DNA of 64,000 nt from Geothrix sp. SG200 (GTDB taxonomy: Bacteria > Acidobacteriota > Holophagae > Holophagales > Holophagaceae). Position numbers and translations under genes: made by a program. This document shows, piece after piece, positions 1-64,000 of this stretch (positions within the stretch are counted from its first letter, which is position 1; each line of letters starts with the position of its first letter). A model generated the notes under the pieces. The model made no database searches. It was not told the origin of the DNA and was given only the letters and a program-made list of their open reading frames with translations. The stretch spans positions 1,116,001-1,180,000 of the forward strand of contig NZ_JAKZFR010000001.1 of the NCBI RefSeq assembly GCF_022808935.1, given 5' to 3'.

Positions 1-522
1 GCGCTCCTGAATGGGGAGTGGCTCCCTTGGCGACACGGTGATGGACGAGCTGCGGAGGACGACCTGGAAATCCAGGGGCAGCCACGCGGCGAGGAGGCGC
101 GTGTCCACGTAGATGTCATCGGAGTGGAGTTCCATCAAGGACCGGTCGAGCGGAAGGCCGCGGCCCGCCACCACCACCGTTCCCGCCGCGACGTCGAGAT
201 TGAAGCGGCGCTTCTCGTCGATGAAGAAGCCCGTGGCCCGTCCGCGGTTGGGGTCGACCTCGATGGCCAGGTCCAGCAAGCGGCACAGCTCACCCAGAGG
301 CACCAGCACGCCGTCCTTCACGGGGAATCCCGGGAAGGTGCTGCTGACCGTCGCCTGGTCGAGGCGCAGGGCGAAAAGGAAGACCTCCTCCTCGGAGCGG
401 TTCACGAGCATCCCCGGCTGGACGGTGGCGTCTGCGGGAGCCAAGCCTCCGGCATGCAGCATCGCCGCCACCCCCATGAGGGTCGGGCCCAGGAGGGCCT
501 TGCGGACGGCGAGGCGGCCCAT
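1..522 (-). CDS. Probable fimbrial outer-membrane usher, N-terminal part (runs off window)
   Basis: An open frame of 174 codons runs from an ATG at 522 to the window edge with no stop. The ATG follows directly on the chaperone stop (TGA then ATG). The product starts with a signal-like stretch (MGRLAVRKALLGPTLMGVAA). It continues with a segment of the type found at the N-terminus of usher-like proteins (GVLVPLGELCRLLDLAIEVD, then a short beta-rich GFFIDEKRRFNLDV stretch). In chaperone-usher systems the usher is the outer-membrane pore that takes chaperone-bound subunits and exports the fibre. The assignment rests mainly on its place right after a PapD-like chaperone; the barrel domain lies outside the window. 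It could instead be another periplasmic protein of the cluster. Confidence 0.6.
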   Translation of the reverse strand, partial: MGRLAVRKALLGPTLMGVAAMLHAGGLAPADATVQPGMLVNRSEEEVFLFALRLDQATVSSTFPGFPVKDGVLVPLGELCRLLDLAIEVDPNRGRATGFFIDEKRRFNLDVAAGTVVVAGRGLPLDRSLMELHSDDIYVDTRLLAAWLPLDFQVVLRSSSITVSPREPLPIQER

Positions 523-1368
523 TCAGGGGGTCGTCAGGATGGTTTCGGCGAACAGGCGGCCGCCATCCAGCACGGGCTGGGAGTAGGCGATTCGGATCCG
601 GCTGCCCGGAGGGATGGAACGGCCGCCGCGGATGGGCAGGGCCACGGTCCGGCCAGAATTCGGGGTGTAGACGGCCAGGCCCGAGGCCTCTGCCAGGACT
701 TCCGGGGCTCCGGCGGCCGGGAGAAGCGTGGCCTTGAGGTCGCCGTAGACCGACTGGTTGCCGTCGCGATTCAAGCGGAAGCGCAAGACGCCGCTCTTGA
801 GGTCAAAGGTGGGCGCGGTGATGGAGACGGTGGCGGATGTCTTGCCGTGCCGCACGATGAGGGGGATGGCGATTCCATAGACGGGCGTGAGCTTGATGGC
901 GATTCCTTTGGGCGCCTCCGCCGCGGCCTGGGGCGCGGGCGCCTCGGGAGGCACCGCGCGGAAGGTCATGTGCAGGCGGTATTCTCCCTCGGGCAGCTGG
1001 GCCGGCTTGCGCACCTGGATGCGCACCGTCTGGGATTCCCGGGGGTCGAGGGTCACCTGTCGCGGGGAGAAGCGGAACAGCGACCGGAGGTTCTCGGTGC
1101 CCGGATCGAATGCCAGCTCCCTGATGCCACCCGTCTCGTCCATCTCCATGCGCACGAGGGAGATCCGGAAGGTGGCCCGGGTCTGCCCGATGTTGGAGAG
1201 GTTCAGCTCGGCGCTCCGCTTGCGCTCCTCGAACACCACCCGGGTCGGGGCCACCAGGAGGTCGCCGATGCCTCCGTCGGCGGGAGGCGGCGGCGTTTGG
1301 GCCGGAAGACCGAGTGCGAGCAGACCGAGAAACAGGCAGGCGATGGCCCGGGGACGGAGACGAAGCAT
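523..1368 (-). CDS. PapD-like periplasmic pilus assembly chaperone
   Basis: 281 aa with a Sec signal peptide (hydrophobic residues about 8-24, then QTPPPPADGG). Residues about 37-160 look like the first immunoglobulin domain of fimbrial chaperones: a VAPTRVVFEERKRSAELNLS strand pair, then SPRQVTLDPRESQTVRI, the usual position of the donor strand and the Arg/Lys that anchors the subunit C-terminus. Such chaperones bind pilus subunits by donor-strand complementation and deliver them to the usher. The gene lies between a DUF4402-type subunit (upstream) and the usher start (downstream, zero spacing), which supports the role. It is longer than the classical 230-250 aa because of an Ala/Pro linker near residue 145. 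Confidence 0.8.
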   Translation of the reverse strand: MLRLRPRAIACLFLGLLALGLPAQTPPPPADGGIGDLLVAPTRVVFEERKRSAELNLSNIGQTRATFRISLVRMEMDETGGIRELAFDPGTENLRSLFRFSPRQVTLDPRESQTVRIQVRKPAQLPEGEYRLHMTFRAVPPEAPAPQAAAEAPKGIAIKLTPVYGIAIPLIVRHGKTSATVSITAPTFDLKSGVLRFRLNRDGNQSVYGDLKATLLPAAGAPEVLAEASGLAVYTPNSGRTVALPIRGGRSIPPGSRIRIAYSQPVLDGGRLFAETILTTP

Positions 1369-1390
1369 GAGACCTCAAGTACGGAGAAAA

Positions 1391-1414
1391 CCCAGGGCGC
1401 GGGTACGCCCTGGG
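1391..1414 (-). terminator. Hairpin between pilin and chaperone genes
   Basis: A perfect 9-bp stem (CCCAGGGCG / CGCCCTGGG) with a 6-nt loop is followed on the minus strand by TTTTC. It sits between the subunit gene stop (1436) and the chaperone start (1368). It resembles a partial intrinsic terminator that would leave more subunit than chaperone mRNA; this effect is inferred. Confidence 0.65.
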
Positions 1415-1435
1415 TGACCAGCGGATCAGCGGACC

Positions 1436-1978
1436 TCAGTTATAGGCGACCGTGACATTGAAGGTGCCGGTGTAGTCACCATCGGTCTGGTTGGCGCCGA
1501 GGGTCAGGGTGCCACCCACCGCAAAGATCTGCGCAGCGTTCGCCACATTGGGGAGCAGGCCCGTGGCGTTGCTCGTGGCGGCGGCGCCCTCGACCGAGGC
1601 GGTGAAATTGTTCACAGGCATGGCGGTGCCGGCACCGGTCAAGGTCACGCTGCCATTGCTCGGGAGGGTGATGGCATAGGTCGCGTTGCGCTTCCCGGTC
1701 ACCTTGAAGGTCGCCGCGCTGACGGAGCCGGTGGTGCCAAGGGCCGGATCGGTGGTCGTGCGGGTGTTGTTCTGGGGGTCCAGCGTCACGTCGCCGCCCG
1801 CGGTGCTCGCGAAGATGTCGCCGAAGCTCAGGCCACCATTGGTGAGGCTCACGGTGATGGGCACATAGATGCGGGCCGAGGCGGGGACGCTGGACGCCGT
1901 GGCGGTGGCGGACTGTGCGAAGGCGACCGGCGCGGCCAGAAGAAGGGCGCCCGCGAAGATACGGGAGAGCGTGTGCAT
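1436..1978 (-). CDS. DUF4402-type secreted protein, probable pilus subunit
   Basis: 180 aa starting at the ATG at 1978, which has an AGGAG six bases upstream; a longer frame to 2041 lacks this. Signal peptide: MHTLSRIFAGALLLAAPVAFAQ. The mature part is Thr/Ser/Ala/Gly-rich and all beta, with the features of the DUF4402 family: an early ITVSLTNGGLSFGDI segment, a central AATFKVTGKRNATYAITLPS strand pair, a GTLTLGANQTDGDYTGTFNV end and an aromatic last strand (VTVAYN). DUF4402 proteins are often encoded beside chaperone-usher genes and are thought to be fibre subunits. It is first in the cluster, followed by the chaperone and usher, which fits a major subunit. Confidence 0.75.
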   Translation of the reverse strand: MHTLSRIFAGALLLAAPVAFAQSATATASSVPASARIYVPITVSLTNGGLSFGDIFASTAGGDVTLDPQNNTRTTTDPALGTTGSVSAATFKVTGKRNATYAITLPSNGSVTLTGAGTAMPVNNFTASVEGAAATSNATGLLPNVANAAQIFAVGGTLTLGANQTDGDYTGTFNVTVAYN

Positions 1979-2388
1979 AAGTGGCTCCTGGAGGTGTTTG
2001 GAGGGGCGGACGTGAGCGAGGATGCCCCATGGCTCCCTCACCTCAGACCCGAGGCATTTCCGTTAGGGTTGCATAAATAAATCGTGAATATTCATGGGAA
2101 ATTTATACTGAGTGCGGTAATTGCCCAGGAGGATCAATGCCCGGCAAATTTCTTCCGGGGCGGCCGCAGGAATGGGCCATGCATGCCCTGCCAGCCTCAG
2201 AGCCAGTCGAATTCAGGCGGATCCAGATGGAACGCCGGAGGCCGCTCCACACGCGACGCCAGGCGCGAAACCAGGCCTGGCGAGCCTTCGAGAGGGAGGG
2301 TGCTGGGCTAGATCAGGGATGGGCGAACACGTCATACCCGGCTTGACGGCCAGCTTCGCCCCACACCTGAGTTTTGGTCGAAAAGCCA
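1979..2388. other. Intergenic region upstream of the pilus cluster
   Basis: About 410 bases without a supported gene. Bases 2071-2115 are unusually AT-rich for this genome and probably hold the promoter of the minus-strand pilus cluster, but no clear -35/-10 pair can be fixed. The short frames here overlap each other on both strands and look like chance. Confidence 0.4.
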
Positions 2389-2423
2389 GCGGGTGCCGGG
2401 ACACCGTGCATCCCGGCACCCGC
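2389..2423 (-). terminator. Intrinsic terminator of icd
   Basis: A perfect 13-bp stem (GCGGGTGCCGGGA with its complement) and a 9-nt loop lie 28 bases after the icd stop codon. On the minus strand it is followed by GGCTTTTCG, a short U-run. Confidence 0.75.
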
Positions 2424-2451
2424 GAGGTGCCTCTGGTTGTTCCGGCCTGGA

Positions 2452-4686
<2,235 letters not shown>

Positions 4687-4764
4687 TTATGGGCGTTTAC
4701 GGCAGCGCCGGGGCCTGGACCCCCGCTGTTCCGGCACAGGGCATTCAAGGCAGGCTCCCACGGC

Positions 4765-4786
4765 AAAAGCCCGCCATCAAGCGGGT
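4765..4786 (-). terminator. Terminator of the split 5'-nucleotidase unit
   Basis: A GC-rich stem (CCCGC / GCGGG plus a G-U pair, 6-nt loop) is followed on the minus strand by CTTTTG. It lies 57 bases past the stop of the metallophosphatase gene and before the icd start. Confidence 0.6.
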
Positions 4787-4842
4787 TTCCCTGTGGGGAC
4801 GGGGATTTGGGACTTCCGTCACTCCGGTCCTGGGCAAGCCCC

Positions 4843-5772
4843 TCAGCCCACCACCGGCATGGCAGCTCCGGAGGCTGCCCTGACCTCGCCGCGCGCCAGG
4901 GTGAAGTCCATGCGGCCGAGGTTCACGCCCCCGAATCCGACCTGGAACACGAGGGTTTCCCCCTGGGCCTGCTTCACCTTCACCGGCGCGTCCAGGAAGG
5001 TGTGGCTGTGGCCGCCGATGATGGCATCGATGCCCGCCACTCGGCCGGGCATCCGCAGGTCATCGTAGGCGGCGTCCTTCACGTCGTAGCCCAGGTGGGA
5101 GAGGACGACCACCAGGTCCACTTTCTCGACCTCCCGGAGCCGCTTCACCACGGGTTTCAGGCTCTCGAAGGGGTCCTTCCAGATGATGCCCTCGTGGTTC
5201 TTCGGGGCCACGAGGCCCGCGAAGGCCACGCCCACGCCCGTGATGCCCACCTTCACGCCCGGGAACTCCCGGACCATGTACGGGCGGATCCGCCTGGCCA
5301 GCTCGGGGGCACCCTTGCAGTCGAAGTTGCAGTTCAGGAAGGCGAAGGGCGGGTTCCGGTGCTGGAGCTTTTCCATGGACGCCATGGCCTCCACCAGCAT
5401 CTCCACGCCGTTGTCGAAGTCGTGGTTGCCCAGGGTGGTGGCGTCGTACCCGATCATCCGCATGAGCTGGTAGTCGAGCCGGCCCTTGTAGCGGTTGAAG
5501 TAGGGCGTCCCCTGGAAGGTGTCGCCGGCATCCAGCAGCAGCACGGGTCCCAGCTGGCTCCGGAGCTGCTTCACGAGGGTGGCCCGGCGGGCCATGCCGC
5601 CCTTGCCGCTGATGGCCCCGTTGCCAGGGCCGAAAGGTTCGATGCGCGAGTGGGTATCGTTGGTGTGCAGCAGGGTGATGCGACCCGCGGCCGGGGCTTC
5701 CGCGGCCTTCAGGGGCACCTGGGAAGCCACGGCGGCGGCACCGAGGGAGGCGAGGAAATGGCGGCGGTCCAT
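4843..5772 (-). CDS. Metallophosphatase half of a split 5'-nucleotidase (UshA-type N domain)
   Basis: 309 aa from ATG 5772. The N-terminus (MDRRHFLASLGAAAVASQV) is a twin-arginine signal. All five metal-binding blocks of the UshA/YhcR calcineurin-like domain are in order: LLHTNDTHS, LLDAGDTFQG, LGNHDFDNG, VVVLSHLGYD, IIGGHSHTF. Such enzymes hydrolyse nucleotides and other phosphoesters outside the cytoplasm. The chain stops after the catalytic domain; the substrate-binding domain is encoded by the gene just upstream (5781-6578), 8 bases away. The start at 5772 is preferred over longer frames because they overlap that gene and lack the Tat start. Confidence 0.85.
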   Translation of the reverse strand: MDRRHFLASLGAAAVASQVPLKAAEAPAAGRITLLHTNDTHSRIEPFGPGNGAISGKGGMARRATLVKQLRSQLGPVLLLDAGDTFQGTPYFNRYKGRLDYQLMRMIGYDATTLGNHDFDNGVEMLVEAMASMEKLQHRNPPFAFLNCNFDCKGAPELARRIRPYMVREFPGVKVGITGVGVAFAGLVAPKNHEGIIWKDPFESLKPVVKRLREVEKVDLVVVLSHLGYDVKDAAYDDLRMPGRVAGIDAIIGGHSHTFLDAPVKVKQAQGETLVFQVGFGGVNLGRMDFTLARGEVRAASGAAMPVVG

Positions 5773-5780
5773 GGGCGTTC

Positions 5781-6578
5781 CTAGAGCTTGAATGTCTTGT
5801 CGCGGATGGCTTCCAGGATCGGCACAGGCACGATGTAGCGCCCTGGCGCGGGCGGCAGCAGGTCCTTCCCCGCCTTGCCCAGGGCGGCGCACTGGTCCAG
5901 GAGCATCTGCCGCAGGGTGACGCCGGTGGTGAACGGCTTCCGCCCCTTCTTCAGGGTGGGGATGGAGTCGCCGCCTCCGTAGAGGTAGTCCGTGGTCGCG
6001 ACCTTCACCACGGCGGTGGGGTCGATGGGAGTTCCGTCTTCCCAGGTGACGATGAGCGTCGCCTGTTGGGGCGTGCCCTCGACCTTCACCTTCACGCCGG
6101 AGCAGGGTTCGCCGCCGCGGCGGAGCAGTCCCTCCTTCACCACCTGGATGACCTCGGCGCCGGTGAGCTCGATCACCACCAACTCATTTTCGAAGGGCAT
6201 CAGCTCGAAGATGTCACCCACCTTCAGCTGTCCCGGGCGCAGGTTGGCCCGCAGCCCGCCCCCATTGGTGATGGCGAAGCGCACCGGGGCGCCGACCAGG
6301 GGCTGGGCCGCCTGGCGCATGACGTCGGAGACCCAGTAGCCCAGCAGGTTCTCCTCGCCCCGCCTCCCGCGGAACACGCCCTGGGGCGCCTGCACCAGCG
6401 GCTGGCCGAAGCTGGCCCGGATTTCCTCCGCCAGAGGCGCGATGACCTTCTGGATCTCGGGGTCATCCGGGATTGCTTCGGTGACGGGGATGACTTCGGC
6501 CTTGGCGTCCGGCGATTGGGCCGCCAGGGGAGCGGCAAGCAGGAGGGCGACCAGGGCGCTAGCTGGCGATGGCTTCAC
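5781..6578 (-). CDS. 5'-nucleotidase C-terminal (substrate-binding) domain protein
   Basis: 265 aa with a Sec signal (MKPSPASALVALLLAAPLAA|QS). It matches the 5'-nucleotidase C-terminal domain: NLLGYWVSDVMRQ, the substrate loop NGGGLRANLRPG, DIFELMPFENELVVIELTG and the late DYLYGGGDSIP aromatic block that stacks on the base in UshA. On its own it has no metal site. The catalytic domain is the next gene downstream, so the two exported chains would have to pair. It overlaps the end of the upstream membrane-protein gene by 20 bases, which argues for one transcript. Confidence 0.85.
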   Translation of the reverse strand: MKPSPASALVALLLAAPLAAQSPDAKAEVIPVTEAIPDDPEIQKVIAPLAEEIRASFGQPLVQAPQGVFRGRRGEENLLGYWVSDVMRQAAQPLVGAPVRFAITNGGGLRANLRPGQLKVGDIFELMPFENELVVIELTGAEVIQVVKEGLLRRGGEPCSGVKVKVEGTPQQATLIVTWEDGTPIDPTAVVKVATTDYLYGGGDSIPTLKKGRKPFTTGVTLRQMLLDQCAALGKAGKDLLPPAPGRYIVPVPILEAIRDKTFKL

Positions 6579-7485
6579 GGGACAGGTCCTTCAGGGCGGT
6601 GCGGGCGGTGCGAACGGCGGCATCATGGGCCCAGTACAGGGCGGTGGCGCGCAACAGCCAGCCCATCAGCCAGCCGTTGAGCAGGGTGACAGCCAGCTGC
6701 AGGGCGAGGAACAGGCCGACGCGGAATGGGGTCCCGCCTCCCATCCGCCAAGCCAGGACCAGCACCAGGAAGGGCAGCAGCGACCTCAGGGCCGCGCCGC
6801 CAAGGGAGAGAAGGCTCCACTGGACAGGGTGCGTCCACAGCCGAAGGAAACAGTCGCTCAGGTGGGCGCGGTAGCCGCGGGGCGGGCCGGCTGCGCGCCC
6901 CAGGCGGCAGAACCACCACTGGAGGTTCAGGGCCGCCACCGCCGCCATCCAGAGCAGGGGCCGGCCGAAGAAGGCGGTCCAGCCCAGACCGTCGATTCCG
7001 AGGCCTCCGAGCCAGGTCAGGACGATGTCCCCGAGCCAGGCGAGGAGGCCTATCGGAAGAAATCCGATGAGGACCGTGTCCAGGGCGCCCAGCAGCCAGG
7101 AGCCCAGCCGGGCCTTCAAGCCCGCACGCTCCGCCTGCATGCGCCAGCCGCACCACAGGACAATCACGAGGCCCAGGCCGAAGAGGTGCACCGTCGGGGA
7201 ATTCGCCAGGCGATGCTGAAGCCCGCCGTTCTCCCACAGCTCCCAGACGTCCCGGGCGCTGATGCGCTCGCCCCAGTGGCTGGGCAGGGCGCTCCAGCCC
7301 GCGGCCCGGCGCAGGTGGCCGGCCCAGCCCAGCACGGGTCCCAGGAGCACCAGCAGCCACCCGATCATGAGGCCCCAGCCCCAGCGGCTGAAGCCGCCGC
7401 GCAGGGCGGGGCGGAGGAAGCGCCAGGGATCCCTGGGCGCAAGCGAATCCTCGGTGTGGATGGTGGTGGGGCGATCCTCGGTCAT
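6559..7485 (-). CDS. Multi-pass inner-membrane protein of unknown function
   Basis: 308 aa from ATG 7485 (MTEDRPTTIH). Longer in-frame starts run into the divergent trp promoter. About six hydrophobic segments can be seen, for example near residues 38-58 (GWGLMIGWLLVLLGPVLGWAG), 105-122, 140-175, 185-200, 230-255 and 265-290. Soluble loops are Arg/Trp-rich, and the C-terminus ends ALKDLSREAIAS. I recognise no family motif. It is the first gene of a three-gene minus unit with the split 5'-nucleotidase; the frames overlap by 20 bases. A role in export or nucleotide/phosphate handling would only be a guess. Confidence 0.6.
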   Translation of the reverse strand: MTEDRPTTIHTEDSLAPRDPWRFLRPALRGGFSRWGWGLMIGWLLVLLGPVLGWAGHLRRAAGWSALPSHWGERISARDVWELWENGGLQHRLANSPTVHLFGLGLVIVLWCGWRMQAERAGLKARLGSWLLGALDTVLIGFLPIGLLAWLGDIVLTWLGGLGIDGLGWTAFFGRPLLWMAAVAALNLQWWFCRLGRAAGPPRGYRAHLSDCFLRLWTHPVQWSLLSLGGAALRSLLPFLVLVLAWRMGGGTPFRVGLFLALQLAVTLLNGWLMGWLLRATALYWAHDAAVRTARTALKDLSREAIAS

Positions 7486-7519
7486 GGCCGTCCGCAAGCA
7501 ATCCTTCATCAAACCACAC

Positions 7520-7549
7520 TTGACAGGGCCCGCGTGGATGGGGTTACAT
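7520..7549 (+). promoter_or_regulatory. Putative sigma-70 promoter of the trp operon
   Basis: A perfect TTGACA at 7520-7525 is followed after 18 bases by TTACAT (7544-7549), or after 17 bases by GTTACA. Transcription would start about 7555-7557, at or next to the ATG of the leader peptide (7557). Confidence 0.6.
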
Positions 7550-7556
7550 CGGTTCC

Positions 7557-7649
7557 ATGACGCTGTCCTCCCTGTCCCTTCGCCAGGGCTCCCTTCACGG
7601 GGCCTGGTGGTGGCGTGCGGGCTCGGACGGCTCCCTGTGCGAGGCCTAG
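7557..7649 (+). CDS. trpL: trp operon leader peptide (TrpL)
   Basis: A 30-codon frame, ATG 7557 to TAG 7649, with residues MTLSSLSLRQGSLHGAWWWR followed by ten more. Three consecutive TGG (Trp) codons lie at 7605-7613. Tryptophan is normally among the rarest residues, so three in a row in a tiny frame just upstream of trpE, followed by an attenuator, is diagnostic of a control peptide. Ribosome stalling on these codons when charged tRNA-Trp is scarce should leave segment 7618-7627 free to form the antiterminator. No ribosome-binding site can exist if transcription starts at 7555-7557, so translation may be leaderless. Confidence 0.88.
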   Translation: MTLSSLSLRQGSLHGAWWWRAGSDGSLCEA

Positions 7650-7705
7650 CGGCCCACGCCAACCCGGACCTTCCGAGCCCGACCATCCGGTCGGGCTTTT
7701 TCTTT
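7618..7705 (+). promoter_or_regulatory. Transcription attenuator of the trp operon
   Basis: Two exclusive pairings can be read. Antiterminator (2:3): CGGGCTCGGA at 7618-7627 with TCCGAGCCCG at 7672-7681, a perfect 10 bp. Terminator (3:4): GCCCGACC at 7677-7684 with GGTCGGGC at 7689-7696, 4-nt loop, then TTTTTCTTT at 7697-7705. The two share 7677-7681, so only one can form. Segment 2 begins five bases after the last Trp codon, so a ribosome stalled there masks segment 1 and favours the antiterminator, as in the classical trp design. trpE starts 97 bases after the U-run. Confidence 0.9.
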
Positions 7706-7801
7706 GATGTTTTCCGGTGGTTCCGCGCTTCGCGCACACCCCCCAGCCCCCACACACCCCACCCGGCAAAGCCGGTCTGTGGTTTTCTCAAGGTCTTCCC
7801 C

Positions 7802-9187
7802 ATGCACCTGATCCGACACTCGCTTCCTGCGGATCTGCTTACGCCCCTCGCCGCCTACCTGGCCCTGCGCCCGGCGGGCGCCAGCCTGCTGCTGGAATCC
7901 TGCGATCAGGGCGAGCGGGTGGGGCGCCACAGCTTCGTGCTGTTGGAGGGTTCCGCCGAATGCCGCCTGGCCCCTCCGGCCCGGGGCTGGATCGAATCTC
8001 TGCGGGCCCTGGCGGGGCCGCCGCCCGCCGGCGCCCTCCATGATCCCGCCGCGGAGCTGCCAGCGTTCAAGGTGCCCCTTCCCATCGGCGTGGGCTGCGC
8101 TGGTTACCTCGGCTTCGAGGCCGTGGGGGCCATGGAACCGTCACTGCCCCAGCCCGCCCGGGACAGCCTCGGCCTTCCCGGTCTCTGGGTGCGCCGCTTC
8201 GACACGGCCCTGGTCTTCGACCACCTGCACCAGGTGGCGGAACTTCAGACGCTGGACGCAGAACCGGAGGCCGGGTTCCGCCGCCTCCGCGGCCTCCGGG
8301 AGCAGCTCCTGGCGGGCGTCCGCGATCCGGGTTCCGCCGCGCCGGCTCCGCGAGCCGCCGCCCAGGTGGCCCGTGAGACCTACGAAGGCATGGTCCGCGC
8401 CGCCCAGGATCGGATCCTGGACGGCGACGTCTACCAGCTCGTACCCAGCCAGCGATTCCGCATCGAGAATCCGCCGCGGCCCCTGGAAGCCTACCGCCGC
8501 CTCCGCCGCCTGAACCCGAGCCCTTATGGCTTCCTGTTGGAGTGGGGGGACTTCTCCCTGGTGGGCGCTTCGCCGGAGATGCTGGTGCGGGTGCAGGACG
8601 GCGAGGCCGAGACCCTCCCCATCGCCGGCACCGTGCCCCGCGGCGAGAGCGCGGAGGAGGATGCGGCGCGGTTCGAGGCCCTGAAGCGAGACCCCAAGGA
8701 ACTGGCCGAGCACCAGATGCTGGTGGATCTGGCCCGCAACGACCTGGGCCGCGTGGCCGTTCCCGGCGGTGTCCGGGTGGAGAAGCCCCTCGCCCTCCAG
8801 CGCACGAGCCACGTGCTGCACCTCACCACCACCGTGAAGGCCAAGCTCCGGGAGGGCGTGGATGCCCTGGACGTGCTGGCGGCAGCCTTCCCGGCAGGCA
8901 CCGTGAGCGGCGCCCCCAAGCTGCGCGCCTGCCAGCGCATCGCGGAACTGGAAGGGGAGATGCGCGGGCCCTACGGCGGCGTGCTGCTGCGTCTGGGGAC
9001 GGATGGCGCCCTGGACACGGCCCTCATCCTGCGAACGGCAGTCTATGCGGACGGCGTCGCCCACATTCAGGCCGGCGCCGGCGTGGTGCGGGCCTCCAAG
9101 CCCGAATCCGAATACTTCGAGACCCTGCACAAGCTGGGCGCCATCGCGCAGGCCCTCGGCGTCCAGCTGCCCGGAGCCTCCCGATGA
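7802..9187 (+). CDS. trpE: Anthranilate synthase component I
   Basis: 461 aa starting MHLIRHSLPADLL at ATG 7802. It converts chorismate with ammonia from TrpG to anthranilate, the first step of tryptophan synthesis. The N-terminal LLLES motif (residues 29-33), which in known TrpE proteins forms the tryptophan feedback site, is intact. The catalytic C-terminal half has the family blocks YQLVPSQRF, NPSPYGFLLEWGDFSLVGASPEMLVRV, LPIAGTVPRGES, ELAEHQMLVDLARNDLGRV, FPAGTVSGAPKLRA and the ending IQAGAGVVRASKPESEYFET. It is slightly shorter than enterobacterial TrpE. Its stop overlaps the trpG start (ATGA). Confidence 0.96.
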   Translation: MHLIRHSLPADLLTPLAAYLALRPAGASLLLESCDQGERVGRHSFVLLEGSAECRLAPPARGWIESLRALAGPPPAGALHDPAAELPAFKVPLPIGVGCAGYLGFEAVGAMEPSLPQPARDSLGLPGLWVRRFDTALVFDHLHQVAELQTLDAEPEAGFRRLRGLREQLLAGVRDPGSAAPAPRAAAQVARETYEGMVRAAQDRILDGDVYQLVPSQRFRIENPPRPLEAYRRLRRLNPSPYGFLLEWGDFSLVGASPEMLVRVQDGEAETLPIAGTVPRGESAEEDAARFEALKRDPKELAEHQMLVDLARNDLGRVAVPGGVRVEKPLALQRTSHVLHLTTTVKAKLREGVDALDVLAAAFPAGTVSGAPKLRACQRIAELEGEMRGPYGGVLLRLGTDGALDTALILRTAVYADGVAHIQAGAGVVRASKPESEYFETLHKLGAIAQALGVQLPGASR

Positions 9188-9804
9188 TCCTCCTCATTGA
9201 TGCCCTGGATTCCTTCACCTACAACCTGGTGCAGGCCTTCGAGACGCTGGGCGCCCCGGTGAAGGTCGTCCGCCACGACGCCATCACCCTCAACGAGGCC
9301 AGGGCCCTCAGGCCCGAGGCGGTGGTGCTGTCGCCGGGGCCCGGCCACCCCACCGAAAGCCCGGCCCACATGGCCCTGGCGGGCTCGGATTGGGACATTC
9401 CCATGCTCGGCGTCTGCCTGGGCCACCAGGCCCTGGCGGCGGCCAGCGGGGGGAAGGTCATCCGCGCCCAGGAACCCCTCCACGGCGAAGCCACGCCCCT
9501 GGAGCATGACGGGACGGGCCTCTTCCAGGGTCTGCCCCATGGCCTCCCCGTGGGCCGGTACCACAGCCTGATCGCCGACTCCGCCACGCTTCCCGGTTGT
9601 TGGCGCGTCACGGGCCGCAGCCCCGGCGGGGAGATCATGGCCATGGCCCACCGGGAGCTGCCCCGCTGGGGCGTGCAGTTCCATCCCGAGAGCATCCTCA
9701 CGCCGGACGGTCCGGCCATGCTCGCCAATTTCCTCCGAATGGCGACGTCGCCTTCGCAGGCCATCGATTCGTTCCGATCGGCTGGGCGACATAAGGGGCC
9801 CTAA
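9184..9804 (+). CDS. trpG: Anthranilate synthase component II (glutamine amidotransferase)
   Basis: 206 aa starting MILLIDALDSFTYNLVQAFE. This class I glutamine amidotransferase feeds ammonia to TrpE. The triad is present: Cys78 in GVCLGHQ, His167 and Glu169 in FHPES. The oxyanion/adjacent block SPGPGHPTE (residues 50-58) is also typical. There is no fused phosphoribosyltransferase domain; TrpD is separate. It overlaps trpE by four bases. The last 15 residues (AIDSFRSAGRHKGP) go beyond the usual end and carry into a hairpin region. Confidence 0.95.
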   Translation: MILLIDALDSFTYNLVQAFETLGAPVKVVRHDAITLNEARALRPEAVVLSPGPGHPTESPAHMALAGSDWDIPMLGVCLGHQALAAASGGKVIRAQEPLHGEATPLEHDGTGLFQGLPHGLPVGRYHSLIADSATLPGCWRVTGRSPGGEIMAMAHRELPRWGVQFHPESILTPDGPAMLANFLRMATSPSQAIDSFRSAGRHKGP

Positions 9805-9836
9805 GGGGAAACCCAGTACCGCGCTGGCTTTCCCCT
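9804..9836 (+). other. Intercistronic hairpin between trpG and trpD
   Basis: AGGGGAAACCCAG (9804-9816) can pair with CTGGCTTTCCCCT (9824-9836) with one mismatch and a 7-nt loop. There is no U-run, so it is more likely an mRNA-processing or stability element than a terminator. It lies in the only appreciable gap (53 bases) of an otherwise overlapping operon. Confidence 0.55.
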
Positions 9837-9857
9837 AACGCCCCCTAAGGAATCCCG

Positions 9858-10892
9858 ATGACCCTGCTCACCACCCACAATCCCATCCGTCCCTTGCCTG
9901 AAACGACAGCCTCGGAGCTCATGCGCATCTTCATCGACCAGGACACGGACGCCCTGCTGGTGGGAGCCTGCCTGGCCCTGCTGGCCCAGCGGGTGCCCGA
10001 AGCCCACGAGCTCGCGGCGTTCGCGAAGGCCCTCGCCGAAGTGGCGGTGCCCTTCCCTCCGGTACCCGACAGCGCCATCGACGTGGTGGGCACGGGCGGT
10101 GATGGGGCTTCCACCGCCAACCTCAGCACCCTCACGGCACTGTTCCTCCCGGCCCTCGGCATACCCGTGGTGAAGCACGGGAACCGCGCCGCCACCGGTG
10201 TCTGCGGCAGCGCCGACCTGATGGAGGCCCTGGGGTACGACCTGGCCCGCGCCAGCGCCGACCTTTCCCAGGACCTGCAGACCCACCGATTCGCCTTCCT
10301 CTTCGCCCCGGCCTACCACCCGCTCATGGGCCGCCTACGGGAGATCCGCCGTCGCCTGGGCATCCCCACGATCTTCAATCTGCTGGGCCCGCTCATCAAT
10401 CCGGCGAACCCGCCATTGCAGCTGCTGGGTGTGGCCCGGGAGGACCTTCTGGCGCCCATGGCCGGCGCCCTGGCCCGGCGGCCGACACTGCGGCGGGCCT
10501 TCGTGATCCACGGCAAGGACGCGGAAGGGAAGGGCCTCGACGAAGCCTCCATCGAAGGCCCCACGACGATCCTGGCGGTCGCCGACGGCCGGGTGCAGGC
10601 GCCCCATGTGCTGGTGCCGCGGGAGCTGGGCATCGTCCAGCCGGTCCGGCACGCCTTGCGCGTGGCGGACCGGGCCGAAGCCCTGACCGTGGCCCGGGGG
10701 ATCTTCGCTGGAGCTCGGCACCCAGACTTCCGGCCCGCCGTGGCGGACGCCGTGGCCCTCCAGGCGGCCCTGGGGTTGGCCCTGCACCGCGGCGGTACTC
10801 TTGAGGGCGTGGATGCCAGCTTCCGCGAGATGCGAAGTGCCCTCGACGGCGGCTTCGTCCCGCCCTTTCCCGCGGCCGGGGTGAACCCGTGA
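9858..10892 (+). CDS. trpD: Anthranilate phosphoribosyltransferase
   Basis: 344 aa, typical for TrpD. It joins anthranilate to PRPP to give phosphoribosyl-anthranilate. Markers: the PRPP loop DVVGTGGDGASTANLST (residues about 76-92), VVKHGNRAATGVCGSADLMEALG, and FNLLGPLINPA. In most TrpD proteins the second block reads HGNR(S/A)xSSxxGSAD; here the Ser-Ser pair is replaced by Thr-Gly, a small departure at the anthranilate site. The GTG start of trpC overlaps the stop (GTGA). Confidence 0.95.
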   Translation: MTLLTTHNPIRPLPETTASELMRIFIDQDTDALLVGACLALLAQRVPEAHELAAFAKALAEVAVPFPPVPDSAIDVVGTGGDGASTANLSTLTALFLPALGIPVVKHGNRAATGVCGSADLMEALGYDLARASADLSQDLQTHRFAFLFAPAYHPLMGRLREIRRRLGIPTIFNLLGPLINPANPPLQLLGVAREDLLAPMAGALARRPTLRRAFVIHGKDAEGKGLDEASIEGPTTILAVADGRVQAPHVLVPRELGIVQPVRHALRVADRAEALTVARGIFAGARHPDFRPAVADAVALQAALGLALHRGGTLEGVDASFREMRSALDGGFVPPFPAAGVNP

Positions 10893-11725
10893 GCGCCCTG
10901 CCGGAACCAGCTTCCCTGGTGCGCAGCACCGGCCTGCCGAAGAGCTCGCACCTCCAGCGGGTGCTGCTGTCGGAACTGGCTCGCCTGGCCTCAGCCGGGC
11001 CCGCGGCGGCAGCCCTCCGCGCCACCCTGGACGGTCCTGGACCCTTCGAATCGGCCCTGCGCCGGGACGCCGCGGCCCGAGGCGGCGCCGTCATCGCCGA
11101 GTACAAGCAGGCTTCGCCCTCCCTCGGCCCCTTCGCCGCCGGAACCCCGCTCCAGGCCCAGCTCCAGGCCTATCGGGAAGGCGGCGCGACAGCCTATTCC
11201 ATCCTGGCGGAACCGACCTACTTCCGTGGGGCGGCCGCCCACCTGACCGCCGCGGCGGCCTTCGGCCTGCCGCGGCTTTACAAGGGCTTTGTCATCTCCG
11301 AGGCTCAGCTCGCGGAGGCCGAAGCCTGCGGCGCGGAGGCGGTGCTGCTTATCGTCCGGGTGCTGAAGGGCCACACGGCCGCCTTCCTGGAAGCCGCTCG
11401 CCGACGTGGGCTGGAGGCCCTCGTGGAGCTCCACGACCTCACGGAGGTGCCCCTTGCCCAGGAGGCCGGGGCCCGCATGGTGGGCATCAACGCCCGGGAC
11501 CTCTCCACCTTCACCCTGGGCGAGCCCACCGCCGCCCCCCTTAGGATGGCCTTCCCCGAAGCGGTGCTGGTCCGTGAATCGGGTCTTGCCACGCCTGAGG
11601 ATGCCCAGGCCTCCCTGCGGGCCGGCTTCGACGCCGTGCTCATCGGCGAGGCGCTCATGCGCAGCGCGGATCCCAAGGGCTTCCTGGAACGCGTCTTCGC
11701 GGACCTGCGCCAGGAGGCCCGATGA
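10889..11725 (+). CDS. trpC: Indole-3-glycerol phosphate synthase
   Basis: 278 aa from GTG 10889, overlapping trpD by four bases. It closes the ring of CdRP to indole-glycerol phosphate. TIM-barrel family blocks are present: AEYKQASPSLG (catalytic Lys), YREGGATAYSILAEPTYFRG, LYKGFVISEAQL (second Lys), VELHDLTEVPLAQEAGARMVGINARDLSTF and VRESGLATPEDAQ. It is monofunctional; TrpF is a separate gene. The N-terminal 40 residues are less conserved and fairly long. Confidence 0.95.
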   Translation: MSALPEPASLVRSTGLPKSSHLQRVLLSELARLASAGPAAAALRATLDGPGPFESALRRDAAARGGAVIAEYKQASPSLGPFAAGTPLQAQLQAYREGGATAYSILAEPTYFRGAAAHLTAAAAFGLPRLYKGFVISEAQLAEAEACGAEAVLLIVRVLKGHTAAFLEAARRRGLEALVELHDLTEVPLAQEAGARMVGINARDLSTFTLGEPTAAPLRMAFPEAVLVRESGLATPEDAQASLRAGFDAVLIGEALMRSADPKGFLERVFADLRQEAR

Positions 11726-12360
11726 GCCTGCTGGCCAAGGTCTGCGGGCTCGTCCGGGCCGAGGACGCGGCCTTCGCCGCGGGGGAGGGTGCGGATCTGC
11801 TGGGCTTCGTGTGCCACCCCCCCAGCCCTCGCCACTGTGCGGACCTGTCCGTGGCCCGGCCGTTTCTGGAGCGGGCCGTCCTCGTGATGGTCGCGGATCA
11901 TGCGGAGTCCGTGCTCGAGATGGCCCGCCGCCGCGGTTTCCGGAGGGTCCAGCCCTACCTGCCGGTGTCCGAGCGGGAGCAGGGCATCGCCCTGCTGCGC
12001 GAGGCCGGTCTCGTCGTCCTGCTGCCCTGGGCCGATGAGCCGGGTCAGGCGCCGGTACCCGCGAATCTCTACCTGTGGGAGCCCAGCGCAGTCCAGACGG
12101 GTGTGGTGGGAGGCTCGGGACAGAGCCATGCCATGGCCTTCCCACCACCGGGGCCCTACCTGCTGGCGGGGGGGATGGATGGCCTCAACCTGGCGGACCG
12201 GGCCGCCGCGCTTCCGCCCAGTGCCCGGCTCGGGCTGCGGGGCTTCGACGCGGCAAGCCGGCTCGAAATCGGACCCGGGCGGAAGGATCCAGCGAAAGTG
12301 GCCGCCTTCGTGGCGGCTGTGAGGCAGGAATCACGGGCAGGAAAGGGAACCCATGGCTGA
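11722..12360 (+). CDS. trpF: Phosphoribosylanthranilate isomerase
   Basis: 212 aa, overlapping trpC by four bases. It performs the Amadori rearrangement of PRA to CdRP. The start AKVCGLVRAEDA carries the general-base Cys (Cys8), and GADLLGFVCHPPSPRH matches the second strand. The rest is divergent: the usual GG(T/S)GxxFDW block reads GGSGQSHAMAF, and the acid Asp region reads LYLWEPSAVQTG, so the usual Asp cannot be placed with confidence. Position between trpC and trpB leaves little doubt about the gene, but activity rests on family and place. Confidence 0.88.
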   Translation: MSLLAKVCGLVRAEDAAFAAGEGADLLGFVCHPPSPRHCADLSVARPFLERAVLVMVADHAESVLEMARRRGFRRVQPYLPVSEREQGIALLREAGLVVLLPWADEPGQAPVPANLYLWEPSAVQTGVVGGSGQSHAMAFPPPGPYLLAGGMDGLNLADRAAALPPSARLGLRGFDAASRLEIGPGRKDPAKVAAFVAAVRQESRAGKGTHG

Positions 12361-13537
12361 TGCATTCACGCTTCCCACGCGCTTCGGCGCCGAGTCCCTC
12401 GGGGGCTGCTACGCCCCGGAGACGCTCATGCAGCCTCTGCTGGACCTGGAGGCGGCCTTCCGTTCGGCCCTCGCCGACCCAGCGTTCCAAGCGGAGCTGA
12501 AGGCCGAGCTGCGCCACTTCGTGGGCCGTCCTACGCCGCTGACGGTCGCTCCCCGTCTCGCTGCGGAGCTGGGATTCAAGGCCCTCTACCTCAAGCGGGA
12601 GGACCTCACCCACACCGGCGCCCACAAGATCAACAACGCCCTGGCCCAGGCCCTGCTGGCCCGTCGCATGGGCAAGACGGAGATCATCGCGGAGACCGGC
12701 GCGGGCCAGCACGGCGTGGCCACGGCCGCGGCCTGCGCGCGGCTGGGACTGGCCTGCACGGTGTACATGGGCGTCACGGACATGGCCCGCCAGGCCCCGA
12801 ACGTGGCCCGCATGCGGCTCTTCGGCACGAAGGTCGTGCCTGTGGAGGCGGGGCAGGGCACCCTCAAGGAGGCCGTGAACGAGGCCCTCAGGGGCTGGGC
12901 GGGCCGGTGCGACCAGGCCCACTACATCCTGGGATCGGCCTTGGGGCCCCATCCCTTCCCCACGCTGGTGCGGACCTTCCAGACGGTCATCGGGGAGGAA
13001 GCCCGGGCCCAGGCGCTGGAGCAGGCCGGGGCCCTCCCCGAAGCGGTGATCGCCTGCGCCGGCGGCGGCAGCAACGGCCTGGGCCTGCTGGTGCCCTTCC
13101 TGGGGGATGGCCTGCGCCGCCTCGCGGTGGAGGCCGGTGGCCACGGCCGGGCCCTGGGCGAGCACGCAGCCCGTCTGGATGGCGGGCGCATGGGCGTGCT
13201 TCACGGCTGCAAGACGCTGCTGCTCCAGGACGAACACGGCCACACGGCCGAGACCGCCAGCATCAGCGCCGGGCTGGACTATCCGGCCCTGGGCCCCGAG
13301 CTGGCCGCCCTCGCGATGGATGGGCTGGTGGAGGTGCGCCGTGCCTCCGACGAGGAGGCCCTCGCCGGCGCCCGCCTGCTCTGCGAACGCGAGGGCATCC
13401 TGCCCGCCCTGGAGAGCAGCCATGCCCTGGCCGCGCTTCCCGCCCTCGCCGCCGAAGGCGTCGCCACGGTCCTGCTGGGCCTCAGTGGCCGCGGCGACAA
13501 GGACCTGTCCACCTACCAGTCGCGCCTGGAGATCTGA
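12353..13537 (+). CDS. trpB: Tryptophan synthase beta chain
   Basis: 394 aa, standard length; overlaps trpF by eight bases. A PLP enzyme that joins indole and serine. PLP Lys92 lies in HTGAHKINN; KTEIIAETGAGQHGVATA, the phosphate cup CAGGGSNGLG, the serine-side HTAETASISAGLDYP and the C-terminal LSGRGDKDL are all intact. The sequence is of the normal TrpB1 type that pairs with TrpA. Confidence 0.97.
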   Translation: MADAFTLPTRFGAESLGGCYAPETLMQPLLDLEAAFRSALADPAFQAELKAELRHFVGRPTPLTVAPRLAAELGFKALYLKREDLTHTGAHKINNALAQALLARRMGKTEIIAETGAGQHGVATAAACARLGLACTVYMGVTDMARQAPNVARMRLFGTKVVPVEAGQGTLKEAVNEALRGWAGRCDQAHYILGSALGPHPFPTLVRTFQTVIGEEARAQALEQAGALPEAVIACAGGGSNGLGLLVPFLGDGLRRLAVEAGGHGRALGEHAARLDGGRMGVLHGCKTLLLQDEHGHTAETASISAGLDYPALGPELAALAMDGLVEVRRASDEEALAGARLLCEREGILPALESSHALAALPALAAEGVATVLLGLSGRGDKDLSTYQSRLEI

Positions 13538-13538
13538 C

Positions 13539-14294
13539 ATGAACCCCCTCCTCCCGTTCCTGATGGCTGGCGATCCCAGCCTCGAGGCTCTGCCGGCCCA
13601 ACTCTCCGAGGCCAGATCCCTCGGCATCGAAGCCCTTGAACTGGGTCTGCCCCATTCCGATCCCATCGCCGACGGCCCCGTGCTCCAGGCGGCCGCGCAT
13701 CGCGCGATCGGACGCGGGGCCACGCCGGTTCGTGTGCTGCAGACGTTGGCCGGCCTCACGGACAGCCCGGATCTCATCCTGTTCACCTACCTGAACCCGC
13801 TGCTCCAGATCGGCGCGGAACGCCTGAAGACGCTGCTGGCCCCCACGCCGGTGAAAGCCCTGCTGGTGGTGGATCTGCCCTTCGGGGAGGAGCCGGCCTT
13901 CGAGGCGGACCTGCGCACCGCGGGCTATCCCATGGTGCCGCTGCTGGCACCCACCACCACGCTGAGCCGGGCCCGGCAGGTGCTGGCGGAGCGCCCGGAT
14001 CCCGGACCGGCCGCGCCCTTCGCGCAGCGCTTCGCCTACGTGGTGGCTCGCCTGGGTGTCACCGGCGCGGGGCAGGACACGGACCTTGCTCCGGTAAGCG
14101 AGCGGGTCAGCCACCTTCGGAACATCTCGAGCCGGCCCCTGGCCGTGGGGTTCGGGCTCGCTGATGCCGCCAGCCTGGCGGCGGTGCGGACGATGGGCGC
14201 CACTCCGGTCATCGGCTCCGCGCTGGTGCGGGAACTGGCCGGGGGGGAGAGCCTGTCGGGGTGTCTCATTCCGCTCATGGATGGTGACCTATAG
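13539..14294 (+). CDS. trpA: Tryptophan synthase alpha chain
   Basis: 251 aa from ATG 13539, one base after the trpB stop. It cleaves indole-glycerol phosphate to indole. The acid pair is present: Glu34 in EALELGLP and Asp45 in SDPIADGP (equivalent to E. coli Glu49 and Asp60). The N-terminus is about 15 residues shorter than usual and starts directly at strand 1 (MNPLLPFLMAGDPS). The nearly invariant Phe of P-F-S-D-P is His39 here. The last operon gene; no U-tailed terminator is evident before 14433. Confidence 0.94.
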   Translation: MNPLLPFLMAGDPSLEALPAQLSEARSLGIEALELGLPHSDPIADGPVLQAAAHRAIGRGATPVRVLQTLAGLTDSPDLILFTYLNPLLQIGAERLKTLLAPTPVKALLVVDLPFGEEPAFEADLRTAGYPMVPLLAPTTTLSRARQVLAERPDPGPAAPFAQRFAYVVARLGVTGAGQDTDLAPVSERVSHLRNISSRPLAVGFGLADAASLAAVRTMGATPVIGSALVRELAGGESLSGCLIPLMDGDL

Positions 14295-14432
14295 GTCGCA
14301 ATCCTTCCTTAGGGTAGGCTCTCGGGAGTGATTGCAGGTCTGCATCGATTTGGTATTGTGGTCCATCTTCCACCTTCGGAATCGGCTGCCAACAGCCACC
14401 CACCCCCACCCGGGATTAGGAGCCATGCGCCC

Positions 14433-15932
14433 ATGACCCACCGTTCACGCCTCACCCTCACGGCCTTGACCCTCATCGCCGCCGGCGCCTTCGCTCCCCA
14501 GGCCCAGGCCTCCGGCTTCCAGCTCCGCGAGCAGAGCCCGAGCTCCCAGGGCAATGCCTTCGCCGGCGTCAGCGCGGGGGGCAACGACATCAGCACCCTG
14601 TTCTTCAACCCCGCGGTGATGACCCAGTACGAGGGCTGGCAGTTCTCCCTCGGCGGCACCTACGTGGGCCTGGACGTGAAGCTCGATGGCATGTCGGCCA
14701 ACCGCACCCCCGCGCTCACCGCGCTCGGCTTCAATGTGTACCCCAACACCACGACGAGCCTGATACCGGTTTCGGGCCCCTCCAGCCACGGGAACTCAGG
14801 GCAGTCCGCCATCCTCCCTGAGTTCAACATCATGTACAGCGCCAGCAAAGACCTGAAGCTGGGCCTCTCGGTGAACGTGCCCTTCGGCCTCACCACCGAG
14901 TACGACGCCAACTGGATCGGCCGGTACCACGGCCTGAAGTCCGATCTGAAGGTCATCGACATTGCGCCCAGCCTGGCCTACCGGGTGAACGACCAGTTCT
15001 CCTTCGGCGTCGCCTTCATCGCCCGCTATGCCGACGCCGAGCTGACCAATGGCGTGGACTACGGCACCGCCCTGGCCCTGAAGGTTGGCTCCGGCTTGGC
15101 CGCTGCCGGCTTGTCCCCTGTGGCACCGGGCCCCACCCAGAACAGTCCCGTGGCCACTGTCGCCATGGGAACCCCGAATGCCACCTTCGGCACTCCGGGC
15201 TACGCCATCCCCGGCGCCTGGGACGGAAAGGCCGGCCTGAAGGGCAACGGCTGGGACTACGGCTGGAAGGCGGGCTTCACCTGGCAGCCCACCAAGGCCT
15301 TCCGCCTGGGCGGCGCCTACTCCGCGGCCATGACCATGACGTTGAAGGGTGATGCCACCTTCGAGTATCCCTCGACCATGCCCTCCACGGATCTGGCCGC
15401 CCTCCAGGGCGCTGGACTCCGCAATGGCAAGGGCCAGGCCGATCTCGCCCTCCCGGCCACCGCCTCCCTGGGCTTTGACTGGCAGGTGGATCCCGCCTTC
15501 TCCTTCCAGGGTGAAGTGGCCCGGAGCACCTGGTCCCGGTTCAAGGAGCTCCGCGTGAAGTTCGATACGGGCCTCGCGGATTCCGTCACCGACGAGAGCT
15601 GGCGCGACACCTGGTTCTACTCCCTGGGCGGAACCTGGAAGATGGACCCGACCTGGACCTTCCGGGCCGGCGTGGGCTTCGACCAGGGCGCCGTGGACGA
15701 CAACCACCGCACCCCCCGCATCCCCGACAACGACCGCAAGTGGCTCTCCGTGGGCATGAGCTACACCTTCTCCAAGAAGATGTCCCTCGATGTGGGCTAC
15801 ACCCACCTGTTCATCGATGACGCCAAGATCAATCTGACCTCTGCGGGCGACAACCTCACCCGGGGCAGCCTCAACGCCACCATGAAGGCCACCATCGACA
15901 TCCTGGGCGCGCAGCTGCGGTACAGCTTCTAG
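14433..15932 (+). CDS. FadL/OmpP1 family outer-membrane transporter
   Basis: 499 aa starting MTHRSRLTLTALTLIAAG with a signal peptide cleaved near AQA|SG. The mature N-terminus SGFQLREQSPSSQGNAFAGV plus STLFFNPAVMTQYEGW is the plug/hatch signature of the FadL family, which moves hydrophobic compounds (fatty acids, aromatics) across the outer membrane. The rest alternates as a beta barrel and ends in Phe (AQLRYSF), the usual barrel-assembly signal. The start is chosen because GGAG lies upstream and earlier frames have no signal peptide. Substrate cannot be told. Confidence 0.9.
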   Translation: MTHRSRLTLTALTLIAAGAFAPQAQASGFQLREQSPSSQGNAFAGVSAGGNDISTLFFNPAVMTQYEGWQFSLGGTYVGLDVKLDGMSANRTPALTALGFNVYPNTTTSLIPVSGPSSHGNSGQSAILPEFNIMYSASKDLKLGLSVNVPFGLTTEYDANWIGRYHGLKSDLKVIDIAPSLAYRVNDQFSFGVAFIARYADAELTNGVDYGTALALKVGSGLAAAGLSPVAPGPTQNSPVATVAMGTPNATFGTPGYAIPGAWDGKAGLKGNGWDYGWKAGFTWQPTKAFRLGGAYSAAMTMTLKGDATFEYPSTMPSTDLAALQGAGLRNGKGQADLALPATASLGFDWQVDPAFSFQGEVARSTWSRFKELRVKFDTGLADSVTDESWRDTWFYSLGGTWKMDPTWTFRAGVGFDQGAVDDNHRTPRIPDNDRKWLSVGMSYTFSKKMSLDVGYTHLFIDDAKINLTSAGDNLTRGSLNATMKATIDILGAQLRYSF

Positions 15933-15943
15933 TCTGGGACAGG

Positions 15944-15983
15944 CATGCAGAAGGGGCCCGGCATACCGGGCCCCTTCTGCATG
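15944..15983. terminator. Strong bidirectional hairpin between convergent genes
   Basis: A perfect 18-bp stem (15944-15961 with 15966-15983; arm CATGCAGAAGGGGCCCGG) and a CATA loop. It lies 11 bases after the FadL-type stop and 19 bases before the thiolase stop. There is no long U-run on either side, but placement and strength fit transcription stop for both strands. Confidence 0.8.
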
Positions 15984-16002
15984 TACGCGCTTTGCTGCGG
16001 AA

Positions 16003-17175
16003 CTACACCCGCTCGACAGCCATGGCGATGGCGTTTCCGCCGCCGAGGCAGAGGGCAGCAATCCCGCGTTGCTTGCCGTGGCGTTCCAAGGCGTGGAGGA
16101 GGGTGGCCATGACCCGGGCGCCGCTGGCGCCGATGGGGTGACCCAGGGCCACGGCGCCACCGTGGACGTTGATTCGGTCGGCCGGCAGCTTCAGCTCGTT
16201 CATGGTGGCCACCAGCTGCACGGCGAAGGCCTCGTTGATCTCCCAGAGGTCCACGTCCGCCACGCTCCAGCCCACCTGGGCCAGGAGCTTCCGGATGGCC
16301 TCCACGGGCGCCATGAGCACCCACTCGGGGTCCAGACCGGCGGTAGCGGCGCCGAGAATGCGCGCCTGGATGGGCAGGCCGTGGGCCTTGGCGTAGCTTT
16401 CGGTCGTCACCAGGGCGGCCGCCGCGCCGTCGTTCACGCTGGGTGCATTGCCGGCGGTGACCGTGCCATCCTTCTTGAAGGCGGGGCGCAGCTTGGACAG
16501 GGTTTCGGGCGTGGTGTCCGCGCGTGGGCCCTCATCTTCGGCCACGATGACGTCGCCTTTCTTGCCGGGCACGGCGATGGGCACGATCTCAGCCTTGAAG
16601 GCGCCGGATTGGATCGCCGCCACGGCCTTGCGGTGGCTTTCGGCGGCCCAGGCATCCTGTGCTTCCCGGCCCACGCCGTACTTGGATGCCACCAGCTCGC
16701 CCGTATGCCCCATGTGCTGGTCCGTCATGGCGCACCACAGGCCGTCGAGGATCATGGCGTCCTTGGCTTCCGTGTGGCCCATGCGGGCCCCGGCGCGGAG
16801 CTTGGGCATGAGGTAGGGCGCATTGGACATGGATTCCATGCCGCCCGCCAGGATCACGTCGTGGTCGCCGAGGCGCACCGCATTGGCGGCGAGCTGGATG
16901 GCCTTGAGGCCGCTGCCGCAGACCTTGTTGATGGTGAGGGCGGAGACGCTGGTGGGCAGGCCGCCGCGCAGGGCCGCCTGACGGGCAGGAGCCTGGCCCA
17001 CGCCGGCGCTGACCACATGGCCGAAGATGGCCTCAGTGGGCTCGACGCCCGGCGCGGCCGCCAGGACCGCTTTCACCACTTGGGCGGCCAGGTCCGGGGC
17101 CGCAAGGGCTGCAAGAGAGCCCTGGAACTTTCCGATGGGGCTGCGAAGGGCTTTGAGAATGACCGCGTGGGACAT
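16003..17175 (-). CDS. Acetyl-CoA C-acetyltransferase (thiolase)
   Basis: 390 aa. It condenses or cleaves acetoacetyl-CoA-type thioesters. The nucleophile Cys86 lies in [12 protein letters not shown]. The His block [12 protein letters not shown], the [17 protein letters not shown] loop and the second active-site Cys (Cys376, [10 protein letters not shown]) are present. Length and motifs fit the biosynthetic/degradative AtoB-PhaA group. It is transcribed after divIVA with a 41-base gap, so it may be co-transcribed, although the functions are unrelated. Confidence 0.93.
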
Positions 17176-17216
17176 GCGAACTCCGGGGGTGTCACCTGTC
17201 AGTGATCGGCTGAGAG

Positions 17217-17768
17217 CTAATTCGTGGGCTTGGGGCGCCGGACGGGCGGGATGGCGGGCTCGTCGAGGGAGCTGAGATCCAGCCCCTCGAGCTTCAGGGT
17301 GGGCGGGGGGGCGAGATAGATGTCCGGCGCCTCGTCCTGGATGTGGCGGCGGGTCCGTTCCATGAGCGTCTCCACCTCCCGGACGAACCGGGTGCGCTCC
17401 ATCTTCAGGTTGCGGATCTGGACCTCGAGCTCCACCACATGCTGCTGGGCTTCCCGGATGACCTCATCGGCCTTGAACTGGGCTTCCCGCAGGATGAGTT
17501 CCTTCTCCCGGTTGGCACCGTCCAGCACGTCCTCGCGGGTGCGCTGGGCCTGGAGCAGGGTCTCCCGGAAGATGCGGTCCTGCTCCTGGTACTGGCGCAG
17601 GCGCTCCCGGTTATCGATGATCTCTTCCTTGAGCTTCTGGTTCTCGGCCAGCAGCTCCTCCCACTCCGCGGCCACCTCGTGGAGGAAGGCCCGGACCTCG
17701 GATTCCTCAATGCCCCGGAAGGCCTTCTCGAACTCCCGGCGCTGGATGTCGAGGGGCGTGTACTTCAT
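17217..17768 (-). CDS. DivIVA-domain coiled-coil protein
   Basis: 183 aa. The N-terminus ([20 protein letters not shown]) is the conserved DivIVA membrane-binding head, followed by a long coiled coil (about residues 30-140) rich in Glu/Arg heptads and a Pro-rich tail ending RRPKPTN. DivIVA proteins bind curved membrane at poles or septa and recruit division or wall-growth partners. It lies 8 bases after yggT, an arrangement also seen in the dcw-adjacent ylm/divIVA clusters of other phyla, which supports a cell-envelope role. Confidence 0.85.
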
Positions 17769-17776
17769 GGTTCACC

Positions 17777-18034
17777 TCATGAGACCAGGGCCCGGAGGAA
17801 GACCCGCTGGATGAGCCCCAGCAGGATCACGGCGATCAGGATGTCGAAGCTGAACCCTCCGATGGATGGCACGAGGGCCCGGATGGGGTGCAGGATCGGG
17901 TCGGTGAGGGTGTGGAGCAGCCGGATCCACCGGTTCCGGGGATCGATGGGGAACCAGGACAGGATGGCCACCGCCAGGAGGAGGTAGATCATCACGTCAA
18001 GGGCGTAATAGGCGATGGAGAACAGAAGAGGCAT
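17777..18034 (-). CDS. yggT: YggT family membrane protein
   Basis: 85 aa with two hydrophobic segments (about residues 5-25 and 62-82) around the conserved loop WFPIDPRNRWIRLLHTLTDPILHPIRALVP, part of which (P-x-N and DPxLxPxR) marks the YggT/YlmG family. Members are linked to division and to membrane-protein or cytochrome assembly. It is the first gene of the yggT-divIVA-thiolase unit, divergent from bshA. Confidence 0.85.
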   Translation of the reverse strand: MPLLFSIAYYALDVMIYLLLAVAILSWFPIDPRNRWIRLLHTLTDPILHPIRALVPSIGGFSFDILIAVILLGLIQRVFLRALVS

Positions 18035-18084
18035 GGGCAGGATTCCTGGGACCCGTTCATCATAGCTGCTAGTGAGGGTTCCAC

Positions 18085-19194
18085 ATGCGCATCGGCATCT
18101 CCTGCTACAGCACCTTCGGCGGCTCCGGCGTCGTGGCCACGGAAGTGGGCAAGGCCCTTGCGGCCCGGGGGCACGAGGTGCACATCCTCAGCCCCAGCGT
18201 CCCCCCGCGCCTCCTGGGTTTCGAGGACCGCATCAGCTTCCATGAGGTCCGGGCCACCACCTACCCCCTCTTCGAGGACGCCCCCTATTCCATCGCCCTG
18301 GGCTCCAAGATGGCGGACGTGGCCGAGCACCATGGCCTGCAGATCATCCACGCCCACTACGCCATCCCGCACGCCATGGCGGCCCTCCTGGCGCGGATGG
18401 CCATCCCGGGCCTGAAGGTCGTGACGACCCTCCACGGCACGGACATCACCGTGGTGGGCAGCGATCCCAGCTACCTGCCCATGGTCCGCATGGCCATCCG
18501 GGAAAGCGACGGCGTGACGGCCGTTTCCGAGTACCTCCGGGACGAAACCTATCGGACCTTCGGCGTGGCGCGCGAGATCGACGTCATCGGGAACTTCGTC
18601 GAGCCTCCGGGCCAGGAACGCCCGGATTGCAGGGCCTGGCTGGCGCCGAAGGCCACGTCGGTGCTGACGCACATCTCCAATTTCCGCGCGGTGAAGCGCG
18701 TGATGGACGTGCTGAAGGTGTTCGAGCGCGTCCGCCGGGAGATCCCGGCCCGCCTGGTGATGGTGGGAGACGGACCCGACCGCGTGGAAGCCGAAGCCTA
18801 TTGCCGGGATCGCGGCTTCGCCTCGGAGGTGCGGTTCACGGGCAAGCAGCTCGACATCGGCACTGTCCTCGCCTGCTCGGACCTGTTCCTGCTGCCCAGC
18901 GCCACGGAGAGTTTCGGCCTTGCCGCCCTGGAGGCCATGGGCCACCGGGTGCCCGTCATCGCGAGCCGGGTGGGCGGGCTACCCGAAGTGGTGCGCCACG
19001 GCGTGGATGGTTTCCTGGAACCGGTCGGGGACGTGGAGGCCATGGCTGCCGACGCGGTGAAGCTCCTGCGCGACGAAAGCCTCCGCCGGAAGATGGGGGA
19101 CGCGGCCAGGGAGCGCGCGCTCGGAACCTTCGCGGAAGGCCCCATCGTGGACCAGTACGAGGCCCTCTACCGGCGCGTGCTGGGCCAGGTCTGA
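18085..19194 (+). CDS. bshA: N-acetyl-alpha-D-glucosaminyl L-malate synthase (bacillithiol)
   Basis: 369 aa GT4-family glycosyltransferase, the usual BshA length. It joins UDP-GlcNAc and L-malate, the first step of bacillithiol synthesis. The opening [34 protein letters not shown], the [11 protein letters not shown] block and [19 protein letters not shown] are specific to BshA rather than to general GT4 enzymes. The donor-site Glu lies in [17 protein letters not shown]. The other bacillithiol genes (bshB, bshC) are not in this window. GTGAGGG precedes the ATG. Confidence 0.9.
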
Positions 19195-19262
19195 CCAGAA
19201 GCGTCCTGGAGTCAGGCTCGCGGCTTGAGCTGCCGTTCAGTCGGATGGCAATGGGAGTGGAC

Positions 19263-21806
19263 ATGGCGTGGTTGCGGATCGTTCTGATGGTGGCCCTGGG
19301 GGCGCTCCATCTGTCCGCGGACGGCTGGCGCCGCCCCATTGCGGTGCTTGGCCCGGACCAGGGCCTGCCCTCCGGCGCCATCACCTGCCTGACCCAGGAT
19401 TCGGACGGGTTCCTCTGGGTCGGGACTGAAAGCGCCCTCCTGCGCTACGAAGGTGGGCACTGCCGCCGGTGGGGCCGGGAAGACGGCCTTCCCTCCGGCT
19501 TCATCCACCGGGTGCTTCCGGCCTGGGGCGGTGGCGTCTGGGTGGCCACGCTCCGGGGCCTCGTGAGGGTCCGGGAAGGCCGCATCGAGACCATCACCCT
19601 CAATGGAGCCGGGCAGCCCTCGGTCGCGGTCGCCTTGGCCTTGGGCCAGGGCGGACGCCTGTGGGCCCTGACCCAGCAGGGGCTCTTCGTCGAGGAGGAA
19701 GGCCTCCGGTTCCACCAGCGGACCGGACGCCCAGAGGGACGGGTCTTCACCCTCGGCAGCGGGCCCAGTGGCACCGTGTACCTGGGGACGGAGGCCGGCC
19801 TCAAGGCCTTCCTGCCCGACGGCTCAGAGCGCGAGTGGGGGGCGGACCAAGGCCTTCCCGCCACGGGCGTCGCCATGGTGGTGGAGGACGGCGCTGGCCG
19901 CATCTGGGCAGGGTCGGGCCGGTCCCTGGCCATGAAGGCGCCCGGGGACCTCTGGTTCACGGACGAGTCCCGGCGCCTGGGGGCGAGCCTTTCCCCCAAC
20001 AGCATTCCCTTCCTCGATCCGGACGGATCGGTATGGCTGCCGACCCAGGGCGGCGCCCTCCACGTGTCCGGGTCGGAGACCACGCTGCTGGATGCCTCGG
20101 GGGGACTGCCGTTCCGATGGGTCCGCACCGTCTTCCGGGATCGGGAGGGCACGCTGTGGATCCTCGGGACGGCGCTGGCCCGGCTGCAGGGCGGGGGGCG
20201 GGTCTGGAATCACAGCCTGGGTGCGGGGATCTCTGGCGAGGTGGTCTGGTCCATCGCGCGGGACGCCCGGGGCACCCTGCTGGCGGCCACGGACAACGGG
20301 GCCTTGCGGGTGGGGACGGCAGGCCTGACCCGAATCCCCGGCACGGAGGGCCACCGCATCAAGAGCCTTGCCATGGACCGTGCGGGCACCCTCTGGATGG
20401 TCAGCACCATCGGTCCTGCCCTCTGGCTCCACCCCGGCAGCCGCCAGGCGGAGACCGCGCCCCTGGGCGATCTTGGTTTCGCTGTGAACACCGTGATGAC
20501 CGACACGCAGGGACGGACCTGGCTGGGGCATGGCCGGCAGGGGGTGCTCCGCTGGGACCCCATGGCGCGACAGCTCGTCCAGGAGGTCGGCCCAAGGGGG
20601 ACCACCCCGCTCGGGGTCTTCCGCATCCGCGAGGACGGCCAGGGCCGCCTTTGGGCCGCCACCACGGCGGGCCTCTACCTCCGCGAAACCTCAGGAACCT
20701 GGAAGCTTTTCACCGAGGCAGATGGACTGAAGCCCTTCGGGCTCTATGGCCTGGCCTTCCTTCCGGACGGCAGCGCCTGGGTGCACTACCAGGAACCCCA
20801 GGGCCTCACCCGGATCCGCATCGACCAGGGGCGCCTGACGGTGCTAGAGCAGCGGGTCAAGGGGCAGGGCCTCCACTCCAACCTCCTCTACGCCGTGGAG
20901 GTGGATGCGCAGGGCCGGACCTGGGCCACCTCGGACCAGGGCCTGGACCGGGTGGATCCGCCGTTGCACATCGGCCGGCAGGAGGGCATGGTCAGCGAGG
21001 ACTGCGCCATCCAGGCCCTTCTGGCCGAAGGCGGACACATCTGGGTGGGGACCGCCGCCGGCCTGGTGCGCTACGACGTCGGGCCGGATCAGCCGATGGT
21101 TCCGCCCACGGCGCACATCGTCCAGATCACCCATGGAACCCGGCAGGCCGAGCCGCCCTTCCTCGGACTCACCCCATTCCCTCGGAGTGAAGCGACGGTG
21201 ACGTTCCGCGTGGCAGCGCCCACCTACCTCGACGAATCCCAGGTCCGGTTCCAGGTGCGCCTTCTTGGCCTGGAAGACGCCTGGCGGGAAGTGGATGGCA
21301 GCCAGGTGCGATACCCCGCTCTGCCAGGTGGCCAGTACCGTTTCGAAGTCCGGGCTGCCCAGGGCGATGGGGCCTTCGGACCTGTCGTGGGCCTCGACTT
21401 CCGCGTCCGGCCGCCTTGGTGGCGCACCTGGTGGGCCATGGGGCTGAGTGGATTGGCTTTCCTTGGTCTCGGCGTCCTTACCCTGCGACTGCGCGTGGCC
21501 TCCCTCGCCCGGGGGAAGGCCGAGCTGGAGGCCCTGGTGGCCAAGCGGACCATGGAACTCCAAGCCCGGAACGCCGAGCTCTCCTCGGCACTGAGCCAGG
21601 TGAAGCAGCTCTCGGGGCTGCTCCCCATCTGCGCCAGCTGCAAGAAGATCCGCGATGACACGGGATACTGGAACCAGCTGGAACACTACATCAGCGCCCA
21701 CTCCGACGCCGATTTCACGCACGGCATCTGCCCCGATTGCGCCGATGCCCTGTACCCGGAGCGTCGCCAGACCAAGCGGCATGATGGGGACGAGCCCTCG
21801 GTGTGA
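19263..21806 (+). CDS. Two-component-regulator propeller protein with a Cys-rich C-terminal motif, no kinase domain
   Basis: 847 aa from ATG 19263 (GGGAG five bases upstream); an N-terminal signal or anchor is followed by about 600 residues of propeller repeats (for example GLPSGAITCLTQDSDGFLWV and other DGxLWxGT units), then a Y_Y_Y-like domain (about 615-715), a single membrane helix (about 722-742) and a coiled coil (about 745-785). Proteins of this layout normally continue into a histidine kinase, GGDEF or HTH domain. This one ends in LLPICASCKKIRDDTGYWNQ and a later HGICPDC, a four-Cys motif found at the end of many sensory proteins and possibly metal-binding. It would sense a periplasmic ligand; the output is unknown. 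Confidence 0.8.
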   Translation: MAWLRIVLMVALGALHLSADGWRRPIAVLGPDQGLPSGAITCLTQDSDGFLWVGTESALLRYEGGHCRRWGREDGLPSGFIHRVLPAWGGGVWVATLRGLVRVREGRIETITLNGAGQPSVAVALALGQGGRLWALTQQGLFVEEEGLRFHQRTGRPEGRVFTLGSGPSGTVYLGTEAGLKAFLPDGSEREWGADQGLPATGVAMVVEDGAGRIWAGSGRSLAMKAPGDLWFTDESRRLGASLSPNSIPFLDPDGSVWLPTQGGALHVSGSETTLLDASGGLPFRWVRTVFRDREGTLWILGTALARLQGGGRVWNHSLGAGISGEVVWSIARDARGTLLAATDNGALRVGTAGLTRIPGTEGHRIKSLAMDRAGTLWMVSTIGPALWLHPGSRQAETAPLGDLGFAVNTVMTDTQGRTWLGHGRQGVLRWDPMARQLVQEVGPRGTTPLGVFRIREDGQGRLWAATTAGLYLRETSGTWKLFTEADGLKPFGLYGLAFLPDGSAWVHYQEPQGLTRIRIDQGRLTVLEQRVKGQGLHSNLLYAVEVDAQGRTWATSDQGLDRVDPPLHIGRQEGMVSEDCAIQALLAEGGHIWVGTAAGLVRYDVGPDQPMVPPTAHIVQITHGTRQAEPPFLGLTPFPRSEATVTFRVAAPTYLDESQVRFQVRLLGLEDAWREVDGSQVRYPALPGGQYRFEVRAAQGDGAFGPVVGLDFRVRPPWWRTWWAMGLSGLAFLGLGVLTLRLRVASLARGKAELEALVAKRTMELQARNAELSSALSQVKQLSGLLPICASCKKIRDDTGYWNQLEHYISAHSDADFTHGICPDCADALYPERRQTKRHDGDEPSV

Positions 21807-21815
21807 TGAGCGGGT

Positions 21816-22982
21816 TTATGACTCGAGCGCATCGAACAGCCCCGGCGTGGCCGGACGTTCCTGTTCCGGAGAGAGCGGCTGGCCAGGCTTGACCAGCGCG
21901 CCGGCGCGGATGCCCAGCAGCCTCAGCCTGCGGTCCAGGGTCACGCGCCGGAGGTTCCCACGGGCGGCTTCCAGCAGGGAGGCTGCATCCGCCACGGGAC
22001 AGGGCAGGGCATGGTCCCGGGTGACGGTGGTGAAATCCTCGAAGCGCAGCTTGATGCCCACGTTCTGGGCCAGGTAGCCCTTGCGGTCCAGATCTCCCGC
22101 GAGCCGCTCGCAGAGGTCCCGCAGGATGCGGGAGAGCGCCTCCCGGTCCAGCCTGGGATGGAGGTCCCGCTCGAAGGTGGTCTCCCGGCTGATGGATTTG
22201 GGCTCCCGCTGGATCGCCAGGGGGCGGTCGTCCCGGCCGTTCGCCGCCTCGTGGAGCCAGGGCCCGTAGCTTCGCCCAAAGTGGTCCACCAGCCACGATG
22301 GTTCGGCCTTCGCGAGGTCGCCGATGGTGCGGATGCCGAGGCCCGCCAGCTTCGCGGTGGCCTTGGGGCCGATGCCGTTGACGGCGGAGCAGGGCAGGGG
22401 CCAGATGCGCGTGGGGATGTCGTCGTACCCGAGGAGGGTGATGCCGTCGGGCTTCTGGAATTCGGAGGCCAGCTTGGACAGCAGCTTGTTCGGCGTGATC
22501 CCGATGGAGCAGGTGAGACCGGTGGCCTGCCGCACGGCCGCCTTGAGGCGCTGGGCCAGCTCGAGCGGATCCCCGGGCACCTCCGTGAGGTCGATGTAGA
22601 TCTCATCGATCCCGCGGTCCTCGATGAGGGGGGCAACCTCTGCCACCGCGGCCTTGAAGGCTCGGGAGGCCCGGGCATAGGCCTCGAAGTGCGCGGGCAG
22701 GAGGATCGCATCCGGCGCCAGCGCAGCCGCCTTCATGAGCCCCATCCCGCTGCGCACCCCGAAGGCCCGGGCCTCGTAGGTGGCGGTGGTGATCACGCCC
22801 CGGCCCGCGTACTCCTTCAGCCTGGGGAAGCGCCCCCCCGCGGCGGCCACGGACCGCCTCCCGCCCACCACCACGGGAAGGCCCCTCAGCTCAGGATGCT
22901 CGAGGAGCTCCACCGAGGCGAAGAAGGCGTCCATGTCCAGGTGGGCGATGCGTCTGGCGGCGGGAAGCCGGGTCTCAGGCAT
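21816..22982 (-). CDS. dinB: DNA polymerase IV (Y family)
   Basis: 388 aa from ATG 22982 (MPETRLPAARRIAHLDMDAF); an in-frame ATG at 23018 would add 12 residues. An error-prone translesion polymerase. Catalytic residues: Asp in HLDMDAFFASVE and the Asp-Glu pair in GIDEIYIDLTEV (usually SIDE; Ser is Gly here). GVITTATYEARAFGVRSGM, the helix-hairpin-helix NGIGPKATAKLAGLGIRTIGDLA and the little-finger SISRETTFERDL are typical. It ends LFDALES, a possible sliding-clamp contact. It is the core copy, separate from the element-borne ImuB. Confidence 0.93.
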   Translation of the reverse strand: MPETRLPAARRIAHLDMDAFFASVELLEHPELRGLPVVVGGRRSVAAAGGRFPRLKEYAGRGVITTATYEARAFGVRSGMGLMKAAALAPDAILLPAHFEAYARASRAFKAAVAEVAPLIEDRGIDEIYIDLTEVPGDPLELAQRLKAAVRQATGLTCSIGITPNKLLSKLASEFQKPDGITLLGYDDIPTRIWPLPCSAVNGIGPKATAKLAGLGIRTIGDLAKAEPSWLVDHFGRSYGPWLHEAANGRDDRPLAIQREPKSISRETTFERDLHPRLDREALSRILRDLCERLAGDLDRKGYLAQNVGIKLRFEDFTTVTRDHALPCPVADAASLLEAARGNLRRVTLDRRLRLLGIRAGALVKPGQPLSPEQERPATPGLFDALES

Positions 22983-23027
22983 GCGATCCAGTTTGGCGGG
23001 ATCGGCTCCGTTGGCCAAGGCGGCCCG

Positions 23028-23504
23028 TCAGTGCCTGGGTGTTGCCCCGCTCCGCCATTCCCAGAGCACGTTCGCGATGGCCCAGCCTTCATGATGGGCT
23101 GCCAGGTGGATGTAGGCCGTCCACGGGCCCAGGTCCAGCCGAGCACTCCCGCTGCGGCCCTGGATGTCCAGGATCTTCACGTCTCCTTCGGGGAACTGGC
23201 CCCTGACCGCCCTTCCGAGCACCGACTGGACGCCAATGAGCCGCTGGAGGGCCTCCCGGCTGGAAGCGGCCTCCATCCCCAGGATGTGCTTGGCCAGGGA
23301 GGGGTGGAGGCAGGCGTACATCGCCTCCGTGTTCCCCTCGAGCCAGGCCGCGGCCCACTGCTTGACCACGGAGGCGATGCCCTCTGTCCGCGGAGCAGGC
23401 CTGAGTGAAAGCGCCGCAGGGATGGGCGTGGAGTCCTCGGGCGCCTCGGTCATGCCCAAGGTCCCGACAAGCAGCAAGGATGATTTCAAAGCGCCCCGTG
23501 GCAT
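23028..23504 (-). CDS. Small secreted protein, NTF2/lumazine-binding-like fold
   Basis: 158 aa. The N-terminus (MPRGALKSSLLLVGTLGMTE) may be a signal sequence. The body, VVKQWAAAWLEGNTEAMYAC through SARLDLGPWTAYIHLA to WAIANVLWEW, has the helix-helix-sheet pattern of small NTF2-like proteins, close to the putative lumazine-binding group in which LHPxLAK and LDLGPWxxYxHLA recur. Function is unknown. It is just upstream of dinB in the same direction. Confidence 0.65.
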   Translation of the reverse strand: MPRGALKSSLLLVGTLGMTEAPEDSTPIPAALSLRPAPRTEGIASVVKQWAAAWLEGNTEAMYACLHPSLAKHILGMEAASSREALQRLIGVQSVLGRAVRGQFPEGDVKILDIQGRSGSARLDLGPWTAYIHLAAHHEGWAIANVLWEWRSGATPRH

Positions 23505-23584
23505 GGTGTCCTCCGGTTGACGGAATAGACCCGCATCCCAACGATGAGGTTGAGTCCCATTTGGTTCCCGAAACCGATCCCGGG

Positions 23585-24571
23585 TCAGCCGTTCACGTGG
23601 GCCATGGTGGCTTCCGGGTAGCGCGGGCCGGCGGCCGCTCCTTTGGGCGCCACCGCCTCGATCTGGACCAGCTCCCCGGGCGTGAGGGCGATCTCCAGGG
23701 CCGCCAGATTTTCATCCAGGTGGCTGCGCCGGGTGGTGCCCGGGATGGGCACGATGTCCCTTCCCTGGGCCAGCACCCAGGCCAGAGCCAGCTGGGAGGC
23801 CTTCACGCCCTTCTGGTGCGCGAGCCCCTCGATCTTCGCCACCAGGTCCAGGTTCTTCTGGAAGTTATCCCCCTGAAAGCGGGGTGCGTTGCGGCGGTAG
23901 TCCCCTTCCGGGAGATCCTCCACCGTGCGGAAGCGAGCCGTGAGGAAGCCCCGGCCCAGCGGGCTGTAGGCCACGAAGGAGATACCCAGATCCCGCGTGG
24001 TGGGGAGGATCTCGTCCTCGGGATCCCGGGTCCAAAGGGAGTACTCGGTCTGAAGGGCGGTGATGGGGTGGACCGCGTGAGCGCGGCGGATGGTGGCTGG
24101 CGCGGCCTCCGACAGGCCGAGGAACCGAACCTTGCCGGCCTTCACGAGGTCAGCCATGGCTCCGACAGTCTCCTCGATGGGCACGGTGCGATCCACCCGG
24201 TGCTGGTAGTAGAGGTCGATGTGGTCCACGCCCAGGCGGCGCAGGGACGCGTCGCAGCAGGCGCGGACGTAGTCGGGCCGGCCGCTCACGCCGCGGAAGC
24301 TGCCGTCCTCGCCCCGCACATTGCCGAACTTGGTGGCCAGCACCACCTGATCCCGCCGATCCTTGATGGCCCGGCCCACCAGTTCCTCGTTCCTGAAGGG
24401 GCCGTACATGTCGGCGGTATCGAGGAAGTTGAGGCCGCAGTCCAGCGCGTGGTGGATGGTGGCCACGGATTCCGGCTCCGTGGCGCCCTTGTAGAACTCG
24501 CTCATGCCCATGCAGCCGAGGCCGAGGGCGGAGACGGTCAGATCGGAGCGGCCGAGGGTTCGGGTCTTCAT
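23585..24571 (-). CDS. Aldo/keto reductase
   Basis: 328 aa starting [20 protein letters not shown]. An NADPH-dependent reductase of the general AKR fold. The tetrad is readable: Asp and Tyr in [19 protein letters not shown], Lys in VVLATKFGN, His in [10 protein letters not shown]. The C-terminal NADP site is [17 protein letters not shown]. It resembles the broad YajO/AKR13 type group; substrate cannot be inferred. The start is fixed by the family N-terminus; an upstream open frame of 91 codons runs only through repeats. Confidence 0.92.
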
Positions 24572-24644
24572 GGGGACCTCCGGAGGGTGGGCGTGGATGA
24601 ATGCAGGAGCCATTATCCGCCAAGAGGTAGGGGAGGGCTCGGGC

Positions 24645-24763
24645 AGGCAGACTCGAACTGGCGCGTGGCTGGCCACGCCCGCGGACGCTGCGCAGGCCCC
24701 ACTGGGGCCTTGCTCGCTGCGGGCTACCTGGCCGCCACTGCTTCTCGGCAGTCCGAGTCTGCA
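24645..24763. repeat. 119-bp repeat, copy 1
   Basis: Differs from copy 2 (24863-24981) at one base in 119. Its edges are near-inverted repeats (AGGCAGACTCGAACTG at the start, CAGTCCGAGTCTGCA at the end) and the starting edge equals the T-arm of the tRNA-Met gene at 54306-54382. Inside are a 7-bp palindrome (GCGTGGC/GCCACGC) and an AGGCCCC-ACT-GGGGCCT hairpin. No gene. Confidence 0.85.
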
Positions 24764-24783
24764 TTCTCTGCCGGGCGTACAGA

Positions 24784-24813
24784 AGAAGATCGGAGCCGCG
24801 GCTCCGATCTTCT
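24784..24813. repeat. Palindrome after repeat copy 1
   Basis: A perfect 14+14 bp palindrome with arm AGAAGATCGGAGCC and a GC centre. It is followed by TTGTTGGTGGCTG, which matches the tail just past the tRNA-Met 3' end, so on the minus strand the order tRNA-tail then hairpin is the same as at 25002-25040. Confidence 0.7.
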
Positions 24814-24833
24814 TGTTGGTGGCTGACGTAAGA

Positions 24834-24861
24834 CTTCGGGCCACGTCCGCGTGGCCCGAAG
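24834..24861. repeat. Hairpin between the two 119-bp repeats
   Basis: A perfect 12-bp stem (CTTCGGGCCACG / CGTGGCCCGAAG) with a 4-nt loop, ending two bases before repeat copy 2. Confidence 0.7.
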
Positions 24862-24862
24862 G

Positions 24863-24981
24863 AGGCAGACTCGAACTGGCGCGTGGCTGGCCACGCCCGC
24901 GGACGCTGCGCAGGCCCTACTGGGGCCTTGCTCGCTGCGGGCTACCTGGCCGCCACTGCTTCTCGGCAGTCCGAGTCTGCA
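24863..24981. repeat. 119-bp repeat, copy 2
   Basis: Second copy, 218 bases from the first, with a single C-to-T change in the internal GGCCCC hairpin. See copy 1 for structure. It ends 53 bases before the left attachment repeat. Confidence 0.85.
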
Positions 24982-25001
24982 GGCTGCGGTGGGCGTACGA
25001 A

Positions 25002-25029
25002 AACACCGGAGCCGATCGGCTCCGGTGTT
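25002..25029 (-). terminator. Palindrome, probably the original tRNA-Met terminator
   Basis: A perfect 14+14 bp palindrome (arm AACACCGGAGCCGA) 6 bases past the truncated tRNA 3' end. On the minus strand it is followed by TTCG. Before integration of the element it would have directly followed the tRNA-Met gene. Confidence 0.55.
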
Positions 25030-25034
25030 CTTGG

Positions 25035-25084
25035 TGGTGGCTGGAGGCAGACTCGAACTGCCGACCTAGGGATTATGAGACCCT
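25035..25084 (-). repeat. Left attachment site: 3' fragment of tRNA-Met
   Basis: A 50-base exact copy of 54306-54355. It holds the tRNA-Met 3' part, from the encoded CCA through acceptor, T-arm, variable region and anticodon arm to just past the anticodon loop. The 5' part of the tRNA is absent here. The tyrosine recombinase gene begins 173 bases further on. Confidence 0.92.
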
Positions 25085-25210
25085 TTTGACCATTACCTTG
25101 GAATGGCTTAATAAGCCATTATAGTGAAGTGAGCACATGACTTAGCTGCGATTGTTGTTGACAAAGTCGAAATGAATGCCATCCTGAACCCCAGTAATTG
25201 CAATGCAGAA

Positions 25211-25233
25211 ATAGTACCCCTAGGTAGTACCCC
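25211..25233. promoter_or_regulatory. Putative recombinase arm sites, left end
   Basis: Two copies of TAGTACCCC separated by TAGG. Almost the same 22 bases recur at 54187-54208 near the other end. Close to the integrase start, so integrase binding here could also autoregulate int. Confidence 0.55.
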
Positions 25234-25257
25234 AATAGTGTGACGTTGGAGGATGTC

Positions 25258-26874
25258 ATGACCGTACTGGCAGAGGCAGAATCCCGTGCCCCCAAGCAGC
25301 GGTATCCAATTTCCGATACGTTCCTCGACCGGAACATCGAAATCCCTACCAAGGATGAGAAGGCCAGATTCTATTTCGACGAGCAAATTCGGGGCTTCGG
25401 GGTGAAGGTGTATGCCAGCGGCACCATAGTGTTCGGTGTCAGGTTCAACCTTCCCGGGGGAAGGATGCGATGGGTTGTCATTGGAACCTATAAGGACGAG
25501 TACAAAACGAAGGCGGCACGTGAAGAGGCGATGGTCATCAAGCAGAACGTGGGGAAGGGGCTTCCCCCGCTCGCCCACCGCGTCAAACCAGAGTTGGCAC
25601 TCGCGCGGTTGCAGGACCTCGCGGAGGCGTGGTTTAAGGAACTGGACCAACTCGTGCTGAGCGGAAACATGGCGGGGAACACGGTGAAGAAATATAAACG
25701 ACAGTGGGCCCAAAATGTCCCCAAACCATTAAAAAACAAATATATATCAGAGCTGGACGTCACCGATTTTCAAGGACTCCTCCGCACTATCACCAATAGC
25801 CGGGCGCGGAAGAAACCTGCCAACAAACGGGATCCCAACAAACGAATTCACGCCAAGAAGCAACCCAGCGTGGCAAAGAAGGACCCTAAGAAGGATCGCC
25901 GCCCCATCGAGGCGAATCGAACGTTGGATATGCTTTCTTCAATGCTGGGCTGGGTCATGAGCCGGCCGGTGAACAAACGGATGGGGCTGACGGAAAACCA
26001 TGTTCTTAGCGTTGTCATGAATCCGGAACAGACTGATCGGGGCGTCCATTTAACTGATGTAGAGCAAATCCGCCTGCTCCAATTCCTTAGTGACCCCATG
26101 AACCGCAAGTCTTTCTGGTGGGAGCAGGAGCGAAAGGCTCGCCGGTTGGCGAAGGCGCAGCGGCAAAAGCGCAAGGAACTCCGTCAGCCTGACTTTGTCC
26201 TTGAGGACATGATGGCCGACGCCCTCCTCCTTTGCTTCCTGACCGGTCTCCGTAGCTGGGAAGTGAAGGCGATGCGTTGGGACGCCATCAATGAAGATGA
26301 GGACCTTCTAAAGACCGCCAGAACGAAACAGGGCGCAAGAAAGACCACCCGGCTGCTTTACAAGGAAACCTTCCTGACGGATGACGCTCTGGAAGTCCTG
26401 AAACGGCAGCCGAGGACTTCAGAGTGGGTATTCCCCTCGCATGGACGAGGGAAGGCAAGCGCCTCCGGCCACATTTCGAATTTGCAGGATGCTTGGGAGC
26501 GGGTCCGAGCGCATCTTGATTTACCTAAGGTTCGAATTCACGACTTCCGTCACACGGAGGCCTGTGAACTGGCCCGCCCCGGGGGGCTCGGCGTCAAAGA
26601 CCTCCAAGCTGCGATGGGTTGGGAATCTAGTCAAACAGCCTTGAGGTATCTACACGCCTACGAGGAAAACCTTAAGGAGTCGATCCGTGCCATTGCCGAA
26701 AAGCGGAAGGCCCGGTTGGCAAAGGCCCAAGCAACCAAGTTGGACACACCGAAGAAAAGCGGTGCAGCTTCTGATTCAACCGAATCAGTCTTGCCCATGA
26801 AGGATAAGAATCCTAAGCCCGTAGGGAGACTCACTAGGGGTACAAAAGTACCCCACTTGGGTCGCGCCCGTTAG
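25258..26874 (+). CDS. int: Tyrosine recombinase (integrase)
   Basis: 538 aa from ATG 25258 (GGAGG five bases upstream; a GTG at 25240 is less likely). It catalyses integration and excision of the element. Catalytic residues: Arg332 (LTGLRSWEV), His428 and Arg431 (HDFRH), and the nucleophile Tyr464 (ALRYLHAYEE). The N-terminal part (FDEQIRGFGVKVYASGTIVF) resembles the arm-binding domain of P4-type integrases. Between it and the catalytic part is a Lys/Arg-rich insertion (about residues 180-220). The last codons contain a GGGGTAC-AAAA-GTACCCC inverted repeat that matches the arm-site motif. Confidence 0.92.
   Translation: MTVLAEAESRAPKQRYPISDTFLDRNIEIPTKDEKARFYFDEQIRGFGVKVYASGTIVFGVRFNLPGGRMRWVVIGTYKDEYKTKAAREEAMVIKQNVGKGLPPLAHRVKPELALARLQDLAEAWFKELDQLVLSGNMAGNTVKKYKRQWAQNVPKPLKNKYISELDVTDFQGLLRTITNSRARKKPANKRDPNKRIHAKKQPSVAKKDPKKDRRPIEANRTLDMLSSMLGWVMSRPVNKRMGLTENHVLSVVMNPEQTDRGVHLTDVEQIRLLQFLSDPMNRKSFWWEQERKARRLAKAQRQKRKELRQPDFVLEDMMADALLLCFLTGLRSWEVKAMRWDAINEDEDLLKTARTKQGARKTTRLLYKETFLTDDALEVLKRQPRTSEWVFPSHGRGKASASGHISNLQDAWERVRAHLDLPKVRIHDFRHTEACELARPGGLGVKDLQAAMGWESSQTALRYLHAYEENLKESIRAIAEKRKARLAKAQATKLDTPKKSGAASDSTESVLPMKDKNPKPVGRLTRGTKVPHLGRAR
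26837..26854. repeat. Inverted GTACCCC motif in the integrase 3' end
   Basis: GGGGTAC-AAAA-GTACCCC, a perfect 7-bp inverted repeat within the last ten codons of int. It contains the AGTACCCC core found twice at each end of the element. Confidence 0.5.
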
Positions 26875-26923
26875 TTGTCTCAATTAAGGCAGTGGGTGAA
26901 TTGCATGAGGGAGACCTGGAGAA

Positions 26924-27292
26924 CTAGTGCTCGGAGGGAAGGTAGACGACCCATTTATTCCCGCACAATTCCGACCATTCGATGAGCAGTTTGATTTCCG
27001 GTAAGGGGAATGTGCAGTAGTCGACAGGCTCGGTCACGCAAACCTTCCCCTCAGCGTCCGTAAGAGTGAGGGTCCATCGATTGCCGGACTTCCTGAGTTC
27101 AAGAACGGCCCAGGGCATCCTGAGCCTCAAAATGTAAGGCGGGATGGCATCAAGCAACCAACCACATTCCGCTGCATCGACAAGGTAATGGACACCTTCT
27201 GACATGAGAAAATTAGGGTTATGGCATTGGAAATACGAATCCGAACCGTGGAATGTCTCTAGCTTGGTCTGGATCTCTTCAGCAGGGAGCAT
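26924..27292 (-). CDS. Small DUF6876-like protein
   Basis: 122 aa; AAGGAAG precedes ATG 27292. The middle (MSEGVHYLVDAAECGWLLDAI) and the end (DYCTFPLPEIKLLIEWSEL) match the pattern of the DUF6876 family as I remember it: a GxxYLxxxAxCxWLLDxI helix, then a short beta sheet ending in an FPLxEIKL motif. These proteins are common on plasmids and integrated elements and have no known function. No catalytic motif is visible. Confidence 0.6.
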   Translation of the reverse strand: MLPAEEIQTKLETFHGSDSYFQCHNPNFLMSEGVHYLVDAAECGWLLDAIPPYILRLRMPWAVLELRKSGNRWTLTLTDAEGKVCVTEPVDYCTFPLPEIKLLIEWSELCGNKWVVYLPSEH

Positions 27293-27347
27293 GGGTCTTC
27301 CTTTGAATGATGCGATTGGCGTGAATGACCGGCTGTTCAGTTGTTGA

Positions 27348-28004
27348 TCAATCTATCAAGAACTCACCTGGCCCGCGCGCCACGATATCCAGCCATTCCG
27401 ATGGGCATGGCCTAAGGATTTCCTGGAGGTGGTACACCGGGGTCGCTGGATCAAGCCAAGCAGCCCATTCGGATTCAGGCAATATCGCCGGCATTCGATG
27501 GTGAGGCAACTCAGCGATCAGGTTGTTGGGCTCGGTAGTGATTACGGTGGCCGTGTCGTGGTGGAGGCCAGTCCCGGGATCCTTCCATGGGCCCCACAAC
27601 CCTGCGAATACGAAGAGGTCGCTAGTCGTCGGGGTGATCGTGCACGGGGTCCCCTTCTTGGCGCCCCCGATCTTGGGCCACTCAAACCATGCATTGACGG
27701 CGATCAGGCATCGCTGGCTCTTGAACGGCTTGGAGTAGAGGCGGCCCGAAGCGATCTTGTCGGCACGGGCATTAAAGGTGAAGTATTCGGAGATGAAGGC
27801 CCGGCTGGTGGCGTTCGGGGGCAAGAACCCCCACATGTAGCTCTTGGCCAACCGGGCGCCGTTCACGAGGCGGACGCCGGGGATGGCGTTGGTCGGGGAG
27901 ACGTTCGGGCTGGGCACGGCCCAGTCTTCGGTCGCCCCAGCGGCGCCGAGGTGCTTCAACACGAGGCCCTCAATGCCCTTCTTCACCCCCACGCGACCGC
28001 ACAT
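27348..28004 (-). CDS. SRAP family DNA-protein crosslink/abasic-site protein (YedK-like)
   Basis: 218 aa starting MCGRVG at 28004; the longer frame (MEAR...) would hide Cys2, which after Met removal forms the covalent link to abasic sites. GGAGGCGAGG lies upstream. Other SRAP residues: the early PTNAIPGVRL, WGFLPP, FNARADKI, RCLIAVNAWFEWP (catalytic Glu), and HHRMPAILPE with the conserved His. SRAP proteins shield abasic sites in single-stranded DNA and are often next to lexA/imuB/dnaE2 SOS genes, as here (divergent from imuB). Confidence 0.9.
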   Translation of the reverse strand: MCGRVGVKKGIEGLVLKHLGAAGATEDWAVPSPNVSPTNAIPGVRLVNGARLAKSYMWGFLPPNATSRAFISEYFTFNARADKIASGRLYSKPFKSQRCLIAVNAWFEWPKIGGAKKGTPCTITPTTSDLFVFAGLWGPWKDPGTGLHHDTATVITTEPNNLIAELPHHRMPAILPESEWAAWLDPATPVYHLQEILRPCPSEWLDIVARGPGEFLID

Positions 28005-28122
28005 CCTCGCCTCCACCTACGCGCCCACCATCATGCCCCCGTCCTAGCTGGTGAGGGCGCTCGACCAAGGCAACGCCAACCAGCCGGAGCCGGAGATCTT
28101 CTCGAAGAAGAAGGGTAGCGTG

Positions 28123-28140
28123 TTCGCCAAAATTTCGCCA
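28123..28140. promoter_or_regulatory. TTCGCCA direct repeat upstream of imuB
   Basis: TTCGCCA at 28123-28129 and 28134-28140, 11 bases apart (one helix turn), in the divergent SRAP/imuB gap; an odd-centred CCCCAC-G-GTGGGG palindrome follows nearby. A candidate operator; no recognised LexA box was found. Confidence 0.3.
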
Positions 28141-28178
28141 TTCTTGGATCCCCCCACGGTGGGGTCTAAGGTCTGTCC

Positions 28179-29300
28179 ATGTTGGCGGTGTGGGTTCCCG
28201 AGCTCCCGTTCCAGCTCGCGCGGCAGCGCGAGTCGGGGCTGATCGGGCGGCCCCTGGGGTTCCGGAATCCTGAGCAGGGTCGGACTCCACTGCTTTGGAT
28301 GGTGGATCGCATTGCCAGAAAGGCCGGGTTGAAGCCAGGCATTCCCGTGGACATCGCCCTCCACCAGGATCCCGGCTTGGTTGTGCTCGATCCCATGCCC
28401 TCGACCTGGTTGGACGCCCGCGCCTGCTTAGGCCGGCATCTCCTGGCCTACAGTCCGCTGGGACGCCTTGGGCGCTTTGGCGAGGGGTTCGTGGACCTTC
28501 GGGGCACCGAGCGTCTTCATGGGCCGGCGCTCGATGCCGCTGAGCGGCTCCGGTCCGATCTGCTGAAGGGGGCAGGGTGGAGTGCCCACGGCGGGCTTAG
28601 CCAGAGCTTCTCCGCTTCCCGGTTGGCGGCGAAAACCGAGGATCAGGTGCGGATGATCGAAGCCGGCCAGGAAGCATCATTTCTGGCCCCTTATCCCCTC
28701 GGGGCTCTGTCCGCACTGGAAGTCCGGTCGCGGGATCGGCTCCAGCATTTCGGGCTTCACCGCGTCGCCCAGGTTCAGCCCATGGCGGTCCAGGAACTCG
28801 GTCGGATCATCCCAGCACCTGAGGCATTTCAGGTGCTTCGTCAGGCCCGAGGCGAGGACCAGGACCGCCTTCCTCCGCTGGAAACCGTTCAGGCGTCCGA
28901 AACCTTCCGGAAGGTCATCATGCCTCCCGCTCACAAGCACGACCTGGGATTGGCCTCCTGGGTCTGGGAGGCGGCGTGGGCGTGGCGCCTGGATGGCCGC
29001 TTCGTTCATCGCCTCCGCCTGTCCTGGTGGGACGTCGATGATCTCCACCACGTGTTGCCGTTCGGCCTCAGCGGCGAGGACCTGTGGGCGTCCTGCCGGG
29101 ATCTCGAACTTCAGTTCATCGCCGAGGCCACCCGGCGGGTGCTCATCCAGCGCCTAGAGCTGGAAGCGTGGTTGGGTCAGACGCCCGGCACCCCGCTCCT
29201 GCTCGCCGAGGACCACGTCCAGAAGAGGCTGGCGCTCGAAGCAACTGCCCTTCGACTCCACCGTCGCTTCGGCCAGCAGGCCCTCCGGAAGGGGGCGTAG
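28179..29300 (+). CDS. imuB: ImuB-like Y-family polymerase homologue (mutasome)
   Basis: 373 aa. The start MLAVWVPELPFQLARQRESG is the ImuB N-terminus, where a normal Y-family enzyme has the first catalytic Asp; here the site is lost, as in known ImuB. DIALHQDPGLVVLDP, the palm segment YSPLGRLGRFGEGFVDLRGT, and FSASRLAAKTEDQ follow. ImuB acts as a scaffold that brings DnaE2 to the clamp; the C-terminus has RFGQQALRKGA. It is short for ImuB (often 450-500). dnaE2 follows after 3 bases. No imuA is present. Confidence 0.82.
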   Translation: MLAVWVPELPFQLARQRESGLIGRPLGFRNPEQGRTPLLWMVDRIARKAGLKPGIPVDIALHQDPGLVVLDPMPSTWLDARACLGRHLLAYSPLGRLGRFGEGFVDLRGTERLHGPALDAAERLRSDLLKGAGWSAHGGLSQSFSASRLAAKTEDQVRMIEAGQEASFLAPYPLGALSALEVRSRDRLQHFGLHRVAQVQPMAVQELGRIIPAPEAFQVLRQARGEDQDRLPPLETVQASETFRKVIMPPAHKHDLGLASWVWEAAWAWRLDGRFVHRLRLSWWDVDDLHHVLPFGLSGEDLWASCRDLELQFIAEATRRVLIQRLELEAWLGQTPGTPLLLAEDHVQKRLALEATALRLHRRFGQQALRKGA

Positions 29301-29303
29301 GTC

Positions 29304-32198
29304 ATGGCGCTCGCCCTCGGCGTCTCCGCCTACTCCCTCATGGAGGGGGTCTACCTCCCCGAGGACCTGGGGAAGCTCGCGCTCCGCCTCGGCTACACCG
29401 ACCTCGCCTTGGTGGACCGTGGGCTCCACGGCCTGCCCCGGATGCGCGAGGCCGCCGACAAGCTCGGCCTCCGGCTCCACGTCGGCTGTCGCCTGCCGCT
29501 GGGTGATGGTGAGGTCTACGTTCTCCCGCTGGACGGCGAGGGCTACACCGGGATGAACAAGGCCCTGACGGACAAGGCCCACGGGCGGTCCTGGGTGTGG
29601 CCTGGGAGCTGCGTGCTCCTAGCTGACAGGTGGGGCGTCGCGTTGCAGCTCCGCGATGAAGCCCCGGCCACCGGACTGGTCGCCATCCTCATCGGGGCCG
29701 GTGGCTGGCAGGTCGCCCAGCGGGCCCGCGCCGAGGGCATCGCCGTGGCGGGCCCCCAGGTGCTGCGGTTCCTGAAGTCGGAGGGGTTGGCCATTCACAA
29801 GGTGAAGCGGGCGATCGCGATGAACGCGATGCTCCAGGATCTGAAGCCCAAGGACTACTGGGAGCCGCGCCTGGGCGCCAAGACCTGCACCACATGGGAA
29901 CAGGGACTATCCGAGGAGGTGAACGAGGGGACTCGGCGCCTCGAAGCACAGCTATCGGGGTGGACCTTGCCATGGGGGAAGTGGGTGCTGCCGAACCCCC
30001 CGCATCTTGGCCCCGGCGAAGACTTGGCCGAGCGGCTGTGGGCCGAAGCCCGCGAGGGAATCCGACGCCGCTACGGTGCGGTCTCTGACCCGAAGGTCCA
30101 CCGTCGCCTGGAGAAGGAGATGGACCTGATCCTGCGGAAGGGCTTCGGTGGCTACTTCCTGGTCATGCAGGCCATCACGCGGAACGCCTCTCGTACATGC
30201 GGGAGAGGGAGCGGAGCCGCCTCGCTTCTCAGCTACCTGCTGGGGATCACGAACGTGGACCCCGTCGGGGCCAACTTGATGTTCGAGCGGTTCCTGAACG
30301 AGGACCGGGAGGACCCACCCGATCTTGACGTGGACTTCGCATGGGACGAGCGGGACGACGTGCTCAAGTGGGTGTTCGAGACGTTCGGGCGCGACCACGT
30401 CGCCATGGTCGCGAACCACAACATGTTCCAGCCCCGGGCAGCCATCCGCGAGGTCGCCAAGCTCCACTGCCGACCCGAGAGCGAGATCGCCAGGATGTCG
30501 AAGCGGCTGCGGACCTGGGGCTGGGAGGACGAGGCCGGGCTGTCCGTGAAGCTCGGTCGGACGACCCGCACCGACGCCCCGATGCCCGAGCCCTGGCCGG
30601 ACATCATCCAGATGGCCACCCGCCTCGTCGGCCAGCCTCACCTCCTGTCGGTCCACCCCGGCGGCACCGTCATCACTCCCGGCCCCCTGTGGGAGCACGC
30701 GCCCAGCCAGCCCGCCCCGGCGAAGGACGGCGTCTCGATCCTCCAGTGGGAGAAGGACGGCGTGGAGTCCTACGGGCTGGTGAAGCTGGACCTCCTGGGC
30801 AACCGGTCCCTCGCGGTCGTCCGCGACGGCCTCGCGGTCCTGGAGGCCCGGGGCGAGGCCCCTGAACGCCGCACGTGGTTCCCCGAACAGGACGAAGTCA
30901 CCCAGGACCTCATGGCCCGGGGGGACACCATCGGCGTCTTCTACGTGGAGAGCCCGGCCAGTCGGATCCTTCAACAGCGCGTAGGTAGAGGCGACTACGA
31001 GCATCTGACCATCCACAGCTCGCTGATCAGGCCCGCCGCGAACCGCTGGGTGGACGCCTACGTCTCCCGCACCAAGGGCGAGCCCTACGAGCCCATCCAC
31101 CCCTCGCTGGACGATCTCCTGAGCGAGAGCTACGGCGTCCTCGTCTACCAGGAGGACGTGATGCGGGTGGCCCAAGGCATGGCCGGGTTCACCTACAAGC
31201 AGGCTGACAAGCTGAGGAAGGCCCTTGGGAAGAAGGACCACGCCGCCCGGGTCCCCGACTACAAGGCCGCTTTCATGGAGGGGTGCCGGAGCAACGGGAT
31301 CCCCGAAAAGGGAGCCGAGGAGGTCTGGTCGATGATCGAGACCTTCACGGGGTACTCGTTCTGCAAGCCGCACTCCGCCAGCTACGCCCGGGTGAGCTAC
31401 GAGAGCGGCTGGATCAAGGCGCATCACCCCGCGCCGTTCTACGCCGCCGTCATCAACAACCAGGGCGGGTTCTACCCTGCCATCGCCTACCTGGGGGACG
31501 CCCGGCGCCACGGGGTGAAGGTCCTGGGCCCGGACGTGAACGAGAGCGACGGCGGGTATGCCCCGGACGGCGACCACCTCCTCCGTGTCGGACTCTCCTT
31601 CATCAAAGGCTTACCCAAGGCTGACCTCGAACGGCTGTTGGATGCCAGGCGGGAGGGCGGTGTCTTCCATGACCCCCAGGACCTCCAGGTCCGGGCCAAG
31701 ACCTCGGCCAAGGCCATGGAACTGATGGCCAGGGCAGGGGCCTTCGACCGGTGGGCACCCGATGGAGATCGCACCCGCCTTCTCTGGGACAGCGTGGGCG
31801 GCCTGCCCAAGGGGGTCGCGCCGAGGCCCACCGGCCTGGTGCAGAGGGCCAACCAGGAGATGGATCTGCTGGGTATCACACTTGAGCTACACCCGGCGGC
31901 GCTCACCCGGGGGCTCCGCCCTGGGGAGGACTACCCCCACCGCGCCGGGCAGGTTGCCCACCGGATCGGGTATGAGAGCCGCTTCTGGGCGCTCGTCGTG
32001 GCCGAGAAGCTCGTGCTCACCAAGGACGACCTCCCGATGCAGTTCGTGACCCTGGAGGACGAAACCGGACTCGTCGAGGCCGTCGTTTTCCCCGACGCCT
32101 TTCGCCGTCGGGGCCAGGGATTTACGGTTGGGGAAGTTGTCCCTGCTCGAGGTGTGGGGGATCTTCAGGACGGGGTGGTGATCCTGCAGTGGTCGTGA
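29304..32198 (+). CDS. dnaE2: Error-prone DNA polymerase III alpha subunit homologue (DnaE2)
   Basis: 964 aa, shorter than the usual 1,030-1,080. Polymerase residues are intact: GRGSGAASLLSYLLGITNVDP, the two-Asp block PPDLDVDFAWDERDDV, SVHPGGTVI and GYSFCKPHSASYA; tandem HhH region and a C-terminal OB fold (RFWALVVAEKLVL...QFVTLEDETG) are present. The N-terminal PHP domain starts LALGVSAYSLMEGVYLPEDL, where active homologues have His-x-His, so the metal-dependent proofreading site is lost or reduced. With ImuB it should carry out SOS mutagenic bypass. Co-transcribed with imuB. Confidence 0.9.
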   Translation: MALALGVSAYSLMEGVYLPEDLGKLALRLGYTDLALVDRGLHGLPRMREAADKLGLRLHVGCRLPLGDGEVYVLPLDGEGYTGMNKALTDKAHGRSWVWPGSCVLLADRWGVALQLRDEAPATGLVAILIGAGGWQVAQRARAEGIAVAGPQVLRFLKSEGLAIHKVKRAIAMNAMLQDLKPKDYWEPRLGAKTCTTWEQGLSEEVNEGTRRLEAQLSGWTLPWGKWVLPNPPHLGPGEDLAERLWAEAREGIRRRYGAVSDPKVHRRLEKEMDLILRKGFGGYFLVMQAITRNASRTCGRGSGAASLLSYLLGITNVDPVGANLMFERFLNEDREDPPDLDVDFAWDERDDVLKWVFETFGRDHVAMVANHNMFQPRAAIREVAKLHCRPESEIARMSKRLRTWGWEDEAGLSVKLGRTTRTDAPMPEPWPDIIQMATRLVGQPHLLSVHPGGTVITPGPLWEHAPSQPAPAKDGVSILQWEKDGVESYGLVKLDLLGNRSLAVVRDGLAVLEARGEAPERRTWFPEQDEVTQDLMARGDTIGVFYVESPASRILQQRVGRGDYEHLTIHSSLIRPAANRWVDAYVSRTKGEPYEPIHPSLDDLLSESYGVLVYQEDVMRVAQGMAGFTYKQADKLRKALGKKDHAARVPDYKAAFMEGCRSNGIPEKGAEEVWSMIETFTGYSFCKPHSASYARVSYESGWIKAHHPAPFYAAVINNQGGFYPAIAYLGDARRHGVKVLGPDVNESDGGYAPDGDHLLRVGLSFIKGLPKADLERLLDARREGGVFHDPQDLQVRAKTSAKAMELMARAGAFDRWAPDGDRTRLLWDSVGGLPKGVAPRPTGLVQRANQEMDLLGITLELHPAALTRGLRPGEDYPHRAGQVAHRIGYESRFWALVVAEKLVLTKDDLPMQFVTLEDETGLVEAVVFPDAFRRRGQGFTVGEVVPARGVGDLQDGVVILQWS

Positions 32199-32416
32199 TC
32201 ACGCCCTCGGGTCCCGTTGCATTGCCCAGATTGACTGTGCTGATCCGAGAAGCAAAGTCGTTCAAGACTCGCTGCGCTCCAGTTCGGGTGATGGACCGTC
32301 CAGGTGCTTCCGTGGACAGCGAGGCGACTAGAGTTACAGGAAGGGACACGGGTCTCGTATACCAGATCCTCAAGGTCATTATTCCGGTAACAGTCGCTCG
32401 CACCACTCCTGTGAAT

Positions 32417-32947
32417 TCAACTCTGGGCTGCGCTTGAACCATGCCATACCTGCTGAAGGTAGGCCCGAGCCCTGGCTTCCGAGTAGTGGTCGATGGTCAG
32501 TTGGGCTGCGGCGATCAGCAGCACACCGACGGCACTCCCCATCACCCACCCACGTGAGATCCAGGCCGCAGCAGCCAGGGCGATCGCCCCCAGCACCACG
32601 GAGGCATACCGGTAGGCCGGGTATTTCGAGATGACCACCCCGATGCGATCGGATTCCCGGGCGGCCACCCCTTCAGTGGCACCGGACCGCAGCTCCTCCA
32701 GCAGGACGGCCTGGAGCGCCCGGTCCCGCAGCAGGAGCGAGGTGGCCGCGCTCGAGAAGAGCAACACCCCGGCCAGGACGGCGAGCCCGAAGCCGCGGGC
32801 GAAGCCATCCCTGAAGTGAATGAACAGCCCCGCGGCCAGGATCAGCATCGCGAGCGAACCGGCGAGGATGGCCAGCATCTCGCCCTTCTCCCCGTCGAAA
32901 TACCGTTGGATGGCCTGGGACAACTGGAGGACCCTCGCGTCGTTCAT
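32417..32947 (-). CDS. Membrane protein, unknown function
   Basis: 176 aa with an N-terminal soluble helix (MNDARVLQLSQAIQRYFDGE), two hydrophobic segments (about 25-45 and 52-72), a charged loop with ESDRIGVVISKYPAYRY, two more hydrophobic segments (about 112-130 and 133-150) and an Ala-rich tail. No family is recognised. It ends a minus-strand trio with an AraC regulator (16-base gap) and an SDR oxidoreductase. Confidence 0.6.
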   Translation of the reverse strand: MNDARVLQLSQAIQRYFDGEKGEMLAILAGSLAMLILAAGLFIHFRDGFARGFGLAVLAGVLLFSSAATSLLLRDRALQAVLLEELRSGATEGVAARESDRIGVVISKYPAYRYASVVLGAIALAAAAWISRGWVMGSAVGVLLIAAAQLTIDHYSEARARAYLQQVWHGSSAAQS

Positions 32948-32963
32948 CGTTCCACTCCTTTCA

Positions 32964-34004
32964 TCAATGGCCCGGTGACGGCCCCAGGCGGTCGTGCTCG
33001 ACCCGCGATCTGCGGGATCTCCAGATGGCGGGCGTCGTCCCCTCCCAGTGCCGAAAGGCGCGGTAGAAGGATGGCGCGTCCTCGTAGCCGAGGAGGTAGA
33101 CGATCTCCTTCAGGTCCAGCGTGGGATCCCCCAGGTATTCCTGGGCCAGCTCCCGGCGGGCCTGGGAGAGCAGGTCCCGGAAGGTGCTCCCCTCCTCCGT
33201 GATGCGCCTCTGCAGCGTCCGCCCGCTCATGCCCAGCTCCTTCGCCACGGCTTCGATCTCCGGTCTTCCGGCGGACAGGAACTGGCGCAGGAGCCTCCTG
33301 ACCTGTTCGGAAGCCGTCGCCTTGGGCGAAGGGACCTTCGAGGCCAGCTCCAGTTGCGGCGTGAGCATCTCCACCAGTTCCGCGTTGTAGGAGGCGAAGG
33401 GGAGGTCCAGATCCTCCCGGCGGAAGACGAGGCGGTTTCCCGTGGACCGGAAGCGCACGGGGCATCCGTAGAACTCGCGCTGCGCCTCGGACTTACCACC
33501 GTCTCGCTTCAGCTCCACGCGAACGGGCCGCAACTCCGTCCGGGTTCCCTTCCGCGCCAGCTCGACGAGGGAGCTGAAAGTGGCATCCACCAGAAGCCCG
33601 GGGACCTCGCGATCCGCGTGGACCCACTCCGGCTCGACCACGCAGGTGTCGCCATCCTCGGTGACATGGAGCAGTTCCGGCGCGCACAGGTGCTTGAACC
33701 GGGCCACGCGGGCCAGGGCGTCCCGGAGGTCGCGGGCGTGGTAGGCCGCGATGAGGGAGGGCGGAAGCTGCGAAGGGTCGATGCCCGTGACGAGCTTGAT
33801 CCCGGCGGCGGGATCGGCCGTGAGCTGGCCGATGGCCTGCCAAAGACCGAAGAACTGCTCCGTGGTGAGGGCACTCCCCTTGGCCACCAGGGCCGCGGGC
33901 AGCCGGGCCTGGCGGAGCGCCTCCGCCGGGCGGATGCCCAAGGCCGTCAGCCCGATCCAGGTGGCCTGCGGGATCTTGACCTGGTCTGCACTCTGGATGG
34001 CCAT
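32964..34004 (-). CDS. AraC family transcriptional regulator (OruR/AraC_N type)
   Basis: 346 aa. The first two thirds match the long N-terminal domain of the ArgR/OruR-like AraC group (ALTTEQFFGLWQAIGQLTAD, ...). The C-terminal double helix-turn-helix is typical: AVAKELGMSGRTLQRRITEE (first HTH) and EIVYLLGYEDAPSFYRAFRH, ending WEGTTPAIWR. It lies between the SDR gene (25-base gap) and the membrane protein gene, same strand, so probably controls this cluster. Ligand unknown. Confidence 0.88.
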   Translation of the reverse strand: MAIQSADQVKIPQATWIGLTALGIRPAEALRQARLPAALVAKGSALTTEQFFGLWQAIGQLTADPAAGIKLVTGIDPSQLPPSLIAAYHARDLRDALARVARFKHLCAPELLHVTEDGDTCVVEPEWVHADREVPGLLVDATFSSLVELARKGTRTELRPVRVELKRDGGKSEAQREFYGCPVRFRSTGNRLVFRREDLDLPFASYNAELVEMLTPQLELASKVPSPKATASEQVRRLLRQFLSAGRPEIEAVAKELGMSGRTLQRRITEEGSTFRDLLSQARRELAQEYLGDPTLDLKEIVYLLGYEDAPSFYRAFRHWEGTTPAIWRSRRSRVEHDRLGPSPGH

Positions 34005-34029
34005 GGGGAACCTCCCGCAGATCGGACGT

Positions 34030-34791
34030 CTACTTGGCCTGGAAGCCGCCGTCGATGTTCATGATGTGGCCGGTCACGAAGGAAGCCTCGTCGGAAAGCA
34101 GCCAGCAGATGGCGCGGGCGACCTCCTCGGGCCTGCCCATCCGCTGCATGGGGTGAATGGCCGCGATGGCAGATGTGTCGTAAACCCCGAGGGCGATGGA
34201 GGCGTCGATGATGTCGGTGTGGATGGCGCCGGGGGCGACGGCGTTGATACGGACGTTCTGGGTGGCGTGGTCGAGCGCGGCGCTCTTGGTCAAGCCAACG
34301 ACGGCGTGCTTGGTGGCGGCATAGGTGCCGGTCCAGGGAATCCCGTTGAGCCCGGCGATGGAGGCCAGGTTCACGATGGAGCCGTGCCCCTGTGCGAGCA
34401 TCTGCCGGATCTCGAGCTTCATGCAGTGGTAAAGCCCGAGCACGTTCGTCTCCAGCATCGCCCGGAAGGCATGGGTGTCGGAATCCGCCAGGGTCTTGGA
34501 CTCCGTGTTGATGCCCGCATTGTTCACGGCCATGTCCAGGCGTCCATGCCGGGACACGATGTCGGAGAACATGCTAGCGACCGCTTCCTCGTCGCCCACG
34601 TCGTTCTGGACGAAGAAGGCGTCGCCGCCACTCCCGGCAGCCGCCGCCCGGATCTCGGCCACGGCCTCCTCTCCGACGTCGCTGCGGCGTCCGCTGATGT
34701 AGACGATGGCGCCCTTGGCGGCAAGGATCTTGGCGGTCTCCTTGCCGATTCCGGTGGCGCCGCCGGTGATGAGGGCTACGGGCTGGGTCAT
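34030..34791 (-). CDS. Short-chain dehydrogenase/reductase
   Basis: 253 aa from ATG 34791 with AGGAGG upstream. Classical SDR: cofactor loop TGGATGIGKE, NNAGINTE, catalytic Ser in IVNLASIAGLNG, Tyr and Lys in GTYAATKHAVVG, then NAVAPGAIHTDII and the C-terminal GHIMNIDGGF. An Arg in SGRRSDVG after strand 2 suggests NADP preference. Substrate is unknown. First gene of the SDR-AraC-membrane trio. Confidence 0.93.
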   Translation of the reverse strand: MTQPVALITGGATGIGKETAKILAAKGAIVYISGRRSDVGEEAVAEIRAAAAGSGGDAFFVQNDVGDEEAVASMFSDIVSRHGRLDMAVNNAGINTESKTLADSDTHAFRAMLETNVLGLYHCMKLEIRQMLAQGHGSIVNLASIAGLNGIPWTGTYAATKHAVVGLTKSAALDHATQNVRINAVAPGAIHTDIIDASIALGVYDTSAIAAIHPMQRMGRPEEVARAICWLLSDEASFVTGHIMNIDGGFQAK

Positions 34792-35206
34792 GCTGGCCTC
34801 CTGGGTGAGTGGGCGGGTGTCGCCCCATGGACCCAAGCGTAAGGAGAATACGCCTTCGAGGCTTTATCCCAAGGCGCCAGCGTTATTGCAAAGTGCGCCA
34901 AACTCATTCCTTTGACCCAGAATACAAGGTTCCCAACAAGGGCCTCAATCCAGGCCATGTGAGGTTCTCTCCTTGGGCCACTGGGTTGATCGGTCTGGTA
35001 TGAGATCGACTACATCAGAAGCTCCCATTGGACTTACGTTTACATTTGGGGACATCTGCCTGACAGGGAAGAGTCCGGCCACTTGCGCGACTAGGCTTTC
35101 AGGTATTGCAAAAATCGATGTTATGACTGTCTTGTGGTCGGGGCGAAATGATTTGAGCCTTCGATCCTTGGCTCCCAAAGTCTTACTTGCTCACTTCCTT
35201 CCTCTT
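34792..35206. other. Intergenic region of the element
   Basis: About 415 bases with no supported gene. A plus frame from 34973 to 35449 is antisense to the small frame at 35207-35428 and has no homology I recognise. Base composition is lower in GC than the flanks. Confidence 0.35.
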
Positions 35207-35428
35207 TCAATGGATGGTCTTCCAGGCTTCGTTGCTGGATATCGGGACAAGCTTGTTTCGATAGGCCGTCACCACATCGCCGGTGCCCAGGCCGTGCGGC
35301 TGCTTCAGGAACTGGCGGTTCAGGTCCCGGCGAAGCGTAGTGTGCCGCTCCAGGATCTGGCCCAACAGGTTCAGCCCCGCGCCCGACAGCAGGTCCAGCT
35401 TCTCCGATTTCACGAACTTGATCCGCAT
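35207..35428 (-). pseudogene. Small frame, possibly the N-terminal remnant of a transposase
   Basis: 73 codons with strong G/C third positions through the first 55 (start MRIKFVKSEKLDLLSGAGLN, later GQILERHTTLRRDL, GLGTGDVVTAY), after which composition changes. The pattern resembles the N-terminus of IS4/IS1380-group transposases, cut off after residue 56; this is a weak match from memory. A hairpin TTTCACCC-CGC-GGGTGAAA lies five bases before the start (35433-35451). It could also be a short genuine gene. Confidence 0.3.
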
Positions 35429-35640
35429 CTGCTTTCACCCCGCGGGTGAAACCGGCCACTCGGAATCAGGATGCCGCAAACCCGCGCCAGGTCTCAGTCT
35501 TCGCTATGGTGGGAGCGGAATGCTTCACGGACTCAGGTAACAACCAACTGGCGATTGTTGAAGCGGCGTCGGGGCGGTCCCGCCTAGGTGCATGTACCAG
35601 CCCATATTGCTCCCAGGGCCCTGATTGCACGTTGCCCGAC

Positions 35641-36336
35641 TCATTCGATCCATTGGTCCTCGACCGCCAGGGAAATGTAACCGTCGCGGGTAAGGACCAG
35701 GAAATCCGTGGCCGTCAGCTTGAAGAATGCTCCTGCCATGCGAAGGTCGTCGGCAGCCCGCTGGAAATTGCAGCCCGTCAGGGAGATCGGCTCTGGGGAC
35801 CACACGACCAGGGCGAACGCCGCCACGTTGGCGGTCAGAGCCAGACGCACCGCATGCTGGGCATCGATCGAGATTGTTTTTGGGTGACCTTCAAAGAGGA
35901 TCCGGTCCAGAACTCGGCGACTTCCCTCGGTCCAGCCCATCACCAGGACCTTGGCGGTGTCCCAGCCCGTTTGGATTGCACGCAGGCGGATCTCGTCGGC
36001 GAGCTGCTTTCGAGTCGAAAGGTCACCAGTTTGGTAGTGGTGGTTCAGAAGCTTCGCTGCAAGGGTGGGAAGGGCGTGGATCCTGGCGACCTCAACTTCT
36101 TCCAGCCCCAGAGCTTCAAGGTCCGCCGGCGTCGAAGAAAGGAAACGGCCCAACCCACCCGTGATGCGAAGAAATTCCACGGCACGATCCAAGGGGTTCT
36201 CGTGAAGCATGGGCGCCAGCAGCATTGCTTCGCGCCAGGTGCGAACATCAACGCCGGCATCCGCGGCGCGCAAGTTGTCCGGGTTGACGACCTCATCTTC
36301 AACGATGATCGGACGACGTTCTGCTTCAGGTTTCAT
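35641..36336 (-). CDS. RadC-like protein with a degenerate JAB active site
   Basis: 231 aa; GAGGAGGTGAT precedes the ATG, a near-perfect ribosome site. The N-terminal half has the RadC helix-hairpin-helix-like region (LGRFLSSTPADLEALGLEEV, then ARIHALPTLAAKLL). The C-terminal half follows the RadC/JAB fold: VLVMGWTEGSRRVLDRILFE, then ALTANVAAFALVVWSPEP where active proteins have VHNHPSG, and AADDLRMAGAFFKLTATDFLVLTRDGYISL at the position of the SxxD...DHxIVG end. The metal ligands (His-x-His, Asp) are missing. RadC proteins often travel on mobile elements; the true function is unclear. Confidence 0.65.
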   Translation of the reverse strand: MKPEAERRPIIVEDEVVNPDNLRAADAGVDVRTWREAMLLAPMLHENPLDRAVEFLRITGGLGRFLSSTPADLEALGLEEVEVARIHALPTLAAKLLNHHYQTGDLSTRKQLADEIRLRAIQTGWDTAKVLVMGWTEGSRRVLDRILFEGHPKTISIDAQHAVRLALTANVAAFALVVWSPEPISLTGCNFQRAADDLRMAGAFFKLTATDFLVLTRDGYISLAVEDQWIE

Positions 36337-36878
36337 ATCACCTCCTCAACCCCACCATGGGGAGCACCCAAGGCGAGCCCGGCTGGCGGCTGGCCGAATG
36401 GAAACTCCTCCTGGCAAATTCGTGCTCCGCGGACCCGCAGGCCGTGAGGCCGATTGCCGGGTAGACGGGGCGAATTTTCGGGAGGCGTGACCAGCCGGGT
36501 GAAGCGGGATCCGCCGTGGTTGGGGAAGGGGGAGGGGCTACGATGCGCGGTGAACGCATCCACCAGGAAAATGTCCGACTACTCGGCTCATCCGGTTGCG
36601 ACCATCTTCCGGGACTCACCAAAGGATCAATAACGGGTTGCCTACCCCTGGGAGCTTGAGGCGGTCCGAAAAACCAGTAGGATTGCGCCAGCAATCCTCC
36701 CTAGGCATGGAATTCACTCCTCTGATTGCATTCCATTCCATTCCATTCCATTCCCAACCGTCACAAGGATCATTGGTTTCGCCAATTCCAGATGAATGAA
36801 ACCTTTATATTAATATGACATTAATATCGTTTAAAATACCTAAAATGGTGCAATAGATGTGTCAAATCAATCAGGCTG
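36337..36878. other. Intergenic region with an ATTCC microsatellite
   Basis: About 540 bases, no supported gene. Five tandem ATTCC units lie at 36730-36754. From 36790 on the sequence becomes AT-rich and holds the 3' flank of the next gene. Confidence 0.4.
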
Positions 36879-37769
36879 TTAATACCAGAACCATTCAAAA
36901 TAACCTAAACTATCAGGAAGAATGATTGGATCCTTAAGTCCTTCATCAACAATTCGAATCGCAAGTGATCGTCGCCAAGACATATCCCGTCCAAACATCC
37001 TGATCCCGACGCCGGTTTCCCAATTCCCTTTGGGAAGCTTGTGTCGTGCACTCGACCAACCTTGCTTGTTATTTGCCAAAACCATTGTAAACCCACCTAC
37101 CCTGGATCCATCCCCGATTGTACGAATATTCTTTACTCCGAATAAATATAAATGATTAAGAACTATAAAGTTCGAATCAATGTACATTAATGATGGCATT
37201 TCTAAGAATCGTAAGCCATGAACACACCAACCCGATCCAATGGAACGAACGGTGCCGGGGCTTCGTTCCCCAACCTTTAGGTCCACGCTGCTTACCAGGT
37301 TGGCAACTGAACTATGAGGCGGTAATTCAATTTGAACAGTATCGATCGGACCCCTTAGGAGGCTTATTTCGTCAAGGATGATCATTGGAAATTTTGTGGC
37401 ATCTGGAAAACAGTAATTATACGCATCGAGGGTTGCACGTCTGAACCCATCACTCAGATTCAATGCACACAGCGGCATGGAAATGGGATGAATTTCGGCT
37501 GCGGAAATGACCCGTAACCATGAGATCAACCAGTTGATTGGATCGTCTGCCCCCATGATTGCAAGGAAGGCTCCATCGAGAATCAGGAATCGGCCCGGGC
37601 CGGGATGCTGCCTCCCAAGCAGCTTGAAGATTTCGCTCCAAGTACCTGTAGCCGAGGGTGAAAGCATTTTCATGAACTGGGTCAAGAAGGCTTCAATCCC
37701 TTCCCGCGTTTCGGTTGCCCCGGTTGCCACCAGGGTGATTGCCATCCCAATAACAGGGGAAATGTCCAT
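36879..37769 (-). CDS. Unrecognised protein, AT-rich gene
   Basis: 296 aa; AAGGAT lies eight bases before ATG 37769. The opening DISPVIGMAITLVATGATET has a hydrophobic stretch but no clear signal sequence. A mixed alpha/beta middle with several aromatic residues follows, and the tail is Trp-rich (LGYFEWFWY). No motif is known to me. Composition is much poorer in GC than core genes, which suggests recent transfer. It is divergent from the restriction operon with a 540-base AT-rich gap. Confidence 0.6.
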   Translation of the reverse strand: MDISPVIGMAITLVATGATETREGIEAFLTQFMKMLSPSATGTWSEIFKLLGRQHPGPGRFLILDGAFLAIMGADDPINWLISWLRVISAAEIHPISMPLCALNLSDGFRRATLDAYNYCFPDATKFPMIILDEISLLRGPIDTVQIELPPHSSVANLVSSVDLKVGERSPGTVRSIGSGWCVHGLRFLEMPSLMYIDSNFIVLNHLYLFGVKNIRTIGDGSRVGGFTMVLANNKQGWSSARHKLPKGNWETGVGIRMFGRDMSWRRSLAIRIVDEGLKDPIILPDSLGYFEWFWY

Positions 37770-38309
37770 GGGGATCCTTCTGTGCTGAACCGCTGCACAT
37801 CACATGGTCTCCCAAAAATTTGAAATGCCTGTTTTTTCTGTTTAATCTCGTTTTTTACCATGAATTCAATTCACTTGGTTGTGATTGAATAATAACTGGT
37901 TAATGCAAAATTTCATTGCTTGAGCCCCCCTTTTCCGGTCTAAGGCAGACCCATCATTCCTCTGGATCACCTGACCCACTAATCACACCAACACCTGGTC
38001 CGCGGTTGCTTTCCCGTTCACTTGGATTCCCGCGGTCGGGACCTGGAATTCGACTGGAGACCTCGCCCGAGATTCATTGAGCCCTCCCCTCAAAGAGGTA
38101 ATAGGCCAGGCGTTGAGCAGCATCTACGCTGTGAACGAATCGGAAGCGTATCTGAATTTTGCATTTCGTTTCCCTCGTTCACCCTGCAGTTGCATGAAAT
38201 CCATGATTCGAATTGGGATGCGGCCGCCACCCCCCGACAGGTAGACTCTTTTGAACCCGCCACCATGGTCGTTTATCTGGATCCACGACCTTGCCATCCA
38301 TTGCTGCCC
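37770..38309. other. Divergent promoter region of the restriction locus
   Basis: About 540 bases between the gene at 36879 and hsdR. Bases 37820-37920 are very AT-rich and likely contain promoters for both sides. An open frame extends hsdR upstream to a TTG at 38022 but lacks a start with a ribosome site and family similarity. Confidence 0.4.
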
Positions 38310-40670
38310 ATGGACAACTTCCAACTCACGGAATCCGACATCTGCGATCAGTTCATCACCCCGGCCATCCTGACGGCCGGGTGGGATGGGGCGACGCAGG
38401 TTCGCCGAGAAGTCACCTACACCGCGGGCCGTATTTGGGTCCAGGGCCGCATGGCCAGCCGGGGCAAGAAGCGGAAGCGGGCGGACTATGTGCTGTCCTA
38501 CCGGGCGGGCATTCCCCTGGCGGTGGTTGAGGCGAAGGACGCCAGCCACACCGTCGGGGCAGGCATGCAACAGGCCTTGGCCTACGCCGAGGACATGGAT
38601 GCCCCCTTCGCCATCAGCAGCAACGGTAACGGCTTCCTGATCCACGATCGCACCGGGGCAGGGGATTCCGTCGAACGGGAAGTCGCCATGAGCGCGTTCC
38701 CGACCCCGGACGAGCTGTGGCGACGCTACTGCGCATGGAAGGGGCTCGACGACGACGGGGCCAAGCTGGCGACCACCCAGCCCTACCTGGACGCCGATGG
38801 CAAGGAGCTTCGCTACTTCCAGCGGGTGGCCGTGCAGCGGGCCATCGAGGCCATTGCCCGGGGCCAGCGCAGGCTACTTCTGGTCATGGCCACGGGCACC
38901 GGGAAGACCCTCACCGCCTTCCATTTGATCTGGCGCCTGTGGAAGAGCGGCCAGGCCAAGCGGATCCTCTTCCTGGTGGATCGGGACGCCATCCTGGGGC
39001 AGACCTACCGGAACGACTTCGCCCCTTTCGGCAAGGCCATGACCCGCATCACCAACCGGCAGGTGGACACCTCTTACGAAATCTACCTGGCGCTCTACCA
39101 GTCCGTCACCGGCACGGAAGAAGCCCAGAACATCTACCGGCAGTTCAGCCCAGGCTTCTTCGATCTGGTGGTGGTGGACGAGTGCCACCGCGGCAGCGCC
39201 CGTGCCGACAGCGCCTGGCGGGAGATCCTGGACTACTTCAATGGGGCGGTTCACCTTGGCCTGACGGCCACTCCGAAGGAAACCAAGGACGTCTCCACCC
39301 AGACCTACTTTGGGGATCCTCTCTACACCTACTCCTTGCGTCAGGGCATCGAAGACGGATTCCTGGCGCCCTACAAGGTGGTCCGGGTTGGGCTGGACCG
39401 GGACCTGCTGGGCTGGCGCCCCATGGCGGGCCAGCGGGACGACGAGGGGAAGCTCATCGAGGATCGGGAATTCAACCAGGCCGACATGGACCGCGACCTG
39501 ATCCTCACCCAGCGTGCGATGACCGTGGCCCGCCGGGTCATGGAATACCTGAAGGGCGTGGATCCCTACGGCAAGACCATCGTGTTCTGTGAGGACATCG
39601 CCCACGCCGAGCGCATGCGCAGCGCCTTCGTGAACCTGATCCCGGAGTTCCTGCCGGAGGAACGGGGCCACGAGGCCCGCTTTGTGGTCCGGATGACCGG
39701 CGACAGCCCCGAAGGGACGGATCGGCTGGACGACTTCATGCACGGGGAGAAGCGATACCCCGTCATCGCCACCACCTCCAAGCTGCTCACCACCGGCGTG
39801 GACACCAAGCCCTGCAAGCTCATTGTCCTGGACCAGTTCATCCAGTCCTCCATCGAGTTCAAGCAGATCGTGGGCCGCGGCAGCCGCATCCTGGAGGACG
39901 CCGGCAAGCTCTGGTTCACCATTCTGGATTTCCGGGGCGCCACCCGGCAGTTCGCCGATCCCGAGTTCGATGGGTTGCCCGAAGTGGTCTACGAACCCCC
40001 GGACGGCGGCGATGTGGTGCCGCCGGATGACATTGAAGGCCCGGAGGGCGAATACCCCGGCGGTCCCGAAGGTCCGGAGGGTCCTGGGGAGCCGGTGGAC
40101 CCTCGGGTGGTCTACCGCGTCAGCAATGTCACGGTGAAGGTCATCGCCGAGCGGGTGCAGTATCTGGGCCCCGACGGGCGGCTGATCACCGAATCCCTGA
40201 AGGATTACACCCGCGCCAGCGTCAGGAAGCAGTTCGCCAGCCTAGATGCCTTCCTGGGGCGGTGGTCTGAGGCCGACCGGAAGGACACCATCCTCCAGGA
40301 GCTGCGCGAGCAGGGGATCCTGCTGGAGGATCTCCAGGAGCAGGTGGGCAAGGACCTGGATCCCTTCGATCTCATCTGCCATGTCGTCTACGACCGCCCC
40401 CCTCTGACCCGGAAGGAACGGGCCGACCAGGTCCGGAAGCGGGATGTCTTCACGAAGTACGGCCCCCAGGCTCAGGCGGTCCTGAACGCCCTCCTGGACA
40501 AGTACGCCGATTCCGGGATCGAGTCCGTGGAGGACGGCCAGATCCTTCGCCTGAAGCCCCTCAGCGACCTGGGCACCCCCGTGGAGCTGGTGCGCGCCTT
40601 TGGCGGCAAACCCCAGTTCGACCAGGCCCTGCGGGACCTTGAAACCGCCCTCTACACTCCGGCCGGCTGA
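38310..40670 (+). CDS. hsdR: Type I restriction enzyme R subunit (EcoEI-like)
   Basis: 786 aa from ATG 38310 (MDNFQLTESDICDQFITPAI). ATP-driven DNA translocation and cleavage subunit. N-terminal nuclease: Asp59 in RADYVL and Glu74-x-Lys76 in VVEAKD, preceded by the VRREVTYTAGRIWVQG block of the EcoEI group. Helicase: Walker A MATGTGKTLTAF (about residue 195), DECH in VVVDECHRGS (about 289), GLTATPKE. The C-terminus has the EcoEI_R_C pattern, preceded by an acidic Pro/Gly linker (GPEGEYPGGPEGPEG...). First gene of hsdRMS. Confidence 0.93.
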   Translation: MDNFQLTESDICDQFITPAILTAGWDGATQVRREVTYTAGRIWVQGRMASRGKKRKRADYVLSYRAGIPLAVVEAKDASHTVGAGMQQALAYAEDMDAPFAISSNGNGFLIHDRTGAGDSVEREVAMSAFPTPDELWRRYCAWKGLDDDGAKLATTQPYLDADGKELRYFQRVAVQRAIEAIARGQRRLLLVMATGTGKTLTAFHLIWRLWKSGQAKRILFLVDRDAILGQTYRNDFAPFGKAMTRITNRQVDTSYEIYLALYQSVTGTEEAQNIYRQFSPGFFDLVVVDECHRGSARADSAWREILDYFNGAVHLGLTATPKETKDVSTQTYFGDPLYTYSLRQGIEDGFLAPYKVVRVGLDRDLLGWRPMAGQRDDEGKLIEDREFNQADMDRDLILTQRAMTVARRVMEYLKGVDPYGKTIVFCEDIAHAERMRSAFVNLIPEFLPEERGHEARFVVRMTGDSPEGTDRLDDFMHGEKRYPVIATTSKLLTTGVDTKPCKLIVLDQFIQSSIEFKQIVGRGSRILEDAGKLWFTILDFRGATRQFADPEFDGLPEVVYEPPDGGDVVPPDDIEGPEGEYPGGPEGPEGPGEPVDPRVVYRVSNVTVKVIAERVQYLGPDGRLITESLKDYTRASVRKQFASLDAFLGRWSEADRKDTILQELREQGILLEDLQEQVGKDLDPFDLICHVVYDRPPLTRKERADQVRKRDVFTKYGPQAQAVLNALLDKYADSGIESVEDGQILRLKPLSDLGTPVELVRAFGGKPQFDQALRDLETALYTPAG

Positions 40671-40735
40671 TTCGACGTCCAGTGTCCATTCCCACCGGCT
40701 AGGCTCACCTGGCCTGCATTACCCGAAGGAATCCC

Positions 40736-42265
40736 ATGTCTCTCAGCACCACCGTCAAAGCCATCCAGGACATCATGCGCAAAGATGTCGGCGTGGATGG
40801 CGATGCCCAGCGCATCGGCCAGCTCGTCTGGCTGTTCTTCCTGAAGATTTGGGATGACCGGGAGCAGGAACAGGAACTTGTCGAACCCGGCTTCCAGAGC
40901 CCCCTGGTGAACGTCCGCTGGCAGGAAGGGGAAGACACTCGCACGGCCAAGGACCTCCGCTGGCGATCCTGGGCGGCGAATCCCGAAGGGATCACCGGGG
41001 ACGGCCTGCTGGACTTCGCCAACAACACTCTGTTCCCGGCCCTGAAGGGCCTGGAGGTGGGGCCCAAGGTCGAGGGGGACAGTGCCGCGGCCCGACAGGC
41101 GGACCTGCTGCGCCGGCGCCGCCAACTCATCCGCAGCGTCTTCGAGGACGCCTACCAGTACATGAAGAACGGCACCCTGCTGCGCCAGGTCATCAACCGG
41201 GTGCAGTCGGACATCGATTTCAACGATTCCCGGAACCGGCACCTCTTCGGGGAGATTTACGAAAGTCTGCTACGCGACCTCCAGAGTGCTGGCAACGCGG
41301 GCGAGTACTACACGCCCAGGGCTGTCACCGAATTCGCCGTGAATCGGATCAACCCCAAGCTGGGTGAAACTATCCTGGATCCTGCCTGCGGCACCGGTGG
41401 CTTCCTGGCCTGCGCCATCGAGCACCTCCGCAAGCAAGCCAAGACCCCCGACCAGGAGCGCCAGATCCAGGCCAACATCCGTGGCGTGGAGAAGAAGCCT
41501 CTGCCGCACCTGCTCTGCACCACCAACATGATCGTGCACGGCATCGAGATCCCCACCCAGATCCGTCACGACAACACCCTCAGCCGCCCCCTGCGGGAAT
41601 ACGGCCCCAAGGATCGGGTGGACATCATCCTCACCAACCCGCCCTTCGGCGGCATGGAGGAGGATGGCATCGAGCTGAACTTCCCCAGCGGCTACCGCAC
41701 CCGGGAAACCGCCGACCTCTTCCTGGTGCTCATCATGACCCTGCTGAAGGACACCGGCCGGGCGGCCGTGGTGCTGCCGGATGGCACCCTCTTCGGCGAG
41801 GGCATCAAGACCCGCATCAAGGAAGACCTGCTCACCACCTGCAACCTGCACACCATCGTGCGGTTCCCCAAGGGGGTCTTCGCGCCCTACACCAGCATCC
41901 AGACCAACCTGCTCTTCTTCACCAAGGGCGAGCCCACCAAGGATGTCTGGTACTACGAGCACCCCTACCCCGAAGGCTACAAGTCCTACTCCAAGACGAA
42001 GCCCATGCGCTTCGAGGAGTTCGCCCCCGAGATCGCCTGGTGGGACAAGCGCGTCGAGCATGAGCGCGCCTGGCGGGTGTCGGTGGAGGACCTCAAGGCA
42101 CGGAACTACAACCTGGACCTGAAGAACCCCAACGCCCCTCAGGACACCCATGAAGACCCGGATGTGCTGCTGGAGCGCTACACCCAGGCACGGGCTGAGG
42201 CTGACCGAATTCGGGGAGAACTGAAAACCGCCCTGGCCGCGTGCCTGCTGCGGGGCGACCAGTGA
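40736..42265 (+). CDS. hsdM: Type I restriction-modification DNA methyltransferase subunit M
   Basis: 509 aa. N-6 adenine methyltransferase of the HsdMS complex. The N-terminal domain (SLSTTVKAIQDIMRKDVGVD) is followed by the SAM motif ILDPACGTGGFLA (about residue 215) and catalytic motif IV ILTNPPFGG (about 301). AGNAGEYYTPRAVTEF is the typical HsdM linker. It ends in a helix (RYTQARAEADRIRGELKTAL) that pairs with HsdS. Its stop overlaps the GTG of hsdS (GTGA). Confidence 0.95.
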   Translation: MSLSTTVKAIQDIMRKDVGVDGDAQRIGQLVWLFFLKIWDDREQEQELVEPGFQSPLVNVRWQEGEDTRTAKDLRWRSWAANPEGITGDGLLDFANNTLFPALKGLEVGPKVEGDSAAARQADLLRRRRQLIRSVFEDAYQYMKNGTLLRQVINRVQSDIDFNDSRNRHLFGEIYESLLRDLQSAGNAGEYYTPRAVTEFAVNRINPKLGETILDPACGTGGFLACAIEHLRKQAKTPDQERQIQANIRGVEKKPLPHLLCTTNMIVHGIEIPTQIRHDNTLSRPLREYGPKDRVDIILTNPPFGGMEEDGIELNFPSGYRTRETADLFLVLIMTLLKDTGRAAVVLPDGTLFGEGIKTRIKEDLLTTCNLHTIVRFPKGVFAPYTSIQTNLLFFTKGEPTKDVWYYEHPYPEGYKSYSKTKPMRFEEFAPEIAWWDKRVEHERAWRVSVEDLKARNYNLDLKNPNAPQDTHEDPDVLLERYTQARAEADRIRGELKTALAACLLRGDQ

Positions 42266-43962
42266 CCCCCCATGACCTGCTGGCGAACTTCGAGACCCTA
42301 GCAGAGGCGCCCAATGGCATCCAGCGTTTGAGAGAACTGGTACTGGAACTGGCGGTGCGGGGGAAGCTAGTAGAACAGGACCCTGATGAGGAATCGGCTG
42401 AACATTTGGTGAAGCGAATTAAGACCGAGAAGCTGCGGCAAGTGAAAGAAGGGACTCTCAAACGAGTGAAGGCATCGGAACCGATCACCAACTCGGACCT
42501 TCCATATGAATTACCTTCAGGCTGGATGTGGACTCGCCTCACTGATGTATTCCTGAAGATCACTGACGGGACACACCATTCACCGCCAAATGGCTCTTCG
42601 GGTAACTTCCTATATGTCACGGCGAAAAATATCAAACCCAGCGGGGTAATGCTTTCCGGTGTTACTTACGTCTCCAAGGCGATTCATGATGAGATTTACT
42701 CACGATGTAATCCAGAGCCAGGAGATATCCTCTACATCAAAGACGGCGCGACTACTGGCGTAGTGACCGTAAATGACCTCACTGAACCCTTTTCGCTTTT
42801 ATCAAGCGTTGGTCTCTTAAAGACTCCTGACGGCATTGTTCCTTGGTTTGCTTGTTATGCGATTCGTTCTGGATTCTTCTTTGAACAGCTCCGCGACCAA
42901 ATGGCTGGAGTCGGGATCCCTCGAGTCACACTCACCAAACTAGAGAGTGCATTGCTTCCTCTCCCACCAACCGGCGAGCAGCGCCGCATAGTCGCTCGCG
43001 TGGACGAATTGATGGCCCTGCTGGACCGCCTAGAGGCCAAGCGCCAGGACCGCGAAGCCGCCCGCACCGCCGCCCGCGATTCCGCCCTGGCCGCCCTACG
43101 CGAAGCCCCCACCCCCGAAGACGTCGAAACCGCCTGGCTCCGCATTCAGGAACGATTCCAGGAACTCTTCGCGACACACGAGGATGTCGCCCCCCTGCGG
43201 CAGGCGATTCTTCAGCTTGCGATTCGTGGAAGGTTGCTGCCCGAGGATGAATCTGCAGAGCCCGCTGCCGTGGCTTTCGCTCGGCTCCGGAACGAGTGGG
43301 CGCGTAAATCGAAGGAACGCAAGGCCGGGAAGCCAAGCCCGATTGTTCCGGTCACAGAGACTGAAAGGGCCTTTGCGTTACCACGGTCATGGGAATGGGT
43401 TCGATTCGGAGACCTCTTCGATTGCCGCTTGGGCAAGATGCTCGACAAAAGCAAGAACCGTGGAATTCCTCGACCATACCTTCGCAACGCGAATGTGCGA
43501 TGGGGCTGGTTCGATCTCACCGATCTCTCGATGATGCGCATCGAGGAATCCGAACTGGATGATGTCTCCGTCGTCCGAGGCGACCTTGTATTGTGTGAAG
43601 GGGGCGAACCTGGGAGATGTGCGGTATGGGATTCCGAGGATTCGATTGTGATCCAGAAAGCCTGTCACCGAGCTAGGCCCATGGGTGGAATCAATTCAGC
43701 CTTCTACATGGTTCACATTCAAGCGGATGCTGGGTCCGGGCGGCTCAGCGGAGCTTTCACTGGTGCCACGATTAGGCACCTCACGGGTCAATCCTTATCC
43801 GGCTTTCCCGTTGCACTGCCTCCAGTCGCCGAGCAGGAGCGGATCGTATGCAAGGTGAATGATCTATTAGGCGTTCTGGACCGACTGAGCAAAGGGATGA
43901 AATGGGAACTCGAACAATCGAGCGCTTTTTCTGAGGCGGCCGTTCATTATTTGAATTTTTAG
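42262..43962 (+). CDS. hsdS: Type I restriction-modification specificity subunit S
   Basis: 566 aa from GTG 42262, overlapping hsdM by four bases. Two target-recognition domains (about residues 60-230 and 360-520) are separated by the conserved helical spacer ALLDRLEAKRQDREAARTAA, echoed at the C-terminus (LLGVLDRLSKGM). Sequence of the two recognition domains is less GC-biased than the spacer, as usual when these are exchanged. The recognised DNA sequence cannot be predicted. Confidence 0.93.
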   Translation: MTPHDLLANFETLAEAPNGIQRLRELVLELAVRGKLVEQDPDEESAEHLVKRIKTEKLRQVKEGTLKRVKASEPITNSDLPYELPSGWMWTRLTDVFLKITDGTHHSPPNGSSGNFLYVTAKNIKPSGVMLSGVTYVSKAIHDEIYSRCNPEPGDILYIKDGATTGVVTVNDLTEPFSLLSSVGLLKTPDGIVPWFACYAIRSGFFFEQLRDQMAGVGIPRVTLTKLESALLPLPPTGEQRRIVARVDELMALLDRLEAKRQDREAARTAARDSALAALREAPTPEDVETAWLRIQERFQELFATHEDVAPLRQAILQLAIRGRLLPEDESAEPAAVAFARLRNEWARKSKERKAGKPSPIVPVTETERAFALPRSWEWVRFGDLFDCRLGKMLDKSKNRGIPRPYLRNANVRWGWFDLTDLSMMRIEESELDDVSVVRGDLVLCEGGEPGRCAVWDSEDSIVIQKACHRARPMGGINSAFYMVHIQADAGSGRLSGAFTGATIRHLTGQSLSGFPVALPPVAEQERIVCKVNDLLGVLDRLSKGMKWELEQSSAFSEAAVHYLNF

Positions 43963-44018
43963 GTTTGGATTAAACCAAATTTTCTTCAAAATGATACCAA
44001 CTAAAAAAGGAAGCCATC

Positions 44019-45662
44019 ATGTCATCAAAGAGCGTCCCTGAAAAATCGCCATTCAAATTTAGGCGAAACGATTCAATTGGGGCTACTGATGCAGATGACG
44101 ATTCGCTTCTTGAGGATTGCTTCGTTGACACCGGGGTGACCGAGGTCTTAATGGACACACTCGATGCAAAACGGCTCATTGTCGGCAGGACAGGAGCGGG
44201 GAAGACCGCTTTGATTAGAAGGATTTCTGAGTCCACGGAACGTTCTATTTATTTACTACCCGATTCACTCGCCTTATCATATATTTCAAATTCAACCATT
44301 TTGCGTTATTTGCACTCTCTTGGCGTCAAATTAGATATTTTTTACAAATTGCTATGGAGACATGTATTTGCGATCGAATTAATCAAGCGGCATTTTCACA
44401 TCATGGACCAACAGTCAAAGGAGACGGTTGTAGATAAAATTAAGGGAATGTTCAGAAACAAAAAACATGACAGGGTTCTTTCGTATCTTGAAAATTGGGG
44501 ACAATCATTTTGGCTGCAGACAGATTATAGGGTACAGGAAATCACCGAAAAATTGGAACTCGAATTAAAGGCATCCATTCAATCGATGATACCTGGTTTT
44601 AAATTTGAATCATCGGCGTCTGGCAAATCCACTGAAGAAGAAAAAATTGAAATTATTCACCGTGCTCAAGAGGTTATCAATAAGGTTCAAATTCAAGAAT
44701 TAGCCAAAATTATAGAACTAATTGACGACATACTATCGGATCCACAGATTAAATATTATATTTTAATTGATAAATTGGATGAACAGTGGGTGGATGATGG
44801 ATTAAAGAACTATCTAATTCGTGCATTGATTGAAACGGTTAGGGATTTCAAACGAATTCATAATGCCAAAATTATTATTGCCATTCGCAGAGATTTGTTG
44901 GATCGCGTATATCAGCACACAAGGGACTCCGGCTTTCAAGAGGAAAAATATGAATCTTTATACTTGGATCTCGTGTGGAAAAAGGAAGAATTGGAACAGA
45001 TTCTGGATTCTAGGGTCAATCAACTAATCCGATCCAGATATACAACGGCACGTATCAGTTACCGGGATATTCTTCCCCAGAAGCATCTTGGTAAGAAGGT
45101 GATAGATTATATCTGTGAAATTTCCCTGATGAGGCCGCGTGATGTTATAATGTTTTTCAACATATGCATACAGAAGGCAGATGGCCGTTCGACGATAAAT
45201 ACCCAAATTTTGCAAGATGCTGAAGGGGAATATTCTAGAAATCGCCTCCGCTCCCTTGCGGATGAATGGTCGGCCGATTATCCAAATTTACTTACATTTT
45301 CCTCCATACTGAAAAATAGGCCTTCGGCATTTCCGGTATCTGAAATTTTTGTAAATCAATGTGAAGATATAGTTTTAGATTTTCTTACGACAATGCCTGA
45401 TCACAAGGTAGATTGCATTTCGGAGCTAGCGAAGAAATATACGGAAGGAACTATAGATGTATTCCGGTTTAAACGTGAAATTTTGACTATTTTCTATAGA
45501 GTTGGTCTGATCGGGTTGAAAATCGACAGTTATGATTCCATCGCGTGGTCAACCATAGGGGCTCGAACCGTATCCGTTAGCGAGATTAACGAGCAGACAC
45601 GAATATATGTCCACAGGTGCTTCTGGCGTGTATTAGGAATTAGGGAGCCGAACCTCAAGTAG
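44019..45662 (+). CDS. AT-rich P-loop ATPase (Sll1717-like)
   Basis: 547 aa, strongly AT-rich and Lys/Ile/Asn-rich in contrast to its neighbours, so a recent arrival. AAGGAAG precedes the ATG. Walker A GRTGAGKT is at residues 56-63; a Walker B-like YILIDKLDEQW is near 250, followed by a sensor-like IIIAIRRDLLDRV. The start (NDSIGATDADDDSLLEDCF...) and layout fit the Sll1717 P-loop family, which occurs in and near defence loci. It sits between hsdS (56-base gap) and a nuclease gene, same strand. A role in restriction or abortive response is inferred. Confidence 0.75.
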   Translation: MSSKSVPEKSPFKFRRNDSIGATDADDDSLLEDCFVDTGVTEVLMDTLDAKRLIVGRTGAGKTALIRRISESTERSIYLLPDSLALSYISNSTILRYLHSLGVKLDIFYKLLWRHVFAIELIKRHFHIMDQQSKETVVDKIKGMFRNKKHDRVLSYLENWGQSFWLQTDYRVQEITEKLELELKASIQSMIPGFKFESSASGKSTEEEKIEIIHRAQEVINKVQIQELAKIIELIDDILSDPQIKYYILIDKLDEQWVDDGLKNYLIRALIETVRDFKRIHNAKIIIAIRRDLLDRVYQHTRDSGFQEEKYESLYLDLVWKKEELEQILDSRVNQLIRSRYTTARISYRDILPQKHLGKKVIDYICEISLMRPRDVIMFFNICIQKADGRSTINTQILQDAEGEYSRNRLRSLADEWSADYPNLLTFSSILKNRPSAFPVSEIFVNQCEDIVLDFLTTMPDHKVDCISELAKKYTEGTIDVFRFKREILTIFYRVGLIGLKIDSYDSIAWSTIGARTVSVSEINEQTRIYVHRCFWRVLGIREPNLK

Positions 45663-45684
45663 ACGCTACAACGGAGCGCATAAC

Positions 45685-46803
45685 ATGCCCTTCCAACACA
45701 CCCTTTACCGCATCGACCAAGGCCTGAAAGCATTGAGTCCCACAAGCCTAGGGAAGGAGGAGCTCCTGGAGGATTTCATCTTCCAGGACGTCAGCATTCT
45801 GAATGAGCGATGGCTACTCATTGGCCGCCAAGTTCGGACCGACTATGGGAAGTTCATTGATCTGCTGGCCGTGGACGAGAACGGTTCCCTTGTCGTCATC
45901 GAGCTGAAGAAGCACATGACCCCCCGGGAGGTGACCGCCCAGGCCCTGGATTACGCCGCCTGGGTGGAACACCTGGAGCCCCAGCAGATCGCGGAGATCT
46001 GGCAGGGCTTCGTGAAGAACTACCGCCCAGAGCTGGGCAGCCAGAGCCTGGACCAGGCCTTCCTGGAGAAGTTCAACACCCGCCTGGACGAAGTGAATCT
46101 GAATGAGGAACACCGGATGGTGGTCGTGGCCGCCAAGCTGGACAGCCAGACCGAACGCATCCTGGCCTATCTTGGCGAACGCGGCATCCCCATCAACGCC
46201 GTCTTCTTCGAAGTCTTCACCGATGGCGCCGCCCAGTTCCTGAGCCGCGTCTGGTTTCAGGATCCCTTGGAAGCCACGGATCCCCTGGTGGACCCGCCCA
46301 AGCCCAAGGAGCGCGGCCCCTGGAACGGGGAGTTCTATGTTTCATTCGGCGTGGACGAGCGCCGCACCTGGGAGGATGCCGTCCAGATCGGGTTCATTTC
46401 AGGTGGTGGTGGGCGTTGGTACAGCAACACCCTGAACTACCTGAAGCCAGGTGACCGCGTGTGGGTCAACGTCCCCAAGAAGGGCTATGTGGGCGTGGGC
46501 CGGGTGCTAGAACCGGCCGTGAAGGTGACGGACTTCAAGGTGGAACTCCCGGGTGGGGAACTCACGGACCTGGCCAATCCGAATCTGAAACTGGCATCCA
46601 AAGGCATGTTCAACAACGCCGAGGACGATGACGCTGCTGAGTACCTGGTGCGCGTGAATTGGGAACACACGGTCCCGCTGACCAAGGCCGTGAAGGAAGT
46701 CGGGTTCTTCGGCAACCAGAACACGGTATGCAGGCCCTCGGACCCGAAGTGGGATCACACGGTGGAGCGGCTGAAACAGGTCTGGAACATCAGTCAGCCT
46801 TAG
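45685..46803 (+). CDS. NucS-like nuclease domain fused to an EVE/PUA-like domain
   Basis: 372 aa. The N-terminal half has the PD-(D/E)xK layout of the NucS/DUF91 group: Asp59 in YGKFIDLLAVDENG and Glu73-x-Lys75 in LVVIELKKH, then TAQALDYAAWVE. Mid-part: HRMVVVAAKLDSQTERILAY. The C-terminal half (about residues 215-370) reads YVSFGVDERRTWEDAVQIGF, then LNYLKPGDRVWVNVPKKGYV, GVGRV, and a late aromatic block. This is similar to EVE/PUA-like modified-base readers, by pattern only. It may cut DNA with modified or mismatched bases. It lies at the end of the type I locus. Confidence 0.72.
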   Translation: MPFQHTLYRIDQGLKALSPTSLGKEELLEDFIFQDVSILNERWLLIGRQVRTDYGKFIDLLAVDENGSLVVIELKKHMTPREVTAQALDYAAWVEHLEPQQIAEIWQGFVKNYRPELGSQSLDQAFLEKFNTRLDEVNLNEEHRMVVVAAKLDSQTERILAYLGERGIPINAVFFEVFTDGAAQFLSRVWFQDPLEATDPLVDPPKPKERGPWNGEFYVSFGVDERRTWEDAVQIGFISGGGGRWYSNTLNYLKPGDRVWVNVPKKGYVGVGRVLEPAVKVTDFKVELPGGELTDLANPNLKLASKGMFNNAEDDDAAEYLVRVNWEHTVPLTKAVKEVGFFGNQNTVCRPSDPKWDHTVERLKQVWNISQP

Positions 46804-46812
46804 GTGATTCCG

Positions 46813-47520
46813 ATGGCCCAATGGTTTGTGGAGATTCTTGGGGACGCATTTGATTTGGAGGAATTCCCGAGTAACTTCCGGTCCGGGGAATGCGTCGTTG
46901 TGGAACAGGAAGGCAGAACCTACTTGACCGGCTCGGCATTCCAAGGGATCGAGGATGCCGCCCTGGTGCGGGAACGGGCTGGGCATTTCCTAGAACTCCA
47001 GTTTGGTGCCCTTCGGCTTCTGCAATCGAACCTGAAACGACCTCAACTGGGGCACGTAAAGCGCGTACACGAAGATGGAAGGGCGGACGCCTTCGTGTTT
47101 CCCGAGGGAGCCCAGTTGCGAATGAAGGGATCCTCGCTCATCTCCACCACGGTGGGCGGCCAGGCGGTGCCACCAGGGATTTCTGTGGCCGACAGCATGG
47201 TGCACGGTGCAACAGCTAATCCGCACTTGGAGCGTGCGTTGCGCCTATGGGCTGATCCACAACGCGGCTGGCCGCAGCTTTACGGGGTACTTGAGGAAGT
47301 CGAGTATGCCATCGGGCAAACCGTGGACAAGAAAGGATGGGCTTCCGCTTCCCAACGAGGCCGTTTCAAGCAGACCGCCAACAGCGCTGAGGCTGCCGGC
47401 TTGAAGGCCAGGCACGGCCTACGAAGAATTGAACCCCCACCAATGCCAATGACGATCTTCGAGGGGACGGAATTCATTCATGCCTTGCTGATGCGTGCCC
47501 TTCAGGTCGACGCAGGCTAG
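46813..47520 (+). CDS. Unrecognised protein downstream of the restriction locus
   Basis: 235 aa from ATG 46813 (AGGTGA five bases upstream, overlapping the previous stop). It starts AQWFVEILGDAFDLEEFPSN; later parts are mixed alpha/beta with SAFQGIEDAALVRERAGHFL and a helix WPQLYGVLEEVEYAIGQTVD, and a Lys/Arg stretch SQRGRFKQTANSAEAAGLKA. No family motif recognised. The tight spacing suggests it belongs to the same transcript as the nuclease gene. Confidence 0.6.
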   Translation: MAQWFVEILGDAFDLEEFPSNFRSGECVVVEQEGRTYLTGSAFQGIEDAALVRERAGHFLELQFGALRLLQSNLKRPQLGHVKRVHEDGRADAFVFPEGAQLRMKGSSLISTTVGGQAVPPGISVADSMVHGATANPHLERALRLWADPQRGWPQLYGVLEEVEYAIGQTVDKKGWASASQRGRFKQTANSAEAAGLKARHGLRRIEPPPMPMTIFEGTEFIHALLMRALQVDAG

Positions 47521-47993
47521 ACCCATCCAGTGGGATTGGGCCAATTCAACACCTGTATACCCAGGGACCGCGCGCTGCACGCGAAACCGGCCCAGTGGGA
47601 ATACCTTGCTCGCTGGGAACACCAACCCGGCTTTGAACGTCAACTCGCCGTGAAATCGTTTGGCCGCCGGCGGTGCCAATCTCGAGCCATCGCTACGATG
47701 ACAAAGTCATCCATGAAGCCCTCGAACAATCTCAAAGTCACGCACTGACTTTCCTGCTGGAACGATCATGAATGGCCTGGGCGTGGTGATCGAGGTTACC
47801 TCCATCTCCGATCATTGACTGGGAATCGCCTCAAGCAAGGATGCGTTCTAGTCCATGGCAAGGGGTGAAGGTGTCCGGCGGGATCACGGAGTTCTAGGTC
47901 GGGCTTCTGATGCGAATCCCCGCTGAAATCGCGACATCCTCCGTGAAGCCTGGATATTCATGTGGATGAGGACCAGGCTTAAAGGGAAGGTTC
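47521..47993. other. Region before the mobilization genes
   Basis: About 470 bases without a supported gene. The last 50 bases hold the candidate transfer origin described separately. Short frames here overlap each other and have no ribosome sites. Confidence 0.4.
47946..47980. other. Candidate oriT inverted repeat
   Basis: AAGCCTGG (47946-47953) and CCAGGCTT (47973-47980) form a perfect 8-bp inverted repeat with a 19-base spacer, directly upstream of the mobilization genes. CATCCTCC, similar to the nic motif of MOBP systems (ATCCTG), lies just before it (47936-47943). Position and structure suggest the nick region; not proven. Confidence 0.4.
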
Positions 47994-48110
47994 ATGCGTG
48001 GCTTTGATCCTCTTCCTCTTCGCGAGTCCGTCGCGGAGGACGACGACAGGCCCTGGGAGGGACTGTGCCTTGGCATCGCGATCCGGAAGAATGCCGCTGC
48101 GTCCAGGTGA
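47994..48110 (+). CDS. Small frame overlapping mobC
   Basis: 38 codons (MRGFDPLPLRESVAEDDDRP...) with GGAAGG upstream. Its TGA overlaps a GTG at 48107 that is in frame with MobC, so it may couple translation. Function unknown; may be spurious. Confidence 0.35.
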   Translation: MRGFDPLPLRESVAEDDDRPWEGLCLGIAIRKNAAASR

Positions 48111-48388
48111 CCATCACGGCCCGGGTCCGCGATATCCAGGACTGGCGGCGGGATGCGGAGGCCATGGGCATCAGTCTCAGCAAGGCCATCTGGCTTCGCG
48201 CCCAGGCAGGGCGGCCCCTTCCATCGGAAGGTCACCTCGCGCTGGCAAAGGCCCTGGGGCCCATCGGGAACAACCTCAACCAGGCAGTCAGGCTCCTCTA
48301 CCGGGATGGCGCGGTGTCATCCGCCGTCGCTGTAGAGGAGACACTGCGGGTGGTGGCCAGTCTTCAAGAAGAGCTGAGGCGCCTGTGA
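48065..48388 (+). CDS. mobC: MobC-like relaxosome protein
   Basis: 107 aa from GTG 48065 (GGGAGGG just upstream); an alternative GTG at 48107 gives 93 aa. The core VQVTITARVRDIQDWRRDAE, then ISLSKAIWLRAQAGRPLP, is a ribbon-helix-helix-like fold typical of MobC accessory proteins that help the relaxase bind oriT. The tail (LGPIGNNLNQAVRLLYRDGA) is the well-known MobC ending. Stop overlaps the relaxase GTG (GTGA). Confidence 0.8.
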   Translation: MPWHRDPEECRCVQVTITARVRDIQDWRRDAEAMGISLSKAIWLRAQAGRPLPSEGHLALAKALGPIGNNLNQAVRLLYRDGAVSSAVAVEETLRVVASLQEELRRL

Positions 48389-49284
48389 TCGCCGGGGCCC
48401 AGAAGGGGAAGGATTTCCGCGGGCTGTTCCACTACCTGTTCTGGGGCAAGGGGGATCAGAAAGACATGCGGGGTTACCTCTTCGGCGGCACGGTGTTGGC
48501 CAGCCATCCAGAAGATCTTGTTCATTTCTACGAAGGCCTGCAGCGGCTCCGTCCGGATGTCACGAACCCTGTTCATCACGTCCATGTGTCGTTGCCACCT
48601 GGTGAAACTCTGACGCCCCTGCAGTGGTTGGACGTTGCCAGCGACCTTGCCCGTTCCCTTCGATGGGGGCATTACTCAGTGATCGGCCACGAGGACACGG
48701 CCTGCGAGCACATTCACATTGTGGGCACGCGGCTTTCCGAAGGGAGGGTGTTCTCGGAACAGCTTCGAGACGTCCGGATCATCATGCGTTGCCTGCGGCG
48801 ACTGGAGCACCGTTTCAACCTGCGCCGCGTCGAGTCGCCAAAGGCCCCAAGGAACCCTCACGGCCGTGTGCCAAGGCCGAAGCGAGAAACCTGCCGTGAG
48901 AAGAAGATGAATCGGGCCGGGAAAACACCTCGAAAGGAACTTCTTCGACAGGCAATCGATCGGGTGATCGACGCGGGTTTTCGGCAGGGGGAGGCGCTGA
49001 TCGAGATCGCCAGGCTTGGATACGACCCCTTCACCGTCTGGAGGAATGGCGCGCTGGTCGGGATTTCCTTTACGGATGTTGCTACGGGCCGACGCTTCGC
49101 AGGAGCGCGGTTGGGGACCGAATACGCAGCCAAACGGTTCTTTGAACGCATAGGAGGCATTCATGGACACGACAACCGCGGTGGATCCACGTTCCGGCCT
49201 GATCGGATCGCGCCCTACGATTTCACTCGGGGCTGGCGGCGGAGCCTTCGAGCGGCTGGTATCTTCCACCGGCCTTTGGTCTAG
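48385..49284 (+). CDS. mobA: MOBP-type relaxase/mobilization nuclease
   Basis: 299 aa from GTG 48385. It should nick oriT and pilot the strand. The metal-binding His motif HEDTACEHIHIVGTRL matches the HxDTxxxHxH pattern of MOBP relaxases; an earlier HHVHVSLPPGE and an N-terminal FHYLFWGKGD with the candidate nucleophile Tyr are present. It has only the relaxase domain plus a basic tail (RVPRPKRETCREKKMNRAGK); no primase or helicase part. The C-terminal codons overlap the next gene by 122 bases. Confidence 0.82.
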   Translation: MIAGAQKGKDFRGLFHYLFWGKGDQKDMRGYLFGGTVLASHPEDLVHFYEGLQRLRPDVTNPVHHVHVSLPPGETLTPLQWLDVASDLARSLRWGHYSVIGHEDTACEHIHIVGTRLSEGRVFSEQLRDVRIIMRCLRRLEHRFNLRRVESPKAPRNPHGRVPRPKRETCREKKMNRAGKTPRKELLRQAIDRVIDAGFRQGEALIEIARLGYDPFTVWRNGALVGISFTDVATGRRFAGARLGTEYAAKRFFERIGGIHGHDNRGGSTFRPDRIAPYDFTRGWRRSLRAAGIFHRPLV

Positions 49285-49846
49285 GGACCTCGAACAGGGC
49301 TCTGGGCTGGAGATCAGCCCTGGGGCCATTTCTAATCCCATCCCCGTGATGGTGGGAATTGGCGCCAACCTGGAACTGATGGCCCGGTGGAGTGAACTCT
49401 GGGAGTGGCTGAAACTTCGCAAGAAGACGCGAGAAGATCAGCAGGCGCGACTGCAGGCCATCGCCGACCTTCTTCGGGAACAGGCCGAAGATCAATACCC
49501 GGACCCCAAAATCGTCCTGGAACGGGAGGCGAAACTCCTGGGACTTCGCAAGGCCTGCATCTCTCCCTTCATCAGCGAGGAAGGGCGCCACCTTTTCGCC
49601 TGCCAGACGGATATCGGACTGCTCTTCGTGTACGACCACCCGAGCAAGTTCCGGGCCGCGCTCCACTTGAACCCCAGGGTGCCTCTGGTGCGCGCGAGCA
49701 ACAGTCGTTATTGCAACATGGGCGAAGCCTACGATCTCGTGATCCTGAACTCTGCCGCCCTTCCGCTCCACCAGATCCTTCCCTGGGGTGAGGCGGCCGA
49801 ATACCACGGCTGGCTTTTCTCCCTCCTGGAGACCCGAACGAAATAG
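49163..49846 (+). CDS. Unrecognised protein overlapping the relaxase gene
   Basis: 227 aa. The N-terminus overlaps the relaxase C-terminus in another frame by 122 bases; if the true start is later (for example ATG 49347, VGIGANLELMARW...), the overlap vanishes. The middle is helical and charged (LKLRKKTREDQQARLQAIAD), followed by an alpha/beta part with LREQAEDQYPDPKIVLERE and GEAYDLVILNSAALPLHQIL. No family recognised. Same strand as mob genes. Confidence 0.5.
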   Translation: MDTTTAVDPRSGLIGSRPTISLGAGGGAFERLVSSTGLWSRDLEQGSGLEISPGAISNPIPVMVGIGANLELMARWSELWEWLKLRKKTREDQQARLQAIADLLREQAEDQYPDPKIVLEREAKLLGLRKACISPFISEEGRHLFACQTDIGLLFVYDHPSKFRAALHLNPRVPLVRASNSRYCNMGEAYDLVILNSAALPLHQILPWGEAAEYHGWLFSLLETRTK

Positions 49847-49899
49847 GTGGCTCCCCTTAGCGACCAATCTCGCCAGGCTTGAGACGGGGGGGACTAGCG

Positions 49900-50295
49900 A
49901 TGATGGAAGAGCTTCATGATCCTTATGTCATTCGGGACGGCAGCAGTGTTCCATCCCATGCCAGGGAGATCGCGCGTCTGGGCCTCCGGGCACGTCAGCT
50001 TCAGGCGGTGCTCGCCCACATCCAATGGGGAGGCCCGCAGGCCTTGAATGGCCGGGGACCCTGCCCAGGGTGTTCGCGCTTTCCGGCTCAGGGGCATCTG
50101 GACACCTGTGTGGTGGCCCAAGCCCTGCAGGATCGCGATGCGATGACTTACGCGGAGGACCTCATCCGGCACCTGCGCGACACAGTACGTGCTGACCGGC
50201 TTGCGCTGGCAGACCAGGCAAAGGTAATGGACGAAACCCTGCTCAGCATCGAAACCGACCTAGATGAAGTCGTTGGAATTCTCGACTGGATCTGA
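49900..50295 (+). CDS. Small protein with a Cys cluster, unknown function
   Basis: 131 aa from ATG 49900 with a G-rich ribosome site upstream. A CPGCSRFPAQGHLDTCVVAQ segment (about residues 55-75) with C-x2-C...H...C could bind a metal; the rest is helical. No family recognised. It ends the mobilization-strand group. Confidence 0.5.
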   Translation: MMEELHDPYVIRDGSSVPSHAREIARLGLRARQLQAVLAHIQWGGPQALNGRGPCPGCSRFPAQGHLDTCVVAQALQDRDAMTYAEDLIRHLRDTVRADRLALADQAKVMDETLLSIETDLDEVVGILDWI

Positions 50296-50386
50296 CGGCG
50301 TTGCGCATTCCCTCAAAGCCATCTCCAGACGGGTAGCCTGAGGACAGCCCTTGCGGGAGCCGGACGTGGCCCCAGGCTGGCGGGAA

Positions 50387-50410
50387 GCGCCCAGGCATAG
50401 CCCTGGGCGC
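50387..50410. terminator. Hairpin after the mobilization group
   Basis: A perfect 9-bp stem (GCGCCCAGG / CCTGGGCGC) with a 6-nt loop. It has no U-run; it lies 92 bases after the preceding gene in a very GC-rich stretch (50340-50580) without a supported gene. Confidence 0.4.
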
Positions 50411-50612
50411 CCGAGCCGCAGGCGGAGGCGCCAAAGGGCCGAGGGACCCATCCGGCGCAGGCACCGCCGAGCAGGATGGGCAGGACCGACGGCGCAGGGC
50501 CAGGGACGGGGAGGGCAGGGGATTCCGGAAGGCGGACCGCACCATCAAGTTGCTGGGGCTCCCAAACGGGTAGCGACTCTGTAGGCTGCCTAAGGCTTCC
50601 ATGGGAGGCAAA

Positions 50613-50870
50613 ATGGCAGATGCACCAAGGGCCCAAGCCCATGTCAAATTGATGAGGTTCCGGGTTCTACGACACGCCTGGGAATGCGATCCCTTTTGAT
50701 GGGTCGTTGAATATGCCGATGGACGGCGGGCAATTCTTCTGACGGATCACGGTCGCGAGTTCGAAGCTACTGAGGATGATCTTCATGGCCTTTTGAGGGC
50801 CTATGAGCAGGCCTCGAAGGAAATCCAAGCCGCGATGGACCTAGCCTGGCGACCCGACACGAGAGACTAG
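50613..50870 (+). pseudogene. Small frame interrupted by an in-frame TGA
   Basis: From ATG 50613, 28 codons run to TGA 50697, then the same frame continues for 56 codons to TAG 50870. The part after the TGA reads like a real small protein (WVVEYADGRRAILLTDHGRE, DDLHGLLRAYEQASKEIQAA, ending DLAWRPDTRD) and the first part (VKLMRFRVLRHAWECDPF) leads into it naturally. A point mutation in a former 85-aa gene is the simplest view; programmed readthrough or a second start is less likely. Its end overlaps the convergent gene at 50867. Confidence 0.45.
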
Positions 50871-53239
50871 TGTGAAGGGGCATCAGCCTCGCCTGCCCCA
50901 TTCCCCCTTTCAGCGGGGAAGCGGTCACCTTCACTTCTGTCATTGATAGGGTCCCGGTAGATTCTGTTGAGCTGAACGGGCAATGCCCGCCAGAAAGAGT
51001 CAAACCTTGCCCTACCCTGGTTGGAGGCAGCGTCCCGCAGCGCGAACTGGGCCCATTCCCACCTTGAGGCACCAATTAGGGGTCCCAAGGCCGAGAGCAG
51101 GTACTGTGCTGCCTCCAGTGCCGGATCCGGACCAGGTCCAGCGCGATGCGGCAGTTTGGTCGCAACCCACCATTCGGCGAATGCCCGGGCGGCTTCTTCC
51201 GTTCGCCAAGCCGAAGGTGCGTTGTGACGCCAGAGGTAGCCGATGAAGAGCCTTGTCGGGTCTACGAAATCAAAGGTTTGCCAATCGGCTAGGACCCCCT
51301 TGGTGACCTTTGACCTCATCCAGCCAGCCATGATTGTGATCGAATTGATGGCTTCCAGCATGTGGTGGTGTTTCGCCGCCAAAAGCACAACCGGGCACTG
51401 GTCTACCCACCGCAAAAGCGCGTAGACATGACCGGGTGTGATCCTTTCGTCCGCATTGGCCAAGGTTTCACTGACTGTCGTCGCGGACAGGGGAGTGGTT
51501 TCTCCAGGGGGGAGATAGCTAGTCAGAAGGACGACAAGTTCCCTAGGCCAGCGGACAGCGAATGGGTAGTTCAGGCGGAGATGATCTATTTGGTCCAGTT
51601 CCACCGGATCCAGGGGCCTGCATGCGCCGTTAGAAAGGGCGTACGGTGTTCGGTCCTCGGCCACTTCCCACGGATTCCGGGAAATGCACCCCCCTTGGGA
51701 ATCGACGGCTTCTTCCGTTGCTGCAGGTTCGACCATTTCGCGGTCTATCTGTTGTTTTATTTCAATTTTATGTGTGTGTATTGAAGTAATCAGGTCGACG
51801 ACGGTACGCCAACCCCGTAGGAAGCTGACCGCCACGCGCTGCCATCCAACAGTCACCTGCCCGAGGACGGTTCCTAAATAAATCCTTAAATCCTTCTTCT
51901 TGAACAAGCGTCCATCTGTTTGTTTAACAGCATTTACGCTAGTGGCCTGGACATGGTCCCGCGCACTAGCGGACATACTCCCGTCAAAGTGGGGACATAC
52001 TCCCGCCACTTCCGGGGTATGGTTCCGCTGTCCGTCCGGCAGGGTAGGGGGTGGGGGTGTGTTTCCCGGAAGTGTATCGCCTGACGAAGTATGGTCAGGG
52101 GGCAGTGCCGCAGGGGGGGCATCACCGTTGTGCCCCTCGTTGAGGGCCGATGAGCGGCCAGTGGGAAAAGCTGTCGCTCGCCTGCAGTGTCTAACGAGGG
52201 TCGGTGCCAACACCTTCCTAAAAGGTCCCAGGTCCGTTTGGATCAGGACCTCTTCCGCGGCATTGGAAAGGCGCTGCTTCAGATCTTTGCGGTTTGGGGC
52301 GCTCATGGTGGTGGTGGCGGCGCCTAGCAGGGCGGCTTGAAGCCACGGATCCTCCAGGTGCTTGAAGGGGTCCGCCTGCGTTTCATCGACCCCCCTCATG
52401 GGACGACTTCTAGCAGCGGCCAGAAGGTGCAGTGTCAGCCGCCTTGCGGGGTCGGACATGTTGTCCGACATCGCCAGAAGGAGTTGGGCAGGTTCGGAGG
52501 AATTCGGCTCGATTCGCGCGTGGCGTGCCAGCCGCAGGCGCAACCCCACAGCCTGGGCGATGGCAACTGGTGGGACGCAGATGGCGAAGTCGGAAGATGC
52601 CCTATTGGGATCATCCATGGTGCTCAGAATCATGCGAACGTGCGGCAGGCTGATATGGCTGTCCGATTCGGGAAGCAGGGCCCTTTTATAGCGAAGGCCC
52701 GCACCGCCGTGGAGGCACCTGACGGCAGCCAGGTGAGCCCATCGATCCACAAGGCGAGGCTGACCGCCACCGCCCGTAGGGGTGATCAGCCGACGGATCT
52801 TGCCCGTAGTCGGGATGACGTATTCGGTGCCCGATTCCAGAAGATAAAACAATTCGTCCCAGGGCAGCCCAGCCACGGTAAGGGCGGTGAAGACATTCAA
52901 CCGGTGTAGGTCTTCCCCGGGGATTACGATGTGGGGATCTGCCGAAATCAGTGCGTGCCACGCACCAGCTACCCGGTACCTCATCTCGTTGTTGATGCTC
53001 TCAAAAAGAGCCCCCAATGCCGACAATGGGCTCTGGGCCAGGGATCCCTGTCCACAGGGAATGCCCAACTTTGTGAGGATTTTCGGTGGAACGCCAAAGA
53101 ACCGAGAGAGGAACGCCCCTGAGAGCAGGGGCCAGACAAGCATCGGCGAAACCTCGAAACCCTTAACGGCCCCCGCTTCCGTGAAGCCAGCAGCGAGGAA
53201 AATCTTCTGGATGAGGTTCTTCAGCTTTTCAATGCCCAT
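50867..53239 (-). CDS. Large unrecognised protein of the element
   Basis: 790 aa, no signal sequence. The N-terminal half is helical and hydrophobic in places (SPMLVWPLLSGAFLSRFFGV; YRVAGAWHALISADPHIVIP; a Gly-rich ITPTGGGGQPRLVDRW). The middle is a low-complexity Pro/Thr/Ser/Asp region (about residues 375-425). The C-terminal half is helical with many Trp (LRWVDQCPVVLLAAKHHHML). The layout recalls large plasmid-borne proteins near relaxases (for example TraI-like), but I see no HD, helicase or nuclease motif. It shares a strand with, and follows, the gene at 53319 (79-base gap). Confidence 0.6.
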   Translation of the reverse strand: MGIEKLKNLIQKIFLAAGFTEAGAVKGFEVSPMLVWPLLSGAFLSRFFGVPPKILTKLGIPCGQGSLAQSPLSALGALFESINNEMRYRVAGAWHALISADPHIVIPGEDLHRLNVFTALTVAGLPWDELFYLLESGTEYVIPTTGKIRRLITPTGGGGQPRLVDRWAHLAAVRCLHGGAGLRYKRALLPESDSHISLPHVRMILSTMDDPNRASSDFAICVPPVAIAQAVGLRLRLARHARIEPNSSEPAQLLLAMSDNMSDPARRLTLHLLAAARSRPMRGVDETQADPFKHLEDPWLQAALLGAATTTMSAPNRKDLKQRLSNAAEEVLIQTDLGPFRKVLAPTLVRHCRRATAFPTGRSSALNEGHNGDAPPAALPPDHTSSGDTLPGNTPPPPTLPDGQRNHTPEVAGVCPHFDGSMSASARDHVQATSVNAVKQTDGRLFKKKDLRIYLGTVLGQVTVGWQRVAVSFLRGWRTVVDLITSIHTHKIEIKQQIDREMVEPAATEEAVDSQGGCISRNPWEVAEDRTPYALSNGACRPLDPVELDQIDHLRLNYPFAVRWPRELVVLLTSYLPPGETTPLSATTVSETLANADERITPGHVYALLRWVDQCPVVLLAAKHHHMLEAINSITIMAGWMRSKVTKGVLADWQTFDFVDPTRLFIGYLWRHNAPSAWRTEEAARAFAEWWVATKLPHRAGPGPDPALEAAQYLLSALGPLIGASRWEWAQFALRDAASNQGRARFDSFWRALPVQLNRIYRDPINDRSEGDRFPAERGNGAGEADAPSH

Positions 53240-53318
53240 GCGCCATCCGTTTCATCTGTCTGGTCGTGAGACTGGGGCGGCCACCCACGGTGGATGGCCG
53301 CCAATGACCTGGTCGCGT

Positions 53319-53681
53319 CTAGATCTCGCCGGGCTCGAACATGGGAGGGGTGTAGGGGCGCATCAACTCCTCGAAGATGGGGCCGGTCAGGAGCTTGCCC
53401 GGCGTGGTCTCGCATTCGGCCGCGATCCGCCTTGCGGCCTGGGCAATTCCCCCGTGGACGTGCAGGGCGGGTTTCTTCGGGCTCAGCGGGACGACCCCGA
53501 GCGAGACGTATCCACCAGGGGGGACCGTGGGCAGCCGGAGGATTTTTGTGACGACGCGTGTCAGCAGCACCGTCGGGTCCAGGGCCTGGGCCTTCTCCTC
53601 ATGCCGGATCAAGTCCCGGAGGGAGATCGAGCACTGAACGACGAGGGGCTTCGAGGAGATGACCAGCTTGCGGATTGCCAT
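53319..53681 (-). CDS. Small unrecognised protein at the right end of the element
   Basis: 120 aa from ATG 53681 with AAGGAGGA upstream. MAIRKLVISSKPLVVQCSIS, then LRDLIRHEEKAQALDPTVLL and a Pro-rich C-terminus ending MRPYTPPMFEPGEI. It may be a small DNA-binding or accessory protein, but no motif supports this. First of two genes on this strand. Confidence 0.55.
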   Translation of the reverse strand: MAIRKLVISSKPLVVQCSISLRDLIRHEEKAQALDPTVLLTRVVTKILRLPTVPPGGYVSLGVVPLSPKKPALHVHGGIAQAARRIAAECETTPGKLLTGPIFEELMRPYTPPMFEPGEI

Positions 53682-54186
53682 AGATCCTCCTTGGCGCTGA
53701 AAGGCGCCTATGTTTGGTGTATGCAGAGCTAACGCTGGCCCCGGTCTCGGTGGAGTCAATCGCTGCCCTGCTGACCTAAGCCTAGCTGCGAAACCACACG
53801 GCATGACTTTGTCAAGCGTCTTTTTTTAATTTTTCTTTCTAAGACAGGCCGGCGGATGCCAGAAATGTCTGACGACGCAGATCGGGATTCCCTGGGTAAC
53901 CGAACGAAATCGACCGCGGATGGAATCTCTCATCCGGTTCCCGATCCTGGCCAAGGCGAGCCTTCTGGAATTCCAGCACGCGTCTGTTTGCTGGTCCTCC
54001 CACCTAAACGAATCCATTCACGGCCATAGTCAGGCTGAACGGGTTGCGCCCCAACAGAATTGAACATTCATGAACGCCGGCGTGCCTCCGACTTAGGGCG
54101 CAGGATTGCGCCATTCGATTGGCAACCGAGACTTTGGCCAAGCCTAAGGCGTTGCGCTGCAGGGTGGATCGGCATCCCAGACCGGG
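53682..54186. other. Right-end non-coding region of the element
   Basis: About 500 bases with no supported gene. On the minus strand at 53805-53815 is TTGACAAAGTC, an 11-base inverted match to 25158-25168 near the left end (possible promoter -35 or shared site). A T-rich tract lies at 53819-53840. Confidence 0.4.
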
Positions 54187-54208
54187 ATAGTACCCCTGAG
54201 TAGTACCC
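54187..54208. promoter_or_regulatory. Putative recombinase arm sites, right end
   Basis: ATAGTACCCCTGAGTAGTAC followed by CC matches the left-end sequence at 25211-25233 (ATAGTACCCCTAGGTAGTAC) in 20 of 22 bases, same orientation. Each side holds the core AGTACCC twice, 13 bases apart. Confidence 0.55.
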
Positions 54209-54262
54209 ATCCTCAGTCCGCGTCGATTTTGGTGCCTGTAAGTGTTGAACACAATAGGCCGC

Positions 54263-54297
54263 AAAAAAGCCCCGGGATTCAGCATCCACGGGGCTTT
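54263..54297 (-). terminator. Terminator of the present tRNA-Met gene
   Basis: AAAGCCCCG / CGGGGCTTT, a 9-bp stem with a 14-nt loop, followed on the minus strand by further U (plus-strand AAAAAA at 54263-54268). It lies 8 bases past the encoded CCA and was brought by the element. Confidence 0.8.
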
Positions 54298-54305
54298 CCT
54301 GTTGT

Positions 54306-54355
54306 TGGTGGCTGGAGGCAGACTCGAACTGCCGACCTAGGGATTATGAGACCCT
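54306..54355 (-). repeat. Right attachment site within tRNA-Met
   Basis: Exact 50-base direct repeat of 25035-25084; starts precisely at the encoded CCA and ends a few bases 5' of the anticodon loop. Identity stops at 54356. Confidence 0.92.
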
Positions 54356-54382
54356 CGCTCTAACCACCTGAGCTACCCAGCC
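54306..54382 (-). tRNA. tRNA-Met (CAU), elongator type; integration target
   Basis: 77 bases with an encoded CCA end. Acceptor GGCTGGG/TCCAGCC, D-arm GCTC...GAGC, anticodon loop CTCATAA (anticodon CAU), T-arm GGCAG-TTCGAGT-CTGCC, discriminator A. Position 31-39 of the anticodon stem is a T-T mismatch. The last 50 bases (54306-54355) are the right attachment repeat. Not an initiator type (1-72 is a G-C pair). It could in principle be tRNA-Ile2, but the other CAU tRNA at 62873 fits that better. Confidence 0.88.
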
Positions 54383-54418
54383 ATGAAGGAGCAGTGTAGC
54401 GCGAGGGTGGGCTTGCGT

Positions 54419-55081
54419 CTACGCCAGATCGTCCACGAGCACCACGATGAGGCGCTTGGGGCCGTGGACGCCGTAGGCGAGGGTCTGCTCGATGTCGGCG
54501 GTCTTGCTGGGGCCGGAGATCATCAACGCATTGGGGGGCAGGGACCGGCCCCAGCCCAGGGCCTTCACGGCGGACCAAAAGGTGTCGTGGATGGTGGAGG
54601 TGCGAAGCAGGGCAATGTGGATGGGCGGCACCAGGGACATGAGCCGCGGCTCGGTGGATCCGGGCATCAGCAGGAGGCCGCCCGTTTCGGCCACGCCGCC
54701 CACGGTGCCCGTGAAACCGGCATCCACGCCGTTGAACAGCTCCTCCTTGAAGGCTTCCACGGGGCGGTCATAGGGCTTCAGCGTCGGCCCACCGGCGGGC
54801 CAGGCGGCGGCCAGGGCGGCGCCGGCCTCGCTGGCGGGACCGTAGAGCAGGTTCTTGAGGCCCTCGCGCTCGCAGAAGGCGCGGACGACAGCCGGCCAGT
54901 CCGCAGGAGTGGCCTCCAGGAACTCCGTGTGGACCGCTTCCATGCCCTTGCGGAGCTGGGCGGGACGCTGGGCCGCGGGCCACTGCCGGCGTTCGAGGAC
55001 GGCAGTGTCCAGCTCGGGCAGGGGACCGGATTCGCCAGAGGCGCGGAGGCGGCCGAGGATGGCGGTGCGGGGATCACTCAT
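54419..55081 (-). CDS. lutC: Lactate utilization protein C
   Basis: 220 aa. LUD/LutC domain protein of the LutABC L-lactate dehydrogenase complex. Typical blocks: VDAGFTGTVGGVAETGGLLL, SLVPPIHIALLRTSTI, ALMISGPSKTADIEQTLAYG and the end VHGPKRLIVVLVDD. Its start overlaps the lutB stop by eight bases. Last gene of the lactate operon. Confidence 0.92.
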   Translation of the reverse strand: MSDPRTAILGRLRASGESGPLPELDTAVLERRQWPAAQRPAQLRKGMEAVHTEFLEATPADWPAVVRAFCEREGLKNLLYGPASEAGAALAAAWPAGGPTLKPYDRPVEAFKEELFNGVDAGFTGTVGGVAETGGLLLMPGSTEPRLMSLVPPIHIALLRTSTIHDTFWSAVKALGWGRSLPPNALMISGPSKTADIEQTLAYGVHGPKRLIVVLVDDLA

Positions 55082-56507
55082 GGGGGACTCCCTCGGCGCG
55101 CATGCGCTCGCTTAGCGAACGGCGGGCCGGAACGGGTTTGGTGCGGGATTGGGTCCAGTTCTTGATCAGGGGCGCATTGGCGGGCAGGGCCTTCCCGAAG
55201 CGCGTGGCGAACCAGGTGGCCAGCCGGTACAGGCCCGGACGCTTGATCACGCCGGCCCAGAGGCGCCAGGCCCAGTCCTCGGTGGCCGTGCGACCCGTGC
55301 CCTTGCCAGCCACCTTCGAGCCCAGGTCCTCGTGGGTCGCTTCCCGGCGCAGGCGCACCAGGATCTCGGGAATGGGGATCTCCACCGGGCAGACCTCGCC
55401 GCAGGCGCCGCAGAGGCTCGAACCGTGGATGAGGTCGTGGCGGACGCCCACACCCTCCATCTGCGGCGTAAGGATCTTGCCGATGGGGCCAGGGTAGATG
55501 GCCTCGTAGGCGTGGCCGCCCACGCGGGTGTAGACGGGGCAGTGGTTCATGCAGGCGCCGCAGCGGATGCAGCGCAGGGTGGCCCGCAGCTGGGGATCGG
55601 CGTAGATCCGCGACCGGCCGTTGTCCAGGATGACCAGGTGGACTTCCTGCGGTCCATCCTTCTCATCCGCGCCGCGGGGGCCGGTGATGAGGTTGAAGTA
55701 GGTGCTCACGGCCTGGCCCGTGGCCGACCGGGTGAGGATCGAATAGAGCGGGGCCACGTCCTCGAGCCGTGCCACCACCTTCTCCAGGCCCATGACGGCG
55801 ATGTGGATGGGCGGCACATGCGTGCTCATGCGGCCGTTTCCTTCGTTCTCCACCAGGCAGAGGGTCCCGGTCTCGGCCACGGCGAAGTTCACGCCGGAAA
55901 GGCCGGCGTCGGCCCGAAGGAACTTCTCGCGCAGCACCTTCCGGGCCATGGCGGTGAGTTCGTCCACGTCTTCGGTGTATTTGGCGTCCTTGATCTTCTG
56001 GCTGAACTGCCGGGCGATCTGGTCCTTGTTCTTGTGGATGGCGGGCATGATGATGTGGCTCGGCGTCTCGCCGTCCAGCTGGATGATGTACTCACCCAGG
56101 TCGGATTCCAGCGCCTCGATGCCGTGCTTCTCCAGGAAGGCATTGAGGTGCATCTCCTCGGAGACCATGCTCTTGCCTTTGACCATGGTCTTGGCGCCGC
56201 GGGCCTCGAGCAGCCCGAGGATCAACTCGTTGGCCTGCTCGCAGGTTTCGGCCCAGTGCACCTTGATGCCGTTCTTCGTGCAGCTGGCCTCCAGCTGTTC
56301 CAGGAGCTCCGGAAGGCAGAGGAGGCTGCGCGAGCGGATGGCTGTGCTGAGGTCGCGCAGGTCCTGCAGATCCCGCGGATCAGGGAACTGGGCCTTGCGC
56401 TTGGTGATGAGGCCGTCCATGGCGCGACGGAAGTTGGCCCGGAGCTGGGGATCCTGCAGGGCCTTGGCGGCGGCATCCCTGAAATGGATTTCGTTCTCAG
56501 CGTGCAC
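55074..56507 (-). CDS. lutB: Lactate utilization iron-sulfur protein B
   Basis: 477 aa. LUD domain plus ferredoxin-like part. Two 4Fe-4S motifs: CIRCGACMNHCPVYTRVGG and CGACGEVCPVEIPIP. N-terminal LutB features: SMVSEEMHLNAFLEKHGIEA, ETDLGEYIIQLDGE-like LESDLGEYIIQLDGETPSHI, and VPPIHIAVMGLEKVV. It transfers electrons in lactate oxidation to pyruvate. Overlaps lutA by eleven bases and lutC by eight. Confidence 0.94.
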   Translation of the reverse strand: MHAENEIHFRDAAAKALQDPQLRANFRRAMDGLITKRKAQFPDPRDLQDLRDLSTAIRSRSLLCLPELLEQLEASCTKNGIKVHWAETCEQANELILGLLEARGAKTMVKGKSMVSEEMHLNAFLEKHGIEALESDLGEYIIQLDGETPSHIIMPAIHKNKDQIARQFSQKIKDAKYTEDVDELTAMARKVLREKFLRADAGLSGVNFAVAETGTLCLVENEGNGRMSTHVPPIHIAVMGLEKVVARLEDVAPLYSILTRSATGQAVSTYFNLITGPRGADEKDGPQEVHLVILDNGRSRIYADPQLRATLRCIRCGACMNHCPVYTRVGGHAYEAIYPGPIGKILTPQMEGVGVRHDLIHGSSLCGACGEVCPVEIPIPEILVRLRREATHEDLGSKVAGKGTGRTATEDWAWRLWAGVIKRPGLYRLATWFATRFGKALPANAPLIKNWTQSRTKPVPARRSLSERMRAEGVPHE

Positions 56508-57239
56508 GGGTGCGCTCCCACAGGAATTCGGCGATGTGCTGGACCTTGAGCCCGCTGCGCTTGGCTTCCAGCGCGCCGTTCACGTTCATCAGGCAGCCGC
56601 CGTCCGTGGACAGGACAACGGAGGCCCCCGTGGCGGTGGCATCGGCGATCTTGTCCGCGACCATGGCCCCTGAGACCTCCGGGTGGCGCACGGAGAAGGT
56701 GCCGCCGAAGCCGCAGCACTCGTATTCCCGGGCGAGGGGTGCCAGCTCTACGTTCGCAAGCTGGCCGATGAGGGCCTGGGGCTCACCCTTCAGGCCCAGG
56801 TCGCGCACGGCATGACAGGAGCTGTGCCAGGTGACCTTCACCGGCTCGCCCAGATCCTTGAGCTTCACGTCCAGCACATCCACCAGGAACTGGGTCAGCT
56901 CGTAGACACGGGCGCTGAAGGCGCGGACCTTGGCCTCGTCCGGCTGGCCGTGGAACAGCTCCGGGTAGTGGACCTTCATCATGCCCGCGCAGCTGCCGGA
57001 GGGCAGGATGACGGGCAGGTCCTCGGGGAAGAGGGCCACCTGGGTGCGGGCCACGTCCCGGGCCTCCTCGAAGTAGCCGCAGTTGAAGGCGGGCTGGCCG
57101 CAGCAGGTCTGGCCGTCGGGGAAGACGACCTCCACGCCAGCCCGGCGAAGGAGCTGGATGCCGGCCATGCCGGCATCGGGGAAGAAGAGGTCCACGAGGC
57201 AGGTTCCGTAGAAGTAGACCTTCTTGGGCTTGGTACCGT

Positions 57240-57243
<4 letters not shown>
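56497..57243 (-). CDS. lutA: Lactate utilization protein A (CCG-domain Fe-S protein)
   Basis: 248 aa. Two cysteine-rich CCG domains that bind Fe-S clusters: early GTCLVDLFFPDAGMA and QTCCGQPAFNCGYF, later WHSSCHAVRDLG and YECCGFGGTFSVRHPEVS. The 4-base overlap with the preceding Dld-type gene (ATGA) and with lutB shows one translation unit. Part of the LutABC complex; the Dld-type enzyme next to it is a second lactate-oxidising system. Confidence 0.93.
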
Positions 57244-60095
<2,852 letters not shown>

Positions 60096-60125
60096 GAGAA
60101 ACATCCTCTGGTCGGGGTATCGCGG

Positions 60126-60162
60126 AAAAAGGTCCCGCCGGCCTGCTGGGCGCGGCGGGACC
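60126..60162 (-). terminator. Terminator between lldP and the dehydrogenase gene
   Basis: A perfect 10-bp stem (GGTCCCGCCG / CGGCGGGACC) with a 12-nt loop, followed on the minus strand by TTTTTCC. It lies 28 bases after the lldP stop and before the dehydrogenase start, so it may lower expression of the downstream genes or be read through. Confidence 0.8.
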
Positions 60163-60190
60163 CGGGTCTTACGTCAAGATGCCGCCCGGC

Positions 60191-61948
60191 CTACTTGGCA
60201 GGGGCGGGGGCGGGCAGGGTGGCCGGAGCGGCCGTGGCGGCTGGAGCAGCCGAGGTCACGGCGGCAGGGGCCGGAGGCAGCTGGGGCATCCAGTTGGCGG
60301 GCAGGACCTTGGCGTAGAGGAAGATCACGGCGCCGACCATGGCCGCCAGAGCCAGGCTGTGGAAGAACACGTAGCGGAGGATGGTGCCTTCCTCGCCCTG
60401 CTGGTTCGTGGCGACGGAGGCCACCACAAGGCTCTGGGCGTCGATCATCTTGCCCATGACGCCGCCCGTGGTGTTGGCCGCGGCGGTGAGGATGGGATTC
60501 AGGCCCAGCTGCTGGGCGGTGATCTTCTGGAGGCCGCCGAACAGCACGTTGGAGGAGGTGTCGCTGCCCGTCAGGGCCACGCCCAGCCAGCCCAGCATGG
60601 CGCTGAAGAAGGGGAAGAGCACGCCGGTGCTGGCGAAGGCCAGGCCCATGGTGGCGTCCAGGCCCGCCGCCTTGGAGGTGAAGCCCAGGGCCAGCATGGC
60701 GGCGATGGTGAGCAGGGAGATCTTCACGCGGGCGACCGTCTTGCCGAAGATCTTGACCAGCTCCACGGGGCCGAACCCGGCCAGCAGGCCGCTGCAGATG
60801 CCGGCCAGCAGGAGGCTGGTGCCCGTGAGGGAGAGCCAGTTGAAGGTCCAGACGGCGGGCTCCTTGTGGACCTTGGCCACGACGGGGGGAGCCTTCTGGA
60901 CGTTGTTGTGGAGCAGGGGGATCTCGAAGTTCTTGACGGTGTAGCCGGCGAGGAAGTTCGGCTTGTCCTTGGGGCCGCCGTTGAGGAAGGTCTTCACCTG
61001 CGGGGTGCCCCAGGCGAACACGAACAGGGACAGGAACACCCAGGGCATCCAGGCCTTCACGACCTTGCCGGTGTTGTGGCTCGGGCCGGACTCGTGGGCC
61101 TCCTCGCGCTCGTGCTCATAGCGCCAGATGGTCTTGGGCTGCCACACCTTGAGGAACAGGACCAGGGCGACCATGGAAACGATGGCGCCGATGATGTCCA
61201 CCAGCCAGGGACCGTGGAAGTTGCTCACCAGGAACTGCGTGATGGCGAAGCTGCCGCCTGCCACGAGGCAGGCCGGCCAGACTTCCATCATCGCCTTGCG
61301 GCCCGCCATGGTCCAAATGATCCAGAAGGGCACGATGAGGGAGAAGATGGGCAGGATGCGGCCCGCGGCGGCGCTCAGCATCTCGAGCGGCAGGCCGGTC
61401 ACGCCGGCGAGGGCCAGGAGCGGGCTGCCCAGGGCACCGTAGGCCACGGGGGCCGTGTTGCCGATGAGCGCGATACCCGCGGCCTGGAGGGGACGGAAGC
61501 CCAGGCCGATCAGCATGGCGGCCGAGATTGCCACGGGCGTTCCGAAGCCGGCCGCGCCTTCAATGAAGGCGCCGAAGCTGAAAGCGATCAGCAGGGCCTG
61601 GATGCGGCGGTCCGCCGCCAGACCGGCAATGGAGTGCTTCACCACCTCGAAATCGCCGGACTTCACCGTGATGTCGTAGATGAAGATGGCGTTGAGCACG
61701 ATCCAGCCGATGGGCAGCAGGCCATAGAGAGCGCCGTGCACCGCGGCCATGCCCGCCATGCCGGCCGGCATCCTGTAGACGAGGACGGCCACCACGTAAC
61801 AGGTGACCAGGCCCAGGATGGCTGAATAGTGGGCCTTCACGTGCTTGGCGAGGAAGCCCAGCAACACGAAGACTGGCAACGCGGCCACCAGTGCGGAGAG
61901 AAAGATATTCCCCGCTACCGGGGAATAGACTTGGGTCCAGGGGGTCAT
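60191..61948 (-). CDS. lldP: L-lactate permease
   Basis: 585 aa from ATG 61948 (MTPWTQVYSPVAGNIFLSAL), with GGAGG upstream; the longer frame crosses the operator. LctP/GlcA family proton symporter with about 12-14 membrane segments. Family blocks: SFGAFIEGAAGFGTPVAI, LIGNTAPVAYGALGSP, DIIGAIVSMVALVLF, and SDTSSNVLFGGLQKITAQQL. The C-terminal tail is Ala/Pro-rich (APAATAAPATLPAPAPAK). First gene of the lactate operon, divergent from the regulator. Confidence 0.95.
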   Translation of the reverse strand: MTPWTQVYSPVAGNIFLSALVAALPVFVLLGFLAKHVKAHYSAILGLVTCYVVAVLVYRMPAGMAGMAAVHGALYGLLPIGWIVLNAIFIYDITVKSGDFEVVKHSIAGLAADRRIQALLIAFSFGAFIEGAAGFGTPVAISAAMLIGLGFRPLQAAGIALIGNTAPVAYGALGSPLLALAGVTGLPLEMLSAAAGRILPIFSLIVPFWIIWTMAGRKAMMEVWPACLVAGGSFAITQFLVSNFHGPWLVDIIGAIVSMVALVLFLKVWQPKTIWRYEHEREEAHESGPSHNTGKVVKAWMPWVFLSLFVFAWGTPQVKTFLNGGPKDKPNFLAGYTVKNFEIPLLHNNVQKAPPVVAKVHKEPAVWTFNWLSLTGTSLLLAGICSGLLAGFGPVELVKIFGKTVARVKISLLTIAAMLALGFTSKAAGLDATMGLAFASTGVLFPFFSAMLGWLGVALTGSDTSSNVLFGGLQKITAQQLGLNPILTAAANTTGGVMGKMIDAQSLVVASVATNQQGEEGTILRYVFFHSLALAAMVGAVIFLYAKVLPANWMPQLPPAPAAVTSAAPAATAAPATLPAPAPAK

Positions 61949-62031
61949 GAAGCCTCCAGGGATAGGGGGGGTAGGAGATGAAAAGGTAGAGTTTTGGAAA
62001 AGAGCCTGGCTGAAGCCTACAATGGGTCTAG

Positions 62032-62042
62032 TGGTCAGACCA
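62032..62042. promoter_or_regulatory. FadR/LldR-type operator between lldP and its regulator
   Basis: TGGTC-A-GACCA, a perfect palindrome of the TGGTNNNACCA type bound by LldR/PdhR-type GntR regulators. A further half-site (TTGGTCA) follows at 62061-62067. It is 83 bases before the lldP start and 64 bases before the regulator start, so both could be controlled. Confidence 0.75.
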
Positions 62043-62106
62043 TACGCAAGAATCCGGTTTTTGGTCACATTTCGCATCTCATTCGCTTTTCGTCACTTAG
62101 GATGTT

Positions 62107-62829
62107 ATGAGTATGGAACTTACCCCGATCAAGACCAAACGCCTCTACGAAGAGATCGTGGACCAGATCAAGCACCTCATCGCCGAGGGGAAGCTGAAGC
62201 CTGGCGACAAGCTGCTCGCCGAGCGGGACCTCGCCGACCGGTTCCAGGTCAGCCGGGCCTCGGTGCGCGAGGCCATCCGGACGCTGGAGATGCTCGGCAT
62301 CATCGACATCCGGCCCGGCGAGGGCACCTTCGTCCGGGGCACTGAGACCGACGACATCATCCGCCCCTTGGCCATGTTCCTGGCGGTGGAGCGCAACTCA
62401 CTCCTGGACATGTTCGAGATGCGCCGGATCTTCGAGACCGCCACGGCCAGCCTGGCCGCTCAGCGGGCCACGTTCGAAGAGCTCGACCAGATCGAGTCCA
62501 TGCTGGCGAACATGCGGGAGCGGCTCAACCTCCAGGATTCGGAGAAGGGCGAGGAGTTCGACGCCGCCTTCCACTACGCGGTGGCCGAGGCCACTCACAA
62601 CAGCCTCCTGACCAAGCTCTTCAAGACGGTGTCGGAGGAGTTCGCCAAGGCCAACTCCGTGGCGCGCCGCCAGCTGTACCAGGACAACGTCCAGAACGCG
62701 CAGAGGATCATCGACCAGCACTCGGAGATCCTGCAGGCCATCCGTTCGGGCTCGCCCCAGAAGGCCTCGGAAGCCATGCTGGCGCACCTGAACTTCGCGG
62801 AAGGCGAATTGCGGAAGTGGATCGTCTGA
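62107..62829 (+). CDS. lldR: FadR-family (GntR) regulator, LldR-like
   Basis: 240 aa. N-terminal winged helix (RLYEEIVDQIKHLIAEGKLK, with SRASVREAIRTLEMLGII and RPGEGTFVRG) and C-terminal FCD ligand domain with the metal-binding set (FDAAFHYAVAEATHN, then IDQHSEILQAI). The divergent position next to lldP and the palindrome at 62032 suggest it represses the lactate operon until lactate binds. An alternative ATG at 62113 is possible. No terminator was seen before the tRNA. Confidence 0.88.
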   Translation: MSMELTPIKTKRLYEEIVDQIKHLIAEGKLKPGDKLLAERDLADRFQVSRASVREAIRTLEMLGIIDIRPGEGTFVRGTETDDIIRPLAMFLAVERNSLLDMFEMRRIFETATASLAAQRATFEELDQIESMLANMRERLNLQDSEKGEEFDAAFHYAVAEATHNSLLTKLFKTVSEEFAKANSVARRQLYQDNVQNAQRIIDQHSEILQAIRSGSPQKASEAMLAHLNFAEGELRKWIV

Positions 62830-62872
62830 GCCCGACGCCGCCTGCGCGAGCCGCGAGAGCGGCCCGCGCAGA

Positions 62873-62948
62873 TGGTGGCCCCGGTGGGGTTCGAACCCAC
62901 GACCAAGCGGTTATGAGCCGCCAGCTCTGACCGCTGAGCTACAGGGCC
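62873..62948 (-). tRNA. tRNA with CAU anticodon, probably tRNA-Ile2
   Basis: 76 bases with an encoded CCA. Acceptor GGCCCTG/CGGGGCC, D-arm GCTC...GAGC, anticodon arm GGCGG-CTCATAA-CCGCT, variable TGGTC, T-arm GTGGG-TTCGAAC-CCCAC, discriminator A. Anticodon arm and variable loop (CTCATAA...CGCTTGGTCG) are close to E. coli tRNA-Ile2, in which C34 becomes lysidine; this separates it from the tRNA-Met at 54306. Automatic calls would say Met. Confidence 0.72.
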
Positions 62949-63086
62949 GGGGCCAGTGTAGCAAACGCGGAGACAGCCCATCGGCGGCATCGGCCGCGAA
63001 GGGAAGGGGCGCGGGCCGGGACATGAGGATGGAGAATGACTGGTAGCATGAACCCTTTGTTCACCATGCCATCGGAGCCGGAACCG

Positions 63087-64000
63087 TGAAGGATCAGAAT
63101 CACGCGACAGGGGCCCAGGAAGCCGGACAGGCGGTGCTTGAGGCCGCTCAGGCCGCCCTCAAGGAATTGCGGGATACCTGGGATCCCGTCCAGGTGGATG
63201 ACTGGTGCGGCAGCGTGTTGTCCCGCTCTGGCCGGGTGGTGCTCACCGGCATGGGCAAGTCCGGGCTCGTCGCCCAAAAGGTTGCCGCCACCCTGGCCTC
63301 CACGGGATGCCCGAGCCTGTTCCTGCATCCGGCAGAAGCCCTGCACGGAGATCTCGGGATGGTGACCCGCGAGGATTCTGTGCTGGCCCTGTCCAACAGC
63401 GGGGAGAGCGAAGAACTCGTCCGGCTGCTGCCAAGCCTCCTCCGCCTGGGCACCCCGCTGGCGGCCATCACCGCCCGTCCCGAAAGCAGCCTGGGGCAGG
63501 CAGCGCATTGGACCTTCTGCTACCGGCTCCCTCAGGGTGAGGGATGCCCTCTGGATCTGGCCCCCATGGCCAGCACGACCCTCCAGCTGATCTGGGGAGA
63601 CCTCCTGGCCGCCAGCCTCATGTCCCGTCGAGGATTCACCCGGGACAGCTTCGCCTTGAATCATCCCGCTGGAAGTTTGGGAGCGAAGCTCATGAAGGTT
63701 AAGGCCTTGATGCATACAACCTGGCCGATGGTCCCGGCCTCGTCCGGGTTGACCGAGGTGCTGCGGGCCATGACGGGAGGACGATTGGGGATGGCCAGCG
63801 TGATGGAGGGCCCAAAGCTCCTGGGTGTCATCACCGATGGGGACATCCGCCGCGCCCTGGAGGGAGCGGAGAAGGGAGGAAGGAACCCGCTCGACCTCCA
63901 GGCCGAGCAGATGATGAGCCGGACTCCCGCGATGATCGGGGAGGACGCGCTGGCCCTGGAAGCCGCCAGTGACATGGAGGCCCGGAAGATCACCTTCCTC
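63087..64000 (+). CDS. kdsD: D-arabinose 5-phosphate isomerase (KpsF/KdsD type), C-terminus off window
   Basis: At least 304 aa from GTG 63087; open at the window end. It converts ribulose-5-P to arabinose-5-P, the first step of Kdo for LPS. SIS domain: VVLTGMGKSGLVAQKVAATL, LFLHPAEALHGDLGMV, LALSNSGESEELV. The linker ALNHPAGSLGAKL is typical, followed by the first CBS domain (VKALMHTTWPMVPASSGLTE...GVITDGDIRRAL) and the start of the second. Upstream (62949-63086) only a short promoter region is left. Confidence 0.9.

Follow-up and report, generated by a model that had tools for sequence, protein, structure and literature searches.

In E. coli, the trp leader encodes a peptide of 14 residues with two Trp codons (PMC1183508). 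In Sinorhizobium meliloti, trpL is leaderless, its transcript starting at the leader ATG, and both the RNA (rnTrpL) and the peptide (peTrpL) act in trans (PMC7298713). The trp attenuators of Corynebacterium and Streptomyces have two or three UGG codons, a GC-rich terminator, and an overlapping antiterminator (PMC1262725). According to a survey of 2010, which itself added a case from Firmicutes, leader-peptide systems had until then been described in Proteobacteria and Actinobacteria only; among the attenuators predicted in Acidobacteria, it noted an associated function for almost none (PMC2965389). A study of 2016 counted leader genes in Acidobacteria, with no link to trp in the passages concerned (PMC4833913), and Acidobacteria go unmentioned in two recent surveys of structured RNAs. 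Among the open papers in PMC, to which subscription reviews of trp regulation do not belong, we found none that describes trp attenuation in Acidobacteria or Geothrix. The mechanism discussed here is already known; the phylum, to judge from the literature that can be searched, is new.

Here, we describe a locus in Geothrix that very probably (roughly 0.93) attenuates transcription of the trp operon by a ribosome-mediated mechanism. It shares with E. coli trpL a leader peptide with Trp codons, hairpins resembling 1:2, 2:3, and 3:4, and a terminator before trpE. The Geothrix leader peptide has 30 residues and three Trp codons, compared with 14 residues and two Trp codons in E. coli; moreover, its antiterminator arm is not shielded by a ribosome at the stop codon, in contrast to that of E. 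coli, and the leader probably lacks a Shine-Dalgarno site. A first-pass annotation of this DNA had recognized all parts of the proteobacterial mechanism; the logic of that mechanism holds, while the E. coli geometry does not, in that the ribosome at the stop codon leaves the antiterminator arm uncovered and the ORF is apparently leaderless. Consecutive Trp codons and control of trpE are also found in trpLE(G) of S. meliloti, as is a start at the ATG, which is inferred for Geothrix; the S. meliloti peptide has 14 residues, compared with 30. The actinobacterial attenuators share the traits listed above with the Geothrix leader, a likeness between different phyla that is taken from published descriptions.

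A putative attenuator precedes the trp operon of Geothrix

TrpE encoded in the window (the whole stretch of 64,000 nucleotides that was analyzed, at G000:C1:1116001-1180000) is 95-96% identical to TrpE of Geothrix terrae and G. paludis and 92% identical to that of G. fermentans DSM 14018, which identifies the host as Geothrix (Holophagaceae, Acidobacteriota), in agreement with the earlier guess of an acidobacterial host. Geothrix is a bacterium of soil and sediment. The operon order is trpE-G-D-C-(F)-B-A, with TrpF assigned by position only. For TrpE, trpE_most was the best-scoring model, with a score below the curated cut-off of that model, and the translation contains the LLLES motif that the first-pass annotation had pointed out. 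The gene upstream of the attenuator is divergent. The leader and its surroundings comprise the following parts, with positions as in the window:

7520-7549, + strand: promoter, with -35 box TTGACA (7520-7525), an 18-nt spacer, and -10 box TTACAT (7544-7549), recognized by conservation
7557-7649, + strand: leader ORF of 30 codons, peptide MTLSSLSLRQGSLHGAWWWRAGSDGSLCEA, stop codon TAG at 7647-7649; ATG invariant in 46 leaders
7562-7631, + strand: predicted anti-antiterminator hairpin across the ORF (like E. coli 1:2), from the minimum free energy fold and pair counts; base helix GCUGUCC (7562-7568) with GGACGGC (7625-7631)
7605-7613, + strand: Trp codons TGG-TGG-TGG, the putative stall site; two or three Trp codons kept in 46/46 leaders
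7618-7627, + strand: antiterminator 5' arm (segment 2), CGGGCTCGGA, exact complement of 7672-7681
7643-7654, + strand: small hairpin GGCC-UAGC-GGCC with the stop codon inside; 98.9% of cells paired, nearly invariant
7672-7681, + strand: antiterminator 3' arm (segment 3), TCCGAGCCCG, exact 10-bp complement, overlapping the terminator 5' arm
7675-7705, + strand: intrinsic terminator and T run, namely, GAGCCCGACC-ATCC-GGTCGGGCTT (7675-7698) followed by TTTCTTT; 100% of cells paired in 46 leaders
7802-9187, + strand: trpE, first gene of trpEGDC(F)BA

The 30-codon ORF with its TGG-TGG-TGG run, the 10-bp antiterminator, the overlapping terminator, and the distance of 97 bases from the end of the attenuator to the trpE start at 7802 had all been reported by the first-pass annotation and were found in place. 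Beyond it go the placement of the promoter, the ORF hairpin sequestering the antiterminator arm, and the position of the stop codon 19 nt past that arm. The 5' arm itself lies inside the ORF, 4 nt 3' of the Trp codons, and the small hairpin at 7643-7654 forms the inner part of the antiterminator structure. The locus, thus, contains the sequence features of a ribosome-mediated attenuator of an amino acid operon, in which read-through would depend on the charging of the cognate tRNA and on leader translation: a leader ORF with Trp codons, a terminator before the first gene, a mutually exclusive antiterminator, and a predicted hairpin over the Trp codons that sequesters the antiterminator arm.

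Scanning the window for a Trp-rich ORF with a terminator and an antiterminator (294 tiles, both strands) returned this single locus, with a score of 77. The same type of scan gave 6 hits (0.1%) on 5,341 dinucleotide shuffles of trpE upstream regions, the best of which scored 63. The leader transcript also folds more stably than 200 of 200 shuffles (z, −2.8).

An intergenic repeat, TTCCGCGCTTCGCGCACACCCC, is located at 7721-7742 and in eight other places in the host genome (at most two mismatches). Some Geothrix species carry it between the attenuator and trpE, where it stretches the gap from 17 to about 100 nt, and others lack it.

The leader is conserved across Geothrix and probably leaderless

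We built a covariance model from 46 distinct Geothrix leaders and searched it in 47 Geothrix genomes. One strong match was located directly upstream of trpE in 46 of these (E values from 1e-27 to 1e-43); since leaders that went into the model are bound to match it, what counts is the lack of a second strong copy in any of the genomes. The remaining genome, 58% complete, yielded neither a trpE match nor a leader match. Weaker matches within Geothrix genomes (E above 3e-4) were set aside as noise.

The Trp codons, the ORF length, and the spacing are kept in 40-46 distinct leaders. The Trp run reads WWW, YWW, WRW, SWW, WYW, or WFW in the 46 aligned leaders, none of which has fewer than two Trp codons. 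In all 40 tabulated leaders, the distance from the final Trp codon to the stop is 12 codons. The N-terminal half of the peptide varies freely between relatives. All cells of the terminator helix are paired, as are 97.1% of those of the antiterminator (23-52% with the partner slid) and 90.1% of those of the ORF hairpin (36-50% slid; base helix, 97.8%). At one antiterminator pair, there are seven C-G to U-A compensations, and the accompanying G-to-A change in segment 3 keeps the terminator paired too (A-U for G-U). Six pairs of the ORF hairpin have changes on both sides, e.g., UA to AU (L029 and L098) and GC to UA (L018). Single pairs are broken in a few leaders (L018 and L030). The leaders share kinship, and these pair counts are to be read as consistent support, not as a probability. 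Comparison of relatives shows that the parts exist, that they are strictly conserved in front of trpE, and that compensatory changes have occurred; it also bears out the retention of two or three Trp codons and of both stems, the test that the first-pass annotation had proposed. A further helix spotted by eye (7611-7617 with 7655-7661) was dropped, as only its core is kept in relatives.

A scan for consensus promoters detected none at the leader because the -10 box TTACAT is poor; it was conservation that exposed the promoter. In 40 of 40 upstream regions, TTGACA is followed by 17-18 nt of spacer and a -10 box resembling TTTCAT, which ends 6-7 nt before the ATG; among relatives, the -35 box is invariant and the -10 box mostly TTTCAT. 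Ordinary promoter spacing places the transcription start at or beside the leader ATG. The leader transcript is, therefore, probably leaderless, and a start at or next to the ATG would leave no space for a Shine-Dalgarno sequence.

Predicted folding supports stall-dependent antitermination

For this leader, we infer the transcription start site, the ribosome stalling, and the direction of the response as follows. Transcription would begin at or beside the leader ATG, as the promoter position suggests. When Trp-tRNA is scarce, the ribosome would stall on the Trp codons and open the ORF-spanning hairpin, freeing 7618-7627 to pair with 7672-7681; the terminator would then be blocked and trpEGDC(F)BA transcribed. 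When Trp-tRNA is ample, the ribosome would cross 7618-7627 during synthesis of the terminator region, the ORF hairpin could refold behind it, and the terminator at 7675-7698 would form.

We folded the leader at equilibrium with a modeled ribosome (29 nt masked) at each codon and treated 37 relatives likewise; three folding states were predicted. When the A site is placed on the first Trp codon and the terminator is fully made, the predicted antiterminator probability is 0.97 (median in the 37 relatives, 0.70). A ribosome over the antiterminator 5' arm brings this probability down to zero. If the ribosome sits at the stop codon or is absent, and the terminator is fully made, the terminator is predicted to win at equilibrium because the ORF hairpin recaptures the antiterminator arm. 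This stall-dependent pattern is robust for 3' footprint edges of 10-14 nt, and a longer 5' footprint (−20) shifts the favored stall position to later Trp codons. In three leaders from relatives outside the 37 (L094, L095, and L100), equilibrium folding gives the antiterminator no net gain.

As long as the terminator 3' arm is yet to be made, formation of the antiterminator is predicted both without a ribosome and with the ribosome at the stop codon (median, 0.99). Termination must, therefore, depend on timing or refolding, steps that equilibrium folding cannot show, and as modeled, the off state is the weakest step of the attenuation model. A modeling study described two routes to low basal read-through, namely, a stop codon far downstream or an anti-antiterminator structure that forms quickly (PMC1183508). 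The Geothrix leader looks able to use both.

Alternative explanations for the conserved leader

The leader could mainly yield a trans-acting small RNA or peptide, like rnTrpL/peTrpL of S. meliloti, with attenuation in cis being secondary. The precedent of a leaderless trpL with a trans-acting RNA and peptide (PMC7298713) and the predicted terminated Geothrix transcript, which is similar at about 145 nt, would suit this idea; however, conservation falls on the terminator, the antiterminator, and the hairpin and not on the N-terminal half of the peptide, and we consider it improbable that the trans product is the main one. A trans role is compatible with attenuation, and both could coexist. Still less probable is that trp is controlled through the same terminator by a T-box, TRAP-type binding, or a riboswitch. 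Any of these could work with a terminator ahead of trpE, but none of them needs a conserved ORF with Trp codons. In agreement with this, an Rfam scan of the leader gave no family at the gathering threshold and only chance matches at E values up to 10, with no match to RF00513 (Trp_leader) or T-box at either level.

Stems arise easily in GC-rich sequence, and a chance small ORF with hairpins, or a terminator belonging to the neighboring gene, would then mimic an attenuator. The low hit rate and the lower scores among shuffles argue against chance, and conservation in 46 leaders refutes it; the upstream gene is divergent, and a + strand terminator, therefore, cannot serve it. We regard these as the least credible of the explanations considered. 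Ribosome-mediated attenuation, thus, remains the reading that we favor.

Candidate attenuators in other Acidobacteriota and upstream of other operons

Among 130 trpE upstream regions, 40 score as attenuators, compared with 0.1% of shuffled sequences, although a negative region does not show absence because trpE need not be the first gene. The 40 come from Geothrix, other Holophagaceae genera, and 11 further families of Acidobacteriota with Trp leaders before trpE (f3, f5, f6, f8, f9, f21, f28, f35, f37, f59, and f64). Some of them, f28 in particular, have weak antiterminators. In six leaders of other families (L109-L111, L157, L173, and L175), the stop codon lies so near that a ribosome there would block the arm, an arrangement like that of E. 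coli.

Leaders of f3 (L110 and L111), f8 (L109), and f37 (L173) have in common a cluster of Trp residues and another Trp close to the end of the peptide; examples of such peptides are WWHTHFLGWASV, WRWYSSTRWAVS, and WWYYLSGWLVPF. The late Trp inside the antiterminator arm in these leaders may reflect common ancestry. Outside Acidobacteriota, a Deferrisomatales MAG (L061) has a Trp-Trp-Trp leader ORF and a terminator before trpE, with an unconvincing antiterminator.

Other operons were sampled gene by gene in a few genomes. In Geothrix, the gene for chorismate mutase/prephenate dehydratase is preceded by a candidate Phe attenuator, made up of a Phe-rich leader ORF (MTAARAFFFSFRTPGARVGGV and relatives) and, behind it, a GC-rich hairpin with TTTT (L247, L250, and L248, the last in G000:C5 directly upstream of 104954). 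In another Holophagaceae genus, the pheA-like gene has before it a candidate leader rich in Phe and Tyr (TFTFTPAARRYYYGGGGG) and a terminator (L238/L243 in G093, L239 in G090, and L244 in G089); the trp-leader model matches this leader too, at an E value of about 1e-5. In two Holophagaceae genera other than Geothrix, two His-rich leader ORFs in tandem, with a hairpin after each, are located upstream of hisG (L261 in G083, L262, L263, L264, and L213) and are possible his attenuators. The upstream regions of trpS, ilvB, and Geothrix hisG contained no clear attenuator.

Discussion

A broader reading of these data is tentative, and we would sooner doubt it than assume it: attenuation might be an old, phylum-wide control of trp, and locally of phe and his, in Acidobacteriota, with a distinct leaderless form in Holophagaceae whose off state would depend on timing and on refolding of the ORF hairpin behind the ribosome and not on a ribosome that sits at the stop codon and covers the arm.

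Attenuation seems to be in use in many families of a major soil phylum, and their leaders vary in both sequence and geometry. These leaders form a natural series for asking whether attenuation was inherited or arose repeatedly and what sets basal read-through, and they suggest a likely function for many unannotated short ORFs.
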